NCBI GenBank assembly: GCA_028281535.1
Contig: JANQJS010000033.1
Location: 1 to 64,000, forward strand
Direction of reading: 5' to 3'
DNA length: 64,000 nucleotides
DNA from: Sedimentisphaerales bacterium
GTDB taxonomy: Bacteria > Planctomycetota > Phycisphaerae > Sedimentisphaerales > SM23-30
The first letter of the stretch is position 1; each line of letters opens with the position of its first letter. Below, in pieces: positions 1 to 64,000 of this stretch. The notes under the pieces are model-generated. The model searched no databases. It was not told the origin of the DNA and saw only the letters and a list, made by a program, of their open reading frames with translations. The position numbers and the translations under genes are program-made.

Positions 1-709
1 CGGCCATGAAGTTGACGTCACCATTGCCGATATGGTTGCCGATCTGAGAGCTGCCACACCAACAGCCGCGGCTGAAATGGCCGTTCCTCTTCTGGAAGAT
101 CTCACAGTCTATGTTGACAATGCAGCCAAACGATTAAGTCAATTAGTCAATAATCAATTAGAACAGTATCAATTGCAACTTCAACAATTATCCCACCGAG
201 GCTTCTTCAATCGCCCTAAAGATTTGATTCATTACAAAGAACAAACACTGGACCAATATATTAGTAAACTTTCTAAACTGCTCATAAATCAAATACATGA
301 AAGCAACAAACAATTAGAAGCATCATCGAATATTCTCAAAAAAATTGAACCTGGCTTATTTATTAATCGAGCCAAAACGTGCGTTAGTGAGCAAGAAATT
401 CAACTCAATAATGGACTTGAAAAATTCATTCGAGAATGCAACCATACACTCGAACAGCAAACCGTCCGATTGCGATCCTCAAGCCCCAAGCAGCGTCTCG
501 AGCAACAAAATCAATTGCTTAACATAACTGAAAAGCGACTGGTAAACTTGAATCCCAAGAAGGTTCTTAATCGAGGCTACAGCATCACAAGGGATAGTAA
601 TGGACGCATATTAACGCAAAGCTACAAACCAAAGGATGGTGACATTTTAAAAACAGAACTGGCCGACGACACTATTATCGAAAGTCAGATCATAAAAAAC
701 AAAAAGTAA
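1..709 (+). CDS. xseA: Exodeoxyribonuclease VII large subunit, C-terminal part (5' truncated by window edge)
   Basis: Large, catalytic subunit of exonuclease VII, which with XseB degrades single-stranded DNA to oligonucleotides in the cytoplasm. The reading frame is open from base 2, before the first ATG at 32. It begins with [17 protein letters not shown] followed by TPTAAAE, a conserved XseA motif in the catalytic domain, so the gene starts upstream of the window. The rest is a long Gln- and Leu-rich helical region, the coiled-coil shaft that binds small subunits. It ends with [13 protein letters not shown], the conserved C-terminal XseA motif, and a short beta segment. xseB follows 35 bases downstream, a normal operon partner. 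Identification is strong; the N-terminal OB-fold part is not visible. Confidence 0.95.
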
Positions 710-744
710 CTGGAATAAAGAGATTAGATAATGAAGGAATTATC

Positions 745-945
745 ATGGCACAAGACAAAAAACAAACATTTGAATCGGCATTAAAAGATCTGGAAAAGAT
801 CGTCACGCAAGTAGAAGAAGGTAAAATCGGCTTAGAAGAAAGCATCGATAAATACGAACAAGGTATGAAGCTGATCAAACATTGTCGGGGTATACTAGAA
901 AAAGCAGAAAAACGCATCGAAACCATCGGCAGCGATACAAAATAA
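745..945 (+). CDS. xseB: Exodeoxyribonuclease VII small subunit
   Basis: Small subunit of exonuclease VII; several copies coat the helical shaft of XseA and are needed for activity. The 66-residue product has the family pattern: FESALKDLEKIV near the N-terminus, then a Glu-rich turn (VEEGKIGLEESIDKYEQGM) and a second helix ending IETI. Length matches the family (about 60-80 residues). The ATG is preceded by GAAGGAATTATC, a usable ribosome-binding site. It lies directly downstream of xseA on the same strand. The stop codon abuts the perfect 10-bp hairpin at 948-972. Confidence 0.95.
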   Translation: MAQDKKQTFESALKDLEKIVTQVEEGKIGLEESIDKYEQGMKLIKHCRGILEKAEKRIETIGSDTK

Positions 946-947
946 AA

Positions 948-972
948 GCATGGCAGCTTAATGCTGCCATGC
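948..972 (-). terminator. Intrinsic terminator hairpin between xseB and the convergent secreted-protein gene
   Basis: GCATGGCAGC (948-957) and GCTGCCATGC (963-972) form a perfect 10-bp stem with a 5-base loop. Read on the minus strand, the hairpin is followed by TTTTATTTTG, so it should terminate the gene ending at 996. On the plus strand the downstream bases are not T-rich, so termination of xseAB here is less certain. Confidence 0.8.
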
Positions 973-995
973 CAGGAAGTAAAGTATATAAATAG

Positions 996-3900
996 TTAAT
1001 TAAACGCCTCAAAGGCATCCACTTCCACTTCACCACTGATCACAGTACCTTCTAAGGTATGTGCACCAGAAGAGAGTGAGGTGTTTTCATATTTCAAGAC
1101 GCTGGCATTACAACTGCCAGTCACATCAACGTTGCCAACCGATTGACCATCAATCGTCAGAGCAACCGTACCACCATCACAATCGAACGAGTAGAAACGA
1201 ACACCGGTCCCCGTAAAGGTATAAGTAAATGATAAAGTGCCTGAACCATCGCCACTCCATGTGGTGGTGCCACTATACGCAGAACCTTGATTCACATTGG
1301 ACCAGCCGCCACTACTATAAGAAACACTAGCATGACGATCATCCACTTTCGTCCAGCTACCACCACCCGCTTGGGTCATTGCACAACTTGCAGACGAATA
1401 GCTATTGGTGTTACCCACGCTATCACGACTACGTACCTGGTAGCAGTATTGCGTTGAAGCAGCTAAGCCACTATCTACATAGCTGGTTGAGGTTTGCCAG
1501 CCGCTATCTGTTGCACCACTTCCACCGGTCGTTTCGTTGAATTGATATTCAACAGGTGTACTGCCTTCGGCATCCGTCGAGACCGTTGAAGTCACAGTGA
1601 TCTGTGAGCTACTATCGGCTACGGCGGAAGAAACCGAAGGTGAGCTTGGCGGATTGGTATCAGACGTACTGTCAGTGGTAGCACAACTCTGAGAGGAAGA
1701 GCTACCCGTATTACCCAAACTATCACGTGACGTAACGGTATAGCAATACTGGGTACTTGGTGATAAACCAGTATCAGAATAACTCGTCGAGGTCTGCCAA
1801 CTGCTATTACTACCACCAGGATTACCTGAGGTTTCAGTAAAGAAATATTCCACAGGACTGGATGGATCACTGGCTGCCGTGGCGGTCATGCTAACAGATG
1901 AGGTGCCACCTGACGCAGGAGCGGATGCAAACGTTGCAGGATTGGGCGTTGGGGCTGTCGTATCGCCGCCGCCACCTTGATCTTCAAAAACAATGAAAGC
2001 GACCTGTTCACCTGTATGGTTACGTTCGGAATCGCCTAACTGATCTTCGTCAATGGCCAAATGGATGCTGGTATTGGAAATAGGGTTCGCACCATAGAGA
2101 ACGCCCCAACCACCATTATTACCATCCACCGCGGTCATGCAAGCGACACCAATTGAAGCCGTACCGCTAAGCCCTAAGACGGGACGAGCAAATGGTGCAT
2201 TGTTATCCAGAACTTCCAAGATACCATCTGAAGTTACGCCTGCACTGTAATTCACACCATCCATCGACCCGCTACCGGATTCTATCACAATGTAACCAAT
2301 TGTTTCATTGGCATGAGCATTGTCGGGATCTTCATTAACCGTTTTACCCACAGCAAGAGCTGAAGCACTTGGTGGTGTATTACGGTTACTACCATTGTAG
2401 GACCAGAACTCTACGTGACCTGCATCATTATAGGTCATCACCTGACCAAGAACGACAGGAGAGCTGTAGCTATTCGCATATGTGCGTGCTTCACCATTCC
2501 AGGTCGAATTGGCATTATCTGTCACTGTCGAATTGTATTTGACTGCTTCCATGGTGACGCCATCGGTTGCCTGGGTATAGACACCTTCTTCGACGACCAT
2601 ATAGTAAACATCCAGCCCGCTTGGTGTTGTACCACCAGCTGCGTCCACACGTACCTGGAAGCTACTGCCGCTTGCGTTTTGGATGCGAACACTGGCAGGA
2701 CCTGAAGTATTATCATAACTCGGTGTGGCAACGACTACCATGGAATTATAACTATTCGCTAGGTTGACCGTGGTCCAACTACTACCCACGCCGTTGGCCA
2801 CACCGGATTCAAGATTGATTTCACCAGGTGGTGGAACATCTGGTGTCGTGGCAGATTGTCCAGATGATGCGCCGCCGGTGTTACCTTGACTATCACGAGC
2901 AGTCACTGTGTAGGTATACATCGTCAATGGCGACAAACCGGTATCGGTGTAAGCAGTAGAGGTTTGCCATCCGCTATTGCTACCACCCGGATTACCGGTT
3001 AACTCGGTAAAGAAATATTCAACTGGTGTTGATGGATCCGAAGCCGTTGTCGCCGCCATCGCAATCGATGTCGCACTGGTGGCATTTGGGTTCGATGTAA
3101 AAGTCATCGGGTTCGGTGTTGGCGGAGTAGTATCTGGGAGTTCATCCGTTGTTGCACAAGATTGAGCAGATGCAGATCCCGTATTACCAAGACTATCACG
3201 TGATGTCACGGTGTAGCAGTACTGTGTATTTGGTGACAAACCATTATCTGTATAACTGGTTGAGGTTTGCCATGCGCTGTTGCTACCACCTGGATTTGCC
3301 GTGGTTTCTGTAAAGAAATACTCCACCGGCCCTGATGGATCGCTACCTGTGATCGCCGTCATGCTGATGGATGATGTACCGCCAGAAGCAGGAGTAGACG
3401 CAAAGGTGGCTGGATTGGGCGTTGGAGGTGTGGTATCAGCTCCACCGACTTTGGTGATTTGGAAGGTTTGATTCGCCGTGGTTTTTAATGGAACATAAAT
3501 CACCATGGTTTGTGTGCCATCAGTATCACGAACAATCCCTTGCTTAAAGTTCGAGGTTGGTGTTGAATTGATAGATAATGCGGCGTCATCATCGCCACCC
3601 CAGTTTTTAATGACAAAAGCTGGATTGTGAATAGGATTATTGCTTGATGCATTCAGAGTAAACTGCATGGTGGAAGAATTCGATGTAAACTTATAAGCTC
3701 TTTCTGCCATGTCATAACCATTTGAGGTAATACCTGAGGTACTTTGAACAGCAGGAGACTGCATCCAGGATTTTGCCAAATCTAAGGTGCCAGCATTATT
3801 TAATGTAGATACACCGGTTAGTAATAATCTTGTTTGATAGTTTGCTATATTGTCTTGTCTAAAATCATGACGGGGAATATTCACCAACCAGAATAGCGCC

Positions 3901-5474
3901 GAATGGGTTGGAAATGCACTACCAATGTCATCAGCACCATTGGTTCGATAGTTATTAACCGGCCAGTGAACAAACTGATTGTGTGTTCCATCATAACCTG
4001 CTAAGGCCGCGACAGGGAATGGTTCTGCAGCAGATGTTTTTGAAATACTGAATCCATCGTAGCTGGTCCCTTGGAAATTGACCCTAGAAATATGCGGTTC
4101 AGATGGTGCACCAGGAAAATCATCATCCTGAGTAAAAGCACCCGGAGTGGTATTATAACTGCTGGTATTACCACTGATATCCATGAGTGTTATTGTGTTG
4201 GTTTCTTCCAGATTATCATAGGGCGTAACACCACCACTATTGATAATCAGAAGCTCATGAAATTCATAACCACTATGCGCATCCGGTTCGCCAGCATACA
4301 GATTATTGACGTTATACCCGCGAAGAGTTGCTTCCTGCAAAACTGTACCATCGGGATAAATGTAATAGGTCCAGTCTGACACATCAGGCCAGCTATCCGG
4401 AGAACCGCTGGGATAAACAGGTGTATAACATTCACCTGCCATAATAAATCGCCAGTGGACAACCGCACGTGCCGGTGTATTTTCCAGAATTCGCACATGG
4501 TTGTAACGACATTGTTTTTCATTCATCGGTTCATAAATTCCCTCAACACCTGCGCAATTATTCGGGAAGTTGAAACCCCATTGCTCATTGAATTCGTTGC
4601 AGTATCCAGCTCCATTTGTGGTAATCCCCATTGGAACAAAACCCATTCCTCGCCACCAAACCCACTTGGTGGAATTACCATCAAAGTTTACAACCACATC
4701 AGGATGCTCACGCACCTGCCAGTTATTATTCCAGTTGGATGATGGTGGTCGGTATGCAGGATCATTATTTTCCGGATCAATCTGCATCCAAGGACCGGTG
4801 TAACCTAACTTGGCATAGGATGCACCAAACCCAAGATCAGGACCGCCTGGCAAAACGGTGCTGCTGTTAGAAGAAACGGGGGCAGCGGAGAAACTGGTGG
4901 TATTGGACGAATTAATGGTGATCGTTCCATTTGTATTCAAAGTCAAGTTCTGAGTTGTTTTCTGACCACCACCCAGTGTGCTACCCGAATCGGTATAGTC
5001 ATAGATTTCACGAGTAACTGTTTGATTGGGTAAAATCGTAAAATACTCATCAATATATCCAGTCCAGCCTGGTGAAGAAGGATTCAAGGCCGATGTGAAC
5101 TGCGGTGCATATCGCCAATGAACCACTACTTGCGATGAGGTATTCTCAATAATTCGAACATGGGAATGCCTGCAATGCTTGTCAAACCTTAAACCGGCTC
5201 CATCACCACTGACAGAAATAACCTGGCTGACATAAGCATTACCTGATGAGGTCACCCAACGTGGCAAATAACTAGACGCACGCCAGAAATAAAACTGCTG
5301 GTTGGTGCCTAAGTTTACCACAATGTCCGCATGATCACCGACAAGTTGATTTTGTTCCCAGGAGTTACCCGAATCCAACCGGGTGTAGTAGGCATAGAAA
5401 TCTTGTGCTTGTACTACGCCTGATGAAGCGATCGTTAAGATTAACAGTGACAAACAAATTATTGGTTTAGTCAT
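996..5474 (-). CDS. Large secreted multi-domain protein with duplicated N-terminal module, fibronectin-III-like repeats and C-terminal carbohydrate-binding-like domain
   Basis: Function not recognised. I start at 5474 because the ATG there is preceded by GAAAGGAAG six bases upstream and opens a clear signal peptide (MTKPIICLSLLILTIASSG, likely cut after VVQA); a longer frame exists to 5534. The 1492-residue protein has two copies of an unfamiliar module in its first ~400 residues, each with D-x-VVN...W-R and KxCRxxHVRIxENT...VVHWR. Four fibronectin-III-like repeats follow: two adjacent (about 3440-2840), then a beta-rich insert around 2820-1980 resembling H-type-lectin-like surface domains, then two more (about 1965-1370). 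The last ~115 residues (VDDRHASVSYSSGGW... ending EVDAFEAFN) resemble a beta-sandwich ligand-binding module. Cys residues in the repeats suggest an extracytoplasmic location. It lies downstream of a sigma/FecR pair, its possible regulator. A polysaccharide-active or adhesive role is inference. Confidence 0.8.
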   Translation of the reverse strand: MTKPIICLSLLILTIASSGVVQAQDFYAYYTRLDSGNSWEQNQLVGDHADIVVNLGTNQQFYFWRASSYLPRWVTSSGNAYVSQVISVSGDGAGLRFDKHCRHSHVRIIENTSSQVVVHWRYAPQFTSALNPSSPGWTGYIDEYFTILPNQTVTREIYDYTDSGSTLGGGQKTTQNLTLNTNGTITINSSNTTSFSAAPVSSNSSTVLPGGPDLGFGASYAKLGYTGPWMQIDPENNDPAYRPPSSNWNNNWQVREHPDVVVNFDGNSTKWVWWRGMGFVPMGITTNGAGYCNEFNEQWGFNFPNNCAGVEGIYEPMNEKQCRYNHVRILENTPARAVVHWRFIMAGECYTPVYPSGSPDSWPDVSDWTYYIYPDGTVLQEATLRGYNVNNLYAGEPDAHSGYEFHELLIINSGGVTPYDNLEETNTITLMDISGNTSSYNTTPGAFTQDDDFPGAPSEPHISRVNFQGTSYDGFSISKTSAAEPFPVAALAGYDGTHNQFVHWPVNNYRTNGADDIGSAFPTHSALFWLVNIPRHDFRQDNIANYQTRLLLTGVSTLNNAGTLDLAKSWMQSPAVQSTSGITSNGYDMAERAYKFTSNSSTMQFTLNASSNNPIHNPAFVIKNWGGDDDAALSINSTPTSNFKQGIVRDTDGTQTMVIYVPLKTTANQTFQITKVGGADTTPPTPNPATFASTPASGGTSSISMTAITGSDPSGPVEYFFTETTANPGGSNSAWQTSTSYTDNGLSPNTQYCYTVTSRDSLGNTGSASAQSCATTDELPDTTPPTPNPMTFTSNPNATSATSIAMAATTASDPSTPVEYFFTELTGNPGGSNSGWQTSTAYTDTGLSPLTMYTYTVTARDSQGNTGGASSGQSATTPDVPPPGEINLESGVANGVGSSWTTVNLANSYNSMVVVATPSYDNTSGPASVRIQNASGSSFQVRVDAAGGTTPSGLDVYYMVVEEGVYTQATDGVTMEAVKYNSTVTDNANSTWNGEARTYANSYSSPVVLGQVMTYNDAGHVEFWSYNGSNRNTPPSASALAVGKTVNEDPDNAHANETIGYIVIESGSGSMDGVNYSAGVTSDGILEVLDNNAPFARPVLGLSGTASIGVACMTAVDGNNGGWGVLYGANPISNTSIHLAIDEDQLGDSERNHTGEQVAFIVFEDQGGGGDTTAPTPNPATFASAPASGGTSSVSMTATAASDPSSPVEYFFTETSGNPGGSNSSWQTSTSYSDTGLSPSTQYCYTVTSRDSLGNTGSSSSQSCATTDSTSDTNPPSSPSVSSAVADSSSQITVTSTVSTDAEGSTPVEYQFNETTGGSGATDSGWQTSTSYVDSGLAASTQYCYQVRSRDSVGNTNSYSSASCAMTQAGGGSWTKVDDRHASVSYSSGGWSNVNQGSAYSGTTTWSGDGSGTLSFTYTFTGTGVRFYSFDCDGGTVALTIDGQSVGNVDVTGSCNASVLKYENTSLSSGAHTLEGTVISGEVEVDAFEAFN

Positions 5475-5612
5475 ACTCGTCTTCCTTTCAAATAGTTTAT
5501 TTAAAGTCATCCATTTAATTATCCACACACACATATATAGAATTTATTTTAAGAGCGCGTACATTTAGCGCATAACTCCCTAGAGAGCGTTTCTAGTTGT
5601 GTAGTTGGTTAA

Positions 5613-7295
5613 TTATTTATTCAAACTGACAGCAGAACGATAAATCACATTTATCTCATCTGGAGATAGAGCGCGTTGATAGAGAGTAAGTTCATCTAGG
5701 CTACCTTGAAAAGTCGGAGGCGAACTTAGAGATAACTTTTCGCAATCCACACCTAAATAAACTTTATCCCATTCAAAGATGGATTGATCATCTGACCATT
5801 TCTCTTCTAACTGACCGTTAAGATAGAGCTGCATTTCAGATGTATTATTCTGGACATTGTTTTTTGTTGTTATAGCAATAAAATACCAGGTATCTGGTTT
5901 AAGTTGTGTATGACCATTGAGGTCATCCGCATGAAATTCTGTTAAAAGTTTTAAGTGATAATCCAACGTCAAAAGACTGGCATAATGCTGCGGGCCCTGT
6001 TTTGAAGAAATCGAAAGTATATCTCTACCATAGGGATATGAGTCGCTATCCACATTCTTTGGAAATTTAAACCAAAACATCAGAGTACCTGATTTGAAGA
6101 CACGATCCCCCCAATCATTTTGAATAACCGCATAGCTCTTTTTTCCATTAAGGCTCAACGCCTTTTTAGAATCATCCAAACAGATCGCTAAGTCGAAAGG
6201 AAAATTTTCTGCCTGACCAATATAATCAATATTATCATGATCCTGTTCAAAGGAATAATGGTTATCAGGGTAAGTTGATGCTAACGTTTGATAATAATCA
6301 CATGATGTCTCCGACAGAGAGTTCAATACAGATACATCGAAAACAAAACGTTCTTCTATATGTGAAATATCAGAAACATGCAAACCATCAGACGAAATTG
6401 TTTTAGCACCCCCTTTGTCTAAAACAACCATTTCATCATTCTTTGTTTTTAATGAAACACTTCCCTGTGTAACATACACATCACTCGATCCATCCATATT
6501 CACTTTTACATTGAACTCTGTACCTAAATCCACAATCGTTGCCGAAGGTGTCTGAACACTAAACCCAATCGCATTTACTGGCACGCTGGCACTGAGTTTT
6601 CCATGTTTGAGATAAGCCCCATTAGCCGACTCTAACAAAATTCCTGAAGGCCCTTCAAGTATGACCTTGGCCCCATCGTCAAATTCGATTTCTACAAAAC
6701 CCGCCTGTAGATCAAGCAATTGCGAATCTAGTAAAATGCTTCCCGTTTGTATGGATGGCTTTGGTTGACTCCAAACGACCCGATACAGATTCGTAATTTT
6801 TGCAATCGGTTGAGATTTATTCACCATCATGAATATCCAAATAGATAAACCGATCAAAAAACAAGCCACCATCGACAACAAGTGTTTATTATTCAGCTTA
6901 AATTTTGACAAAGATGGTCTCTCATTCTGAATGTAGTGCGTGGATTCATTCATTTGAGATGGTTGTTTTTTCATATAAGCATCTAACTGAGCTTGAGCGT
7001 CAGATTTAATCTTTTCTTTCTGAAGTTGCTCTTGTTTTTGATGACGCTTTTGTGCATCCTGTAAATCTTTGGAAACCACTTCTTCTAAAATATATTGAGC
7101 ATCAGGTTCATGAAAGCTATCACGTTCTCGCTGATTTAAAATGGCATGATTGCCTAATATGCTGACATATAAGTCCAAAACATGATCATCAGTCACCAAC
7201 AATTCATCCAATTCTTTAAATTGTTCTGGATCAATTGTGCCATTTAAAGCCTGTATGATCATGACACTTAGTTGGTTATCAGTATATTTTTTCAT
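5613..7295 (-). CDS. FecR-domain, LamG-like membrane protein (putative anti-sigma/sensor)
   Basis: Probable regulator of the overlapping ECF sigma factor. The start at 7295 (MKKYTDNQLSVM) overlaps the sigma stop codon by one base (TGATG), typical of translational coupling; a longer frame from 7337 would overlap by 43 bases and is less likely. Domains in the 560-residue product: a cytoplasmic N-terminal region rich in Glu/Gln/Lys with a coiled-coil-like stretch at ~65-115; one transmembrane helix at about 137-156 (SMVACFLIGLSIWIFMMV); a FecR-like domain at ~190-300 (IVDLGTEFNVKV, VYVTQGSVSL); and a LamG/concanavalin-like domain at ~345-555 (GTLMFWFKFP, LYLNGQLEEKW, GSLDELTLYQRALSPDEI). This FecR-LamG arrangement beside this sigma class is common in Planctomycetota. 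The LamG half suggests glycan sensing outside the membrane, which is inference. Confidence 0.88.
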   Translation of the reverse strand: MKKYTDNQLSVMIIQALNGTIDPEQFKELDELLVTDDHVLDLYVSILGNHAILNQRERDSFHEPDAQYILEEVVSKDLQDAQKRHQKQEQLQKEKIKSDAQAQLDAYMKKQPSQMNESTHYIQNERPSLSKFKLNNKHLLSMVACFLIGLSIWIFMMVNKSQPIAKITNLYRVVWSQPKPSIQTGSILLDSQLLDLQAGFVEIEFDDGAKVILEGPSGILLESANGAYLKHGKLSASVPVNAIGFSVQTPSATIVDLGTEFNVKVNMDGSSDVYVTQGSVSLKTKNDEMVVLDKGGAKTISSDGLHVSDISHIEERFVFDVSVLNSLSETSCDYYQTLASTYPDNHYSFEQDHDNIDYIGQAENFPFDLAICLDDSKKALSLNGKKSYAVIQNDWGDRVFKSGTLMFWFKFPKNVDSDSYPYGRDILSISSKQGPQHYASLLTLDYHLKLLTEFHADDLNGHTQLKPDTWYFIAITTKNNVQNNTSEMQLYLNGQLEEKWSDDQSIFEWDKVYLGVDCEKLSLSSPPTFQGSLDELTLYQRALSPDEINVIYRSAVSLNK

Positions 7296-7834
7296 CAAAC
7301 CGACCTTTCCCATTGTGCCATGTGCCGATCTATACATTCTTTTAGCGAAACATGGATCCGGCCAAAGGCCTGATATAATCCCTGCAAAGGTCGCCCGACC
7401 TTTAACGCAATCTCTTTTACTCTTAACCCAGAGTTATACCTCAACTTAATCAATTCTTGATCTTTCTGACTAAGCTTATTGATACACCCTTCAAGTGCAT
7501 TCACTCGAGATTCCATAGTATCCACCAATCTATCGCTGCGACTGACAACACGATGAAACGCTTGATCACTCAATAGCATTTTGGATTGCTGCTCTTTTTG
7601 GCGAAATTGCAGAACCACATTTTTGGCAATCCCCATCGCCCAGGCAGAAAAACTCTGATCACGATTATAAGACTCAAACTTACGGCACATAACCATGACC
7701 GTTTGCTGCAAAATATCATCTGCATCAGGTAAATGCGGCACCAAGGTCAGAATAAATCCATAGATCCTTTTCTGGTTGGCCGACATTAAGCAGACAAACT
7801 CTTCATTGATATTCATTTGATTTGAATTACGCAT
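7295..7834 (-). CDS. ECF RNA polymerase sigma factor, Rhodopirellula/Verrucomicrobium family
   Basis: Alternative sigma factor of 179 residues with only regions 2 and 4. Region 2 is seen as LPDADDILQQTVMVMCRKF followed by FSAWAMGIAKNVVLQFRQK, the hallmark of this planctomycete/verrucomicrobial family. Region 4 is LSQKDQELIKLRYNSGLRV with the helix-turn-helix EIALKVGRPLQGLYQAFGRI. The ATG at 7834 follows GGAA with a short spacer; the in-frame ATG six codons later has no better site. It is the first gene of a three-gene minus-strand unit (sigma, FecR-LamG protein, large secreted protein), which suggests a signalling module controlling a surface protein. The regulatory target is inferred from position only. 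Confidence 0.93.
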   Translation of the reverse strand: MRNSNQMNINEEFVCLMSANQKRIYGFILTLVPHLPDADDILQQTVMVMCRKFESYNRDQSFSAWAMGIAKNVVLQFRQKEQQSKMLLSDQAFHRVVSRSDRLVDTMESRVNALEGCINKLSQKDQELIKLRYNSGLRVKEIALKVGRPLQGLYQAFGRIHVSLKECIDRHMAQWERSV

Positions 7835-7957
7835 AAAAATTCCAATGATCTTCTCTGATCAATATAGTACTTCATGATTTTTCAAAAAAATTGAGGGTGA
7901 ATTTTAAAAAATTGCAAAAAAAAGAAAGAACACCTACTAGTACCCCACCCTTAAAAA

Positions 7958-7978
7958 TATATACTACTGCAATATATA
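7958..7978 (-). terminator. Possible weak terminator after the M20 peptidase gene
   Basis: TATATA at 7958-7963 and 7973-7978 form a 6-bp AT stem with a 9-base loop. On the minus strand it is followed by TTTTTAAGG. It sits 8 bases beyond the stop codon of the M20 gene. The stem is weak, so this is only a candidate. Confidence 0.35.
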
Positions 7979-7986
7979 GACTTAAC

Positions 7987-9105
7987 CTAAGCTAACGTTT
8001 GCACCAGGTAATGCTCATAGATCACATAGAGTTGAACTAAAGACTGGATTTCCACCCATTCATCTTTCGTATGTGTGGCACCCACATTAGGCCGTGATAA
8101 GATTACCGGAATCCCCGCTTCGTAGAAAAAACGTGCATCACTGCCGCCATGAGCTTGTAATAAGTTGACGGATTGCCCTGTAACCTGTTCGGTAATGGAT
8201 ATGAAAACAGGATCAGGCTTAAAGCTGGTAGCATCAGAACTCAATAATGGTTGTAATTGGATATCGTCATCCGCAGATTTTGTGAGCAACTCTAGAATCT
8301 GCTCAACGGTAAATGATGCTGGAAACCGAATATCAAAAATACCTTCAGCCATGTCTGGTATTCGATTGGGCACAGAATTATCTGTTCCTATCACTGTCAT
8401 AGCACAGGTGGGAAACCAATGATCGTCACCATTTTTTAATGATTCAAATGTCTGTCGTACCGTATGGAAAAAGTGAAATAATTTTTCTATCGCATTTTTA
8501 CTTAGCCATGGACGAGCACCGTGACCTGCGACACCTTCGGTCGTGACCTTAATATGCAGAACGCCTTTTTCTTCAACCGTTATTTCATTAATGGAACCCG
8601 AATCAGGAATGATGGCCAAATCACAATCGATTTTGTGATTTTCAACTAAATATTTAATCCCATCTTGTCCACCTTTTTCTTCATCGGATGTAATAGTCAA
8701 ACCGAGCGAGATACCTGGGTATTTCATATGCAAGGCATAAAAAACTTCCATCAATACCGCGATGGCCCCTTTCATATCTCCGGCTCCTGGCCCAATGATT
8801 TTCCCGTCCTCAATACGACTATTGTAATTCGCCTCCGGCAAGGCTACAACATCCAAATGACCATTCAACATCACTTTGGGTTTAGTAATTCCCTTTGGAC
8901 GCAAAACTAATGAGGGCAAATCGTTGCTGCGAAATTCATCAATGTCCAAACCTTCCAGATCGATATGATTACGAATAAATTGCATTCCCCGATCAATATC
9001 TTGAATCGAATCCGTTACCGTTGGAATTAAAATGAGATCTCTAGCCAAGGTCACCAATCGATGGCTTAGCGCCTGATCTTCCAATTGTTGTTTAATCTCG
9101 GTCAT
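7987..9105 (-). CDS. M20-family metallopeptidase/deacylase (ArgE/DapE-like)
   Basis: Two-metal zinc amidohydrolase of the M20 superfamily, 372 residues. The metal and catalytic motifs are in order: GHLD near residue 80 (first His ligand plus Asp), GAGDMKGA near 110 (bridging Asp), DEEKGG near 141 (catalytic Glu pair), DSGS near 165, HGGSDARFF near 322 and a final His in GATHTKDEW near 345. A dimerisation domain with VAGHGARPW lies between. I choose ATG 9105, giving a 14-base overlap with the upstream ATP-grasp gene; a frame extending to 9144 has no family-like residues. The substrate cannot be read from sequence. Because dapL lies in this window, a DapE role in lysine synthesis seems unnecessary. 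Coupling to an ATP-grasp gene suggests a peptide or N-acyl amino acid substrate. Confidence 0.9.
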   Translation of the reverse strand: MTEIKQQLEDQALSHRLVTLARDLILIPTVTDSIQDIDRGMQFIRNHIDLEGLDIDEFRSNDLPSLVLRPKGITKPKVMLNGHLDVVALPEANYNSRIEDGKIIGPGAGDMKGAIAVLMEVFYALHMKYPGISLGLTITSDEEKGGQDGIKYLVENHKIDCDLAIIPDSGSINEITVEEKGVLHIKVTTEGVAGHGARPWLSKNAIEKLFHFFHTVRQTFESLKNGDDHWFPTCAMTVIGTDNSVPNRIPDMAEGIFDIRFPASFTVEQILELLTKSADDDIQLQPLLSSDATSFKPDPVFISITEQVTGQSVNLLQAHGGSDARFFYEAGIPVILSRPNVGATHTKDEWVEIQSLVQLYVIYEHYLVQTLA

Positions 9106-10552
9106 AATCCCAATCCAGTGGCAATTGTTCAACCATATGATCAAGTAATTCCTGACACTGATCAGGCGTCTGAGCCAAGCTGACCAATTGCCCTTTTAAT
9201 GCATCGCCATTATCATTATGTATAATATTATATACGACAACACCCCGCTCATGGCCTGATTTAAAAAGAAATTCTTTTTCATTCAATAATTCTAGTAATG
9301 CTTTTGTTGGCATCGGTTTTCGAAACAGTACATTTCGTAACAACCAGCCGCCTTTAGGAAGAAAATGACGGGCTAAAATAGCCGGATAAGTTGCTCCCGT
9401 CACACGGGCATTTAGCTCGCACAATATGACCTTAAGCTCGTTTTCAATTTTCAATACAAGAAAATCTCCACTCGCCGTGCCACGGTATCCCATACTATAA
9501 AGCCAACGGGCTCCAACTTTGGCTTGCTCAATAAGCCTATCTCGGCAATCAGAAAAATCCTTGAAAAAAGGAGGCGGTGAAATATTGCCTTGATGAACAC
9601 TCTCATCTGTTAATAACTGCTCAGTCATATCGAAAAATGTGATGCCTTCTTCACCAAGAAACATTTGAACACTTGGCGAACTAATGACTTGGGAATCTTT
9701 GTAAGATTCATCCATCCACCCCTGAACCATACAAGACCCTTCATAAAATAAGTAATCTTTAATGCTTGCCAGATCCATATGACTGGTTGGCAATTGAATA
9801 ATCCCACAACCTGATGCCCCAATTTGTGCTTTGGCAACAGCCTTTTTATAACCACGTTTTTTTAATTTATTAAGAGCTGTTAGAATTTGAGAGGCATTGG
9901 CTGCTATTTCAGTATCAAAGACATCCAGACCTTGATCCTGCAAATGACAATGAAGTAAATATTTATTATTCCCCTTGTGGCTGCCATCAAATGTGCTGAT
10001 GGTTTCCTTCTCCAGTAATTGAGCAATATGCGCCAGGCATTGATCTGTCACGAATCCATCGACCCAATCGGCCTGTTGATCAAAGAGGAAATGATTCTCA
10101 ACTTCCTCCAATGTTTCAGGGAGTTTATCATATTCTCTTCTCTCGAGAATCATATAGTTCGGCAACTCTAAACCTAAATGATCTTTAAAATAATTTACTA
10201 AATCAACATCGGGAGGTCGCTCGACCAATAGCAAATTATCGTCCCCTCGAAACAGCATATTTTGAATGGGAAGCAATCGTCCGCCATAAGAGGTAACCCC
10301 AACCACTTGCTGATCTAAGGCTGATGTGCCGCCAGTATTGCCAAAAAAGAGTGAATGTAAATTGGCAAAAAACAAGCTACTACGTTCCCAGAATTTGGGC
10401 ATCCGGTCAAACTCCAGCTGCACAGGAACCTGATGCTCTGATGGAACGACATTATTGGAGGTCATTGAACGTTTGCTAGGCAATCGAAGCTCTACTTTCT
10501 TAATAAAGGCGACTATTTTAGTTATAATACCTTTATCGACACCATGAAACAA
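9092..10552 (-). CDS. ATP-grasp superfamily protein, possible amino-acid/peptide ligase
   Basis: ATP-grasp enzymes join a carboxylate to an amine or thiol through an acyl-phosphate. In this 486-residue protein the C-terminal half carries the fold's signatures: KAVAKAQIGASGCGII (nucleotide-binding Lys strand and Gly loop), MVQGWMDE, and the magnesium-binding segment KVILCELNARVTGATYP with Glu and Asn. The N-terminal half (FFGNTGGTSALDQ, GGRLLPIQNMLFRG) resembles the pre-ATP-grasp region of peptide ligases related to pheganomycin PGM1; I recall this pattern but cannot verify it. The frame opens with TTG at 10552 and has no clear ribosome-binding site; ATG codons at 10465 and 10402 are alternatives, so the start is uncertain. 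It overlaps the M20 gene by 14 bases, implying a joint function. Confidence 0.75.
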   Translation of the reverse strand: MFHGVDKGIITKIVAFIKKVELRLPSKRSMTSNNVVPSEHQVPVQLEFDRMPKFWERSSLFFANLHSLFFGNTGGTSALDQQVVGVTSYGGRLLPIQNMLFRGDDNLLLVERPPDVDLVNYFKDHLGLELPNYMILERREYDKLPETLEEVENHFLFDQQADWVDGFVTDQCLAHIAQLLEKETISTFDGSHKGNNKYLLHCHLQDQGLDVFDTEIAANASQILTALNKLKKRGYKKAVAKAQIGASGCGIIQLPTSHMDLASIKDYLFYEGSCMVQGWMDESYKDSQVISSPSVQMFLGEEGITFFDMTEQLLTDESVHQGNISPPPFFKDFSDCRDRLIEQAKVGARWLYSMGYRGTASGDFLVLKIENELKVILCELNARVTGATYPAILARHFLPKGGWLLRNVLFRKPMPTKALLELLNEKEFLFKSGHERGVVVYNIIHNDNGDALKGQLVSLAQTPDQCQELLDHMVEQLPLDWDYDRD

Positions 10553-10648
10553 CTCATTTAAATTGAAGCGATGTTCATCAAAATGATATGGAATGAAGTT
10601 CGATCTTGAATGCTAGCAAAGAAGTTATCGGAACGTAATTAGCTTAAA

Positions 10649-12427
10649 TTACAAACCTGTAAATTTCCCATTTCCGGTACGTTCTTTTCGAATATAGGAA
10701 TCTAACTGACAAATTTCTTTGATGCGGAGCTTCGCGATGGCTGCTTCCTGAGAATCAGGATATCGCTGAAGAATTTCATCATAAGTATTTACCGCAGATC
10801 TCATCGAATATTTTTTCTTAATCTTGGCTTGCTGTAAAAGGCTAAAAGCTTGTGGATTAGATTGTAAATTTCCATTTTCAGATTCTGTCTCAGTCTTCTT
10901 GAAGTCAACTTGCTCAGATGATGTCATGTTTACCACAGGCATAACTTGACCAGTACCACCGTTTATGGTGTTCACTAATTGCTGTGTCATTTTTTTGAAA
11001 TGTTCTATTTGAGATTTAGACGATTGTTCATTTCCCGATTTTAATAGATTAAACTTACTTACTTTCGCTTGTGGCAAAAGCGAATCAATTAAAGCCAACG
11101 GTAAAAACCCACCAACAGGACCTGCATATCGAATTTTGCCTTTAGGGTCTGCTATCAACATTATGGGAGAATATTTATCTGTAAATTGCCATTGAGATTT
11201 ATTGAACTCATCTTCAATGTTAAAATTTGGCCAAGGCCATGGATTATCAACCAAAACTCGATTCATTCTCAAATAATGATCATAATTAAATCTATCCACA
11301 TTGGCCGAAGCAAATTGTACCTTGCCTGTTTTTAAGTAAAAGCTATATAAATCTGTGAACTCATCAACATTGGTCCACAAATCAAACGCGATATCGGGCA
11401 CATCCATAAATTCATTGCTAATGATGCTACTGGCACTTCGCTTGGACATCTTGGATGCGCCTTGCTCAGGTGGCATGGACCACAAAAGAGCACATAAAAT
11501 TTGTCCCTGATTCGTATCATAGTGAAAAAAGCTGCCATTGACATTTCGCATATTCATTGTGCTGAATGATTTGCCCAACAATTCGTAGGGCATATACTCA
11601 TAAGCTAAATTTAAGATGCCACCTGATAAAGGGCCGGTACCCGCAGCAGACCTTCTCTGATTATTGTTTTTTGCGGTCCTCTTTTTATTACGCTCTATAG
11701 TCCTTTGTCTGTAAGAGGACTTGGTCGTTTTTTTAGATTTTTTATTACTGTCTAGATTTCTGCTGAATTTGGACACCGAAGACGATTTTTTACTGCTTGC
11801 ACCAGATTGCGAATTGGGGTCTTGTGAATTGGGATCTCTTTGCCCACTTAAACCAAATTTTGATTCTGCCCTAGATAGCTGCTTAGAATTAAATGACTCA
11901 GAAACATTATCCATCAATAGAGCTGCTTGACCTGCTTTTTGAGTTTTATATATTTTTTCAATCTTATCATATTTATCGTAGATCATAGAAAACAGGACCA
12001 AACTATCAATGATATCTCGATTTTTTGGATTTGTTCGAAGAGCTCGGTCAATATGTCTAAAGACTTGATCAGAAGATTCATCGCCATAATGAGCAATATA
12101 TGCTTGAAGCATATATAATAAAGCTTTCTCTTGCTTACTAAATCGCCCTGAAAATTTTCTTGAATGCGATACGGATTTGTCTAGTGCTTTCAGATCATCC
12201 TTAGATATTTGAATGTTACGAACAACCCAGTCGTTCAACAACATATTTGCATCCTTTTTGATCTTTGCTGCCTCTTTTTTGACAAGCGCATCACGGTCTG
12301 GTTGCTTGGGCTGAGCGCCCGGCCTACGCTGCTGAGCATGCAAACTGGTTGTTAATACAACCACTGCTAAAAGGAATTTCCATGATCGATTATTACAAAT
12401 TTTGGAAATTATTCCAAATAATCGCAT
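10649..12427 (-). CDS. Secreted or membrane-anchored thioredoxin-fold-like protein with TPR-like segments and a basic low-complexity linker
   Basis: No specific function recognised. The start at 12427 has AGGAGA eight bases upstream. Residues ~15-31 form a signal peptide or anchor (WKFLLAVVVLTTSLHA). Residues ~35-170 are helical and TPR-like (ALRTNPKNRDIIDSLVLFS). Residues ~195-270 are a Ser/Lys/Arg/Asn-rich linker with a DPNSQ duplication. The region from ~275 to 460 resembles a thioredoxin/TlpA fold: GQILCALLWSMPPEQG occupies the usual active-site position, and SPIMLIADPKGKIRYAGP resembles the cis-proline and last strands, but there is no CxxC. A last TPR-like helix pair (AVNTYDEILQRYPDSQEAA) precedes the C-terminus. 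Redox activity is therefore doubtful; scaffolding or sensing is possible. Confidence 0.7.
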   Translation of the reverse strand: MRLFGIISKICNNRSWKFLLAVVVLTTSLHAQQRRPGAQPKQPDRDALVKKEAAKIKKDANMLLNDWVVRNIQISKDDLKALDKSVSHSRKFSGRFSKQEKALLYMLQAYIAHYGDESSDQVFRHIDRALRTNPKNRDIIDSLVLFSMIYDKYDKIEKIYKTQKAGQAALLMDNVSESFNSKQLSRAESKFGLSGQRDPNSQDPNSQSGASSKKSSSVSKFSRNLDSNKKSKKTTKSSYRQRTIERNKKRTAKNNNQRRSAAGTGPLSGGILNLAYEYMPYELLGKSFSTMNMRNVNGSFFHYDTNQGQILCALLWSMPPEQGASKMSKRSASSIISNEFMDVPDIAFDLWTNVDEFTDLYSFYLKTGKVQFASANVDRFNYDHYLRMNRVLVDNPWPWPNFNIEDEFNKSQWQFTDKYSPIMLIADPKGKIRYAGPVGGFLPLALIDSLLPQAKVSKFNLLKSGNEQSSKSQIEHFKKMTQQLVNTINGGTGQVMPVVNMTSSEQVDFKKTETESENGNLQSNPQAFSLLQQAKIKKKYSMRSAVNTYDEILQRYPDSQEAAIAKLRIKEICQLDSYIRKERTGNGKFTGL

Positions 12428-12737
12428 TCTATATTTCTCCTAATCATTCGTGAATTTTTCTACACAATTTAAGAATTGAGTTTATCATCGACTGTAAGTA
12501 TCAATTTTAGTTGATCTGAATTTATAATTCAATATCCCTTTCATTTTTTTTTAGTAATTTATTGCAAAAAACATAAAACGAAACATATCCACAACTGCAT
12601 AATTTAAAAGAGGTTATAGCCCCCTGCTTTTCACACTAAATGGTAGGATTCCCTAGGAGAATCCCAGGAAATCTTGAATACGAACCTCATCCGAATTATG
12701 ATGCCCCATACATTAAACTCACTAAGAAAAAATCAAT
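12428..12737. other. Divergent intergenic region with small dyads
   Basis: This 310-base region separates divergent genes and should hold both promoters. I see ATCAA-N6-TTGAT at 12500-12515, TGAATT-TAT-AATTCA at 12517-12531 and GGATTC-N7-GAATCC at 12646-12664 centred on CCTAGG. No consensus sigma-70 promoter or gene is evident. Confidence 0.4.
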
Positions 12738-13892
12738 ATGAAACAAATAATTTATCTTGATAACGCCTCCACAACACCTGTAGATCCAGCTGTAATTGAT
12801 ACCATATCAACATTTCTCAAGGATCATTACGCCAACCCTGCCAGCTTGACGCATCAGCTAGGTGTGGATGTTGAAACTCAAGTTCAGCAAGCACGCCAAC
12901 AAATAGCCAATATAATTCATTGTCAACCTTCTGACATTATCTGGACCAGCGGTGCAACTGAATCGAATAATATCTCCTTGATTGGTACAGCTCGAAAATA
13001 TCGCGAGCGAGGCAACCATATCATCACTTGCCAAACAGAACATAAGTCAATACTCGATCCTTGTAGTTATTTACAAACACAAGGATTTGAGGTGACCTAC
13101 CTGCCCGTAGATCAACAAGGCCATATCAACTTGGAAGAACTTAAAAATCATATCTCAGACCAAACAATCCTGGTAAGTCTCATGGCAGCAAATAACGAAA
13201 CGGGTGTTATACACCCTTTGGATAAAATCGGTCAAATTACCCACGAATCCAATGTCTTATTTCACTGTGATGCTTCACAAGCTTTCGGAAAAATCCCCAT
13301 CGATGTACAAAGCCAACACATTGACCTTCTCAGCATCAGTGGTCACAAAATTTATGGTCCTAAAGGGATTGGAGCTTTATATCTCCGACGCGAACACCCT
13401 AAAGTCCAACCAGAACCTTTGATCTTTGGCGGAGGACACGAATTGGGCGTGCGCAGTGGCACCTTAAACGTCCCTGGTTTGATGGGATTGGCAAAAGCAG
13501 CTGAGATTTCCAGCCAAGTGATGAATCAGGAAAAAGAGACTCTCAATCAAATGGCTAACTCATTTGAAAATGCCTTAAAAAATCAATTGGATGGCGTATT
13601 TAGAAATGGCGATCCAGATCAATGCTTACCACATATTCGCAATATCAGCTTTGCTGGCACGGACAGCGAAACACTCATGTTAGCTTTACCTGAGCTTGCC
13701 GTTTCGAGCGGTTCAGCCTGCACCAGTATCAATATCGAACCCAGTCATGTCTTAACTGCGATGAACATTGGGCAAGAAAAATTAACCAGCGCTATTCGTT
13801 TCAGTTTCGGTCGTTTTACAACACCCCACGATATAGAATCAGCAGGACAATGTGTGATTGATGCTGTTTGTAAAATTAGAAAGTTTACATGA
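12738..13892 (+). CDS. Cysteine desulfurase, NifS/IscS-like
   Basis: PLP-dependent enzyme releasing sulfur from cysteine as a protein persulfide for Fe-S clusters, thiolation or cofactors. The 384-residue product starts with the class signature IYLDNASTTPVDP. It carries TSGATESNN (phosphate-binding loop), TEHKSIL, MAANNETGV, HCDASQAFGK and the Schiff-base lysine in SISGHKIYGPKG near residue 206. The persulfide cysteine is in SSGSACTS near residue 328, and the C-terminal IRFSFGRFTT is typical. Length fits the NifS/IscS group (380-405). No iscU, iscR or mnmA is adjacent, so the sulfur acceptor is unknown. The next gene overlaps by four bases (ATGA), implying cotranslation with an SGNH hydrolase. 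Confidence 0.93.
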   Translation: MKQIIYLDNASTTPVDPAVIDTISTFLKDHYANPASLTHQLGVDVETQVQQARQQIANIIHCQPSDIIWTSGATESNNISLIGTARKYRERGNHIITCQTEHKSILDPCSYLQTQGFEVTYLPVDQQGHINLEELKNHISDQTILVSLMAANNETGVIHPLDKIGQITHESNVLFHCDASQAFGKIPIDVQSQHIDLLSISGHKIYGPKGIGALYLRREHPKVQPEPLIFGGGHELGVRSGTLNVPGLMGLAKAAEISSQVMNQEKETLNQMANSFENALKNQLDGVFRNGDPDQCLPHIRNISFAGTDSETLMLALPELAVSSGSACTSINIEPSHVLTAMNIGQEKLTSAIRFSFGRFTTPHDIESAGQCVIDAVCKIRKFT

Positions 13893-14533
13893 GCATCCCC
13901 CTTATTGAAGATAATGCACTGATATTATTCCAAGGTGACAGCATTACGGATGCTGGCCGTTTAAAAGATGACCCTCTGCACATGGGAACAGGGTATGCAT
14001 CGCTAATCGAGATAGAACTTCAGAATAGATTCTCCCACAAAAATATCCGATGCCTTAATCGAGGTATCGGTGGCAATCGCCTGAAAGATTTGAGAGATCG
14101 CTGGGACACAGATTGTCTAAATCTTTACCCTAACTGGGTATCAATTATGATTGGTATCAATGAAACCTGGTATGCCATGGATAGCGGTGATGTGACATCA
14201 CCTAAAAAGTTTGAATATAATTATCGCTTACTTATTGAAGAAACACAACGACATTGCGATGCAAAATTTATTTTACTACAACCCTTTCTTTTGCCTGTGA
14301 TCACTGATACTGCTCGCTGGCGTGAGGATTTGAATCCAAAGATAGACATTGTTGAAAAAATCGCACAAGAAACCAATGCCATACTCATCAAAACAGATGA
14401 AATGTTTAATCGTTCAGTCAATGAGCAACATCCCAGCTACTGGGCTCTGGATGGCGTACACCCTACGCCACAAGGACATACCTTAATTGCTCAAGCCTGG
14501 CTGGAAGCACTGGGGTTTAATAACCCCACCTAA
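13889..14533 (+). CDS. SGNH/GDSL-family hydrolase
   Basis: Small serine esterase/lipase-type hydrolase, 214 residues. All four SGNH blocks are present: block I LFQGDSITDAGR with the nucleophilic Ser near residue 17, block II GGNRLKDL (Gly), block III IGINETW (Asn) and block V DGVHPTPQGH with the catalytic Asp and His. No signal peptide is visible, so it is probably cytoplasmic. Members act on acetylated sugars, lysophospholipids and similar esters; the substrate cannot be assigned. The start codon overlaps the cysteine desulfurase stop (ATGA), so the two genes are probably coexpressed. A GGGGTT-TAAT-AACCCC hairpin at 14512-14527 covers the stop codon, but no T-tract follows. Confidence 0.88.
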   Translation: MSIPLIEDNALILFQGDSITDAGRLKDDPLHMGTGYASLIEIELQNRFSHKNIRCLNRGIGGNRLKDLRDRWDTDCLNLYPNWVSIMIGINETWYAMDSGDVTSPKKFEYNYRLLIEETQRHCDAKFILLQPFLLPVITDTARWREDLNPKIDIVEKIAQETNAILIKTDEMFNRSVNEQHPSYWALDGVHPTPQGHTLIAQAWLEALGFNNPT

Positions 14534-14785
14534 GCGTCCTATAATATCCCTGGTTTTAGCGAAAAATATAATCTCAAAGGTTTTATATAAATTTTTCCAG
14601 AAAACCTTGTAGATCAATTTGCCCCTGTACCCTTTATATTTTACCTTTAAAATTCAACACACACATGTATTAGAAAGTGAACAAACCAATACCATTTGCT
14701 TGTTCACCCAGAGACGTTACATCCAACGATAATCCTTTATTGATTGAGTAAGGATTATTTAACCTATTGCCATAAGGAGCTCATG

Positions 14786-15049
14786 ATGTATCAACAATCT
14801 GAACACCTGCCAAAAAGACAACCTGTCCCGCAAGATATTCAAGCACAAGAAAGAGCGATCTTTGAGAAACTCAGCGAACAATCCAGACAACAAAGTAAAT
14901 ACTTTCAATCAAAAGCTGAAAATCTAGGAAAAATCGTCAACGAATTAAAGTTGAATCTAAAGTATCTGGTCTTTGATCTGGAAGCCAGCAGAAGAGAAAA
15001 TAAAGAGTTAAAAGAAAGATATCATGATGATCAGAATGAATCTTTTTAA
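14786..15049 (+). CDS. Small coiled-coil protein of unknown function
   Basis: Not recognised. The product is about 87 residues, highly charged, with predicted long helices: residues from IQAQERAIFEKL to ELKERYHDD are almost continuously helical with a heptad-like pattern, including LGKIVNELKLNLKYLVFDL. The start is set by AAGGAG at 14774-14779, six bases before ATG 14786; ATG 14783 is also possible, and a frame opening with TTG at 14744 is unlikely. No signal peptide or membrane segment is seen. The gene has its own strong terminator at 15072-15106 and 250 bases of free sequence upstream, so it is probably an independent unit. A structural or adaptor role is conceivable. Confidence 0.7.
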   Translation: MYQQSEHLPKRQPVPQDIQAQERAIFEKLSEQSRQQSKYFQSKAENLGKIVNELKLNLKYLVFDLEASRRENKELKERYHDDQNESF

Positions 15050-15071
15050 TTGATCAGAAGTTTATAAAGAT

Positions 15072-15106
15072 AGATAGAGGCACCATTCATGTCTCTATCT
15101 TTTTTT
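15072..15106 (+). terminator. Intrinsic terminator after the small coiled-coil gene
   Basis: AGATAGAG (15072-15079) pairs perfectly with CTCTATCT (15093-15100) around a 13-base loop, followed by a run of seven T. It lies 23 bases after the stop codon. The convergent response-regulator gene ends at 15105, so the T-tract abuts it. Confidence 0.85.
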
Positions 15107-15758
15107 AATCCTCTAATGTTGTAATCCCTTCCCGAATAGCATATTTCGTCAGGCCAGGCAAATTATCAATTCCTAGCTTTTTCATGATGTGCATACGATG
15201 TGTTTCGACCGTTTTAACACTGATATTACAAATCTGAGAAATTTGCTTGGTATTTTTACTTTCTGCAATGAGCTGAAGAATTTCTCGTTCACGAGGCGTA
15301 AGAATGGAACGCCCTGATTTTTTCTGACCACGATTCTGCTCAAATATATTGCTGATACTCACATTTTCGATCTGCTCACTTAAATAATAATCTCCATCAA
15401 GCACATCACGCACAGCTTTAATCACCTCATCAAAATCGCCATGCTTGACCAGATATCCACAAGCACCAGCCAAAAACATTTTTTCTACAAACTCAGCACC
15501 CTTATGCATCGATAGTGCAATAATTTTAATATCCGGGTTATCATGCAACATGCGTTTGGAGGCTTCAACGCCATTTAGATCAGGCATTGAGATATCGATT
15601 AATGCCACATCGGGCACCCATTGATTGGCCAGCTCAATCGCTTCTCTGCCATTGCTGGCTTCAGCCACGACTTTCATATCATCCTGCTTTTCAAACAACA
15701 CACGCAAACCACTTCGCAAAACTTGATGGTCATCTGCAATTAATATCGTATGAGACAT
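15105..15758 (-). CDS. Two-component response regulator, NarL/FixJ family
   Basis: DNA-binding response regulator of 217 residues. The receiver domain occupies about residues 1-120: acidic pair in ILIADDHQVLRSGL, phosphoacceptor Asp in ALIDISMPDLNG near residue 55, Ser in IIALSMHK and Lys in GYLVKHGDFDE. The LuxR-type helix-turn-helix is at ~150-210 (LTPREREILQLIAESKNTK, SVKTVETHRMHIMKKLGI). Family members bind DNA as dimers after phosphorylation by a histidine kinase. No kinase gene is next to it in this window, so it is an orphan here. Upstream GAGG lies 11 bases from the ATG. A long AT-rich region (15759-16342) precedes it and may contain its promoter. Confidence 0.93.
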   Translation of the reverse strand: MSHTILIADDHQVLRSGLRVLFEKQDDMKVVAEASNGREAIELANQWVPDVALIDISMPDLNGVEASKRMLHDNPDIKIIALSMHKGAEFVEKMFLAGACGYLVKHGDFDEVIKAVRDVLDGDYYLSEQIENVSISNIFEQNRGQKKSGRSILTPREREILQLIAESKNTKQISQICNISVKTVETHRMHIMKKLGIDNLPGLTKYAIREGITTLED

Positions 15759-16342
15759 TATTTCTTAACCTCGATTAAAGGAACACACAATTTTTCTTTC
15801 GTTCCACCCTCTCTTTCTGATTTAAATTTTAACTCCGAATTACATCGGTTATCGTGCATTATGATCATCTTGAAAAACAAAGTCCAGCCCATATTTCTTT
15901 TCCGATCAATTCAAAAATGCAGCTAAATACCTTATTTAAAATTGCTTAAAGTTTAATCTCTTTCCCCCTGAACCTATTCACACATACTTTCACCAGACAT
16001 AATTTACCATAAACACTTGTTATTTAAACACTAATAAGTGCATACACACAATGTAAACTACTGCTTTAAATGAACAACTACAACAACCACAAATACAGAA
16101 AAGAATGTAAACCATTTATTTAATTAAACTTATATGTATTATAACTCACCAGCAGGAATACCCCCCATATAACTGTCTAATATACATAAAACAATAATAT
16201 ATAAGTATTTAACTGTTTATATGTCTTATTACAGTCACAATAATTACCAGTAACCAAGGAGGTAATCCTAATTATTCGCCTAAATAATCAGAGTGGGATT
16301 AATTCGAACATTTTGCAAATTTGATTAATCATTGGATTCTAA
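15759..16342. other. AT-rich intergenic region, no gene recognised
   Basis: This region of about 580 bases lies between the divergent response regulator and the nusA promoter. I find no convincing reading frame, tRNA or long repeat. A strong Shine-Dalgarno-like AAGGAGGT occurs at 16256-16263, but no ATG, GTG or TTG start follows at a usable distance. The response-regulator promoter is probably here but is not identifiable by eye. Confidence 0.5.
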
Positions 16343-16370
16343 TTGACAATCGACCAAAAGAACGTATAAT
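16343..16370 (+). promoter_or_regulatory. Perfect-consensus sigma-70 promoter upstream of the nusA leader/ncRNA
   Basis: TTGACA at 16343-16348 and TATAAT at 16365-16370 match both consensus hexamers exactly, with a 16-base spacer. Transcription should start near 16377. Such a promoter implies very strong constitutive transcription, as for stable RNAs or translation genes. Confidence 0.85.
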
Positions 16371-16376
16371 CCTCTG

Positions 16377-16746
16377 ATTAAAATACTTAGTGAATTTTTA
16401 GCCGAAGATTGAAACTCGAAGGCTATAAAATTTTTGGAATATGTTAACCGTTTCACCGATATCTCAGGATCGGAAACATTTATTTTTATCAGGTGAAGCA
16501 TGCTCAATAAAGGATTGGCTTACTAGTGTTGGCGCTGGGTCCCTTAATGATGGACCAGGCGTTCGCTTATGAATGTAAGCGAGACCGTTTGAACCTAACG
16601 TGTCACTCAGGTGATGGTTTGCAAAAAGATGATAGCTCTTTTTCAAAAACACTTTGGGGTGATGTGATGATTTGAAAAGTCACATAATATTTTTATTTGG
16701 TGATTTTTTCAAAGTGGGTAACTGTTTGCGGTCCCACTTTTTTTTT
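16377..16746 (+). ncRNA. Structured RNA of about 370 nt: leader of the nusA operon or independent small RNA
   Basis: The segment is bounded by a consensus promoter and an intrinsic terminator and contains no convincing reading frame. Hairpins seen by eye: TAGCC/GGCTA at 16399-16425; GTTT+CCGAT/ATCGG+AAAC at 16450-16477; a bulged stem at 16533-16561 (CGC, TGG, TCC with partners); a perfect 7-bp stem TCGCTTA/TAAGCGA at 16563-16582; AACC...TCAC-TCAG-GTGA...GGTT at 16592-16619; a long stem at 16671-16713; and the terminator at 16711-16746. I looked for tmRNA (no T-arm, CCA end or tag), RNase P RNA (no GAGGAAAGTC core) and SRP RNA (no GGAAG/AGCAGC loop) and found none of them. Because nusA starts 33 bases after the T-tract, it may be an attenuating leader. 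The class is unknown. Confidence 0.6.
16711..16746 (+). terminator. Intrinsic terminator immediately upstream of nusA
   Basis: AAAGTGGG (16711-16718) pairs perfectly with CCCACTTT (16733-16740) around a 14-base loop, and the T-run extends to 16746. It lies between the consensus promoter and the nusA start codon, so it either ends a small RNA or attenuates the operon. Confidence 0.88.
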
Positions 16747-16778
16747 AAACTGAAGATTCTAAACAGGGCTGAAAAGTT

Positions 16779-18140
16779 ATGAATGCAGATTTACTACGAA
16801 TCGTCGAAAACATATCGCGTGATAAAAATATCACTAGAGAGAGTATCTTTGGTGACCTCGAAGACGCTATGGCATCGGCGGCCAGAAAACAATTCGGTGC
16901 GACCGAACAAATTATGGTAAAAATTGACCGCGAAACAGGCGTTATCAATGCATACATTAACGATGAAGCGATTGATATCCGTAAACTAGGGCGTATTCCT
17001 GCTCAAACAGCAAAGCAGGTCATGATTCAAAAACTACGCGAAGATGAACGCGGTAGTATTTTTGCTGAATATCAAGAACGTGTTGGCGAAATGGTTTCAG
17101 GAACCGTTGCCCGATTTGAAGGCGGCACGACAATTGTTAACCTAAGCCGTACCGAAGCACTACTGCCACGCAGCGAACAAATCCCAGGTGAATCGCACCA
17201 TAATAACGAACGGGTGCGTGCTTTAATTTACGAAGTCAAAGAATCCACGAATCAGGTAAAAGTCATTTTAACACGTACTCATCCTGATTTTATTCGTAGA
17301 CTTTTCGAGCAGGAAGTGCCCGAAGTTGCTGAACGCATTATTGAAATTAAAGCATTGTCACGCGAAGCAGGCTATCGCAGCAAAGTTGCCGTTAGCAGTA
17401 TCGACAGCAAAGTCGACGCCGTTGGTGCTTGCGTAGGTGTTCGTGGCAGTCGCATCAAAAATATTGTCGACGAACTGGGCGGAGAAAAAATTGACATTGT
17501 CCGCTGGAATGAATCTTCTCAAATTTTAATTATCAATGCACTGCGACCTGCTGAAATACGTGAAATCGCACTTTGCTTTGAATTAAATCGAGCGACAGTC
17601 GTTGTTGGTGAAGATCAGTTATCGCTTGCCATTGGCAAACGAGGACAAAACGTTCGACTTGCTGCACGCTTGACTAGCTGGGATATCGATGTCCTCACTC
17701 CTCAGGAATATTCACTGGGCATGGAGACCATGATTGGCATGCTCAGAGACATCGAAGGCATTGATGATACTGTGATTGATAAGATTGTTGCATTAGGTTT
17801 GGTTTCCGTGTTGGATATTGAAGAAGTTGGCACCGAGCCATTGGTCGAAGCTATTGGGCTTGATCCAGGATTAGCAGAGAAGATCGTGAACAATGCAACA
17901 GAACAAGCTCGTATCATCGCAGCCAACCAAACCCAAAGTAAAGCAACACAAGCTGTGTTAGGAACGGAAGAACAATCCGAAGCTGCTGAATCCTCTGAAG
18001 AACCTCAAGAGACAGCGACAGAAGAAACTGTTGAAGTTGCCGTCGAAGCAGAAACAGATAGCAATGAAGAAGCTGCACCGGAAACAGTGGTCACTGAAGA
18101 AAACGAACCCGAGGAAGAAAATACATCTAAGGATGTTTAG
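16779..18140 (+). CDS. nusA: Transcription termination/antitermination factor NusA
   Basis: RNA polymerase-associated factor controlling pausing, termination and antitermination. The 453-residue product has the NusA N-terminal domain (residues 1 to ~100, [24 protein letters not shown] region), an S1 RNA-binding domain (~104-170, [19 protein letters not shown]), KH1 with [10 protein letters not shown] near 218 and KH2 with [15 protein letters not shown] near 283. A helix-hairpin-helix-like stretch follows (~330-375, [18 protein letters not shown]). The last ~65 residues are an acidic Glu/Thr-rich tail. rimP, which precedes nusA in many bacteria, is absent here; a structured leader with a terminator occupies that place. 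infB follows after 49 bases. NusA could regulate its own operon through the leader terminator, which is inference. Confidence 0.97.
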
Positions 18141-18189
18141 TAACCCTATAGGATATTAATTCAACACAAAACACATTGGAGTTTTTTGA

Positions 18190-20946
18190 TTGGCAATTCG
18201 TGTACATCAACTAGCAAAAGAATTAAATGTTAAAAGCGCTGCCATCGTCTCAAAGTGCCAGGCAGAAGGCCTTGAGATCAAGAATCACATGAGCACCCTT
18301 TCGGTTGGGCTCGCTGAAACAATTCGTGAATGGTTTAGCGAAGGTGCGCATGATACGACCATTGAAGAAACAGCCAGGGTCGATCTAGAAAAAGTAAAAA
18401 CAAAAACTAAACGCAAGAAAAAAACCACTGCTGCCAAAAAAACCGAAGACAACAAATCTACTGAAACAGCTGTTGCTGAAGAGCCAAAAGAAACCACAGA
18501 TGTAGACGAAACCAAAAGCGTCGTCACCAAGAAAAAGGCTACCCGCCCCAAACGGAAAAGCCCGAAAGATCTTGAAACGGAACAACAGGCTGAAGCAGGA
18601 TCAGAGCAAACAACTGAAACAATAAAGCCTGCCGCAAGTAGTGAACCAGAAAAACCTGAAGAAATCAAAAACGCCCCGGTGATAAAACCGGTGGTTTCAG
18701 AACCATTTATCCCAACGCCTGCGAAACTCCAAGGCCCCAATGTGGTTCGCATGGAGCATGCAGACCACGTGCCAGTTCCACCGAGTCGCCCACCAAAGAG
18801 AAAGCCATTGTCTGAACCTATTTCCAACTCATTATCTATTAATGCAGACAAAACTCAGGATGGCAAAAAATCTCCTGTCGAAATGGGTGGCATACCAGAG
18901 ACCGGCAAAAAAGGGTCACGCAGACGTGTTCTGGAATCTGACGAAGATGAACAACAAAATAAACGCGGAAAAGGCAAAGGCCGCTCTCGGTCGCGTAGCA
19001 ATTCTGATGCAGACGCTGGCGCATCCAAACGATGGCGAGAACGTGACTGGCAGGAACGAGAAGAACGTTTAGCCCAAGCATCCGGCATGAAATTACACCG
19101 TCGAGAACGACGTCTGGCTCAAAATGAAATAGATGGATCTGGCGGCAAGCAAATATATAAAAAAACACAAATTGATAAAGCCACGGTAAAAGAACCAATC
19201 ACAGTTAAAGAACTTTCCTCAGCAATCGGTGTACGATCTACCGAGATTATCGCCAAGCTGATGGGAATGGGCGTGATGGCAAATATCAACCAGGTCATTG
19301 AAACAGATGCTGCTGAAACGATCTCGCTAGAATTTGGCGTGGAACTTAGTGTTGAAGCACATGTACAATTAATCGATCAATTACTTGAGGAATTCGACAA
19401 AGAAACACCGGATGATGATAAATCCCCACGCCCCCCTGTTGTTACATTCCTTGGGCACGTGGATCATGGAAAAACATCTCTCTTGGATTGCATTCGAAAA
19501 GAAAGCGTAGCCTCGGGTGAAGCTGGTGGGATTACCCAACATATCGGGTCCTATCTGTATGATGATGGTAAACGCCGCGTTACTTTCCTTGACACACCTG
19601 GGCACAAGGCATTTACTGCGATGCGTGCTCGTGGAGCAAACATGACAGATATTGCGGTCTTGGTTGTTGCTGCAGATGATGGCGTGATGCCACAAACAGA
19701 AGAAGCGATCAACCACATCAAAGCAGCAAATGTTCCAATTGTGGTTGCGATGAACAAGATGGATCTGCCGGCGGCAGATGAGAATCGCGTCTTAGGACAA
19801 CTAGCTGAAAAAGGATTGGTGCCCACAGAATGGGGTGGCGATGTTGAAGTAGTAAAAACAAGTGCACATACTGGCAATGGTATTACTGACCTTGTTGAAT
19901 ACCTGGATTACATTGCCGAACTTAATAACTTAAAAGCGAAAAAAGATGGTGCAGCAACAGGCTGGATTGTCGAATCTGAAATGAGTAGCGGCCAGGGTGT
20001 CATAGCACGAATACTGGTTAAGCAAGGAACGCTTAAAGCTGGCGATGTTATCGTTAGTGGTTCATCTTATGGTCGTGTACGTACCATTTTAGATTCATCC
20101 AATAAATCATTAAAAGAAGCTGGGCCAGCAACCCCATGTGAGATTTCAGGTCTGGAAGGTGTTCCAACGGCCGGTGACCGCTTCTTTGTACTGGACAATA
20201 TCTCCAAAGCGAAAGAAGTGGCGGACGAACAACGATCTCAAGAACGCGAAAAAACACTTGCACAACGCAGCATGGTGACATTAGAGAATCTATTTAGTGA
20301 AATCGAAGCTGGTGAAATTCGTGAATTAAATATTATTTTGAAAGCGGACGTACAAGGTAGTGTAGATGTACTTTCTAAATCGATATTGGAAATGAACACA
20401 TCAGAAGTTGCTGTTCGTGTTCTGCATGCCGCGGTTGGTGGCATCTCTGAAAGCGATGTGGTTTTGGCACAAGCGTCCAATGCCATTATTATCGGTTTCC
20501 AGGTCATTGCAGATGAATATGCTAGAACGTATGCAGATAAAAATAGCGTTGAAATTCGCCTCTACCGTGTTATCTATCAAATATCTGAAGATATCAAAAA
20601 AGCACTGGAAGGCATGCTCAAACCACGTGTGGAAGAAAAAGAACTTGGCCGCGCGGAAGTTCGTCAGGTATTCAAAGTTTCGCGTCTTGGAAATATTGCT
20701 GGTTGCTACGCAACTGAAGGGCTGATTAAACGTTCAGCAAAAATACGCTTAATTCGTGATAATATTATCTTAAGGGATAACTTATCGATTGATTCACTGA
20801 AACGCGTCAAGGATGATGTGAATGAAATTCGAAGTGGCTTGGAGTTTGGTATTAAACTCGTTGATTGCGATGATATTAAAGAAGGCGATCAGTTAGAAGT
20901 TTATGATCATATTGAAATTAGCCGGACTCTGGAATCGGTTCAATAA
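18190..20946 (+). CDS. infB: Translation initiation factor IF-2
   Basis: GTPase that brings initiator tRNA to the ribosome. The start is TTG at 18190, preceded by TTGGAG about eight bases upstream and giving the typical N-terminus [12 protein letters not shown]. Domains in 918 residues: a first IF2-N domain (1 to ~50), a long Lys/Glu/Thr/Ala-rich and Arg-rich disordered linker (~55-300), a second IF2-N domain (~334-385, [12 protein letters not shown]), then the G domain with GHVDHGKTS near 422, DTPGHKAF near 467, NKMD near 521 and SAH near 557. Beta-barrel and IF2 C-terminal domains follow, ending [12 protein letters not shown]. Length is typical for a species with an extended N-terminal region. 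It sits in the conserved nusA-infB-rbfA order. Confidence 0.97.
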
Positions 20947-20994
20947 ATGTAACTGGATGCAACACTCCCCTCCTTTCAGACCCCTGGTGTGAGA

Positions 20995-21276
20995 ATGATC
21001 ATCGGCGTCATGGAATTTCAAGTCAGTGTGTTTGATGCAATGACACTTAAGGACAAGCGTCGCGTCATAAAAAGCCTAAAAGATCGAATCAGCCATAAGT
21101 TCAATGTTTCGATCGCAGAGGTTGGCTACAATGACCAAATTCGAACCGCTTTAATGGGTGTATCGATAGTGGGAAATGATAGTAAATATTTAGATCAGGT
21201 TTTATGCAAAATCATAGATCATGTTAGAAAAATACCGCAGTTAAGTTTGATTGATTATCATATTGAAATGGTATAA
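20995..21276 (+). CDS. DUF503 (YlxP-like) protein
   Basis: Small protein of the DUF503/YlxP family, commonly found between infB and rbfA and thought to act in ribosome assembly or translation, without a firm biochemical role. The family pattern is clear: MIIGVMEFQVSVFDA, then LKDKRRVIKSLKDRI and FNVSIAEVG. I place the start at ATG 20995, because homologues begin MI-x-GV, rather than the GTG six bases earlier. The product is 93 residues, the usual length. rbfA starts two bases after its stop codon. Confidence 0.92.
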   Translation: MIIGVMEFQVSVFDAMTLKDKRRVIKSLKDRISHKFNVSIAEVGYNDQIRTALMGVSIVGNDSKYLDQVLCKIIDHVRKIPQLSLIDYHIEMV

Positions 21277-21278
21277 GA

Positions 21279-21707
21279 ATGGTTTCTCGACGACAGGAAA
21301 AAGTTTCAAAAGTCATCATGAGCTCGGTGAGTACAATTATACAAAACGAGATCTCAGACCCACGTGTTCAGGGCCTCATCAGTGTTACACGCGTTGATCC
21401 GGCTCCAGACCTTAAGAGTGCCCGCGTTTTTTTAAGTATTCTGGGCGTTACTGATAATCAAAAAAAATTATGCCTAATGGCAATCAATCATGCGAATGGG
21501 TTTATTCGCACCCGACTATCTCAACAGTTATCCATGAAAACCTGCCCGGCATTACAATTTCACATTGATGAAAATTTGCAAAATGAAATAGCCACATTAC
21601 AAATTATCGATGAAGTATCACGGGAATTACACCTGGAAGATGAAAAAAACAATGATACGTTACCCCCTAACCCGAACAATCAGATTGAGTCGGAGATCAA
21701 AGAATGA
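21279..21707 (+). CDS. rbfA: 30S ribosome-binding factor A
   Basis: RbfA binds the immature 30S subunit and helps 16S rRNA 5' processing and cold adaptation. The 142-residue product starts SRRQEKVSKVIMSSVSTII and has the conserved EISDPRVQGLISVTRVD and DLKSARVFLSILG segments of its KH-like fold. A C-terminal acidic and polar tail (DEKNNDTLPPNPNNQ) is dispensable-looking. It lies two bases after the DUF503 gene and overlaps the next gene by four bases (ATGA), so translation is probably coupled. Confidence 0.95.
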   Translation: MVSRRQEKVSKVIMSSVSTIIQNEISDPRVQGLISVTRVDPAPDLKSARVFLSILGVTDNQKKLCLMAINHANGFIRTRLSQQLSMKTCPALQFHIDENLQNEIATLQIIDEVSRELHLEDEKNNDTLPPNPNNQIESEIKE

Positions 21708-22462
21708 AAAATAGCAGTGAATATGCTACGCAATTGAAGAAATTATGCAAACGAGTCCAAAAAGAATTAGGGTCACCCGAGGAACCAGAACTCACTGACC
21801 CAACGACAGAAATCGTATTGAGTTGCTTGTCTGCATTTACAACAGAATCAAAAGCTCAAAGTGGACTCAATAAATTGAATGCACACTTTGTAGATTTCAA
21901 TGAATTGCGCGTCAGTCGCGACATTGAAGTGGCTAAAGTATTGGGAAGTAGCTTTCCGCAAGCCAAAGATGCCGCAAAATTAATTATACAAATTCTTCAG
22001 GCTATTTTTGACAAAGAAGATGCTCTGGACTTAAGTCATTTACCCAGTACCGGCAAACGAGAAGTCAAAGCGTTTCTTGAAAGCATGAGTGCTTTACCAG
22101 CATACACCGTTGCTCGCGTTATGTTAAAAAGTATTGGCGGCCATGCATTTCCTGTCCACGAAAAAATGCTAACGGTTCTTCAAAAAGAAGAGATTGTTTC
22201 TCCTGACGCCAGCATGAGTGATGTACAAGGATTTCTAGAACGTCAAATCCCATCAAAAACTCTTCAAAAAACTTATATACAGCTAAGACAGTTCACTGAT
22301 CAGTACAAGATGAGTGCGGCAAAAAAAGAAACCGCAGCAAAGAAGAAAACAACTACAAAAAAGAAAACGGCTACCAAAAAAGCAACTAAAAAGAAAACCG
22401 CGGCAAAGAAAACGACCAAGAAGAAAACGACAAAAAAGAAAACCACTAAGAAGAAATCTTAA
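21704..22462 (+). CDS. Endonuclease III-like HhH-GPD protein lacking the usual catalytic residues, with a lysine-rich tail
   Basis: The first ~195 of 252 residues resemble the helical HhH-GPD fold of endonuclease [23 protein letters not shown] aligns with the substrate-recognition helix, [11 protein letters not shown] with the following helix, and [11 protein letters not shown] ... [11 protein letters not shown] with the HhH and catalytic Asp region. The canonical LPGVGRKTA glycines and lysine and the VDTH aspartate are not conserved, and no C-terminal Fe-S cysteine cluster is present, so glycosylase activity is doubtful. Residues from ~203 to the end are almost only Lys, Thr and Ala ([10 protein letters not shown] repeats), like histone-H1-type tails, suggesting nucleic-acid binding. 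It overlaps rbfA by four bases within the translation operon. A role with RNA, ribosomes or the nucleoid is inference. Confidence 0.7.
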
Positions 22463-22488
22463 TTCATATAGACGAGAAGGACAATCCA

Positions 22489-23361
22489 TTGGCTGAGAAA
22501 TTAAAAATCGGTTTACCTAAAGGAAGCTTACAAGATTCAACGGTTGATTTATTTAAACGAGCTGGATTCCATATCCAGATCTCATCACGCAGCTATTTTC
22601 CATCCATCGATGATGAAGAGATTGAAGCGGTCTTATTTCGCGCACAGGAAATGAGTCGTTATGTTGAAGATGGGGTCATAGACGTAGGTTTGACTGGACA
22701 TGACTGGATTTGCGAAAACAATTCAGACGTCGTGGAAGTATGTGAACTGGTTTACTCGAAAGCAACAGCCAAACCAGCTTATTGGGTTTTGGCTGTCCCC
22801 AATGAAAGTAAGGTTGAAAAGGCAGAAGACCTTGAAGGTGGAATTATCGCTACTGAGCTAGTCAATGTCACAAAGGAATATTTTAAAAATCGCGGAGTAA
22901 ACGTTAAGATCGAATTTTCTTGGGGAGCAACTGAAGTCAAAGCCCGACTACTCGATGGGATTGTGGAAATTACTGAAACAGGCTCTAGTCTTCGGGCAAA
23001 CAATCTACGTATCATCGACCATTTAATGTCAAGTACGACACGATTAATCGCAAACAAAAAAGCCTGGGAAGATAGTTTTAAGCGTGAAAAAATTGAAGCC
23101 ATTGCACTGTTACTACAAGGTGCTATAGCTGGTCGTGAGAAGGTGGGATTAAAAATGAATCTGGAAAAAGACAAACTAGACCAGGCCATTTCTCTATTAC
23201 CATCAGAAAAATCACCAACGGTCAATCACTTGGCTGATGATAAATTTGTCGCGATTGAAGTGGTTATTGAGGAAAAATTGGCACGAGATTTAGTGCCAAA
23301 ATTGAAAAAGATAGGGGCGACTGGTATTTTTACTTATCCCCTTATGAAAGTAATTCCCTAA
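22489..23361 (+). CDS. hisG: ATP phosphoribosyltransferase, long form
   Basis: First enzyme of histidine synthesis: joins ATP and PRPP to give phosphoribosyl-ATP. The product has 290 residues, the long homohexameric form with a C-terminal regulatory ACT-like domain (~215-290, [19 protein letters not shown] ... [15 protein letters not shown]). Catalytic-domain motifs are [41 protein letters not shown] and [15 protein letters not shown], the PRPP-binding loop. The start is TTG 22489 with AGAAGG upstream. Histidine feedback inhibition is expected from the domain. It lies at the end of the nusA-rbfA operon, 26 bases after the HhH gene; no other his genes are nearby. The convergent GNAT gene ends only five bases away. 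Confidence 0.95.
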
Positions 23362-23366
23362 TCGAC

Positions 23367-23966
23367 CTAGAGCGTTTTTACATAGATGTAACTTAAAACG
23401 CCATGGCTATCAAATTCCTGTACTAATTCGAAGCCACATTTAAGATAAAGCTTGTTTGCAGGGGTGTTGTTTTTAGCCACAAGTAATTTAATTTGATTAA
23501 TGCCATTTTTACGACAAAGCCCTCCCCCCTGTTCAATCAGAGATTGGGCAACTCCCTTGCCTCGACCTTGAGGTGCGATTACAATCGACATGAGTTCAGC
23601 ATCCGGAAGATCAAGCTTACGTGTTTTTCCGGGATAAAAAATATTCTCAAAGATTCTTTTTATTCGCTGAAGTGAAAAAAGCATTTTGCATAAATGTAAA
23701 AAGAACTTTGAAGGTTTTTTTAGAAGAATATGCTTGTAAAGACGGTTGAGATTTTTCGTAAAGGTAGCAAAACCTATCACCTGTTCCTGTTCAATTGCCA
23801 CCAATCCAAAACTGTTTTCATCCGACGCGATGGCTTGATATAACGATGTAACAAAATCGTTCCCTAACGAACTGATAAACCCTGTGGGTATGCCCTGGCA
23901 ATGCAACACCGCGACTTGAGGGGCATGCGTTTCATTCATTTCTTCAATTACCCATTGATCAGACAT
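23367..23966 (-). CDS. GNAT-family N-acetyltransferase
   Basis: Acetyl-CoA-dependent acyltransferase, 199 residues. The acetyl-CoA-binding motif A is IVIAPQGRGKGVAQSLIEQG (Q/R-x-x-G-x-G/A), followed by motif B with NNTPANKLYLKCGFELVQEF. The N-terminal half (GIPTGFISSLGNDFVTSLYQAI) resembles the group of GNAT proteins found in sugar and peptide modification clusters. It is the last gene of the minus-strand polysaccharide operon, nine bases downstream of a glycosyltransferase, so it may acetylate an amino sugar. The substrate is not determinable from sequence. Confidence 0.88.
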   Translation of the reverse strand: MSDQWVIEEMNETHAPQVAVLHCQGIPTGFISSLGNDFVTSLYQAIASDENSFGLVAIEQEQVIGFATFTKNLNRLYKHILLKKPSKFFLHLCKMLFSLQRIKRIFENIFYPGKTRKLDLPDAELMSIVIAPQGRGKGVAQSLIEQGGGLCRKNGINQIKLLVAKNNTPANKLYLKCGFELVQEFDSHGVLSYIYVKTL

Positions 23967-23975
23967 AGGACAATC

Positions 23976-25244
23976 TCAAGAATCTTTAGGCCAAACAGCA
24001 CTTTGATTCACTTTATATACCACTTCAGATTCGATGATTTCGACATATTTTTCAGCCAAGACCTCACGTGAAAAATGTTTTGAGACATACTCAAACCCTT
24101 GATCACCAAATTTCTTACATAAATCCGGATCGTTTTTTAATTTCCGAACAGCATTTACAAAGTCTTGTGAATTTTCAGGTTCAACATAAATTCCTGCACC
24201 AGATTCTTCGACTAATTTTCGAGCAACGCCATCGATTCCTATCACAATAGGTCTCTTTGCCGACATATAATCAAAGACTTTATTCGGATAAACCGTTTTA
24301 AAAGTATCCACTTTCTTGAGAACAGCTGTACAGACATCACTCGCTGCTACATAATCGACAATTTCATTTTTTGGAACCGCATCCACAAAACAAACATTAT
24401 TTAAGCCCCACTCTTGCGCGGTCTCTTTCAACATCTCTTTCTGCATTCCTGCCCCAACCAGCAAAATAACAATATCTGGGTCATCTAATAATAATTTAGC
24501 TGCCTCTAAAAGTTGTATCAAGTGATTGGCGACACCATGGGCACCAACATAAGTTACCACATATTTCCCTTGTAGATCATGCTTTTCACGAACCCAATTC
24601 TCCTTTTCGCCCGGCTTAAAGATATCTAGATCAGCACCATTAGGAATCATACTGATACGATCTTTTTTTACGCGTTTTTTCCCTATCAGGGCGTCTTCAA
24701 AAGCTGGTGTTAAGACGTTAATCCAACTGGCTGATTCATAACTTTTCTTTTCAAGCCAGTAGGACATTTTGATCATTTGCTTATTGGTTAAAACACCTGT
24801 ATCAATCGCAGATTCCGGCCAAAGATCTCGGACCTCAAACACCATTGGAATTCGCATCAATTTACTTAAAATCCAACCGGTTAATCCAACGGTTAAAGGT
24901 GGTGATGTACAAATTATCACATCAGCTTTATTAACATAAGCTAATCCTGCAACGATTGAACTAAATGCAAAAGAAAGATAAGCCCAGAAACGCCCCAGAA
25001 AACTTTTGTTATATCCTTCACTAACATAACAGCGATACAGATCAATATTTTCACTTTCCTTTTCATGAATAATGAATTTACCTTTGTATTCTGGAATTTT
25101 TTTACCGGTGGCATAGTGCACAGTCCCTGACAAAATCGTGATATTATGGCCAGCTTGCTGCCAATATTTTGAAAACTGATTCCAGCGGGAACCGCCGGCA
25201 TCCTGTTTGCCAAGAAAAAACTGATGGACAATTAATATATTCAT
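23976..25244 (-). CDS. Glycosyltransferase family 4 (WbuB-like)
   Basis: Retaining GT-B glycosyltransferase, 422 residues. It begins NILIVHQFFLGKQDAGGSRW, typical of WbuB-type enzymes, followed by VEVRDLWPESAIDTGVL, a motif of this subgroup. The C-terminal Rossmann domain has YVVTYVGAHGVANHLIQLLEAA and the donor-binding EX7E-like region around YPNKVFDYMSAKRPIVIGIDG. The expected job is sugar transfer from a nucleotide donor onto the lipid-linked repeat unit at the inner membrane. It lies between the GNAT gene and the heparinase-like gene in the operon, with ten-base spacing. The exact sugar is unknown. Confidence 0.9.
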   Translation of the reverse strand: MNILIVHQFFLGKQDAGGSRWNQFSKYWQQAGHNITILSGTVHYATGKKIPEYKGKFIIHEKESENIDLYRCYVSEGYNKSFLGRFWAYLSFAFSSIVAGLAYVNKADVIICTSPPLTVGLTGWILSKLMRIPMVFEVRDLWPESAIDTGVLTNKQMIKMSYWLEKKSYESASWINVLTPAFEDALIGKKRVKKDRISMIPNGADLDIFKPGEKENWVREKHDLQGKYVVTYVGAHGVANHLIQLLEAAKLLLDDPDIVILLVGAGMQKEMLKETAQEWGLNNVCFVDAVPKNEIVDYVAASDVCTAVLKKVDTFKTVYPNKVFDYMSAKRPIVIGIDGVARKLVEESGAGIYVEPENSQDFVNAVRKLKNDPDLCKKFGDQGFEYVSKHFSREVLAEKYVEIIESEVVYKVNQSAVWPKDS

Positions 25245-25254
25245 ATTTGATGCT

Positions 25255-27414
25255 TTATTTTTTAAAATCTATTTCATTTGAATTTGTGATAATTTTATTG
25301 ATAACCATCGAAGGACTATTCGTTAATTCACCCAAATGACACTCAAAACGACGAATATCGCCTTGGTCAAAGACAGATAGTAATTCATGATTAAACTCTG
25401 CAGTCATACCAGCTTCTCCTAAGCTAAGTATTGTAATGCACCTTAACGGAAGTGTTGCATTAGTTTCAGATGAAAATACAGGCATGGCTATTCTATCGCC
25501 ATAATAAGTTGAACACCACCCAAAAGGTTTTTTCTCATCACCTGATATAAAATGATGTTGCAAGTCATCGGCAGACGACAATGTGATCATTTGAATAGGC
25601 CCATGCGGTGTTTCGATGTCCAGTTTATGGTCAGAATGTTGAGATTTCATGTCAAGCAGATGCCAATTTAATTCAACATGGTGCTCTCCGACACCTAATA
25701 AATCATCTACCACAATCCAAGTCTTCTGGTCGAAATGAGCTACGCTTCTTCGATGGATAATCCCTTTTGCAGCATATCCATGATGGCATCCCTGAAAATA
25801 GACAGCGCGACTTTCGGGAAAAACATGATATTGCTCCAACTCACTTTTTACCCAATCAAACCACATAAAATGGCCTGATTTTCGCATTTGGCTCTGTTCA
25901 TCTACAACCACAGTATTATGAGCTTTGGTCGAACCAAAATAATTCTGCCATGGCTGGTCGCAATTGTACATATAGGTTCCGGCATCTCGCAGAATATTGA
26001 GGCCTTTCCACCATAGATCAAAATGCAACATATCCGCATGTGAAGGTCGATCTTTAAAACTATGGCACCGAATCATGGCCCAGCTATCCGAACTCCCAAG
26101 TGTATAGTAGCCGCCATGAGAATATTGCTTGTTACCACGTTGAGTTGGGATGATACCTGGCTGCTCTTTTGGACCTAATAACCATAGGATATCTTCATCC
26201 CAAAGTCCCTTATCATAAGCTGACTTCTCTTTAAAAAAAGTATATCCTAGCTGAATCACGGGACGATAATCGCGATAATCACACGTATTAAGCGGTATGA
26301 TTAAAGCGCCATCATTCGCTCCATAAATAGGTACATAGCCTTGATTGGGATCAACCATTTCATATAGAAATTCGAGAGAACTTTCAACACGCTGATGGAC
26401 TTCTTGACCAAAAGCATCTTCATTAATCTCAGATAAAATCAATGACCACAATATGCCTTGCAGCATTAATCGATGATAATTCATTGAATGCTGAATGTAA
26501 CTACCATCAGGATATAATTGTTTTAAAATTTCCTGTTTTAAAATTGTTTTCCCTTGCTTGTGCCATAGCTCCGATTTTTGAAACTCAGGAAAACATAAAC
26601 CAACCATGTAAATTCCAGCAGCCTCGATGATTGAATGGTTGGTGCGGGTTGAAATCGCAAAATCAATATTGTGATAAATACGATCAGTATGCACTACAAT
26701 AGCCAGTAATAATTTTTTAAGTCGCTCATCAGTTGTAAGCGAATGATTTTTTAAATGAAAATAGGCAAAGCACATCGCCATAAGACGAATAGAACATTCT
26801 TGGCCACATGAATAATTTGGCCCGATATTGGGCTGATTTTCCTGTAACCAATGTTCAAAAAGTTCCCAAAAACGTTCGAGATACTTCTCATCACCAGTTG
26901 CAGCATAAGCTCTAATCAAAGAATAGGTCCAGGCAAATCGTGATGGCTCCCAAATGAATTTAATATCCCCCAAGGCAGGATCAAAAAAATCTGTGTCACA
27001 CCAATGTTGTTGATCATTCGCTCGACGCTGAGTTACTGGATTTAAAAACCAATCAGGAGGGTTCCCTAGAGTATGATATGTATTAAAAAAAAAGCAAAAC
27101 TGATGATCAAGAATTTTATCAGCTTGCTCTTTTATAAGGTCTTGATAGGCGATATTAATATTGGAAATATTCGTTTGGTTAATAAAAAAGTTTCTTTGAT
27201 TGTTTTGTTGGCTTTTAAGAAACTTTTCTAGGTCTCCTTTAAATGATGATTGTAGCCAGTCATCTAATTTAATTTCAGACCACGGCTGATCCGGAAATTT
27301 TTTCTTTAACAATCCTGTTTTTTTTACAAGTGAATACTTCGCTCGGTACAGGCAAAATCCAAGCCCGTATTGATTAACAATATCGACGGCTTTTTTTATT
27401 TTTGAAATTGGCAT
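25255..27414 (-). CDS. Heparinase II/III family protein (polysaccharide lyase-like)
   Basis: Protein of 719 residues with an alpha/alpha-toroid N-terminal part (WLQENQPNIGPNYSCGQECSI split by the helices around it, RTNHSIIEAAGIYMVGL) and a C-terminal beta-sandwich of the heparinase II/III type: YSHGGYYTLGSSDSWAMIRC, PSHADMLHFDLWWKGLNIL, DAGTYMYN and GSTKAHNTVVVD. These enzymes cleave uronic-acid-containing polysaccharides by beta-elimination. No signal peptide is visible at the start (PISKIKKAVDIVNQYGLGF), as in other heparinase-like proteins encoded in polysaccharide export clusters, where they may trim or edit the polymer or its lipid-linked precursor. It lies three bases downstream of the bi-domain oxidoreductase, a recurrent pair in such clusters. 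Confidence 0.88.
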   Translation of the reverse strand: MPISKIKKAVDIVNQYGLGFCLYRAKYSLVKKTGLLKKKFPDQPWSEIKLDDWLQSSFKGDLEKFLKSQQNNQRNFFINQTNISNINIAYQDLIKEQADKILDHQFCFFFNTYHTLGNPPDWFLNPVTQRRANDQQHWCDTDFFDPALGDIKFIWEPSRFAWTYSLIRAYAATGDEKYLERFWELFEHWLQENQPNIGPNYSCGQECSIRLMAMCFAYFHLKNHSLTTDERLKKLLLAIVVHTDRIYHNIDFAISTRTNHSIIEAAGIYMVGLCFPEFQKSELWHKQGKTILKQEILKQLYPDGSYIQHSMNYHRLMLQGILWSLILSEINEDAFGQEVHQRVESSLEFLYEMVDPNQGYVPIYGANDGALIIPLNTCDYRDYRPVIQLGYTFFKEKSAYDKGLWDEDILWLLGPKEQPGIIPTQRGNKQYSHGGYYTLGSSDSWAMIRCHSFKDRPSHADMLHFDLWWKGLNILRDAGTYMYNCDQPWQNYFGSTKAHNTVVVDEQSQMRKSGHFMWFDWVKSELEQYHVFPESRAVYFQGCHHGYAAKGIIHRRSVAHFDQKTWIVVDDLLGVGEHHVELNWHLLDMKSQHSDHKLDIETPHGPIQMITLSSADDLQHHFISGDEKKPFGWCSTYYGDRIAMPVFSSETNATLPLRCITILSLGEAGMTAEFNHELLSVFDQGDIRRFECHLGELTNSPSMVINKIITNSNEIDFKK

Positions 27415-27417
27415 CGT

Positions 27418-29562
27418 TTAAAGTGTGATCAATTTAGATTGATGAGCCGATTCGACGGCAGCAAAACTTGCCTGGGTCACATTAATAATCTGATCGAATG
27501 GAATGACTGGCTCTCCACCTTCACTAATCCGCGAAAAGAACTGTTTAAATTCATTACGGTGACCTTTATCTTGGCTGAATAAATTCATTTTTTTAAAATT
27601 AGGCCAACCATAGCCTTTTAATTTCCTGAAATTATTTAATTGTAAAATTTTACCACCACAAAAAACATCCATCGACTCTTTTGGATACAATTTATCGCCA
27701 TTCGCAAAATAGTGCAATGTGCCTATAGAACCATCGGCAAACGTACAAGTGATGGTCATTTTATCATCGCGTATTTCGACGGCAGGAGATTCACCTATCC
27801 GAGTAGCAACAACAGATGTAATAGGATGGCCGGTTAAATAAACCATGAGATCTAACCAATGACACCCTTCACCAATAATTCGTCCACCCCCTACATGATC
27901 GTTTTGCACCCAAACATTAGCTGGAATATGCCCTGCATTAACCATCACCTGCATACTCATTGGTTGCGATCTAGAGGAAAGCAAAGTTTGCATTTTTTCA
28001 GCATGCGGAGAAAATCGGCGATTAAAACCAACAAACAAATGGCGATCTCCAGCATCCTTATAAGCTTGAATAACAGAATCCAATTCCTCCTGATTCAAAC
28101 ACAGTGGTTTTTCAACCGCAACATGCTTATTTGCTTTTAAGGCATCAATTACCATAGATGCATGGCTATCATGACGTGTGGTAATGATTACTGTATTGAT
28201 TTCAGGGTCGTCCAGAATATCTTGATATTGATTGCTGGAAGTTTCAAATCCAAATTTACCAGCAACATAGCCACCTGCGGCTCCTTTTGGATCAACAACG
28301 GTTCGTAATCGAGCTTGCAATGGTTTTATGGCAGGGAGTAATGTTAATTTAGAAAAATTACCCGCTCCTACGACACCGAGAACGACATCTTTCATTTCCG
28401 GGCTAGAAACCAAATGGGCTGGTGTCTTCATGGAAGATTCAAGTTTGGGTTGCTCGTTGGGATACGTTAATATCATAGCAAGTTTGCTGGGATCATCTGT
28501 CAGCATATCATAAGCACGTTTGGCCTGCTCAATCGGAATACGATCTGCAATAAGCTCATCCAGACATAATGACTGGTTCGCTAAGCAATCCAAAATGGCT
28601 TCAAAATTTCGCTGTTCCGTCCATCGTACAAATCCCAATGGATAATCTTGCCCTTTTTTCTCATACGTATCATCATATCGCCCTGGTCCATAGGAGCATG
28701 AAACCTGGAACGAAATCTCCTTTTCATAAAAATCACTACGATCCAAATTTAGATCGACGACACCTACCAAAATAATACGCCCCTTTTTACGGGACATTTG
28801 GGCTGATTGCTTGGTAATACTATCTTGCTTTGCCGAAGCGGTAATCAATACACCATCCGCTCCCTGCCCATTGGTTAATGCCTTGACCGCTTCAACCGGA
28901 TCAACACCTGTTCGAGGGTTAATTGCATGAGCACCAAATTTTCGAGCTAACTCAACCTTTGAATCATCAAGGTCAATACCTATAACATTACAACCATTCG
29001 CTTTGAGAAGCTGAACAGTCATTAAGCCAATTAACCCCAATCCAAAAACAACAATTGTTTCACCTAATGTCGGATTTAATAACCGAATTCCTTGTAAACC
29101 GATAGACCCCAGAACTGTAAAGGCTGCTTGTTCATCACTAACACCATCAGGAACTTTCGCACACAAATTTTTTGGAACACAAACAACATCAGCATGAGGA
29201 CCATTATTGACCACGCGGTCACCCGGTTTGAATTCTGTAACGCCTGCCCCCACTTCTAAAACCGTACCGCAATTACAATACCCTAAGGGCAGTGGTTCAT
29301 CCAATCTGGAAAAGACACTATGCAGCGTTGGCAACAATCCATCCGCTTGAATTTTATCAATCACCTGCTTTACTTTTTCAGGTTGCTGACGCGCTTTGCC
29401 AATAAATCCACTTTTTGCAAACGAGACCAACATTTTTTCTGTACCAGCAGAAATTAACGTCACTCGCGATTGAATTAATAATTGCCCTGATCGTAGTGCA
29501 GGCACTGGAACTTCACTTATCTCCAATTCACCTGTTTTTAAATTTTGAAGTAATTGTTTCAT
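27418..29562 (-). CDS. Bi-domain oxidoreductase (zinc-type alcohol dehydrogenase fused to Gfo/Idh/MocA)
   Basis: Fusion of 714 residues. Residues 1 to ~355 form a medium-chain dehydrogenase: GTEKMLVSF, LGYCNCGTVLEVGAGVTEF, PGDRVVNNGPHADVV and the Rossmann motif VVFGLGLIGLMTVQLLKANG. Residues ~385-714 form a Gfo/Idh/MocA oxidoreductase: LGVVGAGNFSKLTLLPAI, EKPLCLNQEELDSVIQAY (the conserved EKP lysine) and GEGCHWLDLMVYLTGHP. Such fusions are found in capsule and exopolysaccharide clusters, often beside heparinase-like genes, and probably oxidise or epimerise a nucleotide-linked or polymer sugar. The reaction is not established. It lies six bases from the upstream glycosyltransferase gene. Confidence 0.88.
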   Translation of the reverse strand: MKQLLQNLKTGELEISEVPVPALRSGQLLIQSRVTLISAGTEKMLVSFAKSGFIGKARQQPEKVKQVIDKIQADGLLPTLHSVFSRLDEPLPLGYCNCGTVLEVGAGVTEFKPGDRVVNNGPHADVVCVPKNLCAKVPDGVSDEQAAFTVLGSIGLQGIRLLNPTLGETIVVFGLGLIGLMTVQLLKANGCNVIGIDLDDSKVELARKFGAHAINPRTGVDPVEAVKALTNGQGADGVLITASAKQDSITKQSAQMSRKKGRIILVGVVDLNLDRSDFYEKEISFQVSCSYGPGRYDDTYEKKGQDYPLGFVRWTEQRNFEAILDCLANQSLCLDELIADRIPIEQAKRAYDMLTDDPSKLAMILTYPNEQPKLESSMKTPAHLVSSPEMKDVVLGVVGAGNFSKLTLLPAIKPLQARLRTVVDPKGAAGGYVAGKFGFETSSNQYQDILDDPEINTVIITTRHDSHASMVIDALKANKHVAVEKPLCLNQEELDSVIQAYKDAGDRHLFVGFNRRFSPHAEKMQTLLSSRSQPMSMQVMVNAGHIPANVWVQNDHVGGGRIIGEGCHWLDLMVYLTGHPITSVVATRIGESPAVEIRDDKMTITCTFADGSIGTLHYFANGDKLYPKESMDVFCGGKILQLNNFRKLKGYGWPNFKKMNLFSQDKGHRNEFKQFFSRISEGGEPVIPFDQIINVTQASFAAVESAHQSKLITL

Positions 29563-29568
29563 AGTACT

Positions 29569-30702
29569 CTAGTTGATTAAACACTTAATATTAACAAGTG
29601 CATCCTTTAATATGTCTTCCCATGGCTTAAAAAACATATTCATACGTTCTTTGCCAAGATCAATAAGTTTATTTTTTAAATGATGATTATTTTTAAGTTC
29701 GACAATTCTCTCGATAATACTATCCTTATCCCATGGATCAAAATACAACGCTGCATCTCCACAAATGTATCGCGCAAAATCGACATCACTTGTGAGAATC
29801 GGTAATCCAAAGTACATTGCCTCTAAATAGGTCCCGCTAAAACTCTCCAAAAACGTCGGAAAATATAATGCATCCGCATACGTAAAATATTCCGCTAACT
29901 CATCTTGACCCAAAGCACCTACAATCTTAATATGATCTTCTAATCCTAAATGTTCTCTTGCTTTGAAAAAATTCTTAGCATTCAAATGCTGAGTCTCGTC
30001 TACTGTAAGTAAGCAACGAACGTCTTTTAATTCCTTAGGCTTATCCTTAAATATTTTTATCAAAGACTCAATATTTTTATGAGCATAATATTTTGTCAAA
30101 AAAAACAAATTGTACCACTCAGTATTTCCCCAACACTCATTTAGTTTCTTAGCTTGACTGGAGCTTCTAACTTGCTCAGAAACAGCATTAGGTAATAATG
30201 CAATTTGATCTTCAGAATAATCAAATTCCTTTGCAAAACGCTTTTGAGCAACAGGTGTTTGGCAAAAAACCAACTGAGTATTCTTGAGGCATTTTTGTAG
30301 CTTTCGTTTTAAAAGGGCATTCTTAAATTTCGCTATTTTCTTCTCGGCGGCCCAATGTTTTGAAGGATAAATAAGTTGAGGCTTATGAAATAAAATAATC
30401 TGAGAGCAAGGTGGATTAACAAAACCATAGTTTCCCAATGCCCAAATCACATCAGGTTTAAACTGAGATACTTTCGAATATAATTCTTTTGATTCATACA
30501 CCGTTCTTTTCAACATTCCCAAGGGTACCTCATGATATTCAATATCATAAGTTTTATCTAGTTTTTGATACCCTGCACCTTCTGGAATAAAAACTTGGTA
30601 TTTAAATTCTGGGGCGAGTTTTGGAAGTAAACTTGTAATGTTTTTCCCAACAGACAACCCTCCAGCTACTCGTAAATTATGTGACAAAAGTGTAATTCGC
30701 AT
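29569..30702 (-). CDS. Glycosyltransferase family 4 (GT-B)
   Basis: GT-B glycosyltransferase of 377 residues for surface polysaccharide assembly. The N-terminal Rossmann start is MRITLLSHNLRVAGGLSVGK; the C-terminal domain has FFLTKYYAHKNIESLIKIF, IKIVGALGQDELAEYF and the E-x7-E donor motif in FLESFSGTYLEAMYFGLPI. Codon use is noticeably AT-rich compared with the flanking housekeeping genes. It is the seventh-last of the minus-strand operon genes between the second GT4 gene and the bi-domain oxidoreductase. Donor and acceptor are unknown. Confidence 0.88.
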   Translation of the reverse strand: MRITLLSHNLRVAGGLSVGKNITSLLPKLAPEFKYQVFIPEGAGYQKLDKTYDIEYHEVPLGMLKRTVYESKELYSKVSQFKPDVIWALGNYGFVNPPCSQIILFHKPQLIYPSKHWAAEKKIAKFKNALLKRKLQKCLKNTQLVFCQTPVAQKRFAKEFDYSEDQIALLPNAVSEQVRSSSQAKKLNECWGNTEWYNLFFLTKYYAHKNIESLIKIFKDKPKELKDVRCLLTVDETQHLNAKNFFKAREHLGLEDHIKIVGALGQDELAEYFTYADALYFPTFLESFSGTYLEAMYFGLPILTSDVDFARYICGDAALYFDPWDKDSIIERIVELKNNHHLKNKLIDLGKERMNMFFKPWEDILKDALVNIKCLIN

Positions 30703-30746
30703 TCAATTTTCACCTTAATTTATTCATAGCTAACATTTGACTATTT

Positions 30747-31934
30747 TTAATTATTTGTTTTTTTTTCATAACAATAAGAAATTGCATCAAAGAAACCTTT
30801 TGCCATATTATCAATATTATACTTATTTATTATGGCCGAATAAGCATTCCTAGACAATTCCTGTTGAAAAACATCATCACTAAGAACTTCAACTATTTTA
30901 GAAGCAAACTCTTCCGAATCACCTTCATTGCACAAAATACCATTAACATTATTACTAACGAGTTCAATCTCTGGTGTTTGCTTGGAGAAATTATCATTAG
31001 TTATAATAGGAAGCTTATAGCTAAAAGCATGTTGTACAGCTAACCCAGCATTTCCAGGAATGACTGAAAGCTTAGAAATCAACATATACTTCGCTAGTAA
31101 TCTTTCATCATGAATAGGGCCAACAAAGGTTATATATTCATCAAGTTTTTCTGATGCAACCAAAGCCTGTAATTCGCTCTTCTCAGGACCATCACCAATA
31201 ATTAATGCATGTATATTTGGCATCGACGCTTTCGCTTGATTAATAGCATGTATCAATACATCAACTTGTTTACGAGCCATCAATCTACCACAAAATATAA
31301 CTATTTGACGCCCCTCTAATCCTAGCTCAGATTTAAACGATTTTAGTATTTCAGGTGTATTATCTTCCTGTAGCGTTTGGGACAAATCTGTATCTAATGC
31401 ATTATATGCAACAAACATTTTTTCCTTTGGCACCCCATGCGCTAACCATTTATCTTTAGGACCATCAGTATAAAAAATAACAGCATGTGCGAGTTTCATA
31501 ATGCCCCCTCGTAATATTTTTGTGAACAAGGAATATCTTGTAATCGTACCATGCCCCCACAAACAAACTTTTATACCGAACAATCGCCCTACAATTAAAT
31601 TAAACCAAACACCTACGTCAAAAAAGTCATTTGGCATAATAACAACGTCATGTTTTTTTGTTAAGCCACAAAAAATAGCATATGGTTGTAATGTAAGAGT
31701 TTTTTTAATAATAGGTATTTTAATTTGCCATGTAGAGATATTCTTAAACGGAAACTCATAGTCAATGTGATTGGTTTTCAAGTGTGAGGCTTTAAGGTTT
31801 TCAGAAGCACATACTGTAATTTCAACGTTATTCCTAGATTGTAACTTTTTAAAAATACCTTTTCGGTAATGAGGTATACACCATTGAAACAATCCAATAC
31901 TAACTCTTTTTTGTTTTTCACTTAATCCATTCAT
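30747..31934 (-). CDS. Glycosyltransferase family 4-like protein
   Basis: GT-B glycosyltransferase of 395 residues. Recognisable parts are the N-terminal acceptor domain (VSIGLFQWCIPHYRKGIFK), the hinge and donor domain VIFCGRLMARKQVDVLIHAI, HALIIGDGPEKSELQALV and ITFVGPIHDERLLAKYM. The usual E-x7-E motif is modified: the segment reads VIPGNAGLAVQHAFSYKLPI, without the first Glu. Base composition is strongly AT-rich. It lies 16 bases downstream of the secreted unknown protein gene. It probably adds one sugar of the repeat unit; the specificity is unknown. Confidence 0.85.
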   Translation of the reverse strand: MNGLSEKQKRVSIGLFQWCIPHYRKGIFKKLQSRNNVEITVCASENLKASHLKTNHIDYEFPFKNISTWQIKIPIIKKTLTLQPYAIFCGLTKKHDVVIMPNDFFDVGVWFNLIVGRLFGIKVCLWGHGTITRYSLFTKILRGGIMKLAHAVIFYTDGPKDKWLAHGVPKEKMFVAYNALDTDLSQTLQEDNTPEILKSFKSELGLEGRQIVIFCGRLMARKQVDVLIHAINQAKASMPNIHALIIGDGPEKSELQALVASEKLDEYITFVGPIHDERLLAKYMLISKLSVIPGNAGLAVQHAFSYKLPIITNDNFSKQTPEIELVSNNVNGILCNEGDSEEFASKIVEVLSDDVFQQELSRNAYSAIINKYNIDNMAKGFFDAISYCYEKKTNN

Positions 31935-31950
31935 GGCATTTTACGACAAA

Positions 31951-33036
31951 TTATTTTCCATCACCCTCTTCCAATTTTACACCTGTTGCTCCTTTAACAT
32001 AGGCAACAAAATGTTTTTCCCATGATGGCACACGCTTGTCATACGGGCAGGGATAAAATATAACAATTTTAGCTCGACGAAATGGTGAAAACCGTTCGGG
32101 TCTATCCCCATACCAATTGATATTTAATTGAGCACCTATACTCCATGAATAAACAGTATCATAATCCCAGTTCATATCCCAATAAAATGGCTTTTTACTT
32201 CCTCGTCGATAACCAGATGCTAATGCAACCCAAGGGGTAACGTCTTTCACTTCATACTGATCTGCCAAAGTAGCTGTTCGACGAAATAATTCTTGCATAC
32301 GATGTATCTCTGGAATGGAATACAATGAGCATGAAAGACTCGCCATTTTTTCTAAACCAGTAAACAAGGGAGTTTTCCCCCAACCATCACCACTTGACTC
32401 TGGACGCATCCCGCGACCATACCATTCTATTCGAGCTTCTGGAAATATTTTTACACAGATATCATGAACACTATCTAAATTTTCTTTAATGGCTGTATTC
32501 CACTTTTTATCGTCTTTACGTATAAAAAACCTCTCACTATCTAGCAAAATAGCACCAACAGAGACTTGAGACTTATATTTTCTATTTGCTATTTGAATCC
32601 AATTTTTAATTTTATTAAGACGATAAGCAAACATTTCCAACTCTTTTTTATAACTTTCACCTCGATCCGTTGGCGGTAAATCTTTACCAAAATATCTGTG
32701 CCATGGACTATAATTAATGCCTATACGGCAATTCGTTTTAGCCCCCTTTTCGATGACCTTTTGACAGGTAAATACAGCGACATCAACTTGAGACTGCGTT
32801 GCCCACTCTCCAGAAAGACTAATGGCATGAGTGATTCTAGCTAGCTCATATAAACGAGGATCATCTTTATTTGACAGAACCTCTTTTGGCAATGGAAATG
32901 AATAATGTATTTTTGGTAATGGCTTTAGTGCTGAGAGGGATTTGACAGATAATCTTGAATCAGAAAATAAAAATTCACCACAAAATACACTATTTAAAAA
33001 TAGTATTGCAATTAATATAAATCGTATCTTAAACAT
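31951..33036 (-). CDS. Secreted protein of unknown function, possibly a TIM-barrel glycoside hydrolase-like enzyme
   Basis: I do not recognise the family. The 361-residue product begins with a signal peptide (FKIRFILIAILFLNSVFCG; the Cys could suit a lipoprotein but the lipobox is poor). The mature part is rich in Trp, Tyr and acidic residues with a barrel-like alternation: CRIGINYSPWHRYFG, VSVGAILLDSERFFI, ARIEWYGRGMRPE, VTPWVALASGYRRG and WSIGAQLNINWYGDRPE. The Asp/Glu in LLDSERF and the Glu in IEWYGRG are candidate catalytic acids. Location between Wzy-like and GT4 genes suggests a periplasmic or surface enzyme acting on the polysaccharide. This is inference from fold impression and context only. 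Confidence 0.55.
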   Translation of the reverse strand: MFKIRFILIAILFLNSVFCGEFLFSDSRLSVKSLSALKPLPKIHYSFPLPKEVLSNKDDPRLYELARITHAISLSGEWATQSQVDVAVFTCQKVIEKGAKTNCRIGINYSPWHRYFGKDLPPTDRGESYKKELEMFAYRLNKIKNWIQIANRKYKSQVSVGAILLDSERFFIRKDDKKWNTAIKENLDSVHDICVKIFPEARIEWYGRGMRPESSGDGWGKTPLFTGLEKMASLSCSLYSIPEIHRMQELFRRTATLADQYEVKDVTPWVALASGYRRGSKKPFYWDMNWDYDTVYSWSIGAQLNINWYGDRPERFSPFRRAKIVIFYPCPYDKRVPSWEKHFVAYVKGATGVKLEEGDGK

Positions 33037-33074
33037 TTCTAATACTACAAATAGCTACTATTTTAAAAGAATAA

Positions 33075-34421
33075 TTAATAATTGTGAGCTTCAGAATAAA
33101 CATAATTGGAATCCAATAGTTCATCTTCGGCATAGATAGCAGTTTGGTCAGAAAATAATGACAGATAGGAATTTTTCAAATATTCTGACATGGAAATTGA
33201 AGCACCAAGAAAGAAATAAAACATTTGGCTTCCAGCATAAGAACCCGTCTTAAAACTCAAAATAAAATGATATATAAAACAAGAAAAGACTAAAACATAT
33301 TCTGCTTTAATCGAGGTGTTTTCAAATTCAGTTTTTATACAATAGCGCCAACCAATAAAAGCACAATACAATAAAATGACAAATGGCAAAAAACCAATCA
33401 AGCCAAATTCATTGAGAACTTCTAATAACATGTTATGTGGATATTTCAATCCCCCTGTTGAGCGTATATCGTAAATACTACTACCTGTTCCTGTCCCTAA
33501 GATGGGTGATTCAAGCCATTCCATAAAAGCAGCTCGTGACAAAAAGACTCGATCATTGAAAGATTCTTTTATATCTATAGTACTGAACTGCTTTTCAACC
33601 ACAGTTGCACTACGAATTTGATTTCCAGCAAAATAAATGGCTCCAGCTAACAACATTAACCCTACGACCAGCTTAAAGTTGATCGTCCTCCGGTAGGCAT
33701 AAGATATCATTATAAAAACGATAGGCAAAATGAGTAATGGACCCCGAGTACCTGTTAAAAAGATCGTTATTAGTGAAAATATAGCTGTCGTTAATAACAA
33801 CGACAAATTAAGTAATGTCCGTTGTGATACCCATCGACATATAAAAAATATCAAGATGTAAGACGCAAAATCAGCGGGTGCCAATGGATTTGCAAGTCCA
33901 ATAGTGACACGAGCACCCTCCCACTCTTGATGACCACGCCCAAATAACAAAATACCACAGATCGCAAAAATACCTAAAATAATTAATGATTTAGATACCG
34001 ATTTAAATTCATTAAACGATCGCATATATAAAATGCCTAGAAGGATAACAGCCATATCAAATATTGTAAAAATCAATGCTTTAATAAGTCCATAGCTGAC
34101 ATCTTTACTCGTTGGAAGTTTGATCCATGTCCAAAAAATTAGAAATCCAATGCAAAACCACACAATAACCGGAACATATTTCCGTTTGAATTCAGGGGTT
34201 TTATAAATGAGAGAAATAACGCCAACCAATGCCAGAAGCACCATACCAAGATCAAAGCTATATCCAACAAATCCTTCCAGCGGCAAAATATACCTTGAAG
34301 TAGACTTTACCATGGTAATACTCATAAAAGACATCAACCCAAATATGGGCCACTTTATCGTAATTGCAAATACGACAAAATAGAGAAAAATAGCAATTAA
34401 AATATATATTTCATTATACAT
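33075..34421 (-). CDS. O-antigen ligase/polymerase-like membrane protein (Wzy type)
   Basis: Multi-spanning inner-membrane protein of 448 residues with roughly a dozen hydrophobic segments. The large periplasmic loop and following motif, WLESPILGTGTGSS ... YPHNMLLEVLNEFGLIGFLPF, are the Wzy_C/O-antigen ligase signature, including the PHN motif. Such proteins polymerise or ligate undecaprenyl-linked oligosaccharide units on the periplasmic face. It is adjacent to the Wzx-like flippase, 12 bases away, as expected for a Wzx/Wzy-dependent pathway. Whether it is a polymerase or a ligase cannot be decided from sequence. Confidence 0.88.
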   Translation of the reverse strand: MYNEIYILIAIFLYFVVFAITIKWPIFGLMSFMSITMVKSTSRYILPLEGFVGYSFDLGMVLLALVGVISLIYKTPEFKRKYVPVIVWFCIGFLIFWTWIKLPTSKDVSYGLIKALIFTIFDMAVILLGILYMRSFNEFKSVSKSLIILGIFAICGILLFGRGHQEWEGARVTIGLANPLAPADFASYILIFFICRWVSQRTLLNLSLLLTTAIFSLITIFLTGTRGPLLILPIVFIMISYAYRRTINFKLVVGLMLLAGAIYFAGNQIRSATVVEKQFSTIDIKESFNDRVFLSRAAFMEWLESPILGTGTGSSIYDIRSTGGLKYPHNMLLEVLNEFGLIGFLPFVILLYCAFIGWRYCIKTEFENTSIKAEYVLVFSCFIYHFILSFKTGSYAGSQMFYFFLGASISMSEYLKNSYLSLFSDQTAIYAEDELLDSNYVYSEAHNY

Positions 34422-34433
34422 ATGAAAACACCA

Positions 34434-35705
34434 TCAATGATGTAATTTTTTTATATTCATTAATAATAATAGAAAAATAATAAACCAAAGTCCCCCCATT
34501 GTTACTTGCCCCACAACAAGCGACCAAGCAGCTCCACTTGCACCTCCTGAAGGGATTAATATCAAAGCGGTTATAAGCAATACCAGTGCACTTATAATAT
34601 TTACCCATGGCACCAATACTATATGGCCGAACTTTATAACAAAGGGTCGACAAAGACAAATCAAACAATTAGCAGGTATCATCCAAATTAAGATATAGGT
34701 TAACTGGATCATCTCCTGGCCAAATTTTGGATACAAAAAATCACACAACAATGGACCAATCCAATAAAATGCCAACGGAAGGAAGACTAAAGAGAGGATC
34801 AATACAGCTAAACACCTTTTTATAGCACTACCTGACAAATCTCTAATATGCGCATATGGAGATATCATGCTTAAAATCAAACCACCACTTGTTGTCACAG
34901 GAACTAAAAACAATAAAACAATACTCGTCGCAGCAGACAAATCGCCTACTGATGAAAAAGAATCAAAATAGCTTAGAAAAATGCGACATAAATATGGGCC
35001 AGATATTGCTATAATACCAGCAAAAGTTATTTGGAACCAGACTTGCTTTAATTGCCCGGCCATGTCCTTATCATAAACCGTTTTCAACCACTCACGTCGT
35101 TTGGAAACAAGCATCAAAAAAACGATCATATTGCCAATGAGTGTGCCAATTGCAAGCCCGATCGCATCCCAAAACACTGCGCCAAGATAGCCAAATAACA
35201 CAATACAAAGTGATCGCATCAATAACCATTGAGTGCGAACCTTAAACTGACGCAAATATCTTGCTTCAGTTAGAAACAGAATAATTTGATTTTCTGGGTA
35301 AAGTGATAATAATAACGGTAAAATACATATCAATAACTTAAAAGGTGCAATATTACCCATCCATATAACACCTATCGATAAGATCCCAAACAAAATCACA
35401 ACAAGCAAAGCGGTGTGTAACAACTTAATGGCTGTGACGTAAATTTTTCCTTGCTGTTCCGATGAATAGTCTGATACGAATCTCAAAACCCCCGTTGCTA
35501 AACCATTCTGCGGTTGAGTGCCCAGTATAAGCGTAATACTCAACGCCGTCATGTAGAGACCAAACTCTTCTTTCCCAATGGTATATGCAACTAAAGGAAA
35601 TAAGATCAATCTTGGTATCGCTAAATTGGATGCCTGTTCAACAAACATCCAAAAAACATAACCAAGATCTCTTTTAAGCCACTTAAAACGGACCTGATCA
35701 CCCAT
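34434..35705 (-). CDS. Polysaccharide flippase (Wzx/MATE-like)
   Basis: Membrane protein of 423 residues with about twelve hydrophobic helices, belonging by pattern to the polysaccharide biosynthesis/MOP flippase group: NLAIPRLILFPLVAYTIGKEEFGLYMTALSI at the N-terminus (split here by the first two helices), RFVSDYSSEQQGKIY, and AASGAAW-like C-terminal GGASGAAWSLVVGQVTMGG. It should flip lipid-linked repeat units across the inner membrane. It is flanked by WecB/WbpI-type epimerase and Wzy-like genes. Length is near the low end for the family. Confidence 0.87.
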   Translation of the reverse strand: MGDQVRFKWLKRDLGYVFWMFVEQASNLAIPRLILFPLVAYTIGKEEFGLYMTALSITLILGTQPQNGLATGVLRFVSDYSSEQQGKIYVTAIKLLHTALLVVILFGILSIGVIWMGNIAPFKLLICILPLLLSLYPENQIILFLTEARYLRQFKVRTQWLLMRSLCIVLFGYLGAVFWDAIGLAIGTLIGNMIVFLMLVSKRREWLKTVYDKDMAGQLKQVWFQITFAGIIAISGPYLCRIFLSYFDSFSSVGDLSAATSIVLLFLVPVTTSGGLILSMISPYAHIRDLSGSAIKRCLAVLILSLVFLPLAFYWIGPLLCDFLYPKFGQEMIQLTYILIWMIPANCLICLCRPFVIKFGHIVLVPWVNIISALVLLITALILIPSGGASGAAWSLVVGQVTMGGLWFIIFLLLLMNIKKLHH

Positions 35706-35713
35706 CTAAATAC

Positions 35714-36820
35714 CTAATTATTTCCTTTAACCGAAAGTAGCACATCTACAATGCGCTGGGCGGCATTGCCATCCCAAAACCTTGGTACACCCCCTTGCCC
35801 TTGATAACCAGAGGTTTTTATCTCAGAAAAATGTTTAAGTATATCATCGGTATCAATATGTACCAATCGATTTGTACCATCAGTCAATGTTACAGGACGT
35901 TCAGTATTTTCTCGTAATGTCATACAAGGCACACCCAATATAGTCGTTTCTTCTTGAATCCCGCCTGAATCAGTCATCACCAAAGCAGCATTACCCGTTA
36001 AGTTAAGAAAATCAAGATAACCGACTGGTTCTAGTAAAACCAAATTTTTCATTGCAGAAAAACGCTGATTTAAAGAAGAGTTTTCAATATTTTTACGTGT
36101 CCGCGGATGAATCGGAAATATCAATTTTAAATCTTTTTCAATGACTTCAAATGCAGAAATGATTTTTTCCAAATTGTCCATATTGTCAACATTACTAGGT
36201 CGATGCAACGTAATCACCGCATAACCTTTTTTATCCAATCCCATATCAGCTAAGATGGTCGACTCATCGGCTTTCTTTTTATTGGATAACAAGGTATCAA
36301 TCATCACATTACCAACAAAATGAATTCGATCATTTTCAACACCCTCATTTGACAGATTATCAATACCCGATTGCTCTGTTACAAACAACAAATCACTAAT
36401 CCGATCGGTCAATATACGATTAATTTCCTCTGGCATATCTTTATCAAAACTACGTAAACCTGCTTCAACATGAATTAGCTGTACGCCTAATTTCACCGCG
36501 ACTAACCCGCAAGCAATCGTGCTGTTTACGTCACCCACAACCAGGACATAATCTGGCTGAAAATCTTGCACGACAGGTTCAAATCGCTTCATCACTTCAG
36601 CCGTTTGAACAGCATGAGAGCCAGACCCCACCTCCAGATTGATATCTGGCTGGGGAATTTTCAATTCTTCAAAAAAGAGATGACTCATTTTTTTATCATA
36701 ATGCTGACCGGTATGCACTAACAGTGTTTCAAATTGCCCACTATCATTAAACGCACGCATAATCGGAGCGATTTTCATAAAATTGGGCCGAGCCCCACAT
36801 ACACAAATTATCTTGATCAT
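35714..36820 (-). CDS. wecB: UDP-N-acetylglucosamine 2-epimerase, non-hydrolysing (WecB/WbpI type)
   Basis: Interconverts UDP-GlcNAc and UDP-ManNAc, or the uronate derivative in WbpI-type enzymes. The 368-residue product has CGARPNFMKIAPIMRAF, VHTGQHYDKKMSHLFFEEL, VVGDVNSTIACGLVAVKL, HVEAGLRSFDKDMPEEINR, the segment around IHPRTRKNI and DSGGIQEETTILGVPCMTL with the conserved Glu pair. All substrate-binding blocks are intact and length is normal. With the WbpA-like dehydrogenase and DegT aminotransferase in the same operon, it may act on a GlcNAc-uronate derivative rather than UDP-GlcNAc itself. The gene symbol is by family, and the substrate is not proven. Confidence 0.92.
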   Translation of the reverse strand: MIKIICVCGARPNFMKIAPIMRAFNDSGQFETLLVHTGQHYDKKMSHLFFEELKIPQPDINLEVGSGSHAVQTAEVMKRFEPVVQDFQPDYVLVVGDVNSTIACGLVAVKLGVQLIHVEAGLRSFDKDMPEEINRILTDRISDLLFVTEQSGIDNLSNEGVENDRIHFVGNVMIDTLLSNKKKADESTILADMGLDKKGYAVITLHRPSNVDNMDNLEKIISAFEVIEKDLKLIFPIHPRTRKNIENSSLNQRFSAMKNLVLLEPVGYLDFLNLTGNAALVMTDSGGIQEETTILGVPCMTLRENTERPVTLTDGTNRLVHIDTDDILKHFSEIKTSGYQGQGGVPRFWDGNAAQRIVDVLLSVKGNN

Positions 36821-36831
36821 TGTTTTCTTCC

Positions 36832-37800
36832 CTAACTGATGCGTGTTCGCACATCTTCTATTACAGCTGCTAGAATCTCATCTAAACTCGTGGATGGCTC
36901 ATAGCCAATCATGTCTCGAATTCGATCCAGGCAGGGAATACGACGCATCATATCATCGAAAGGCTTGCCATAAGCCTCTTCATATGAAATAAATTCCTTC
37001 TGACTTTGACTACCTGTCATGTCAATAATTTTATCTGCCAATTCAGACATCGTGACTTCTTCGGTCGCACCAACATTATACACACGCCCAGGAGCTTCAT
37101 CGCTGATCATCAACTTAATGATGGCATCAACCACATCACCCACATAACCAAAACAGCGAGACTGCTGACCTGTGCCATAAATCTGAATCGTTTCATTTTT
37201 TAATGCTTTTTCAACAAACCGTGGTATCACCATGCCATACTGCCCGGTTTGACGAGGCCCAACAGTATTAAAAAATCGTGTGACAACAACAGGCAACTGA
37301 AATTGTTCGTAATAAGCTATGCCTAAAAATTCATCAATCGCTTTGCTACATGCATACGCCCATCGAGAATATTTCGTACTTCCCAATACCGTATCGTCAT
37401 CTTCACGAAATGGCACAGCGTCACTTTTACCATAAACTTCACTCGTCGAAGCGATCAATATTTTCTTACGGAACTTATTAGCGATATTTAACACAACTTC
37501 GCTGCCATGAATATTTGTTTCAATGGTATGCACCGGTTCGTCTACAATCAATTGCACACCCACTGCAGCCGCCAAATGGAAGATCATGTCACATTGCTCA
37601 ATAAGCACATGCATAATTTCTGAATTTCGAACATTATCCATGACAAATCGAAATTGGGGATTCTGCATAACCGGACTAAGATTATCTAGACTTCCCGTAC
37701 TTAAATCATCTATCGCAACAACCTCATGACCTTGTTTTAGCAATGTTTCAGCTAAGTGCGAACCGATGAAACCGGCACCACCTGTGATAAGAACTTTCAT
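36832..37800 (-). CDS. NAD-dependent nucleotide-sugar epimerase/dehydratase (extended SDR)
   Basis: Extended short-chain dehydrogenase of 322 residues. NAD-binding motif [15 protein letters not shown] at the start, DDLSTGSLDNL for cofactor selection, STSEVYGKSDAVPF for the catalytic Thr/Ser, and YACSK as the YxxxK pair. The C-terminal part has RFFNTVGPRQTGQYGMVIP and QSRCFGYVGDVVDAIIKLM. The closest functional groups are UDP-glucose 4-epimerases and UDP-glucuronate decarboxylase-like enzymes. The exact reaction cannot be set. It is the third nucleotide-sugar SDR of the operon, between the WecB-type epimerase and the DegT aminotransferase. Confidence 0.88.
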   Translation of the reverse strand: MKVLITGGAGFIGSHLAETLLKQGHEVVAIDDLSTGSLDNLSPVMQNPQFRFVMDNVRNSEIMHVLIEQCDMIFHLAAAVGVQLIVDEPVHTIETNIHGSEVVLNIANKFRKKILIASTSEVYGKSDAVPFREDDDTVLGSTKYSRWAYACSKAIDEFLGIAYYEQFQLPVVVTRFFNTVGPRQTGQYGMVIPRFVEKALKNETIQIYGTGQQSRCFGYVGDVVDAIIKLMISDEAPGRVYNVGATEEVTMSELADKIIDMTGSQSQKEFISYEEAYGKPFDDMMRRIPCLDRIRDMIGYEPSTSLDEILAAVIEDVRTRIS

Positions 37801-37869
37801 CTAATCATCCTCGCTCGTTATTAATAACGAAAAAATAAATTGAAATGTTATCTATGACCGTTTGAAATT

Positions 37870-38970
37870 TTACTTGTAAAATGAATGTATGGTATCGACG
37901 ACCACTTGCTGCATATCAGTCGTCAATTCAGGATAGATCGGAATCGCAAGAATGTCCTCGGAAGCTTTCTCAGACTCCGGATAATCCCCTTTTTTCCACC
38001 CATAATCCCCGAAGCACTCCTGCAGATGCAGTGGCATCGGATAATAAATATCACACCCGATTTGTTTTTCCTTAAGATATGCCACCAACTCATCGCGGCG
38101 GGAAACTCGTATACAATATTGATGATATGTCGAAACACAATCATCAGAAATATAGGGTGTCACCACCAACTCAGGGTCAAATGCCTGATCGTAAAAAGCG
38201 GCATTTTCTTGTCGCTGTTTGGACCAACTTTCTAAATGAGGCAATTTCACCAAAAGTGCAGCCGCCTGTATAGCATCCAATCTGAAATTGGCACCAACAA
38301 ATTTATGATAATAACGTGGATCCATCCCATGACCACGCATGATGGTTAATCGATAGTGCAAAGCTTCATCATTTGTCACGATAAGACCTGCATCCCCCAC
38401 CGCACCTAAATTCTTCGTCGGATAAAAACTGAAGCAACCAGTATCACCAAAAGACCCAGCTTTTTTCCCTTTATAGCTACTACCAATCGCCTGTGCGGCA
38501 TCCTCAATAACAAACAATTGATGTTTCTTTGCGATCGCCATGATCGCATCCATATCAGCCAATTGACCAAATAAATGAACAGGAACAATGGCCTTCGTTT
38601 TATCTGTAATGACCGCTTCGATTTTAGTAGGATCGATATTATATGTTTTAGGGTCAATATCCGCAAAAACAGGTATCGCCCCCAAACGTACTATACAGCC
38701 AACCGTACCAAAAAAAGTAAAGGGCGTCGTAATAACTTCATCGCCCTGCCCAATCCCCAAACTCATCATACTATTGAGCAGCGCATCAGTTCCACTAGAA
38801 ACTCCGACACCAAATTGACAGTCACTCAACGCCGCAACCTGCTCTTCCAGGGTTGCAAGCTTGGGACCACCAATACAAATCTGGCTGTCAAGCACTTCAG
38901 AAATCTCTGAAATCATTTTATCTTTTAAAGGTTGATACTGAGACTTTAAATCAAGTAGGGGTATTTGCAT
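37870..38970 (-). CDS. DegT/DnrJ/EryC1/StrS-type sugar aminotransferase
   Basis: PLP-dependent aminotransferase converting a keto-sugar nucleotide to an amino sugar. I choose ATG 38970 (MQIPLLDLKSQYQPLKD), since the longer frame to 38997 overlaps the upstream gene and adds an unfamiliar N-terminus; AGAAG precedes the chosen ATG. The 366-residue product shows GVSSGTDALLNSMMSLG, ITTPFTFFGTVGCI, VIEDAAQAIGSSYKGKKAG and the Schiff-base lysine in CFSFYPTKNLGAVGDAG. The sequence is close in pattern to WbpE-type enzymes, which aminate UDP-3-keto-GlcNAcA. That fits the WbpA-like and WbpI-like genes of the operon, but a WbpB oxidase and WbpD acetyltransferase are not obvious here. Confidence 0.92.
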   Translation of the reverse strand: MQIPLLDLKSQYQPLKDKMISEISEVLDSQICIGGPKLATLEEQVAALSDCQFGVGVSSGTDALLNSMMSLGIGQGDEVITTPFTFFGTVGCIVRLGAIPVFADIDPKTYNIDPTKIEAVITDKTKAIVPVHLFGQLADMDAIMAIAKKHQLFVIEDAAQAIGSSYKGKKAGSFGDTGCFSFYPTKNLGAVGDAGLIVTNDEALHYRLTIMRGHGMDPRYYHKFVGANFRLDAIQAAALLVKLPHLESWSKQRQENAAFYDQAFDPELVVTPYISDDCVSTYHQYCIRVSRRDELVAYLKEKQIGCDIYYPMPLHLQECFGDYGWKKGDYPESEKASEDILAIPIYPELTTDMQQVVVDTIHSFYK

Positions 38971-38981
38971 AATCTTCTGAA

Positions 38982-40379
38982 CTAAAAACCACACCAATGG
39001 GGATCAAATGGATTACCACAATCAAACCATTGTTGTGAAAATATTGAAAAATCTATTATATCGACACCGCAATCGCCATTAAAGTCAGCGGTTAATTCTT
39101 CCTGACAACGAAAAATCGTAAAGGCTGAATCCGTTAAGTCAGAATTAAGCGGTTCTGTTCGATCACTCACACGTATCATACATTGCTGAGATTCAATATC
39201 TGCAATTGGATCCCAAAGAAAACTTCCGTTGTTATCCAAATTGTCAGCAATTAAAGAATAAGAAAGTCCAAAATCGTCTGAAAATTCTATTTTTATTTTT
39301 TCAACAGCTTCACCGCTGTTCTGTTGCCATTGTATCATAATTTCGCTGGCAGCCAAAAACATTTCGCTACCATTCGGAGTAATTATTTCAATATCTACTG
39401 GTTCAACAACTTCCCCCAAAATAATATCTATATCCGAATGATATGACTGCCATACAAACGTTGTACCACTAACATCTGGCAACGTCTGTTGGCTATTTGC
39501 AAGACAAACAGCAAATTCTACTTGGGCATTAAGATCATAACCATAAATATCTTTATCGTGGGTTTGCTCATTTCGATCATCCACCCAAACCACAAACGAA
39601 CCATCTACTGCCGGGAAAGATTGATCCGCTTGATCGTTGCATATAACAAAAGGGCCACTGCCCAAATCATTCAGATCGATGCCATAAATGTCTGAATCTT
39701 CTCCACCACCAGGTTCTTCAGTCCAGACAACCATCGCCCCACTAATTCTAGGATTAAACTGACCCGTCGTCGTGGTAACAATGGGAAATTCTGTTAGCGT
39801 ACTTAAATCATAACCATAGATATCTGGATTACCATTTCGAGTATCCAACCAGATAACAATATCTCCATCAATATCTGGCTGAACCTGGGTAGAAGATTGA
39901 GTCACAATGGGAAAGTCACCTAATCCGGGATTAGATAAATCAAACCCATAAATATCTAAATTGCCATGTCGATTATCACGCCAAACAACCACAGAACCAC
40001 TTATCGCCGGATCCTGCTGAGAAGCACTGTGATTTGTAATCACAAAATCGCCAGCATTGGGATCACTGAGATCAAAACCATAAATATCTAAATTGCCGTT
40101 GCGGTTATCCTGCCAAACAATAATATTCCCACTCACAGAGGGATTATCCTGAACATTGGCAGCCGTCGTTATTTCGATCAAATTTGGATCAGGATACACA
40201 GCACAATAGATATCATTATGACCGCTATTTCGCGTATCAGACCAAACAATCACATTGCCATCAATGGCAACACTATCTTGATCATTGTTAAGAGTTGTAA
40301 TTGGAATACTGCTTAAATCTGCCTGAAGACTTTGCAAACCCAAAAGAAAAGTAAACATAAAAGTACAGAATCGTCCCAT
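38982..40379 (-). CDS. Secreted beta-propeller repeat protein with C-terminal dockerin-like module
   Basis: The 465-residue product has a short signal peptide (GRFCTFMFTFLLGLQSLQA) and a strong ribosome-binding site, AGGAGGT five bases before the ATG. Residues ~25-310 contain about six repeats of about 47 residues with the core G-x-IVVWxDxRNGNxDIYGYDLS, typical of TolB-like beta-propeller surface proteins. An Ig-like domain (~320-415, EKIKIEFSDDFGLSYSLI) follows. The C-terminus ADFNGDCGVDIIDFSIFSQQ ending in Trp and Cys residues is a dockerin-like calcium-binding module common in Phycisphaerae. It lies between sugar-biosynthesis genes of the polysaccharide operon, suggesting a surface protein coexpressed with the polymer. 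Its function is unknown. Confidence 0.82.
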   Translation of the reverse strand: MGRFCTFMFTFLLGLQSLQADLSSIPITTLNNDQDSVAIDGNVIVWSDTRNSGHNDIYCAVYPDPNLIEITTAANVQDNPSVSGNIIVWQDNRNGNLDIYGFDLSDPNAGDFVITNHSASQQDPAISGSVVVWRDNRHGNLDIYGFDLSNPGLGDFPIVTQSSTQVQPDIDGDIVIWLDTRNGNPDIYGYDLSTLTEFPIVTTTTGQFNPRISGAMVVWTEEPGGGEDSDIYGIDLNDLGSGPFVICNDQADQSFPAVDGSFVVWVDDRNEQTHDKDIYGYDLNAQVEFAVCLANSQQTLPDVSGTTFVWQSYHSDIDIILGEVVEPVDIEIITPNGSEMFLAASEIMIQWQQNSGEAVEKIKIEFSDDFGLSYSLIADNLDNNGSFLWDPIADIESQQCMIRVSDRTEPLNSDLTDSAFTIFRCQEELTADFNGDCGVDIIDFSIFSQQWFDCGNPFDPHWCGF

Positions 40380-40575
40380 GGAGTACCTCCTAAAATATCT
40401 CGCCTATTTAACCGTATATAAATCAACCGTACGAACACTAATCCGACCAAATTCGCACTAAAGTGGTTAAACAGCGATACCTATAAGAAGGCTCACCTAA
40501 ACGTTTCTTTAAATGTTATTAATCCCTACACACCCTTTATATCAACTATTACATTAATGTAAAGATAATTTATCG

Positions 40576-41286
40576 TTATTTCATTTTGGATCGAAGTAAT
40601 GATTCATTACTTCTCTGCAAAAGAGTCTTATGTTTCAATGAGCTAAATGGTCGGCGATTAACTGTTGAAGAAAAACGCTGGAAATTTTTTCCATGAGATT
40701 CTCGCAATTTAGACAAGGCTCCACCAGACCCAAAGCGCGACACCTGAGATAGCGAAATCCCTCTTCGTTGACCAGCCTGCTGGCGGTAAAAGTTTCTTCC
40801 GTAATTCGAAGGCCTAGAATATCTAGAATGGCTTAATCCATAAAATGAACTTGGCAAGTTCCCAACGGAAGCCGTTACAGGCTTTGATAATATAGATGGA
40901 CTAGATGAACCTGACAAAATACGCCCTTGAAATCCCTCGATACCATTTCGCGTCAATATCAAATTATTCCCTAAGGAACTTTGATTATTAACTCGACCAG
41001 ATATTCTCAAATCACGTGATAATAACTGAGATTGATTAAATCCATTACTTACCGCCGCGGATTTCATCGGGTTCGGTATAGTTCTTGAAGGAACATTTCC
41101 AGTATACCCTCTCGATCCTCGCACAAACCGATCTAATAAAGAAGAAGGTTTTGCTGCTCCGGCTTGAAAAGAACGTACGCCATAAGATGTACGATTATTC
41201 ACAACCGCACCGGTTGATTGCCCGTTTAGTCGCTCCTGAAATCCTATCGAGCTAAAACATATAATCAAAGGTATTAAATACTTCAT
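40576..41286 (-). CDS. Secreted Ser/Arg/Asn-rich basic protein of unknown function
   Basis: Not recognised. A signal peptide (KYLIPLIICFSSIGF ... LNG) is followed by about 215 residues of low-complexity, strongly basic sequence rich in Ser, Arg, Gly, Asn and Leu, with short repeated words such as SLLDRFVRGSRGY, SRYSRPSNYGRNFYRQ and SLLRSKMK. No Cys and few acidic residues are present. It looks disordered. It sits between the WbpA-like gene and the propeller gene with larger flanking gaps (107 and 196 bases) than other operon members. A basic secreted protein next to acidic-polysaccharide genes could bind the polymer electrostatically, which is speculation. Confidence 0.65.
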   Translation of the reverse strand: MKYLIPLIICFSSIGFQERLNGQSTGAVVNNRTSYGVRSFQAGAAKPSSLLDRFVRGSRGYTGNVPSRTIPNPMKSAAVSNGFNQSQLLSRDLRISGRVNNQSSLGNNLILTRNGIEGFQGRILSGSSSPSILSKPVTASVGNLPSSFYGLSHSRYSRPSNYGRNFYRQQAGQRRGISLSQVSRFGSGGALSKLRESHGKNFQRFSSTVNRRPFSSLKHKTLLQRSNESLLRSKMK

Positions 41287-41393
41287 AATTTCAACAAGAT
41301 TTAAAGTTATTACTATTCAAGCTATTATACCAAAGAGACACTATTGCACCAACCCCAGAACAAAACAACCTTAAATTACCAAGCAGCAACATG

Positions 41394-42704
41394 TTACGCT
41401 TTAACAATTTTGTTTTTGCCACTTTTTACAACACTGGTTGCATTGCGAGTATCAACAACCAACTTAGCGTTTTTAACAATCCAGCCATAGTCATAATCAC
41501 TATGATCAGTTGCGATTACAACGGCATCATAAGATTTCAATGTCGCCGCGGTTAGTTTTTTACTTTGCATTTTTAAGTCATGCTCACGCTGCTTATGGGT
41601 TTTAGGGAAATAAGGATCATTATAATCCACCTTAGCACCTTTCTCTTTAAAGAGCTCAATCAACTCAATTGAAGGCGACTCACGCAGATCATCAATATCT
41701 TTTTTATAGGCCAAACCCAATATAAGAACCTTAGACCCTTTTAAACTTTTCTTATGATCATTCAAGGCATCCATCGTTTTCGAAACAACAAAATGAGGCA
41801 TGTCGGTATTAATCTCACCCGCCAGTTCGATAAAACGAGTTGGCATGCCAAATTGACGCGCCCGCCAGGTTAAATAAAATGGATCGATCGGTATACAGTG
41901 ACCGCCTAATCCAGGACCAGGATAAAACGCCTGAAAACCAAAAGGTTTGGTACTTGCAGCCCGAATAACTTCCCAAACATCAATATCCATTCGATCAAAT
42001 AACTTCTTAAGTTCATTGACCATTGCAATATTGACACAGCGATAAACATTCTCCAAAATTTTAGCCGCTTCAGCAACATCACAACTGTCCACGGGTACCA
42101 ATTCCTCAATACCCCAATTGTAGATCTCTATTGCTTTGTCTAAACTAGCTTTATTATAACCGCCAATCACTTTTGGAATCGTTGCTGTGCGAAAATGCTT
42201 GTTACCTGGATCTTCTCGCTCAGGAGAATAGGCAAGGTAAAAATCACGCCCAGCTTTTAAACCAGATTTTTCAAGTATAGGTAACATTAATTCACGAGTA
42301 GTACCGGGATACGTTGTACTTTCCAGTACAACCAACTGTCCCTTTTTTAAATATTTGGAAATAGTCTGGCAGGTTGCTTCAACATAATACATATCTGGCT
42401 CACGATTCTCTGTCAATGGAGTGGGAACACAAATAATAATGGCATCAACCTTGGATAATTCAGACATCTTATCAGTTGCTCGAAACTTTTTAGAATCCAC
42501 CAATTCTCGCATTTGTTTATGCGCAATATGTTTGATGGGACTACGGCCTTTGTTCAAATTTTCTATACGTTGCTTATCCACATCGAACCCAAGGACCTTG
42601 GCACCACCGTGACAAAATTCACGTGATAATGGCAAGCCGACATATCCCATTCCGACGACCCCGATATAAGGAACTGATTTCGATTTTGTTGTTTTCTTTG
42701 CCAT
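41394..42704 (-). CDS. UDP-N-acetyl-glucosamine 6-dehydrogenase-like nucleotide sugar dehydrogenase (WbpA type)
   Basis: NAD-dependent four-electron oxidation of a UDP-HexNAc to its uronic acid. The 436-residue product starts with a Lys/Thr-rich stretch, then IGVVGMGYVGLPLSREF (NAD fold). It contains ICVPTPLTENREPDM, VLESTTYPGTTRELM, YSPEREDPGN and the catalytic cysteine in GPGLGGHCIPIDPFYLTWRA, a motif typical of the WbpA/TviB branch rather than UDP-glucose dehydrogenases. The C-terminal domain has LGLAYKKDIDDLRESPS. It differs from the second dehydrogenase at 46258, which is of the Ugd type. Together with the WecB-like epimerase and DegT aminotransferase it suggests amino-uronic acids in the polymer. 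Confidence 0.92.
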   Translation of the reverse strand: MAKKTTKSKSVPYIGVVGMGYVGLPLSREFCHGGAKVLGFDVDKQRIENLNKGRSPIKHIAHKQMRELVDSKKFRATDKMSELSKVDAIIICVPTPLTENREPDMYYVEATCQTISKYLKKGQLVVLESTTYPGTTRELMLPILEKSGLKAGRDFYLAYSPEREDPGNKHFRTATIPKVIGGYNKASLDKAIEIYNWGIEELVPVDSCDVAEAAKILENVYRCVNIAMVNELKKLFDRMDIDVWEVIRAASTKPFGFQAFYPGPGLGGHCIPIDPFYLTWRARQFGMPTRFIELAGEINTDMPHFVVSKTMDALNDHKKSLKGSKVLILGLAYKKDIDDLRESPSIELIELFKEKGAKVDYNDPYFPKTHKQREHDLKMQSKKLTAATLKSYDAVVIATDHSDYDYGWIVKNAKLVVDTRNATSVVKSGKNKIVKA

Positions 42705-42734
42705 AAAAGACTTCTCTCCGAAAATAATAGGTAA

Positions 42735-44285
42735 TTAATCTTTAATTTTCTCGTCAGTAATTGACGTAGGTAACATAATTTCATAAATCACTTCAGATGG
42801 TGAAATCTGAAAAGGTACAAGCTGCTCTGGCGACAAAACCCAGGAAGGATAATACCCTGAAACATTTGAAAATACAAAAAGCCGCTTACCTGCCTGCTGA
42901 TTTAGATTTACCAACTCTTTTTCTGCTGTCACTTTAAAAAGTTGAATATCTTGACGCTGTTTTTCAATCCCTAAAGCATATTTAAATACTGGTAGAATTG
43001 TCGAATCAGCCAATAATATAGAATTCTCTGGCAATTTGTCACACACGTCATTCACCAATCGCCTTGGTCCAGTTTGATCATATTGCCAAGGTATCAAATA
43101 ATACTCATACACATTACGATATGGAATCGATCGTTTCGTACCTAAACTTAACTGTTTTTCTTGAGCAAGTGATGCTAACGCAGGATAAGTTGGTATCATT
43201 AATAAAACAAAAATCACAGAAATACTAAGCCAAAGCTTAAAACCTCTTTGTAGTATTTTGTGAAACCCTAACCCGATATAAATCGTCAATAAAATATACA
43301 TCGGTAAGAAAAAATGGTTTTGATTATTGACATCATATCGTACCGCAAACAGGCTATATAAAATAACACTCCACAATAAAAGATGATGAACACTTTTATG
43401 GAGACCCCTTTGGCTAAAAACAAAACCAGGAATTGCCAAAAAAAGTAATGGCGTTGGAAAATTTAAAATTAAAAACTGAACACTTCGCTTAAATAAAACA
43501 AATATTCGTTCAATGTTAAAAACGGCATCAGACCAGCGGCCTACAATGGCTGAAGAAATCGTACCCCAAAAATCGCCACTTCGTTGATATTCAATAACCA
43601 TCGCAACCCATAACATCCCTGCCCCAATTACCCAGAAAACAAGGACAAAGAATAATGTTTGAAGTTGGCATCGTTTTTTTAAAAATTGGATAAAAAGCCA
43701 AACAAATATAATAAAGAATCCTATTTGACTCATTAAATGGACACTTAGTCCTAAGCCAAACACAAGCCCCATCCAATAAAGATATAGCGGCTTTCCTTTT
43801 ATCAAATATAATATCAGTAGAACATAACCACCAGTCATAGTCGCATTGGACAAGCCATACGATTGAGCCTGCACACCGATGAACCAGGTGGTGTGAGAAA
43901 ACGCCAACAAACCGACAGCCAGAATAGCTGGCCACCGTCGTCCCACTAAGGCAAATATAATCCAAAAGACATTCGCAAGACACACCGCGGTAAAAAAAGC
44001 ATTCACTAAGTTCGCAGCATAGGCATAACTAAAAAAACCTAATTGTCCAACGCCATGAGCAAGAACGATATATAATGGATGAACCCGAACAACATCATTG
44101 GGTCGATTCAAATTCATCTGGGCAACTTTAACCTGGTAGTCTCCCTGATCCTGCCAGACCAGATCCGGTGCCAGGGTAAATACATATAACACAAATACAC
44201 TTAACAGCACCCACAACCAGCCCCAAAAACTATGAGACATCAGAGGTTGATGATCTGTGTTGTCAACCGACGTCATAGAACTCAC
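42735..44285 (-). CDS. Multi-spanning GT-C-like membrane protein (DUF2723/GT39-like)
   Basis: Integral membrane protein of 516 residues with about ten hydrophobic segments. The N-terminal part (WGWLWVLLSVFVLYVFTLA, then PDLVWQDQGDYQVKVAQ and VVRVHPLYIVLAHGV) resembles the DUF2723/protein O-mannosyltransferase-like family, where acidic residues in the first periplasmic loop act in lipid-linked sugar transfer. The C-terminal ~130 residues form a soluble tail. The frame opens with GTG 44285, four bases overlapping the upstream epimerase stop; ATG 44276 is the alternative. In this operon it may transfer a sugar from a polyprenyl-phosphate donor on the outer face of the membrane. That role is inferred from fold class. 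Confidence 0.75.
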   Translation of the reverse strand: MSSMTSVDNTDHQPLMSHSFWGWLWVLLSVFVLYVFTLAPDLVWQDQGDYQVKVAQMNLNRPNDVVRVHPLYIVLAHGVGQLGFFSYAYAANLVNAFFTAVCLANVFWIIFALVGRRWPAILAVGLLAFSHTTWFIGVQAQSYGLSNATMTGGYVLLILYLIKGKPLYLYWMGLVFGLGLSVHLMSQIGFFIIFVWLFIQFLKKRCQLQTLFFVLVFWVIGAGMLWVAMVIEYQRSGDFWGTISSAIVGRWSDAVFNIERIFVLFKRSVQFLILNFPTPLLFLAIPGFVFSQRGLHKSVHHLLLWSVILYSLFAVRYDVNNQNHFFLPMYILLTIYIGLGFHKILQRGFKLWLSISVIFVLLMIPTYPALASLAQEKQLSLGTKRSIPYRNVYEYYLIPWQYDQTGPRRLVNDVCDKLPENSILLADSTILPVFKYALGIEKQRQDIQLFKVTAEKELVNLNQQAGKRLFVFSNVSGYYPSWVLSPEQLVPFQISPSEVIYEIMLPTSITDEKIKD

Positions 44286-45226
44286 CCTCCCTGACGCATC
44301 CAGTCAACAAAGGCATTCAATCCAAATTTAATATCTGTTTTGGGATGATAATCTAATTTTTCTTTTGCCTTACTGATATCGGCAAATGTACGACGAACAT
44401 CTCCAGGTTGTAACGGTTGACGATCGATGATCGCCTTTTTCCCTAAGGCAATTTCCAAATGACCAATGAGCTCATCTAAACGTACAGGAATAGATTCACC
44501 CAAATTGTATAGTTCATATCCACAACATCGGTCAATACTTGCGACTATACCTTGCAGAATATCATCAATGTAGGTGAAATCTCGCATCATCGAGCCATCA
44601 CCATACACAGGAATTTTCTTTCCAGACTCAATCATCCTGGCAAATTTGTGAATCGCTAAATCAGGTCGCTGCCTTGGACCATAAACAGTAAAAAACCTCA
44701 AGCAGGTCATATCTATCTGATACAGATGATGGTATGTATGACAAAGTAATTCGCCTGCTTTTTTCGTCGCTGCATAGGGCGAAATAGGTTCATCCACAAA
44801 ATCTGTTTCAGCAAACGGTACTTTATCGTTATTTCCATAAACACTGGAACTTGACGCAAAAATAAATTTCTTTATGTTAAACTTCTTCGCAGCTTCCAGC
44901 AAAACAACCAGGCCATTAACATTGACATCCTGATATCCAACGGGGTCTTCAATCGAAGGACGCACACCTGCTTTGGCTGCCAGATGCACGATTAAATCTA
45001 TCGGGTGTTTGATAAATATTTCATCCACGCATGAAATATCACGGATATCACCTTCAATAAATGTAAAACGATCTTTAAATAAACTCCCTGCTAAATTCTT
45101 CTGTTTTATCGCCTGGTCGTAAAATGGATCAAAATTATCTAACCCAACAACACGATGATTTTCCAGTAATCGCTCTGATAAGTGCGAACCGATAAAACCT
45201 GCAACACCCGTAATTAAAATGTTCAT
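44282..45226 (-). CDS. UDP-glucuronate 4-epimerase-like SDR enzyme
   Basis: Extended SDR of 314 residues: [19 protein letters not shown] (NAD binding), GLDNFDPFYDQAIKQKNL (typical of UDP-glucuronate 4-epimerases), HLAAKAGVRPSIEDPVGYQD, ASSSSVYGNNDKVPFAE, SPYAATKKAGE with the YxxxK pair and FFTVYGPRQRPDLAIHKFAR. The likely reaction is UDP-glucuronic acid to UDP-galacturonic acid. Its substrate would come from the Ugd gene two genes upstream. It overlaps the following membrane protein gene by four bases (GTGA). Confidence 0.88.
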   Translation of the reverse strand: MNILITGVAGFIGSHLSERLLENHRVVGLDNFDPFYDQAIKQKNLAGSLFKDRFTFIEGDIRDISCVDEIFIKHPIDLIVHLAAKAGVRPSIEDPVGYQDVNVNGLVVLLEAAKKFNIKKFIFASSSSVYGNNDKVPFAETDFVDEPISPYAATKKAGELLCHTYHHLYQIDMTCLRFFTVYGPRQRPDLAIHKFARMIESGKKIPVYGDGSMMRDFTYIDDILQGIVASIDRCCGYELYNLGESIPVRLDELIGHLEIALGKKAIIDRQPLQPGDVRRTFADISKAKEKLDYHPKTDIKFGLNAFVDWMRQGG

Positions 45227-45262
45227 GTAAAGAAGAGTTTCTCAATCGATGAGTCGATCAAA

Positions 45263-46222
45263 TTAATTTGGAACTTTTTCTGGCGCGGCATGCATCTTGG
45301 CAAGCGGCCGAAAATATTCAATCGCCTTAGGCAATCCATCCTCGAGTTTAACCTGAGGCTCCCAACCTAAATGAGATTTAGCCAAAGTAATATCTGGCTT
45401 ACGCCGAATAGGATCATCCTTCGGCAATGGTTTATATATTATTTCAGACGAAGACCCAGTCATCTCGATGATCAATTCCGCAATCTCTTTAATACTACGC
45501 TCATCTGGGTTTCCTAAATTCATAGGACCCGTATGTTCATCTTGATCCATCAGACGAATCATACCCTCGACCATATCATCTACATAACAAAAGCTACGCG
45601 TTTGACTACCATCCCCAAAAATAGTAATTGATTCATTACGAAGAGCCTGCAAAATAAAATTACTCACCACCCGCCCATCATCAGGTCGCATCCTGGGACC
45701 AAAGGTATTAAAAATTCGAACGATACGAATATCGACATCGTTTTCACGATGATAATCAAACATCAATGTCTCGGCAATCCGCTTACCTTCATCATAACAA
45801 CTTCGTGGCCCAATTGGGTTGACATTACCCGAGTAATCTTCCTTTTGAGGATGGACCAAGGGATCTCCATACACCTCAGAGGTCGACGCTTGAAATACGC
45901 GAGCCTTAACTTCTGTCGCTAACTTTAACGCATTAATCACTCCCATCACTGAGGTCAAAACCGTCTTAACAGGACTTCGTTGGTAATGTATGGGAGATGC
46001 TGGACAAGCTAAATTATAGATATAATCTACTTCCATCCGGTAAGGATCTGTGACGTCATGACGAAAGATTTCTAAATCATCATTATGCAACAAGTGGCGA
46101 ATATTATCACGGCTACCGGTATGAAAGTTATCGATAATAATGACGGAATGACCTTCATTCAATAATCGTTCAGTCAAATGACTTCCAATAAACCCAGCAC
46201 CACCAGTGATCAATACTTTCAA
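45263..46222 (-). CDS. UDP-glucuronate decarboxylase (UDP-xylose synthase)
   Basis: Extended SDR of 319 residues converting UDP-glucuronic acid to UDP-xylose. Signature parts are [83 protein letters not shown] with the YxxxK pair and [19 protein letters not shown], all diagnostic for the UXS group. Length fits the bacterial soluble form. It lies 35 bases downstream of Ugd, which makes its substrate, so xylose or a derived pentose is a likely polymer constituent. Confidence 0.94.
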
Positions 46223-46257
46223 AACAATACTCCTTTTCGATACGATTCCGCTCTAAT

Positions 46258-47586
46258 TTATACGGTCACATTACCGGGCTCAACAACCGGCCGGCCTATA
46301 CAATAATATTCAATCCCCTGTTTGGCAACAAAAGAAGGATCATATAAATTCCGACCATCAAAAATAACCGGTTTTGATAACTTTTCACGTATCCTTTCAA
46401 AATCAGGCGTTCTAAATTCCTGCCAATCTGTAAAAATAACCAGAGCGTCTGCCCCTTCTAATGCTTCATAAGAATCTTCAAACATCGGGACATTATCTCC
46501 AAATTCACCTCGCGAGTTTTCCATAGCAACAGGATCATGAGCGCGAATTTGAATCCCTTTGTCTAATAATATCTTTATACCAGCAATCGCTGGGGACTCA
46601 CGAATATCATCGGTTTTAGCTTTAAATGCCAATCCCCAAACAGCCAAGGTAGTTTTATCGCAATTCTCACCGAAATATTCAATGACTTTATTGGCAAATT
46701 TAACTCGTTGACGTTGATTGGCATCTTCGACAGCCTCAACAATCGTCATCGGTGAATCATTATTTACACCCATTTTCATTAAGGCATTCACATCCTTAGG
46801 AAAACAGGAACCACCATACCCTACACCAGGGAATAAAAAGGCATTACCAATCCTGGAATCTGATCCCACACCTTTGCGAACAGAATTTACATCCGCACCT
46901 ACTTTTTCACATAGGTTCGCGATTTCATTCATGAATGAAATTTTCGTCGCCAGAAGTGCATTTGACGCATATTTAGTAACTTCAGCACTCGCTGGATCCA
47001 TCACCATCAACCGTTCACTCTTACGCATGAATGGAGCATAAATCTGCTTCATGATTTCTACAACGGCAGGATTCTCAGAACCAATTACGACACGATCTGG
47101 CTTAAAGAAATCGTCAATCGCAGCACCCTCTTTAAGAAATTCTGGGTTACTCACATAATCAAACGGATGAGCGGTTTCGGCGGCCATGACCTCTGATACT
47201 TTTTGATGTGTACCTACGGGCACCGTACTTTTTACCACAATGATACGATAACCATCCATCAACTGAGCAACTTCTTTAGCCACTGCCAATAGTGCCGTTA
47301 AATCTGCAGAACCATCTTCTTTTGGAGGTGTCCCCACCGCCAAAAAGATAACCAGCGAATTAGCAACAGCCTCAGCTAGATCGGTGGTAAACTGCAAACG
47401 ATTGGCCTTTACGTTTCGCTCAATGATCTCAGACAATCCCGGTTCATAAATTGGCACCTGACCTTTATGCAATTTTTCGATCTTGCTCGGATCATTATCG
47501 ATACAAATTACATGGTTGCCACCATCTGCCAGGCAAGTACCAGCAACCAATCCGACATAACCAACGCCTACAACACTGATCTTCAA
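46258..47586 (-). CDS. ugd: UDP-glucose 6-dehydrogenase
   Basis: Oxidises UDP-glucose to UDP-glucuronic acid with two NAD. The 442-residue product has KISVVGVGYVGLVAGTCLAD (NAD fold), FLAVGTPPKEDGSADL, VKSTVPVGTHQKV, NPEFLKEGAAIDDFFKPDR, GSDSRIGNAFLFPGVGYGGS and the catalytic cysteine in GSCFPKDVNAL. The C-terminal domain carries WGLAFKAKTDDIRESPA. It is the second gene of the operon after the NusG-like regulator, separated by 165 bases that contain an AT-rich inverted repeat. The product feeds both the UDP-xylose synthase and the UDP-glucuronate epimerase downstream. Confidence 0.95.
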   Translation of the reverse strand: MKISVVGVGYVGLVAGTCLADGGNHVICIDNDPSKIEKLHKGQVPIYEPGLSEIIERNVKANRLQFTTDLAEAVANSLVIFLAVGTPPKEDGSADLTALLAVAKEVAQLMDGYRIIVVKSTVPVGTHQKVSEVMAAETAHPFDYVSNPEFLKEGAAIDDFFKPDRVVIGSENPAVVEIMKQIYAPFMRKSERLMVMDPASAEVTKYASNALLATKISFMNEIANLCEKVGADVNSVRKGVGSDSRIGNAFLFPGVGYGGSCFPKDVNALMKMGVNNDSPMTIVEAVEDANQRQRVKFANKVIEYFGENCDKTTLAVWGLAFKAKTDDIRESPAIAGIKILLDKGIQIRAHDPVAMENSRGEFGDNVPMFEDSYEALEGADALVIFTDWQEFRTPDFERIREKLSKPVIFDGRNLYDPSFVAKQGIEYYCIGRPVVEPGNVTV

Positions 47587-47668
47587 GGTATATTACTCCT
47601 ATTAATTAATAGATAAATTTTGAAAGAATAGAATTATGCGCACTCCGTCCCCGTCAGCGACATCGCGC

Positions 47669-47696
47669 TTTTTATATAAAACACTATATATAAAAA
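47669..47696. repeat. Perfect AT-rich inverted repeat between the NusG-like gene and ugd
   Basis: TTTTTATATA (47669-47678) and TATATAAAAA (47687-47696) are perfect inverted copies with an 8-base loop. A GC-richer stretch (about 47639-47668) adjoins it on the ugd side. It could be a weak transcription stop or pause site in the early operon, but no separate T-tract follows the stem. Confidence 0.5.
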
Positions 47697-47751
47697 AGTT
47701 ACAGCCAACTCTATTTCAAAAAAGGAAAAAAGCTAGCTGGTGTTTCTACTA

Positions 47752-48318
47752 TTATTCGACTGGCTCAAGCTGGTCGGAATCTATTTCAACCGTTGCACCT
47801 TGGCCCAACATTTCTACTTTCAAAAACAGGCGAGACTGGTTCTTTTGTTTTAGCAAAATACCCTCAAGACCTAAAAATGGCCCTGAAATCACTCGACAGC
47901 GCGTTCCGGCCTTTAATTTCGGATAAGGGTCTAAAGCTGCCCCAAGCTTAATTGCCTGATGAACCTGAGTGAGATCATTGATAAACGACTCCTGATCCAC
48001 AACTTTGATGACCTGAGCAATACGGTCCGTAGTCATGGCCTTGTACTGCTCTTCCTCATTACCGCTGAAGAAAATATATCCGCTAAATAATGGTAAATAG
48101 GACGTTAATTTCCTTCCCTTGCGGCGGGATACTTTCTCCACCAAAGGCAAAAAGTATGGGATATCCCAATTTTCGAAGGTACGCGCCAGGGCCTTCTCAT
48201 GGCGAGACTTAGTTCTTGCCACCCACCACTGACCATAAATATCTGAAATATCTTCAGTTAGAGGATATAATATCGGAGGGTTATCTTCTAATTTTACCAT
48301 GAACTCACAAAAAACCAT
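47752..48318 (-). CDS. NusG-like transcription antiterminator (UpxY/RfaH/LoaP-like)
   Basis: Specialised paralogue of NusG, 188 residues. The NGN domain begins at WWVARTKSRHEKALARTFEN, followed by YFLPLVEKVSRRKGRKLTSY and LFSGYIFFSG, the typical pattern of UpxY and RfaH proteins. The C-terminal KOW domain is LKAGTRCRVISGPFLGLEGI. Such factors bind paused RNA polymerase near the promoter and allow read-through of very long polysaccharide operons. It is the first gene of the minus-strand cluster that ends near 23367, consistent with that role. The start at 48318 or the ATG at 48297 cannot be distinguished. A classical ops element was not found upstream. Confidence 0.9.
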   Translation of the reverse strand: MVFCEFMVKLEDNPPILYPLTEDISDIYGQWWVARTKSRHEKALARTFENWDIPYFLPLVEKVSRRKGRKLTSYLPLFSGYIFFSGNEEEQYKAMTTDRIAQVIKVVDQESFINDLTQVHQAIKLGAALDPYPKLKAGTRCRVISGPFLGLEGILLKQKNQSRLFLKVEMLGQGATVEIDSDQLEPVE

Positions 48319-48351
48319 CGATTGAGACTAATCGGTCCATTTGTCCCTGCC

Positions 48352-48392
48352 AAATGACGATAAATCCATTAATAGCAATGTTATCGGCATTT
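48352..48392 (-). promoter_or_regulatory. Leader hairpin upstream of the NusG-like gene
   Basis: AAATGACGATAA (48352-48363) and TTATCGGCATTT (48381-48392) form a 12-bp stem with one mismatch and a 17-base loop, 33 bases upstream of the first start codon of the antiterminator gene. It might act as a pause or recruitment site for the NusG-like protein; this is inference. Confidence 0.4.
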
Positions 48393-48421
48393 TTGGAAGA
48401 AATATTCATTCATCACTCTTC

Positions 48422-48552
48422 GGTCATAAAAAATGTTAAAAACACCCAATAAGAGAATACTCAGGGCAATTTCAAACGTTAAAAATGAAAAGCCGATATT
48501 TTATAGGACAATGTGGCTGAAATCACGATTAATATCATCATCTTTTATGACC
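48422..48552. repeat. 14-bp inverted repeat in the divergent control region
   Basis: GGTCATAAAAAATG (48422-48435) recurs inverted at 48539-48552 with one mismatch, separated by about 100 bases. The pair lies between the divergent polysaccharide operon and the phosphoglycosyltransferase gene. Spacing suits two operator half-regions for one regulator controlling both directions, but no regulator is identified. Confidence 0.45.
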
Positions 48553-48610
48553 AAAACGTGTAAAATACTGTAATTCATTGCTAAGAATAGTGTTCCAGAG
48601 AAATAAAAAT

Positions 48611-49243
48611 ATGAGTCAAATAAACCAATTATTTAAAAGAATCTTTGACCTGTTAGTTCTCATACTTTTATTTCCATTATTCATTGTGATATTTATAGTT
48701 ATATTTATTCTAGCCTTTTGCTTTACGGGCCCTAAAGTCATTTTCTCACAAGAACGGGCCGGCAAAAACATGAAGCCATTTATCCTCTATAAATTCCGCA
48801 CCATGAAGCTCAATTGTGACCCCTACGGGCCTTCTCCCAAAGATGGCGTCGATCCACGACTGACAAAAATTGGACGCTTTCTCCGCTGGACGTCACTGGA
48901 TGAATTGCCCCAATTTTTCAATGTCCTCAAAGGAGACATGTCACTGGTTGGGCCAAGACCCCTCTATATGTCGCAAGCCCAGGAATGGAATGAGCATCAA
49001 CGCCAACGCCTAAACGTCAAACCGGGCATAACCGGCCTGGCACAGATCAGCGGCCGTGGGAGCCTGACCATTGAGGAAAAAATTGAACTGGATGTGAAAT
49101 ACGCCCTTACACAAAGTCTCTGGCAGGACGCTAAAATTCTTTTTCTCACCATCTTCACATTATTCCGCCCTTCTGATATTTACGAAAAACGCTATTCAAA
49201 AACAGAAGAAACACGCAATCATTCAGACGGTTCTAAAGAATAA
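48611..49243 (+). CDS. Undecaprenyl-phosphate sugar phosphotransferase (PglC/WcaJ C-terminal domain type)
   Basis: Monotopic phosphoglycosyltransferase that starts the repeat unit by moving a phospho-sugar from UDP-sugar to polyprenyl phosphate. The ~210-residue product has a membrane anchor near the N-terminus (LVLILLFPLFIVIFIVIFIL), then FSQERAGKNMKPFILYKFRT with the catalytic Asp/Glu region further on (LRWTSLDELPQFFNVLKGDM), SLVGPRPLY and LNVKPGITGLAQISGRGSL. All family blocks are present. I use ATG 48611 as start; the open frame back to TTG 48578 is less likely. It is transcribed divergently from the polysaccharide operon and shares its control region. The sugar specificity is unknown. 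Confidence 0.92.
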   Translation: MSQINQLFKRIFDLLVLILLFPLFIVIFIVIFILAFCFTGPKVIFSQERAGKNMKPFILYKFRTMKLNCDPYGPSPKDGVDPRLTKIGRFLRWTSLDELPQFFNVLKGDMSLVGPRPLYMSQAQEWNEHQRQRLNVKPGITGLAQISGRGSLTIEEKIELDVKYALTQSLWQDAKILFLTIFTLFRPSDIYEKRYSKTEETRNHSDGSKE

Positions 49244-49289
49244 ATCATACACACATTTTTAGCTCACAATCGGTAAACATAATCGATAT

Positions 49290-52200
49290 TTATTCCAACC
49301 AATTCGCCGACAATACAGAAAAATCAATCATATTAAAAAAGCCATCGCCACCATTTGGAGCTAAATCAGAAAAAGGTGAACCACTTTGCATCCACTCATC
49401 AACAAAACTATCGATATCACTAGAGGTATTATATTGCAAAAATTTCGCCCAGTCGGCCATATTAATAAAACCATCTCGGCCGCTGGGAGCTTTATCATGC
49501 TGTAATGATTTTTTCAACCATGACTCGTTAAACAATTGAAGATCTACTAAATCAACGGTATCTGTACAATTCAGATCACCTTCTATAAAAGGCTGCCATG
49601 CTAATCGCGGTGTATTTAATGCCTCGCAAATATCCCAAATATCATCAGTACCATTGTTGGATTCGCCAATAAAATCCCATCCGGTATCAATGAAGGTTTT
49701 ACGTAGTATCATTTGTTGATTCATTACTGCAATCACCTCGACAGGATCCAGTTGATTTCCAATGCCTGTCAATTCTGGATTGACAGTTTGATTCCAAAAA
49801 CAATTATTATATACAGGATCTGTGCTAAATTCGCCACCTGTATCCCGACCTGAAAATCCGCCGACATTGGTGTTTCCTGTTACAATCGCACTAGAATATG
49901 CATTAACAATGGTAGCCGAATTTCCGCCGAGAAACCCGCCGACATCATTATCACCCGAAACATCTCCTAGATTATAACAATTCGAAATAGTTGCTTCATC
50001 CATGTAGCCAACGAACCCACCGATAAGCATCATACCAGTCACATCCCCCACATTATAACTATTTGAAACATCTGTCAAAAAGCCAATACCAATACATCCA
50101 CCGAGATATTCATCACCAGAAATATTCCCAATATTATAACACCTGGCAATCAGACTATTATCACTCGCACCAACAATTCCACCAAGTGCTGAATTTCCTG
50201 TTATATCTGCCTTATTAAAACATGATAAAATTTGCGATTCATAGCTATAACCAATGATCCCACCTGCATAGGAAAGCATACCACTCAAGATGCTGGTATT
50301 ATAAGAATCCTTAATAATACAATCAGAAGTTGATCCTATCAAACCACCAATGGCGCCATAGCCTGAAACATTTCCATTAATGGAACGACAATTCTCAACC
50401 AATCCGCCATGGGCTGCTCCAATTAATCCACCCGTGGCATATTCGCCAAAGATATTTGGCTGGATTACCTGGCAATTTCGAACAATCCCATTATTCATTT
50501 TTCCAATAAGACTTCCAATATGTTCACCACCCTGTGATGAAGCTGTGGGATTGATGACTATTACATTTTCGATCAGCGTATTAGGTTCATCAATACAACT
50601 AAAAATACCAACATCACTTTCATGGTTATAATTAAAGCCGGAAATAGAAAAATGATTACCATTAAAACAACCAATAAATGGATCTTGACTTGATCCAATC
50701 CTATTAAAGCTATTATTGGTAAAACCTGACAGATCGATATCATTCATTAAAATAAAGCTTTTATTGAGATCAGTATTCACAAATCCAATACGATTTAACT
50801 GCTCGGCAGTTGTGATCTGGAATGGATCGTTTTTCGTTCCTGTCCCTCCCGAGAAAGCCTCAACAACATCTAAATCAAATAGTCGTGATTTAACTTGCCC
50901 ATTATAGGTGGCGGTGAACTTCAACTGATAATGTCCAAGATCGGTAAATAATACCATGACATTTTCCGCAAATGGATCAGGACTAAAGGTCACAGGTGCT
51001 GGCCCATTCATGAGTTCCCACTCAACGGATGCTGCTCCTGGTGATACGACACAATCCAAAAGCACCTGCCCTGTCAGAGGATGCGATACGCTACCGATAT
51101 TCAGATCGAGACTCGCATAAGGTTCACCAACGACACCGACAAAAAGTTCGGGGGCTCCAGGTGCCTGCCATTGTAGACTTGGATAATCGAATCCATCGCA
51201 TATGTCCCAGTCATTCACAAAATCCCAGTCGGTATAATTGCTCATCGCATACATTTGTTCAGTCGTTCGGCCCGAACCACCATCGCTACTTGTTTTGCCT
51301 GAAGTGTCTTTATCCCAATATGAATTGATGACAGAATTATAAAAACTATCACCTATAAAACCACCCACAAACGAATTACCTGAAACGGCACCTATGCTAT
51401 AACAGTCTTGCACGGTTCCCGTATCATCCACTTTTCCGGCAAATCCGCCCACATAGGTATTGCCATTAACTGATCCTGTAGCGTAACTATTTTCTACACT
51501 ATCTGTTCCATCCAGATGGCCTAAGAAACCACCGACTTTTTCATTGCCACTTACATCAGAGATACTATAACAACGTCGAATTCTACTAACATTTGTGAGA
51601 GCACCGACAAGACCGCCAACCTCATCGTTACCATTGACAATACCGCTGGCATAACTGTTTTCAACAGGCCTGACACTCGCAGCCCCAACCAATCCACCAG
51701 CCGCATGTCCTGTTGCCATCACGTGACTACTGCTATAACATAAATCTATGCTAGATGTATTTTGTCCCGTCAAACCACCAACATAATCAACACCTTCTAT
51801 CGATCCAGTGCTATAACAATTGGTTAAATAACCAAAATATTCTCTCCCGCTAAATCCACCGACATAGGAAATGCCAGAAACCATCGCTTCGCTATAACAA
51901 TCCTGGATAACACCGTTGTTAGCACCTAGCAATCCACCGACATAGCTATTACCCGAAACCATTCCTCGAGAAAAACTATTTTCCATCTCCATAAATCTCG
52001 TATAGGTTGCATCTTTTAGCCATCCAATCAATCCTCCGACATACTCATTTCCGATCACTGTGGCATCCGATTCACAATTGTAGATAGCCCCCTCGGACTC
52101 GAGCTGCCCAATTAACCCTCCAACATAGTCGTTACCAGATATTTGCCCACCTTGCAGGTGACAATTATCCATTATAACCTCACGCATTCTACCGACCAGT

Positions 52201-55200
52201 GAGCCAGTATAGTTTTGCCCAACAACATTTGGATCAATTAAGGTAAGGTCCTGAACAAAAACATGATTATCTCTCGCTGAAACCAGTCCAAAAAGCCCCA
52301 CTTCCGATGTGGACGGTTTATTAATGGTCAAATTAGATATCGAATGATGATTACCATCTAGAAAACCCTTAAAAGGTCTAAATTGACCGATACCAATGAT
52401 ATTATAGTCGGTTGCTCCTAGATCAGACATATCAATGTCGGCAATCAATTGGAAATTTTTATCCCAAAGAAATGGAAAAACACCAACTTGATTCATTTGC
52501 TCAGCTGTTTCAATTAAAATGGGATCATTGGCTTGGCCCGTTGAATTTGGATCTACGAAGGGGCAATTATCGATCGGATCACCGGGAAGATTTTCCCAAG
52601 CAAGCCATGGATAACTCACACCTTCGTCTAATGTCCATAGCTTATCAGCGCAACCCCATCCCACATAGGTCGATGCCATTTGCATTTCAGCCGTAGTTTT
52701 ACCTTCACCGGCGGCACTAGTTAACATACCCGAGGTCTCGGTATTCCAAAATGAGGAAAAAGTACCATGAGGACTATCTTCCTGGCCAACAAGACCCCCT
52801 AATGAACTAAAACCATTCACACCTGCCAGGTTGTAGCATTTATAAATAAGACCACTTGATTCATTTCTTCCACATACCCCTCCAGCAACTGTAGAGCCGG
52901 CAATACCGCCGAGATTGTAACAATCTGAAATCGTTCCACCGTTAGATCCCACAACGCCCCCCACATAAGTTGACGTGAGGGTTCCCGTCACTGAAGCAAT
53001 ACTAAAACAAGATTGAATTTGACCATTGTTATCTCCAACCAAACCACCTAATTGGGATTCACCTCTGACAAGCGCTTCGCTATAAGCCTCATCAATAATC
53101 GTTGAACTACGCCCAGCAAGTCCACCAACCGCTATATTTCCAGTAATCGTCCCATCACTAGAACAATGAATCATTTTTCGATCATTAGTAAGATCTCCGG
53201 TTATATAACCTACCACACCACCAACATAATTTGATGTCCCCGTAACATCACCTACCGATGTACAATTTTGGATCTGACCAATCCAATTTCCAACCACTCC
53301 GCCCACCCTGGAGTTACCGAAAACGTCTGCGGCATTATAACAGTTATCAATCAACCCACTACTACCACGACCTATTACACCACCTACATAGTCCTGACCT
53401 GTTACAGCACCTGATTGTACAAAACAATTTTCGATTGACGAACTGTAAATCAGTTTTCCAACCAAAGCTCCTACATTGTTATTACCGGTTACGTTCGAAT
53501 TCGTAAGTGTAACATCTTTAATCCCAAGACCGTTTTCCTGAAGTCCGGTAGATACATAACCAAACAGTCCGACAGAATCTTGTCCAGGCGCATTATAGGT
53601 AAAATTCGAAATGGTGTATCCATCACCGTCAAATTGACCGGTAAATGGTAGAGATTCAAACTTACCTATGATATTAAAATCTGTTCCTGTCAATCCTGAC
53701 AAATCGATATCTGAGGTTAATTTAATATGTTTATCCAAAAATCCAGGTATATGCCCAATACTATTGAGTTGATCAGCAGAATTAATCAGAAATGGGTCAT
53801 TCGGTTCTCCATTACCGCTTAATGGAATAAACGGACAATTAGTGATCACATTCCCTGGTAATCCTTGCCAGAATAAAGCAGGTGCGTCATTTCCTTCATC
53901 GATGGTCCAATCGTTATCTAAACAACCCCACCCTACAAAAGTCGAAGCCAATTGTAATTCTGCTGTGGTTTTACCTTCGCCACTGGCACTGGTTGCCTGA
54001 CCGGATGACATCGTATTCCAATAGGAAGAATAGGTCGGTAATTCCAGGGTATCTTCTCCAACTAATCCTCCGGTATTGGTCACGCCTGAAACCGGACTTT
54101 CACTATAACATAAAGAAATTAAACCACCATCATTAAAGCCAACCAAACCGCCGACACGATCGTTACCGTTTACATTACCTAAGCTGTAACTGGACTTTAG
54201 ATGATTACTTGCAAAAAGACCAACCAAGCCGCCAACTTGAAAATTACCCGTCACATTACAGGTTGAATAGCAACCACTGATACTCGACGAACTTCCAGAT
54301 AATCCCCCAACATTAATATCTCCAACAACAACACCTGTACTATAACAATTATAAATATGACTACCAGCACCAACTAAACCACCCGCTCTTTCAAAACCGG
54401 TCACATCAGCGATAGCAAAACAATTCTCCATCACACCCGAATTAATCCCTACCAAACCTCCAACCGATGTATGACTAGCAATGACCGTACACTGGCTGTT
54501 ACAATTTGATATCTTGCTTTGGAAACTATGACCAATTAATCCTCCAATGTATGATTCACCTGATATTTGACCACCTTGTACGCTGCAATTTTCAACCGCT
54601 ACGTCTCTGTCCATACGTCCAACCAAAGCACCAGTATATCGCTTTGCTGTAATATTGGGATTGATCAGCGTCACATTTTTTATTTCAACGATTCTCTCTG
54701 GGTCTCCTCTGGCAATACCAAATAATCCGATTCTCTCCTCGTTAACGTCATGATAATTCAAGTTCATGACAGAAAAACCATTTCCATCAAAACCACCTGA
54801 AAAAGGCAAACATACACCACCAATCACATGATAATTTGGATCACTCGCGGTGGCCATATCAATATCAGCTGTTAATAAAAAATGTTGATCCCAAAGAAGT
54901 GGTGCATGCGCAATACCATTCCATTGTTCTGCAGTCGATATCAAGTAGGGAGTATTGGGGTCACCCGTACCACCATCACTGGTAAACGGACATGCATCAA
55001 TGCTGGCGCCCGGACTGTTTTCCCAGGAAAGACGCGGATAATCTAACCCATCATCGATGGTCCAATTTGCAGTGCCACAATTCCAATTATAAAATGTAGA
55101 TTTATCCCACATCTCACTGGTTGTTAATCCCACACCGCCATCACTGGTATTCATACCTGAAGACACGGTGTCCCAAAAACAAGAAAATACACATCCACTT

Positions 55201-56012
55201 CCCGGAATACGACCAATGAATCCCCCACTAGTGGCATTGCCGGTTACCTGTCCAATACTATACGAATTTATGACACGGCTGCCCGTATTAAGACCGACAA
55301 ACCCACCTACATCAATATTGCCAGAGACATTGCCAGTACTATAGCTATTATAAATGTATCTACTATTATACCCGACGAGTCCTCCAACACGATTATGGCT
55401 ACCCACATTAGTCGTACTGAAACAATTTTCAATCAAACCATAATTTTCCCCTACCAACCCACCTGCCGCTTCATAAGTCGCGGTAACGCTGCCCCCCTGT
55501 ACGCTACAGTTTGAAATGCTGGCATTATCTAGCCTTGCAACTAAACCACCCACAACACTGTACCCTTGGACGATGGGATTAATGACGTTGACATTTTTGA
55601 TGATCAATCTATGATCAGATGACAGCCCATTCACATATCCAAAAATTCCTATATGAGTATCAAGGATATCATCATAATGAAAATTCATAACAGCATATCC
55701 ATTGCCATCAAAACATCCTGTGAAGGCTTGGTTATCAAGCCCATTATAGTAGCCAATGATATTGAAGAGATTGGCAGGATAAATACTCAAGTCAATGTCT
55801 GCCATGAGTATGAAATGTTTATCCCAATCCTGTTGATTTAAGCCAATGGTATTCATTTGTTCGGCGGTCCAGATTTGGTAGGGATCATTTGGATCACCAG
55901 TACCGCCACCGTATTGGGCTTGGGTGGTTGAGCAGAATATTAACGTCAGTGAAACGATTGTCAGAAAAAATAGATAATTATGATTGATCTTATTAGGATA
56001 GTTTTTGATCAT
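49290..56012 (-). CDS. Giant secreted GLUG-repeat surface protein with C-terminal dockerin-like module
   Basis: The product is about 2240 residues from ATG 56012, which opens a signal peptide (INHNYLFFLTIVSLTLIFCS, cut near TTQA); the frame continues to 56285, but that extension lacks export features. The body has five large modules, each starting with a linker such as GGTGDPNDPYQIWTAEQMN (about 55910, 54985, 53825, 52555 and 50855 going downstream) followed by many GLUG-type repeats, for example VGGLVGxNxG, NCYSxGxVxG. These should form a right-handed beta-solenoid. A beta-sandwich (PKD/Ig-like) domain precedes the fifth module. The C-terminus (EGDLNCTDTVDLVDLQLFNE, DGFINMADW, DGFFNMIDFSVLSANWLE) contains dockerin-like calcium motifs. 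GLUG proteins are known as surface adhesins and peptidase-linked repeats; adhesion or matrix formation beside the polysaccharide cluster is a reasonable inference. Confidence 0.88.
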   Translation of the reverse strand: MIKNYPNKINHNYLFFLTIVSLTLIFCSTTQAQYGGGTGDPNDPYQIWTAEQMNTIGLNQQDWDKHFILMADIDLSIYPANLFNIIGYYNGLDNQAFTGCFDGNGYAVMNFHYDDILDTHIGIFGYVNGLSSDHRLIIKNVNVINPIVQGYSVVGGLVARLDNASISNCSVQGGSVTATYEAAGGLVGENYGLIENCFSTTNVGSHNRVGGLVGYNSRYIYNSYSTGNVSGNIDVGGFVGLNTGSRVINSYSIGQVTGNATSGGFIGRIPGSGCVFSCFWDTVSSGMNTSDGGVGLTTSEMWDKSTFYNWNCGTANWTIDDGLDYPRLSWENSPGASIDACPFTSDGGTGDPNTPYLISTAEQWNGIAHAPLLWDQHFLLTADIDMATASDPNYHVIGGVCLPFSGGFDGNGFSVMNLNYHDVNEERIGLFGIARGDPERIVEIKNVTLINPNITAKRYTGALVGRMDRDVAVENCSVQGGQISGESYIGGLIGHSFQSKISNCNSQCTVIASHTSVGGLVGINSGVMENCFAIADVTGFERAGGLVGAGSHIYNCYSTGVVVGDINVGGLSGSSSSISGCYSTCNVTGNFQVGGLVGLFASNHLKSSYSLGNVNGNDRVGGLVGFNDGGLISLCYSESPVSGVTNTGGLVGEDTLELPTYSSYWNTMSSGQATSASGEGKTTAELQLASTFVGWGCLDNDWTIDEGNDAPALFWQGLPGNVITNCPFIPLSGNGEPNDPFLINSADQLNSIGHIPGFLDKHIKLTSDIDLSGLTGTDFNIIGKFESLPFTGQFDGDGYTISNFTYNAPGQDSVGLFGYVSTGLQENGLGIKDVTLTNSNVTGNNNVGALVGKLIYSSSIENCFVQSGAVTGQDYVGGVIGRGSSGLIDNCYNAADVFGNSRVGGVVGNWIGQIQNCTSVGDVTGTSNYVGGVVGYITGDLTNDRKMIHCSSDGTITGNIAVGGLAGRSSTIIDEAYSEALVRGESQLGGLVGDNNGQIQSCFSIASVTGTLTSTYVGGVVGSNGGTISDCYNLGGIAGSTVAGGVCGRNESSGLIYKCYNLAGVNGFSSLGGLVGQEDSPHGTFSSFWNTETSGMLTSAAGEGKTTAEMQMASTYVGWGCADKLWTLDEGVSYPWLAWENLPGDPIDNCPFVDPNSTGQANDPILIETAEQMNQVGVFPFLWDKNFQLIADIDMSDLGATDYNIIGIGQFRPFKGFLDGNHHSISNLTINKPSTSEVGLFGLVSARDNHVFVQDLTLIDPNVVGQNYTGSLVGRMREVIMDNCHLQGGQISGNDYVGGLIGQLESEGAIYNCESDATVIGNEYVGGLIGWLKDATYTRFMEMENSFSRGMVSGNSYVGGLLGANNGVIQDCYSEAMVSGISYVGGFSGREYFGYLTNCYSTGSIEGVDYVGGLTGQNTSSIDLCYSSSHVMATGHAAGGLVGAASVRPVENSYASGIVNGNDEVGGLVGALTNVSRIRRCYSISDVSGNEKVGGFLGHLDGTDSVENSYATGSVNGNTYVGGFAGKVDDTGTVQDCYSIGAVSGNSFVGGFIGDSFYNSVINSYWDKDTSGKTSSDGGSGRTTEQMYAMSNYTDWDFVNDWDICDGFDYPSLQWQAPGAPELFVGVVGEPYASLDLNIGSVSHPLTGQVLLDCVVSPGAASVEWELMNGPAPVTFSPDPFAENVMVLFTDLGHYQLKFTATYNGQVKSRLFDLDVVEAFSGGTGTKNDPFQITTAEQLNRIGFVNTDLNKSFILMNDIDLSGFTNNSFNRIGSSQDPFIGCFNGNHFSISGFNYNHESDVGIFSCIDEPNTLIENVIVINPTASSQGGEHIGSLIGKMNNGIVRNCQVIQPNIFGEYATGGLIGAAHGGLVENCRSINGNVSGYGAIGGLIGSTSDCIIKDSYNTSILSGMLSYAGGIIGYSYESQILSCFNKADITGNSALGGIVGASDNSLIARCYNIGNISGDEYLGGCIGIGFLTDVSNSYNVGDVTGMMLIGGFVGYMDEATISNCYNLGDVSGDNDVGGFLGGNSATIVNAYSSAIVTGNTNVGGFSGRDTGGEFSTDPVYNNCFWNQTVNPELTGIGNQLDPVEVIAVMNQQMILRKTFIDTGWDFIGESNNGTDDIWDICEALNTPRLAWQPFIEGDLNCTDTVDLVDLQLFNESWLKKSLQHDKAPSGRDGFINMADWAKFLQYNTSSDIDSFVDEWMQSGSPFSDLAPNGGDGFFNMIDFSVLSANWLE

Positions 56013-56367
56013 TTTGATATCGACCTTATCTTTATTTTGTAATGATTCAGACAGCAAATCTTCGTACAAAATGTATGTTGGTTTACATCTGACCGGTTGT
56101 AATTTTACACTCTCGAGACACTTTATATTATATGAAATTGGGCTAAAATCGCTAGTTTTTTCCATCGATAATCGAGATTTTATGGGACTTGCTAGCAAAA
56201 ACTTCATCTGGTGATTGGGAGAAATTTGTGCTAAAATCTTGAACTTGAAGTAGTTTTGACTGGCTCTTTCTATTAAATCGGGCATTTGTGGAATTCAGGA
56301 TGGATTCTTTCATTTTTTCCCTAGGTTTCACTTATTTTTGCATGACAAAATTCCGAAATAAGTATTT
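56013..56367. other. Divergent intergenic region, no gene recognised
   Basis: The 355 bases between the giant surface protein and the ATP-grasp gene should hold both promoters. Part of it is an N-terminal open extension of the giant gene that I consider untranslated. I find no convincing consensus promoter, repeat or RNA. Confidence 0.4.
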
Positions 56368-57336
56368 ATGAGAAAAACAATTACGATTCTTTTCCCCTGT
56401 GTGGGCCGGCGGGTCTCGCTGATTAAGGCATTTCGCCAGGCAGCTAAACGCCTGGGGCTCAAATGCACTATCATTGGCACCGACAAATCAGAGCTCTCAC
56501 CAGCGATGCAATGCTGTGATAAGAAATTTATTGTACAGGCCATTTCAGAACCAGCTTATATGCGGGAAAGCCTTAAAATTATTAAGGAACATAAGGTGGA
56601 TTTAATCGTCCCCACGATTGATTTGGATCTGGTTTATTGGGCACATAAAAAACGTGCTTTGCAAAAACTAGGATGCCGTACTTTAATTTCAAAAACACAG
56701 GTCGTGGAAATGTGTCAAGACAAGCGACTGACCGCCAAATTTCTAAAAGAACATCAGTTTAATTCGCCTGAAACCATTAGTCGTTCCGCAGCTCTAAAAC
56801 GCAAGAAACATTCGTTTCCCTATTTTCTCAAACCGTGGGATGGTTATGCCAGTCGAGGTAATGCCATTGTCAATTCAGTTGAAGAATTAAAATTTTATTG
56901 CAAGCATATTCCCAATTGTCTGGTACAACAACATATTCAAGGGCATGAATATACCAGCGATGTTTACGTTGACTTTGATGGCAATGTCCAATGTGTTGTA
57001 CCACGATTACGAATTGAAACGCGCAGCGGTGAAGTCAGCAAAGGAAAAACAGTTCGTCATCCTCAAGTCATTGAAGCTTGCCAAAAACTGGTAAAAAAAC
57101 TTGGCGCCGGCCCAGGTATTATTACGATTCAATGTATGGTAACCATGCAGGATGAAGTCAAAATAATCGAAATCAATCCTCGCTTTGGTGGTGGCGCTCC
57201 TTTAGCGATAAAGGCAGGTGCGAATTTCCCTTTGTGGATATTGACAGAGTGGCTAGAAAAACCTTTACCAAACAATATGGATCGATGGAAAGAAAATTTA
57301 TACATGCTCAGATATGATCAGGAAGTCTGGTTATAA
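56368..57336 (+). CDS. ATP-grasp domain protein (CarB/PylC-like)
   Basis: ATP-grasp enzyme of 322 residues that probably activates a carboxylate for amide or ester bond formation. The N-terminal Rossmann-like part is ILFPCVGRRVSLIKAFRQAA with IIGTDKSELSPAM; the ATP-grasp part has YFLKPWDGYASRGNAIV (nucleotide-binding Lys and Gly loop), LVQQHIQGHEYTSDVYV and the metal-binding KIIEINPRFGGGAPLAI. The pattern is near CarB-like ligases that occur in surface polysaccharide clusters. It is separated by 19 bases from the WecA/MraY-type gene, so they are probably cotranscribed. An amino-acid addition to a sugar is one possibility; the substrate is unknown. Confidence 0.88.
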   Translation: MRKTITILFPCVGRRVSLIKAFRQAAKRLGLKCTIIGTDKSELSPAMQCCDKKFIVQAISEPAYMRESLKIIKEHKVDLIVPTIDLDLVYWAHKKRALQKLGCRTLISKTQVVEMCQDKRLTAKFLKEHQFNSPETISRSAALKRKKHSFPYFLKPWDGYASRGNAIVNSVEELKFYCKHIPNCLVQQHIQGHEYTSDVYVDFDGNVQCVVPRLRIETRSGEVSKGKTVRHPQVIEACQKLVKKLGAGPGIITIQCMVTMQDEVKIIEINPRFGGGAPLAIKAGANFPLWILTEWLEKPLPNNMDRWKENLYMLRYDQEVWL

Positions 57337-57355
57337 ATTATAAAGAGAAACGCCT

Positions 57356-58549
57356 ATGATATTAGCTAACCTATTTGGTGACAAATACACGCTCTGGCAA
57401 ATCATCCAATACTATTGGCCGATTTTTCCAGCGGCACTGGCGATGGGGCTTTTAGCCACGCCATTTTGTCAAAAACTTGCGGTCAAGCTCAATATCGTTG
57501 ACATGCCGGATAACACGGTTAAAACCCATAAGAAACCAACGGCCTATTTAGGTGGTATCGGTATCCTTGCAGGTGTTTTGTTCGGTATTATGATTGGCTT
57601 CTGGATCCTGTATAATCACCCAGTTGAAAACTTAAGCTTTAATAAAGATATCATGAGTGGGTATACAGGAAAATATCCACACTGGCTCATGCTGCTTTGT
57701 ATTGGTACGGGTGCTGGTATCGCCTGTCTTGTTGGTTTGATTGATGACTTAATTGATCTTAAGCCTATTCAAAAATTTATTGGACAAGCTGTGGCGGCGG
57801 CCTTTTTATGGATCGTCGGGATTTATCCCAACATTTCAAATTTATTTAATTATTTTAATGTCACCATTGATCCTATTTGGAACCCTATTTTAGGTGTGCC
57901 TTTAATTTTATTCTTTATCTTAGGCGCAACGAATAGTCTGAATTTGCTAGATGGCCTGGATGGCTTGTGTGGCGGCGTTACTTCGATTATGACACTGGCC
58001 TATCTATTACTTGCTTTCTACCTTGCGACCTGGGGATATAGCCCTGTCGGTGATCCAGTTCGTCTCATTATCAGCTTAGCACTTGCAGGTGGCGTCCTGG
58101 GTTTCCTCCCGATGAATCGGCATCCCGCCAAAATATTTATGGGTGATGCTGGTTCAATGCTACTAGGCTATTTAGCTGGTGCATTAATGTTACTATTTAC
58201 AGAAAAATTTGGCAGTTGGTCTATTACTGCTATTGTTATTTTTGGGTTACCGATTTTGGATACAGCGACTGCCATGATACGAAGATTTTTAAACAAAAAA
58301 CCCATCTTTGTTTCAGACCGAGGTCACATTTATGACCAATTTATGGACCGAGGGTGGGGATTAACGAAATCGGTCAAAGTTTGTTACCTACTCGCCTTAC
58401 TTTATGCAGTCGTAGGTTTATCCATAGTCACGATAAGATTTCGATTTGCTTTAATCATGTTATTTGTCGTGTTTGGAATTTCTGGATTTTTAATCGCCAC
58501 CAAGGGCTTCTTACAAATATCTAACAAAAAAGATAATATCTCAGAATAA
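57356..58549 (+). CDS. MraY/WecA-family undecaprenyl-phosphate sugar-1-phosphate transferase
   Basis: Polytopic phosphoglycosyltransferase of 397 residues with about ten membrane helices. Family motifs are MPDNTVKTHKKPTAYLGGIG at the start, ACLVGLIDDLIDLKPIQKFI with the Asp pair, LGATNSLNLLDGLDGLCGGV, KIFMGDAGSMLLGYLAGAL and the cytosolic loop FVSDRGHIYDQFMDRGWG. The last differs from the HIHH motif of WecA but sits at the same place. It should form polyprenyl-PP-HexNAc for teichoic-acid-like, O-antigen or exopolysaccharide synthesis. MraY itself is less likely because no division cluster genes surround it. Confidence 0.9.
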   Translation: MILANLFGDKYTLWQIIQYYWPIFPAALAMGLLATPFCQKLAVKLNIVDMPDNTVKTHKKPTAYLGGIGILAGVLFGIMIGFWILYNHPVENLSFNKDIMSGYTGKYPHWLMLLCIGTGAGIACLVGLIDDLIDLKPIQKFIGQAVAAAFLWIVGIYPNISNLFNYFNVTIDPIWNPILGVPLILFFILGATNSLNLLDGLDGLCGGVTSIMTLAYLLLAFYLATWGYSPVGDPVRLIISLALAGGVLGFLPMNRHPAKIFMGDAGSMLLGYLAGALMLLFTEKFGSWSITAIVIFGLPILDTATAMIRRFLNKKPIFVSDRGHIYDQFMDRGWGLTKSVKVCYLLALLYAVVGLSIVTIRFRFALIMLFVVFGISGFLIATKGFLQISNKKDNISE

Positions 58550-58654
58550 CATTCACGTCACGATGTTTTAAAATATCTCGGTTTTATCCTCATTAAACCA
58601 ATCTTTTGGCATTAGAACCTTTGTTTTTTATCTGGAAATACCCGTAGAATCACT

Positions 58655-58660
58655 TATAAT
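58655..58660 (+). promoter_or_regulatory. Putative -10 element upstream of the LptD-like gene
   Basis: TATAAT at 58655-58660 lies 29 bases before the ATG at 58690, so a transcript would start near 58667. No good -35 hexamer lies 16-18 bases upstream, so this is a candidate only. Confidence 0.4.
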
Positions 58661-58689
58661 ACCAGCCTTTACAAACTTTATAGCCGGAA

Positions 58690-61155
58690 ATGGAATTCGC
58701 AAGAGGTATGATGTTCAAATCGTTTAGCATGGTTTCTTTTAGGTGTGCTCTTTTAATTTATTTAGCCAGCAGCCTCCTTGTAAATCCCCCGTCTGTTTTA
58801 GCACAAAATCAATCTTCCAAAAAGTCAAACGTTACGTCATCGGGTCCTATTAATATGGTGGCTCAACCCCAGGCCAGCATGTCTTCCAGACGCCAACCGG
58901 ATGGCAGTGACATTCTTGTCTATAGCGGAGGAATTTATATATACCAGCAACTGGATAATATCAAATTACCGCAAAACCAAACCTTATTAGAATTAAAAGC
59001 AGATAATGCCGTCGTATTCTACTCAATGGAAAAGGTCATGAATCGCAATGATCCCAATGCCGTGGGTAGCGGAATATCAAGTGTTTACCTCGAAGGTGAT
59101 GTCATTTTTCAAGTAGGTGAAAATAAAATCACCACTGAACAGCTCTATTATGATTTCATTAATGAACGCGCTCTTATCATCGATGGTGTTTTGAAAATCA
59201 GTGGCATTGACCCTAAAACCAATATTCCAATTTATATTCGTGCAGAAAAAATCAAGCAGACCAGTCGAAATAATTTTTCCATTGAGAATATGCAAATCAG
59301 TGCGGATGAATTTTTTCAACCCCAAGTCTGGGCTGGCGTAAAAAGAGCAACGATTACAACTCAAAATGTGCCCAAAGCTGATGACCCAAATAGTAATGAA
59401 CTTAAAGTAAATTACGACTTTGAAAACTTTACGTTCAATGCCGGCAAACTTCCTTTATTCTGGCTACCTAATATTAAAGGGGATTCACTTAAACCTGATA
59501 CTCCCCTAGGTGCGATCTCTATGGGTCGCTCTAAAGAACATGGCTTTATTGTGGAAACAGAATGGCCGCTGGAAAAACTTTTAAATCTACCTAAGGCACC
59601 TAAAAATCTAAAGAATGTTTTTCGACTTGATGAATATACCAAACGTGGACCGGCAGCTGGATTGGAAAGTGATTATCGCTACGGAGAATTCTTTGGTGAA
59701 TTCAAATCGTACTATATTCACGATGAAGGTGAAGATCGACTCGGACGCATTAATGCCAGACGTCGCGTCGAACCTGACCATAAAGAGCGTGGATGGATAA
59801 GCTGGAAACATAGACACTACCTTGAAAACGACTGGCAAATCACCACAGAATTAAGCTATATCAGCGATGACACCTTCCTGGAAAGCTGGGAAGAAAAGAT
59901 TTTTGAGACAGAAAAGGAACAAGAAACACTTATCTACCTAAAAAAACAAAAAGACAACTGGGCTGTAGATTTTATCAGTAAATGGCGATTAAATAATTAT
60001 CAATCAACCCAAACAGAATTGCCCGGCGGTGGTTTTCATATCATTGGGCAAGACCTGTTTGAAAAATTTACCTATTATCAAAATACGACGATTTCACGCA
60101 TGCAGGAACTGGAAAGTCCTGTTCATCAGGACCATTTCACTCTTGGTATCAGTCGTCACGAATTAGCATTGCCTATACACGCAGGCAATCTCAACATTGT
60201 ACCAACCGTCATTGGAACAACGGTCTTTGACGATTCTGGCATTAACACACCTGTGGACAACAGTGCCATCCAAGGGGCATTCGGTGTTCGAGCCAGCACC
60301 CAATTTTCAAAAGTAGACAATTCCGTTCAGTCAGATGTCTGGAATCTTGATCGTTTGCGTCATATTGTTATTCCCGAGACGAGTGCCTTTATCGTTGAAT
60401 CGAATCAAGATGGCGTTCAAGAGCAAGACATCTTCAACTTTTCATTGAGGCAACGCTGGCAAACCATGCGAGGTAAGCCTGGCAACAAACATAGTGTTGA
60501 CTTTCTTCGCGTCGACACCAGCGTAACACTGGTCAACAAAGATGTTGATGAATTGATGATCCCTAATCAGTTTTATTTTTCAACACCGGAGCCACAATTT
60601 GGCAAAGGCGATATCATCAATCCAGACTTTGTAGCTTACGGCTTGAATCGTCGGGAGATGATAAACCAAACACTCAGCGATCATGCAACTATGGATTTGC
60701 GATGGCTCATTTCTGATACCACCGCTGTGATTGGCAATGTTAATTACAACATACATGACGAACATGTTAGCCAAGCTCAAGCAACGCTGGCGGTACAAAA
60801 AACAGCAAATACAAGTTTTTACGTAACATCGCAATTCGTCCATAATGGCGATGTGAAGGTAAATGAGACAAACAATTTGACCACCCCTATTGATGGCAAT
60901 TTTCTGACTGCAGGTAGCACCTACCGACTCAACAACAAATACACTATGGCCATTGCTCATCGCTTTGATCTGGAGCGAGGAAAAACGTCCAATAACCAAC
61001 TCGTACTGATTCGAAAGTCGTCTCGCTGGTATACAGCCGTCAACATTGATTACGATGCCGCACGAGATGACATCTCGTTTTCGATTAGTTTTTGGCCAGA
61101 AGGCGTCGACAAGGCAGCTATCGGCTCACGTCGATATGGCAAGCTGATTCGCTAA
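58690..61155 (+). CDS. LptD/OstA-like outer-membrane assembly protein
   Basis: The 821-residue product has a signal peptide (FRCALLIYLASSLLVNPPSV, cut near VLAQ). An OstA/LptA-like beta-jellyroll follows (~50-210: LELKADNAVVFY, VYLEGDVIFQVGENKITTEQLYYDF), then a long beta-barrel region with alternating aromatic strands (FNAGKLPLFWLPNIKGDS, DYRYGEFFGEFKSYYIHDE) ending WYTAVNIDYDAARDDISFSI. This order is that of LptD, which inserts lipopolysaccharide into the outer leaflet. The two disulfide cysteine pairs of E. coli LptD are not apparent. It implies a diderm envelope. Several start codons (58690, 58708, 58711) are possible; I keep the first. Confidence 0.82.
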   Translation: MEFARGMMFKSFSMVSFRCALLIYLASSLLVNPPSVLAQNQSSKKSNVTSSGPINMVAQPQASMSSRRQPDGSDILVYSGGIYIYQQLDNIKLPQNQTLLELKADNAVVFYSMEKVMNRNDPNAVGSGISSVYLEGDVIFQVGENKITTEQLYYDFINERALIIDGVLKISGIDPKTNIPIYIRAEKIKQTSRNNFSIENMQISADEFFQPQVWAGVKRATITTQNVPKADDPNSNELKVNYDFENFTFNAGKLPLFWLPNIKGDSLKPDTPLGAISMGRSKEHGFIVETEWPLEKLLNLPKAPKNLKNVFRLDEYTKRGPAAGLESDYRYGEFFGEFKSYYIHDEGEDRLGRINARRRVEPDHKERGWISWKHRHYLENDWQITTELSYISDDTFLESWEEKIFETEKEQETLIYLKKQKDNWAVDFISKWRLNNYQSTQTELPGGGFHIIGQDLFEKFTYYQNTTISRMQELESPVHQDHFTLGISRHELALPIHAGNLNIVPTVIGTTVFDDSGINTPVDNSAIQGAFGVRASTQFSKVDNSVQSDVWNLDRLRHIVIPETSAFIVESNQDGVQEQDIFNFSLRQRWQTMRGKPGNKHSVDFLRVDTSVTLVNKDVDELMIPNQFYFSTPEPQFGKGDIINPDFVAYGLNRREMINQTLSDHATMDLRWLISDTTAVIGNVNYNIHDEHVSQAQATLAVQKTANTSFYVTSQFVHNGDVKVNETNNLTTPIDGNFLTAGSTYRLNNKYTMAIAHRFDLERGKTSNNQLVLIRKSSRWYTAVNIDYDAARDDISFSISFWPEGVDKAAIGSRRYGKLIR

Positions 61156-61332
61156 ACGATACACCCCTTACGCTCATCACATGTTAAATTATACCCTTTG
61201 TTTTGATTAGGGAATTTTCTAGCTAGCTCAAGACTTAAAATATTGTGATTTCCTTGAATAAATCATACTTTTTAAGCATATCTCTCCACACAGTTTAGGA
61301 AGATATCTTATACTTGGGGTGGACAAAGAACT

Positions 61333-61884
61333 ATGAGGAACCCAAATTACCCAACATCACGCAAAACGTTTGGCTATCGCAGCCAATCTCTTACGGCAGC
61401 TGCTGCGGCAGGCTCGCTCGGAAAAAAACTGAGCACCAATGATGCCGCCAGCGTCATTCGTCTGTTAAAATCAGCCGATCCTCAAGCCCGTGAAAAAGCA
61501 ATACAAACCCTCGCTAAATATGGGCAAAAAGAAATTATTCCACATATCGCACGTTGCTTGCGTGATCCTGATATTAAAATTCGCGTGGAAGCTTGCCGTG
61601 CTTTGGGAGACATGCGAGCTCATAATTGTAAATCAAAATTATATGATGCACTTCAAGATAAAGACCCCTATGTCGTTTGTGCCGCGGCAGGTGCACTATC
61701 TCGTATGGGTGACAAGCAAGGCCTTGAACCCATTGCAAAGCTAGTGATCAAAAATGGCACCTATCGCTCAGAAGCCATCCGCACTTTAAATCTATTAACG
61801 GGGCAAGATTTTCGAGCAAATGAACATGGCATCAAAGAAGCCATCCGCTGGATCAAATTCAATAAATCTCGCTTTTTTAAATAG
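61333..61884 (+). CDS. HEAT-repeat protein
   Basis: Small helical protein of 183 residues. The N-terminal ~35 residues are polar and Ala-rich (SLTAAAAAGSLGKKL), followed by about four HEAT-like repeats: VIRLLKSADPQAREKAIQTL, IIPHIARCLRDPDIKIRVEA, KSKLYDALQDKDPYVVCAAA and LEPIAKLVIKNGTYRSEAI. HEAT proteins of this size act in protein-protein interactions or as phycobilin-lyase-like scaffolds; no enzymatic residues are seen. GGGGTGG precedes the ATG. Neighbours are LptD-like and dapL, with no clear functional link. Confidence 0.85.
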   Translation: MRNPNYPTSRKTFGYRSQSLTAAAAAGSLGKKLSTNDAASVIRLLKSADPQAREKAIQTLAKYGQKEIIPHIARCLRDPDIKIRVEACRALGDMRAHNCKSKLYDALQDKDPYVVCAAAGALSRMGDKQGLEPIAKLVIKNGTYRSEAIRTLNLLTGQDFRANEHGIKEAIRWIKFNKSRFFK

Positions 61885-61897
61885 CCCCCACTTCACC

Positions 61898-61926
61898 TTG
61901 CCTTTTGTCTCGGTTCGTGGTATCCT
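61898..61926 (+). promoter_or_regulatory. Putative sigma-70 promoter of dapL
   Basis: TTGCCT at 61898-61903 and TATCCT at 61921-61926 are spaced by exactly 17 bases and each match four of six consensus positions. The predicted start near 61933 leaves a leader of about 45 bases before the dapL ATG. Confidence 0.5.
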
Positions 61927-61977
61927 ACGCTGCGATCTGGTTGAAAATCAACATTTTACAGGAGACAACAGGTTTCG

Positions 61978-63204
61978 ATGATTACGATTAATGAACATTT
62001 TTTGAAATTAAAAGCTGGCTATCTTTTCCCTGAAATTTCCCGACGTGTCGGAAGTTTCCAAAAAGCCAATCCTGATGCCAATATAATTCGATTAGGCATT
62101 GGTGACGTGGTCAAGCCACTAGCCCCGGCAATCGTCGAAGCCTTTCATGCAGGTGTCGACCAAATGAGTCAAGCCGATAGTTTTAAAGGATATGGTCCAG
62201 AACAAGGATATGATTTCCTGATTAATGCTATCATCGAAAATGATTTTAAATCTCGCAGCGTTGATATATCAACAGACGAAGTGTTTGTCAGCGATGGCTC
62301 CAAATGCGACTCGGGTAACATCCAGGAAATCTTTGGTCTGGACAATGTGATTGCGATTACCGACCCAGTCTATCCTGTTTATGTCGATACCAATGTTATG
62401 GCAGGCCGTAGCGGCGAAGGTGATGAGCAAGGTTGTTATGCCGGCATGGTCTATATGCCCTGCACGGCTGAAAATAATTTTACGCCTGCTCTGCCCAGCG
62501 AACCGGTCGATTTAATTTATCTTTGCTATCCAAATAACCCAACAGGAACCGTTGCCAGCAAAGAAACACTCGCACAATGGGTTAACTATGCCAAAGAAAA
62601 TAAAGCAATCATTCTTTTTGATGCCGCTTATGAACGATTTATTACCGACCCGTCGATTCCGCATTCGATCTTTGAAATTCCCGGAGCCAAAGAGGTTGCC
62701 ATCGAATTTCGCAGTTTTTCAAAAACAGCTGGTTTTACAGGTACACGATGTGGTTTCACCGTTATTCCTAAAGAAGTGAAAGCTTACACGGAATCAGGTG
62801 AAGCGATTGAAGTAAATCGTATTTGGAATCGTCGACACTGCACAAAGTTCAATGGCGTCTCATACCCTGTTCAAGTTGCGGCGGCAGCAGTCTATAGCGA
62901 TGAAGGCAAAAAACAAATTGACGAAAACGTCTCCTACTACATGGAAAACGCGTCGATCATCCGAACCCATCTCCAAGAACTAGGTATTGAAATCTATGGC
63001 GGAGAAAATGCTCCATATGTTTGGCTTAAAACACCTGATGGCAGGTCAAGCTGGGATTTCTTTGATCAATGCCTGGAGAATGCTCACGTGGTTGGAACAC
63101 CTGGAGCAGGATTTGGCCCTTCAGGCGAAGGATATTTCCGTTTGAGTGCTTTTGGTTTTCGTGACAATATCAACGAAGCCATGCAGCGATTAAAAAAATT
63201 ATAA
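61978..63204 (+). CDS. dapL: LL-diaminopimelate aminotransferase
   Basis: PLP enzyme converting tetrahydrodipicolinate directly to LL-diaminopimelate, bypassing the succinyl or acetyl steps of lysine and peptidoglycan synthesis. The 408-residue product starts [20 protein letters not shown], the diagnostic DapL N-terminus, followed by [54 protein letters not shown] and the Schiff-base lysine in [16 protein letters not shown]. Length and motifs fit the plant/Chlamydia/Planctomycetes form. It is preceded by a plausible promoter at 61898-61926. prmC starts 21 bases downstream. Confidence 0.96.
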
Positions 63205-63225
63205 TCACCCTAAGAAAGTACTGCG

Positions 63226-64000
63226 ATGGCATCACAAACGGATCAAGCAAATGAATGGTCGATCAAACGACTACTCGACTGGACAGATCAATATCTTGAT
63301 GATGCTGAAATCGAAGAGCCAAGATTGAGCGCTGAAATCCTCTTGGCACACGTGTTAGACTGCCAGCGAATTGATCTATATGTTAAGTTTGATCAATTGC
63401 CAACCGACCAACAAAAAGCACAATACAAACAATTAATCCAACGATGCATTAAACAAGAACCTGTCGCTTACTTAACGGGCAAGGCGTCCTTTTATAATTT
63501 CCAGTTACACGTTTCACCAGATGTTCTCATACCTCGGCCTGAAACCGAAGGGTTAGTGGTTACAGGATTAGATTTTCTTAAAGAGTTAAACCGACCTTCT
63601 CGTGTTTTGGATTTATGTAGTGGTAGCGGATGTATTTCGCTCGCACTTGCCAAAAACAATCAAGAATGCAATATCACCGCTGCAGATATCAGCCCAGGTG
63701 CAATAGCGATCGCCCAAAAAAATATTGAATTGTTGGATTTAAACAATCGGATCACCTTAACTGAAAGCAATCTTTTTGAAAGCATCTCCGATTCTCCCCC
63801 CTTTGATTTAATCGTTTCTAACCCACCCTATGTTTGCGAACCAGACTATGAAACATTGGATAGTAATGTACGCGATTATGAACCAAAGTTAGCACTCGTT
63901 GCGGGTGAAGATGGACTGGATATTATCCGCATGATCCTCTCGCAAGCTGAACCTTACCTGGCAAAAGGTGGTGGATTGATGATGGAAATCGGTTATAATC
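63226..64000 (+). CDS. prmC: Peptide chain release factor N5-glutamine methyltransferase (3' truncated by window edge)
   Basis: SAM-dependent enzyme that methylates the Gln of the GGQ motif in release factors. The frame runs from ATG 63226 to the end of the window without a stop (258 codons seen). An N-terminal helical domain (WSIKRLLDWTDQYLDDAEI, RLSAEILLAHVL) precedes the methyltransferase fold with PVAYLTGKASFYNFQLHVSP, VLIPRPETEGLV, VLDLCSGSGCISLALAK for SAM binding and the catalytic motif LIVSNPPYVCE. These are diagnostic for PrmC/HemK. It probably forms a unit with dapL. The C-terminal ~20-30 residues lie outside the window. Confidence 0.95.
   Translation, partial: MASQTDQANEWSIKRLLDWTDQYLDDAEIEEPRLSAEILLAHVLDCQRIDLYVKFDQLPTDQQKAQYKQLIQRCIKQEPVAYLTGKASFYNFQLHVSPDVLIPRPETEGLVVTGLDFLKELNRPSRVLDLCSGSGCISLALAKNNQECNITAADISPGAIAIAQKNIELLDLNNRITLTESNLFESISDSPPFDLIVSNPPYVCEPDYETLDSNVRDYEPKLALVAGEDGLDIIRMILSQAEPYLAKGGGLMMEIGYN

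Follow-up and report, generated by a model that had tools for sequence, protein, structure and literature searches.

The nusA locus and its leader

The window analyzed here is a 64,000-nt stretch of DNA from a Sedimentisphaerales bacterium (GCA_028281535.1, contig JANQJS010000033.1, positions 1 to 64,000). Its nusA gene heads an operon that continues with infB, a small conserved ORF and rbfA, and is preceded by a consensus promoter, a leader and an intrinsic terminator. The coordinates of these elements, and of the smaller features within the leader, are collected in Table 1.

Table 1. Positions of the nusA leader elements and operon genes in the window
Feature	Position	Strand	Basis
Promoter TTGACA-16-TATAAT	16343–16370	+	12/12 consensus
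Leader RNA, about 370 nt if terminated	16376–16746	+	5′ end predicted from promoter; fold z = −3.3
ORF1: SD AGGTGA 16491–16496, ATG 16500, MLNKGLAY, stop 16524–16526	16491–16526	+	short ORF at the same place in 33/65 relatives
Hairpin CGCUGGGUCC...GGACCAGGCG, counterpart of the post-ORF1 UAGUCC...GGAC hairpin in L005, L006 and L009	16533–16561	+	sequence reading and folds
Candidate antiterminator strand CACUUUG, able to pair with 16710–16716	16650–16656	+	p = 0.23 against shuffles
Mini-ORF: SD GGTGA 16658–16662, ATG ATT TGA 16667–16675	16658–16675	+	same feature in 58/84 loci
Intrinsic terminator GUGGG...CCCAC with U9	16711–16746	+	sequence; most loci keep it ahead of nusA
nusA, first gene of the controlled operon	16779–18140	+	ORF; NusA 58–77% identical in same-class relatives
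infB	18190–20946	+	ORF and gene order; name from sequence reading
Small conserved ORF between infB and rbfA	20989–21276	+	ORF and gene order
rbfA	21279–21707	+	ORF and gene order; name from sequence reading

As an earlier note on this DNA had proposed, the promoter matches the consensus at 12 of 12 positions, with the −35 hexamer at 16343–16348 and the −10 hexamer at 16365–16370. Two perfect promoters occur in the 64 kb when both strands and spacers of 15–19 are counted, where a first-order Markov model of the window gives an expectation of about 0.1; the other pair lies at 50078 on the minus strand with a spacer of 15. The promoter scan listed no plus-strand promoter between the terminator and nusA, in agreement with the earlier remark that no other promoter is evident in this interval. 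The leader is also as structured as had been supposed. The minimum free energy of positions 16376–16749 is −101 kcal/mol against a shuffle mean of −85.2 kcal/mol (sd 4.8, z = −3.3), and the fold is more stable than those of all 100 dinucleotide shuffles.

The terminator, likewise foreseen directly before nusA, has arms AAAGTGGG (16711–16718) and CCCACTTT (16733–16740), and its U run extends to 16746, leaving a gap of 32 nt to the nusA start. The arms enclose a loop of 14 nt, which is why a simple terminator scan missed this hairpin. The rimP gene, reported as missing from its usual place, is in fact absent genome-wide: no match to the RimP_N profile (PF02576) was found in the whole 4.44-Mb, 99% complete assembly. 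Of 98 genomes from the phylum, 10 have rimP above the profile cut-off; the eight genomes sampled for the window's class, this one among them, all lack a match at that level.

The search with Rfam covariance models suggested in the earlier note was run on the window and on 20 relative loci, and apart from tRNAs no family was matched at the gathering score. The sole match on the leader is a weak one to L20_leader (21.9 bits compared with a gathering score of 58.7), and it covers mainly the terminator and U run. We considered and rejected tmRNA, 6S RNA, RNase P RNA and SRP RNA as the identity of the leader; each is found elsewhere in the genome and none gave a covariance-model match here. Known riboswitches and other cis-regulatory Rfam families were set aside as well, with nothing above the gathering threshold at the leader. 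The covariance models bear out the initial reading, in which no match to tmRNA, RNase P RNA, SRP RNA or a known riboswitch was seen.

Conservation among relatives

Because the leader has diverged beyond the reach of a DNA search, comparison with relatives was routed through nusA; a similarity search with the leader itself matched the terminator stretch alone, in one genome. Upstream regions were read at 84 nusA loci from relatives found in this way, which share ancestry, so that the counts given below are not independent and overstate independence. A recurrent order is evident in Phycisphaerae: a TTGACA/TATAAT promoter, about 200–450 nt of leader, a GUGG..CCAC terminator and nusA. The promoter is a 12/12 match at 21 of the 84 loci, with a spacer of exactly 16 in all 21, and an 11/12 match is present with a spacer of 16 at seven more and with a spacer of 18 at one. 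The GUGG..CCAC terminator precedes nusA in most of the 84 loci. Beyond Phycisphaerae, other classes of the phylum keep the terminator, often with a short leader; L123, L126 and L133, for example, have a short leader and terminator in which no mini-ORF was seen. Two contigs titled Actinomycetes (L033 and L040) carry a Phycisphaerae-type nusA and leader, and are probably mislabelled MAGs.

The earlier note had called for an alignment of relatives and a search for covarying stems, and the outcome is divided. The architecture is conserved, but the hairpins of the window are not kept pair by pair even within its own family, where RNAalifold on ten loci retained little besides the terminator.

Short open reading frames in the leader

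The earlier account of the leader was right about the promoter, fold and terminator, but overlooked a pair of conserved short ORFs and the antiterminator found in one subgroup. The ORF nearer the terminator is a start-stop mini-ORF, defined here as an ATG that follows an SD of 4 nt or more and meets a stop after 0–4 codons, the whole lying at most 170 nt ahead of the terminator. It is found at 58 of the 84 loci, compared with 8.1 expected from shuffles, most commonly as ATG-stop or ATG-CGN-stop (AUG-Arg-stop). The SD and ORF windows were set after the sequences had been viewed, and are checked by a frame test and by loci fetched later. In the frame test, a control that involves no selection on the stop, 39 of the 44 ATGs preceded by an SD of 5 nt or more have a stop within 0–2 codons in frame, and the other frames give 3 and 8. 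The pattern is also present at loci outside the discovery set (L108, L109, L111, L112 and L114), and an SD-ATG-TAG/TAA start-stop lies 101–117 nt before the nusA terminator in L119, L120, L129 and L137, which belong to a family (f43) of the same phylum outside the window's class.

The stops of the mini-ORFs are TAG (27), TAA (16) and TGA (13), the Arg codon is CGC, CGT or CGA, and the distance from AUG to stop varies by whole codons (0, 1, 2 or 3). The use of all three stops and the varying Arg codon indicate conservation of the start, the frame and the stop, and not of a single RNA motif. Within the window's family, 6 of 10 loci have a mini-ORF against about 1 expected (summed shuffle expectations), and an AUG mini-ORF is lacking in L004, L005, L006 and L009. 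A mini-ORF like that of the window arises in 16% of shuffles of the same region. A second start-stop, ATG TGA at 16662–16667, overlaps it. We also note that AUGUGAUG (16662–16669) forms an ambiguous start of the AUGUG type, overlapping the start-stop and the mini-ORF AUG, and resembles sites described in PMC9841429.

The second short ORF, ORF1, was sought as an SD-started frame of 7–14 codons located 140–290 nt before the terminator. It is present at 33 of the 65 loci that have no upstream ABC gene (6.8 expected) and encodes about 8–13 residues in the relatives, such as MVLTGLANSAK, MEFAGLNSREG, MMVQIGKVSRAFA and MDWKGNRVSA, each followed by a stop. At about 18 loci a UgpC-type ABC ATPase gene ends at this place instead, and ATPase tails such as TSAN, ASAA and NSRVGS before the stop resemble ORF1. 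Two of the ABC genes were tested and UgpC was the best match for both (NF008653), one above and one just below the cut-off. At about 15–18 loci the element lies directly behind an ABC-ATPase gene, and most of these have no good promoter of their own. Three loci (L025, L053 and L081) look like possible intermediates, in which only the ABC tail would have been left as a short ORF after an apparent gene loss or duplication; this suggests one way in which a leader peptide can arise, as the end of an upstream ABC-ATPase gene that outlasts the rest of the gene. L081 has an upstream ABC gene complete with a tail, and a second copy of the tail follows a TTGACC-16-TATAAT promoter.

Codon variation in the ORF1 of group B, the largest subgroup, is higher at third positions (0.43) than at first (0.28) or second positions (0.26), a mild sign that the frame may be coding. 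The frame of ORF1 in the window differs from that in L005 and L009, and we regard the window's copy as degenerate or re-made given this shift. In L017 and its relatives, inspection by eye only suggests a pairing between GUGCAAAG at the end of ORF1 and CUUUGCGC, which lies about 35 nt further downstream; L022 has changed pairs there.

Competing folds

In group B, GUUUCUGCUUC lies ahead of the mini-ORF and is complementary to the 5′ arm of the terminator, GAAGUGGAAAC. Across the group, 188 of 202 cells are paired (93%), compared with 41–57% when the strand is slid, and at eleven loci comparison with shuffles gives p ≤ 0.01 for the pairing. The energy difference between the antiterminator and terminator states ranges from −4.9 to +6.5 kcal/mol. 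The columns involved are nearly invariant, and 332 of 2000 permutations reached the observed value; the near-invariance means that the result speaks for complementarity more than for covariation. The candidate antiterminator of the window is weak: its pairing has p = 0.23, and the terminator state is more stable by 5.2 kcal/mol. We also tried a family-wide antiterminator in which CCCAC pairs with GUGGG (L005, L006, L008 and L009), and rejected it as suggestive but not significant against shuffles. The putative translation-sensing module is present in the window but reduced or degenerate.

A model for control of the nusA operon

We favor the interpretation that the nusA-infB-rbfA mRNA has this element as its 5′ leader, which probably functions as a transcription attenuator with translation-sensing short ORFs; the case is strong for the group as a whole but only moderate for the sequence of the window. 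Most transcripts would end at the terminator, giving a short RNA by-product that may accumulate. A ribosome on ORF1 and the mini-ORF would shift which of the competing folds forms, and read-through into nusA-infB would then rise or fall with the state of translation initiation or termination. As early as the 1980s, NusA was reported to repress the nusA-infB operon. Here NusA, by stimulating the terminator hairpin, would probably add direct negative feedback, and the analogy of B. subtilis (PMC12288461) makes autoregulation at this terminator plausible.

More tentatively, it is possible that the Planctomycetota nusA-infB attenuator senses translation initiation and termination directly. A non-elongating ribosome on AUG-stop or AUG-Arg-stop would report IF2 or release-factor capacity and switch between antiterminator and terminator, and the operon for IF2 and NusA would gauge the activity of its own products.

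Several of the observations would also fit a plain feedback attenuator, in which the terminator alone matters, NusA limits its own synthesis and the upstream ORFs are incidental. The terminator is the part kept phylum-wide, even in the short leaders of L123, L126 and L133, and the uORF module is weak in the window. There are precedents in the terminator-only rimP-leader (PMC2965389) and in the NusA-stimulated termination reported for the leader of B. subtilis nusA (PMC12288461). Such an arrangement leaves unexplained the frame-conserved mini-ORF, the enrichment of ORF1 and the group-B antiterminator, and we consider it somewhat unlikely. That the mini-ORF is instead a 30S-binding or structural RNA motif, its AUG-stop appearance being incidental, strikes us as very improbable: the group-B start-stop does sit in a hairpin and its SD is able to pair with CCUC, but an AUG-stop distance in whole codons, differing stops and synonymous Arg codons, with other frames showing no excess, speak against it.

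The earlier note had left two alternatives, an abundant small RNA and control of the operon by terminator read-through. Read-through control is well supported by the conserved promoter–leader–terminator–nusA order in Phycisphaerae and by the terminator in much of the phylum. A stand-alone, abundant, trans-acting sRNA, with nusA expressed through leaky read-through, is improbable, since at many loci the element follows an ABC gene and lacks a good promoter of its own. The perfect promoter and terminator of the window would indeed yield a discrete RNA of about 370 nt with a stable fold, but the element always lies beside nusA (a probe for the group-B element gave one match per genome, adjoining nusA), sequence and pair conservation are scant even within the family, and Rfam offers no match.

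The favored reading, an attenuator that responds to translation of short ORFs, suggests that translation itself sets the amounts of NusA and IF2 in Phycisphaerae. If true, an AUG-stop mini-ORF that holds its position before the IF2 operon across a class would lend itself naturally to sensing translation initiation, and start-stop ORFs would gain a conserved and testable regulatory target. A literature search, which left most subscription journals outside its reach, returned no description of a planctomycete nusA leader. Within that searchable literature the combination of a start-stop mini-ORF and ORF1 before nusA also appears not to have been described; the terminator itself is of a known kind.

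Comparison with known systems

The leader of the E. coli metY-rimP-nusA-infB operon resembles the one described here in serving the same operon and in having a strong promoter and a GGGCUUUAGGCCC terminator. Unlike the window, it carries metY and rimP, and a start-stop mini-ORF was not found between these two genes. The B. subtilis nusA operon has a NusA-stimulated intrinsic terminator in its 5′ leader, as cited in PMC12288461, and so shares an intrinsic leader terminator ahead of nusA, whereas the excerpted text of that source mentions no uORFs for B. subtilis.

Parallels to the short ORFs come from elsewhere. At topAI, vmlR and tnaC, as presented in the abstracts of PMC12121999, PMC9226507 and PMC8429421, a short translated upstream ORF decides downstream expression, partly via alternative terminator folds; SD-preceded short ORFs ahead of a terminator are found here too (16500–16526 and 16667–16675). 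The differences are that a core transcription and translation operon is involved, that the second ORF is just AUG-stop or AUG-Arg-stop and that ORF1 resembles the tail of an ABC ATPase. Ribosome profiling has identified start-stop sites in E. coli and C. jejuni, for which a regulatory role is considered possible, according to PMC11955535 and work cited there. These likewise consist of an AUG followed by a stop at once or nearly so, but the C. jejuni sites in that account are internal to genes and out of frame, whereas those described here keep a constant place before nusA across a class.

The closest comparison is with the rimP-leader, whose terminator is described as the most ubiquitous attenuator (PMC2965389). 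It lies 4–130 nt from the first gene of rimP-nusA-infB, with no larger conserved element (Naville and Gautheret 2010, PMC2965389). The terminator of the window shares the G-rich 5′ arm and the C-rich 3′ arm, and its 32-nt gap falls within the 4–130 nt range. It stands upstream of nusA-infB in a genome that has no rimP, and its stem is GUGGG...CCCAC with U9; the c and g that adjoin GGG and CCC in the rimP-leader stem (GGGc...gCCC, with a U run) are U...U in the window. Unlike the rimP-leader, the present system has lost rimP; it further includes ORF1, a start-stop mini-ORF and a promoter that is conserved, and one subgroup has an antiterminator. The best reading is that the element is linked to the rimP-leader terminator, to which a putative translation-sensing module has been added.
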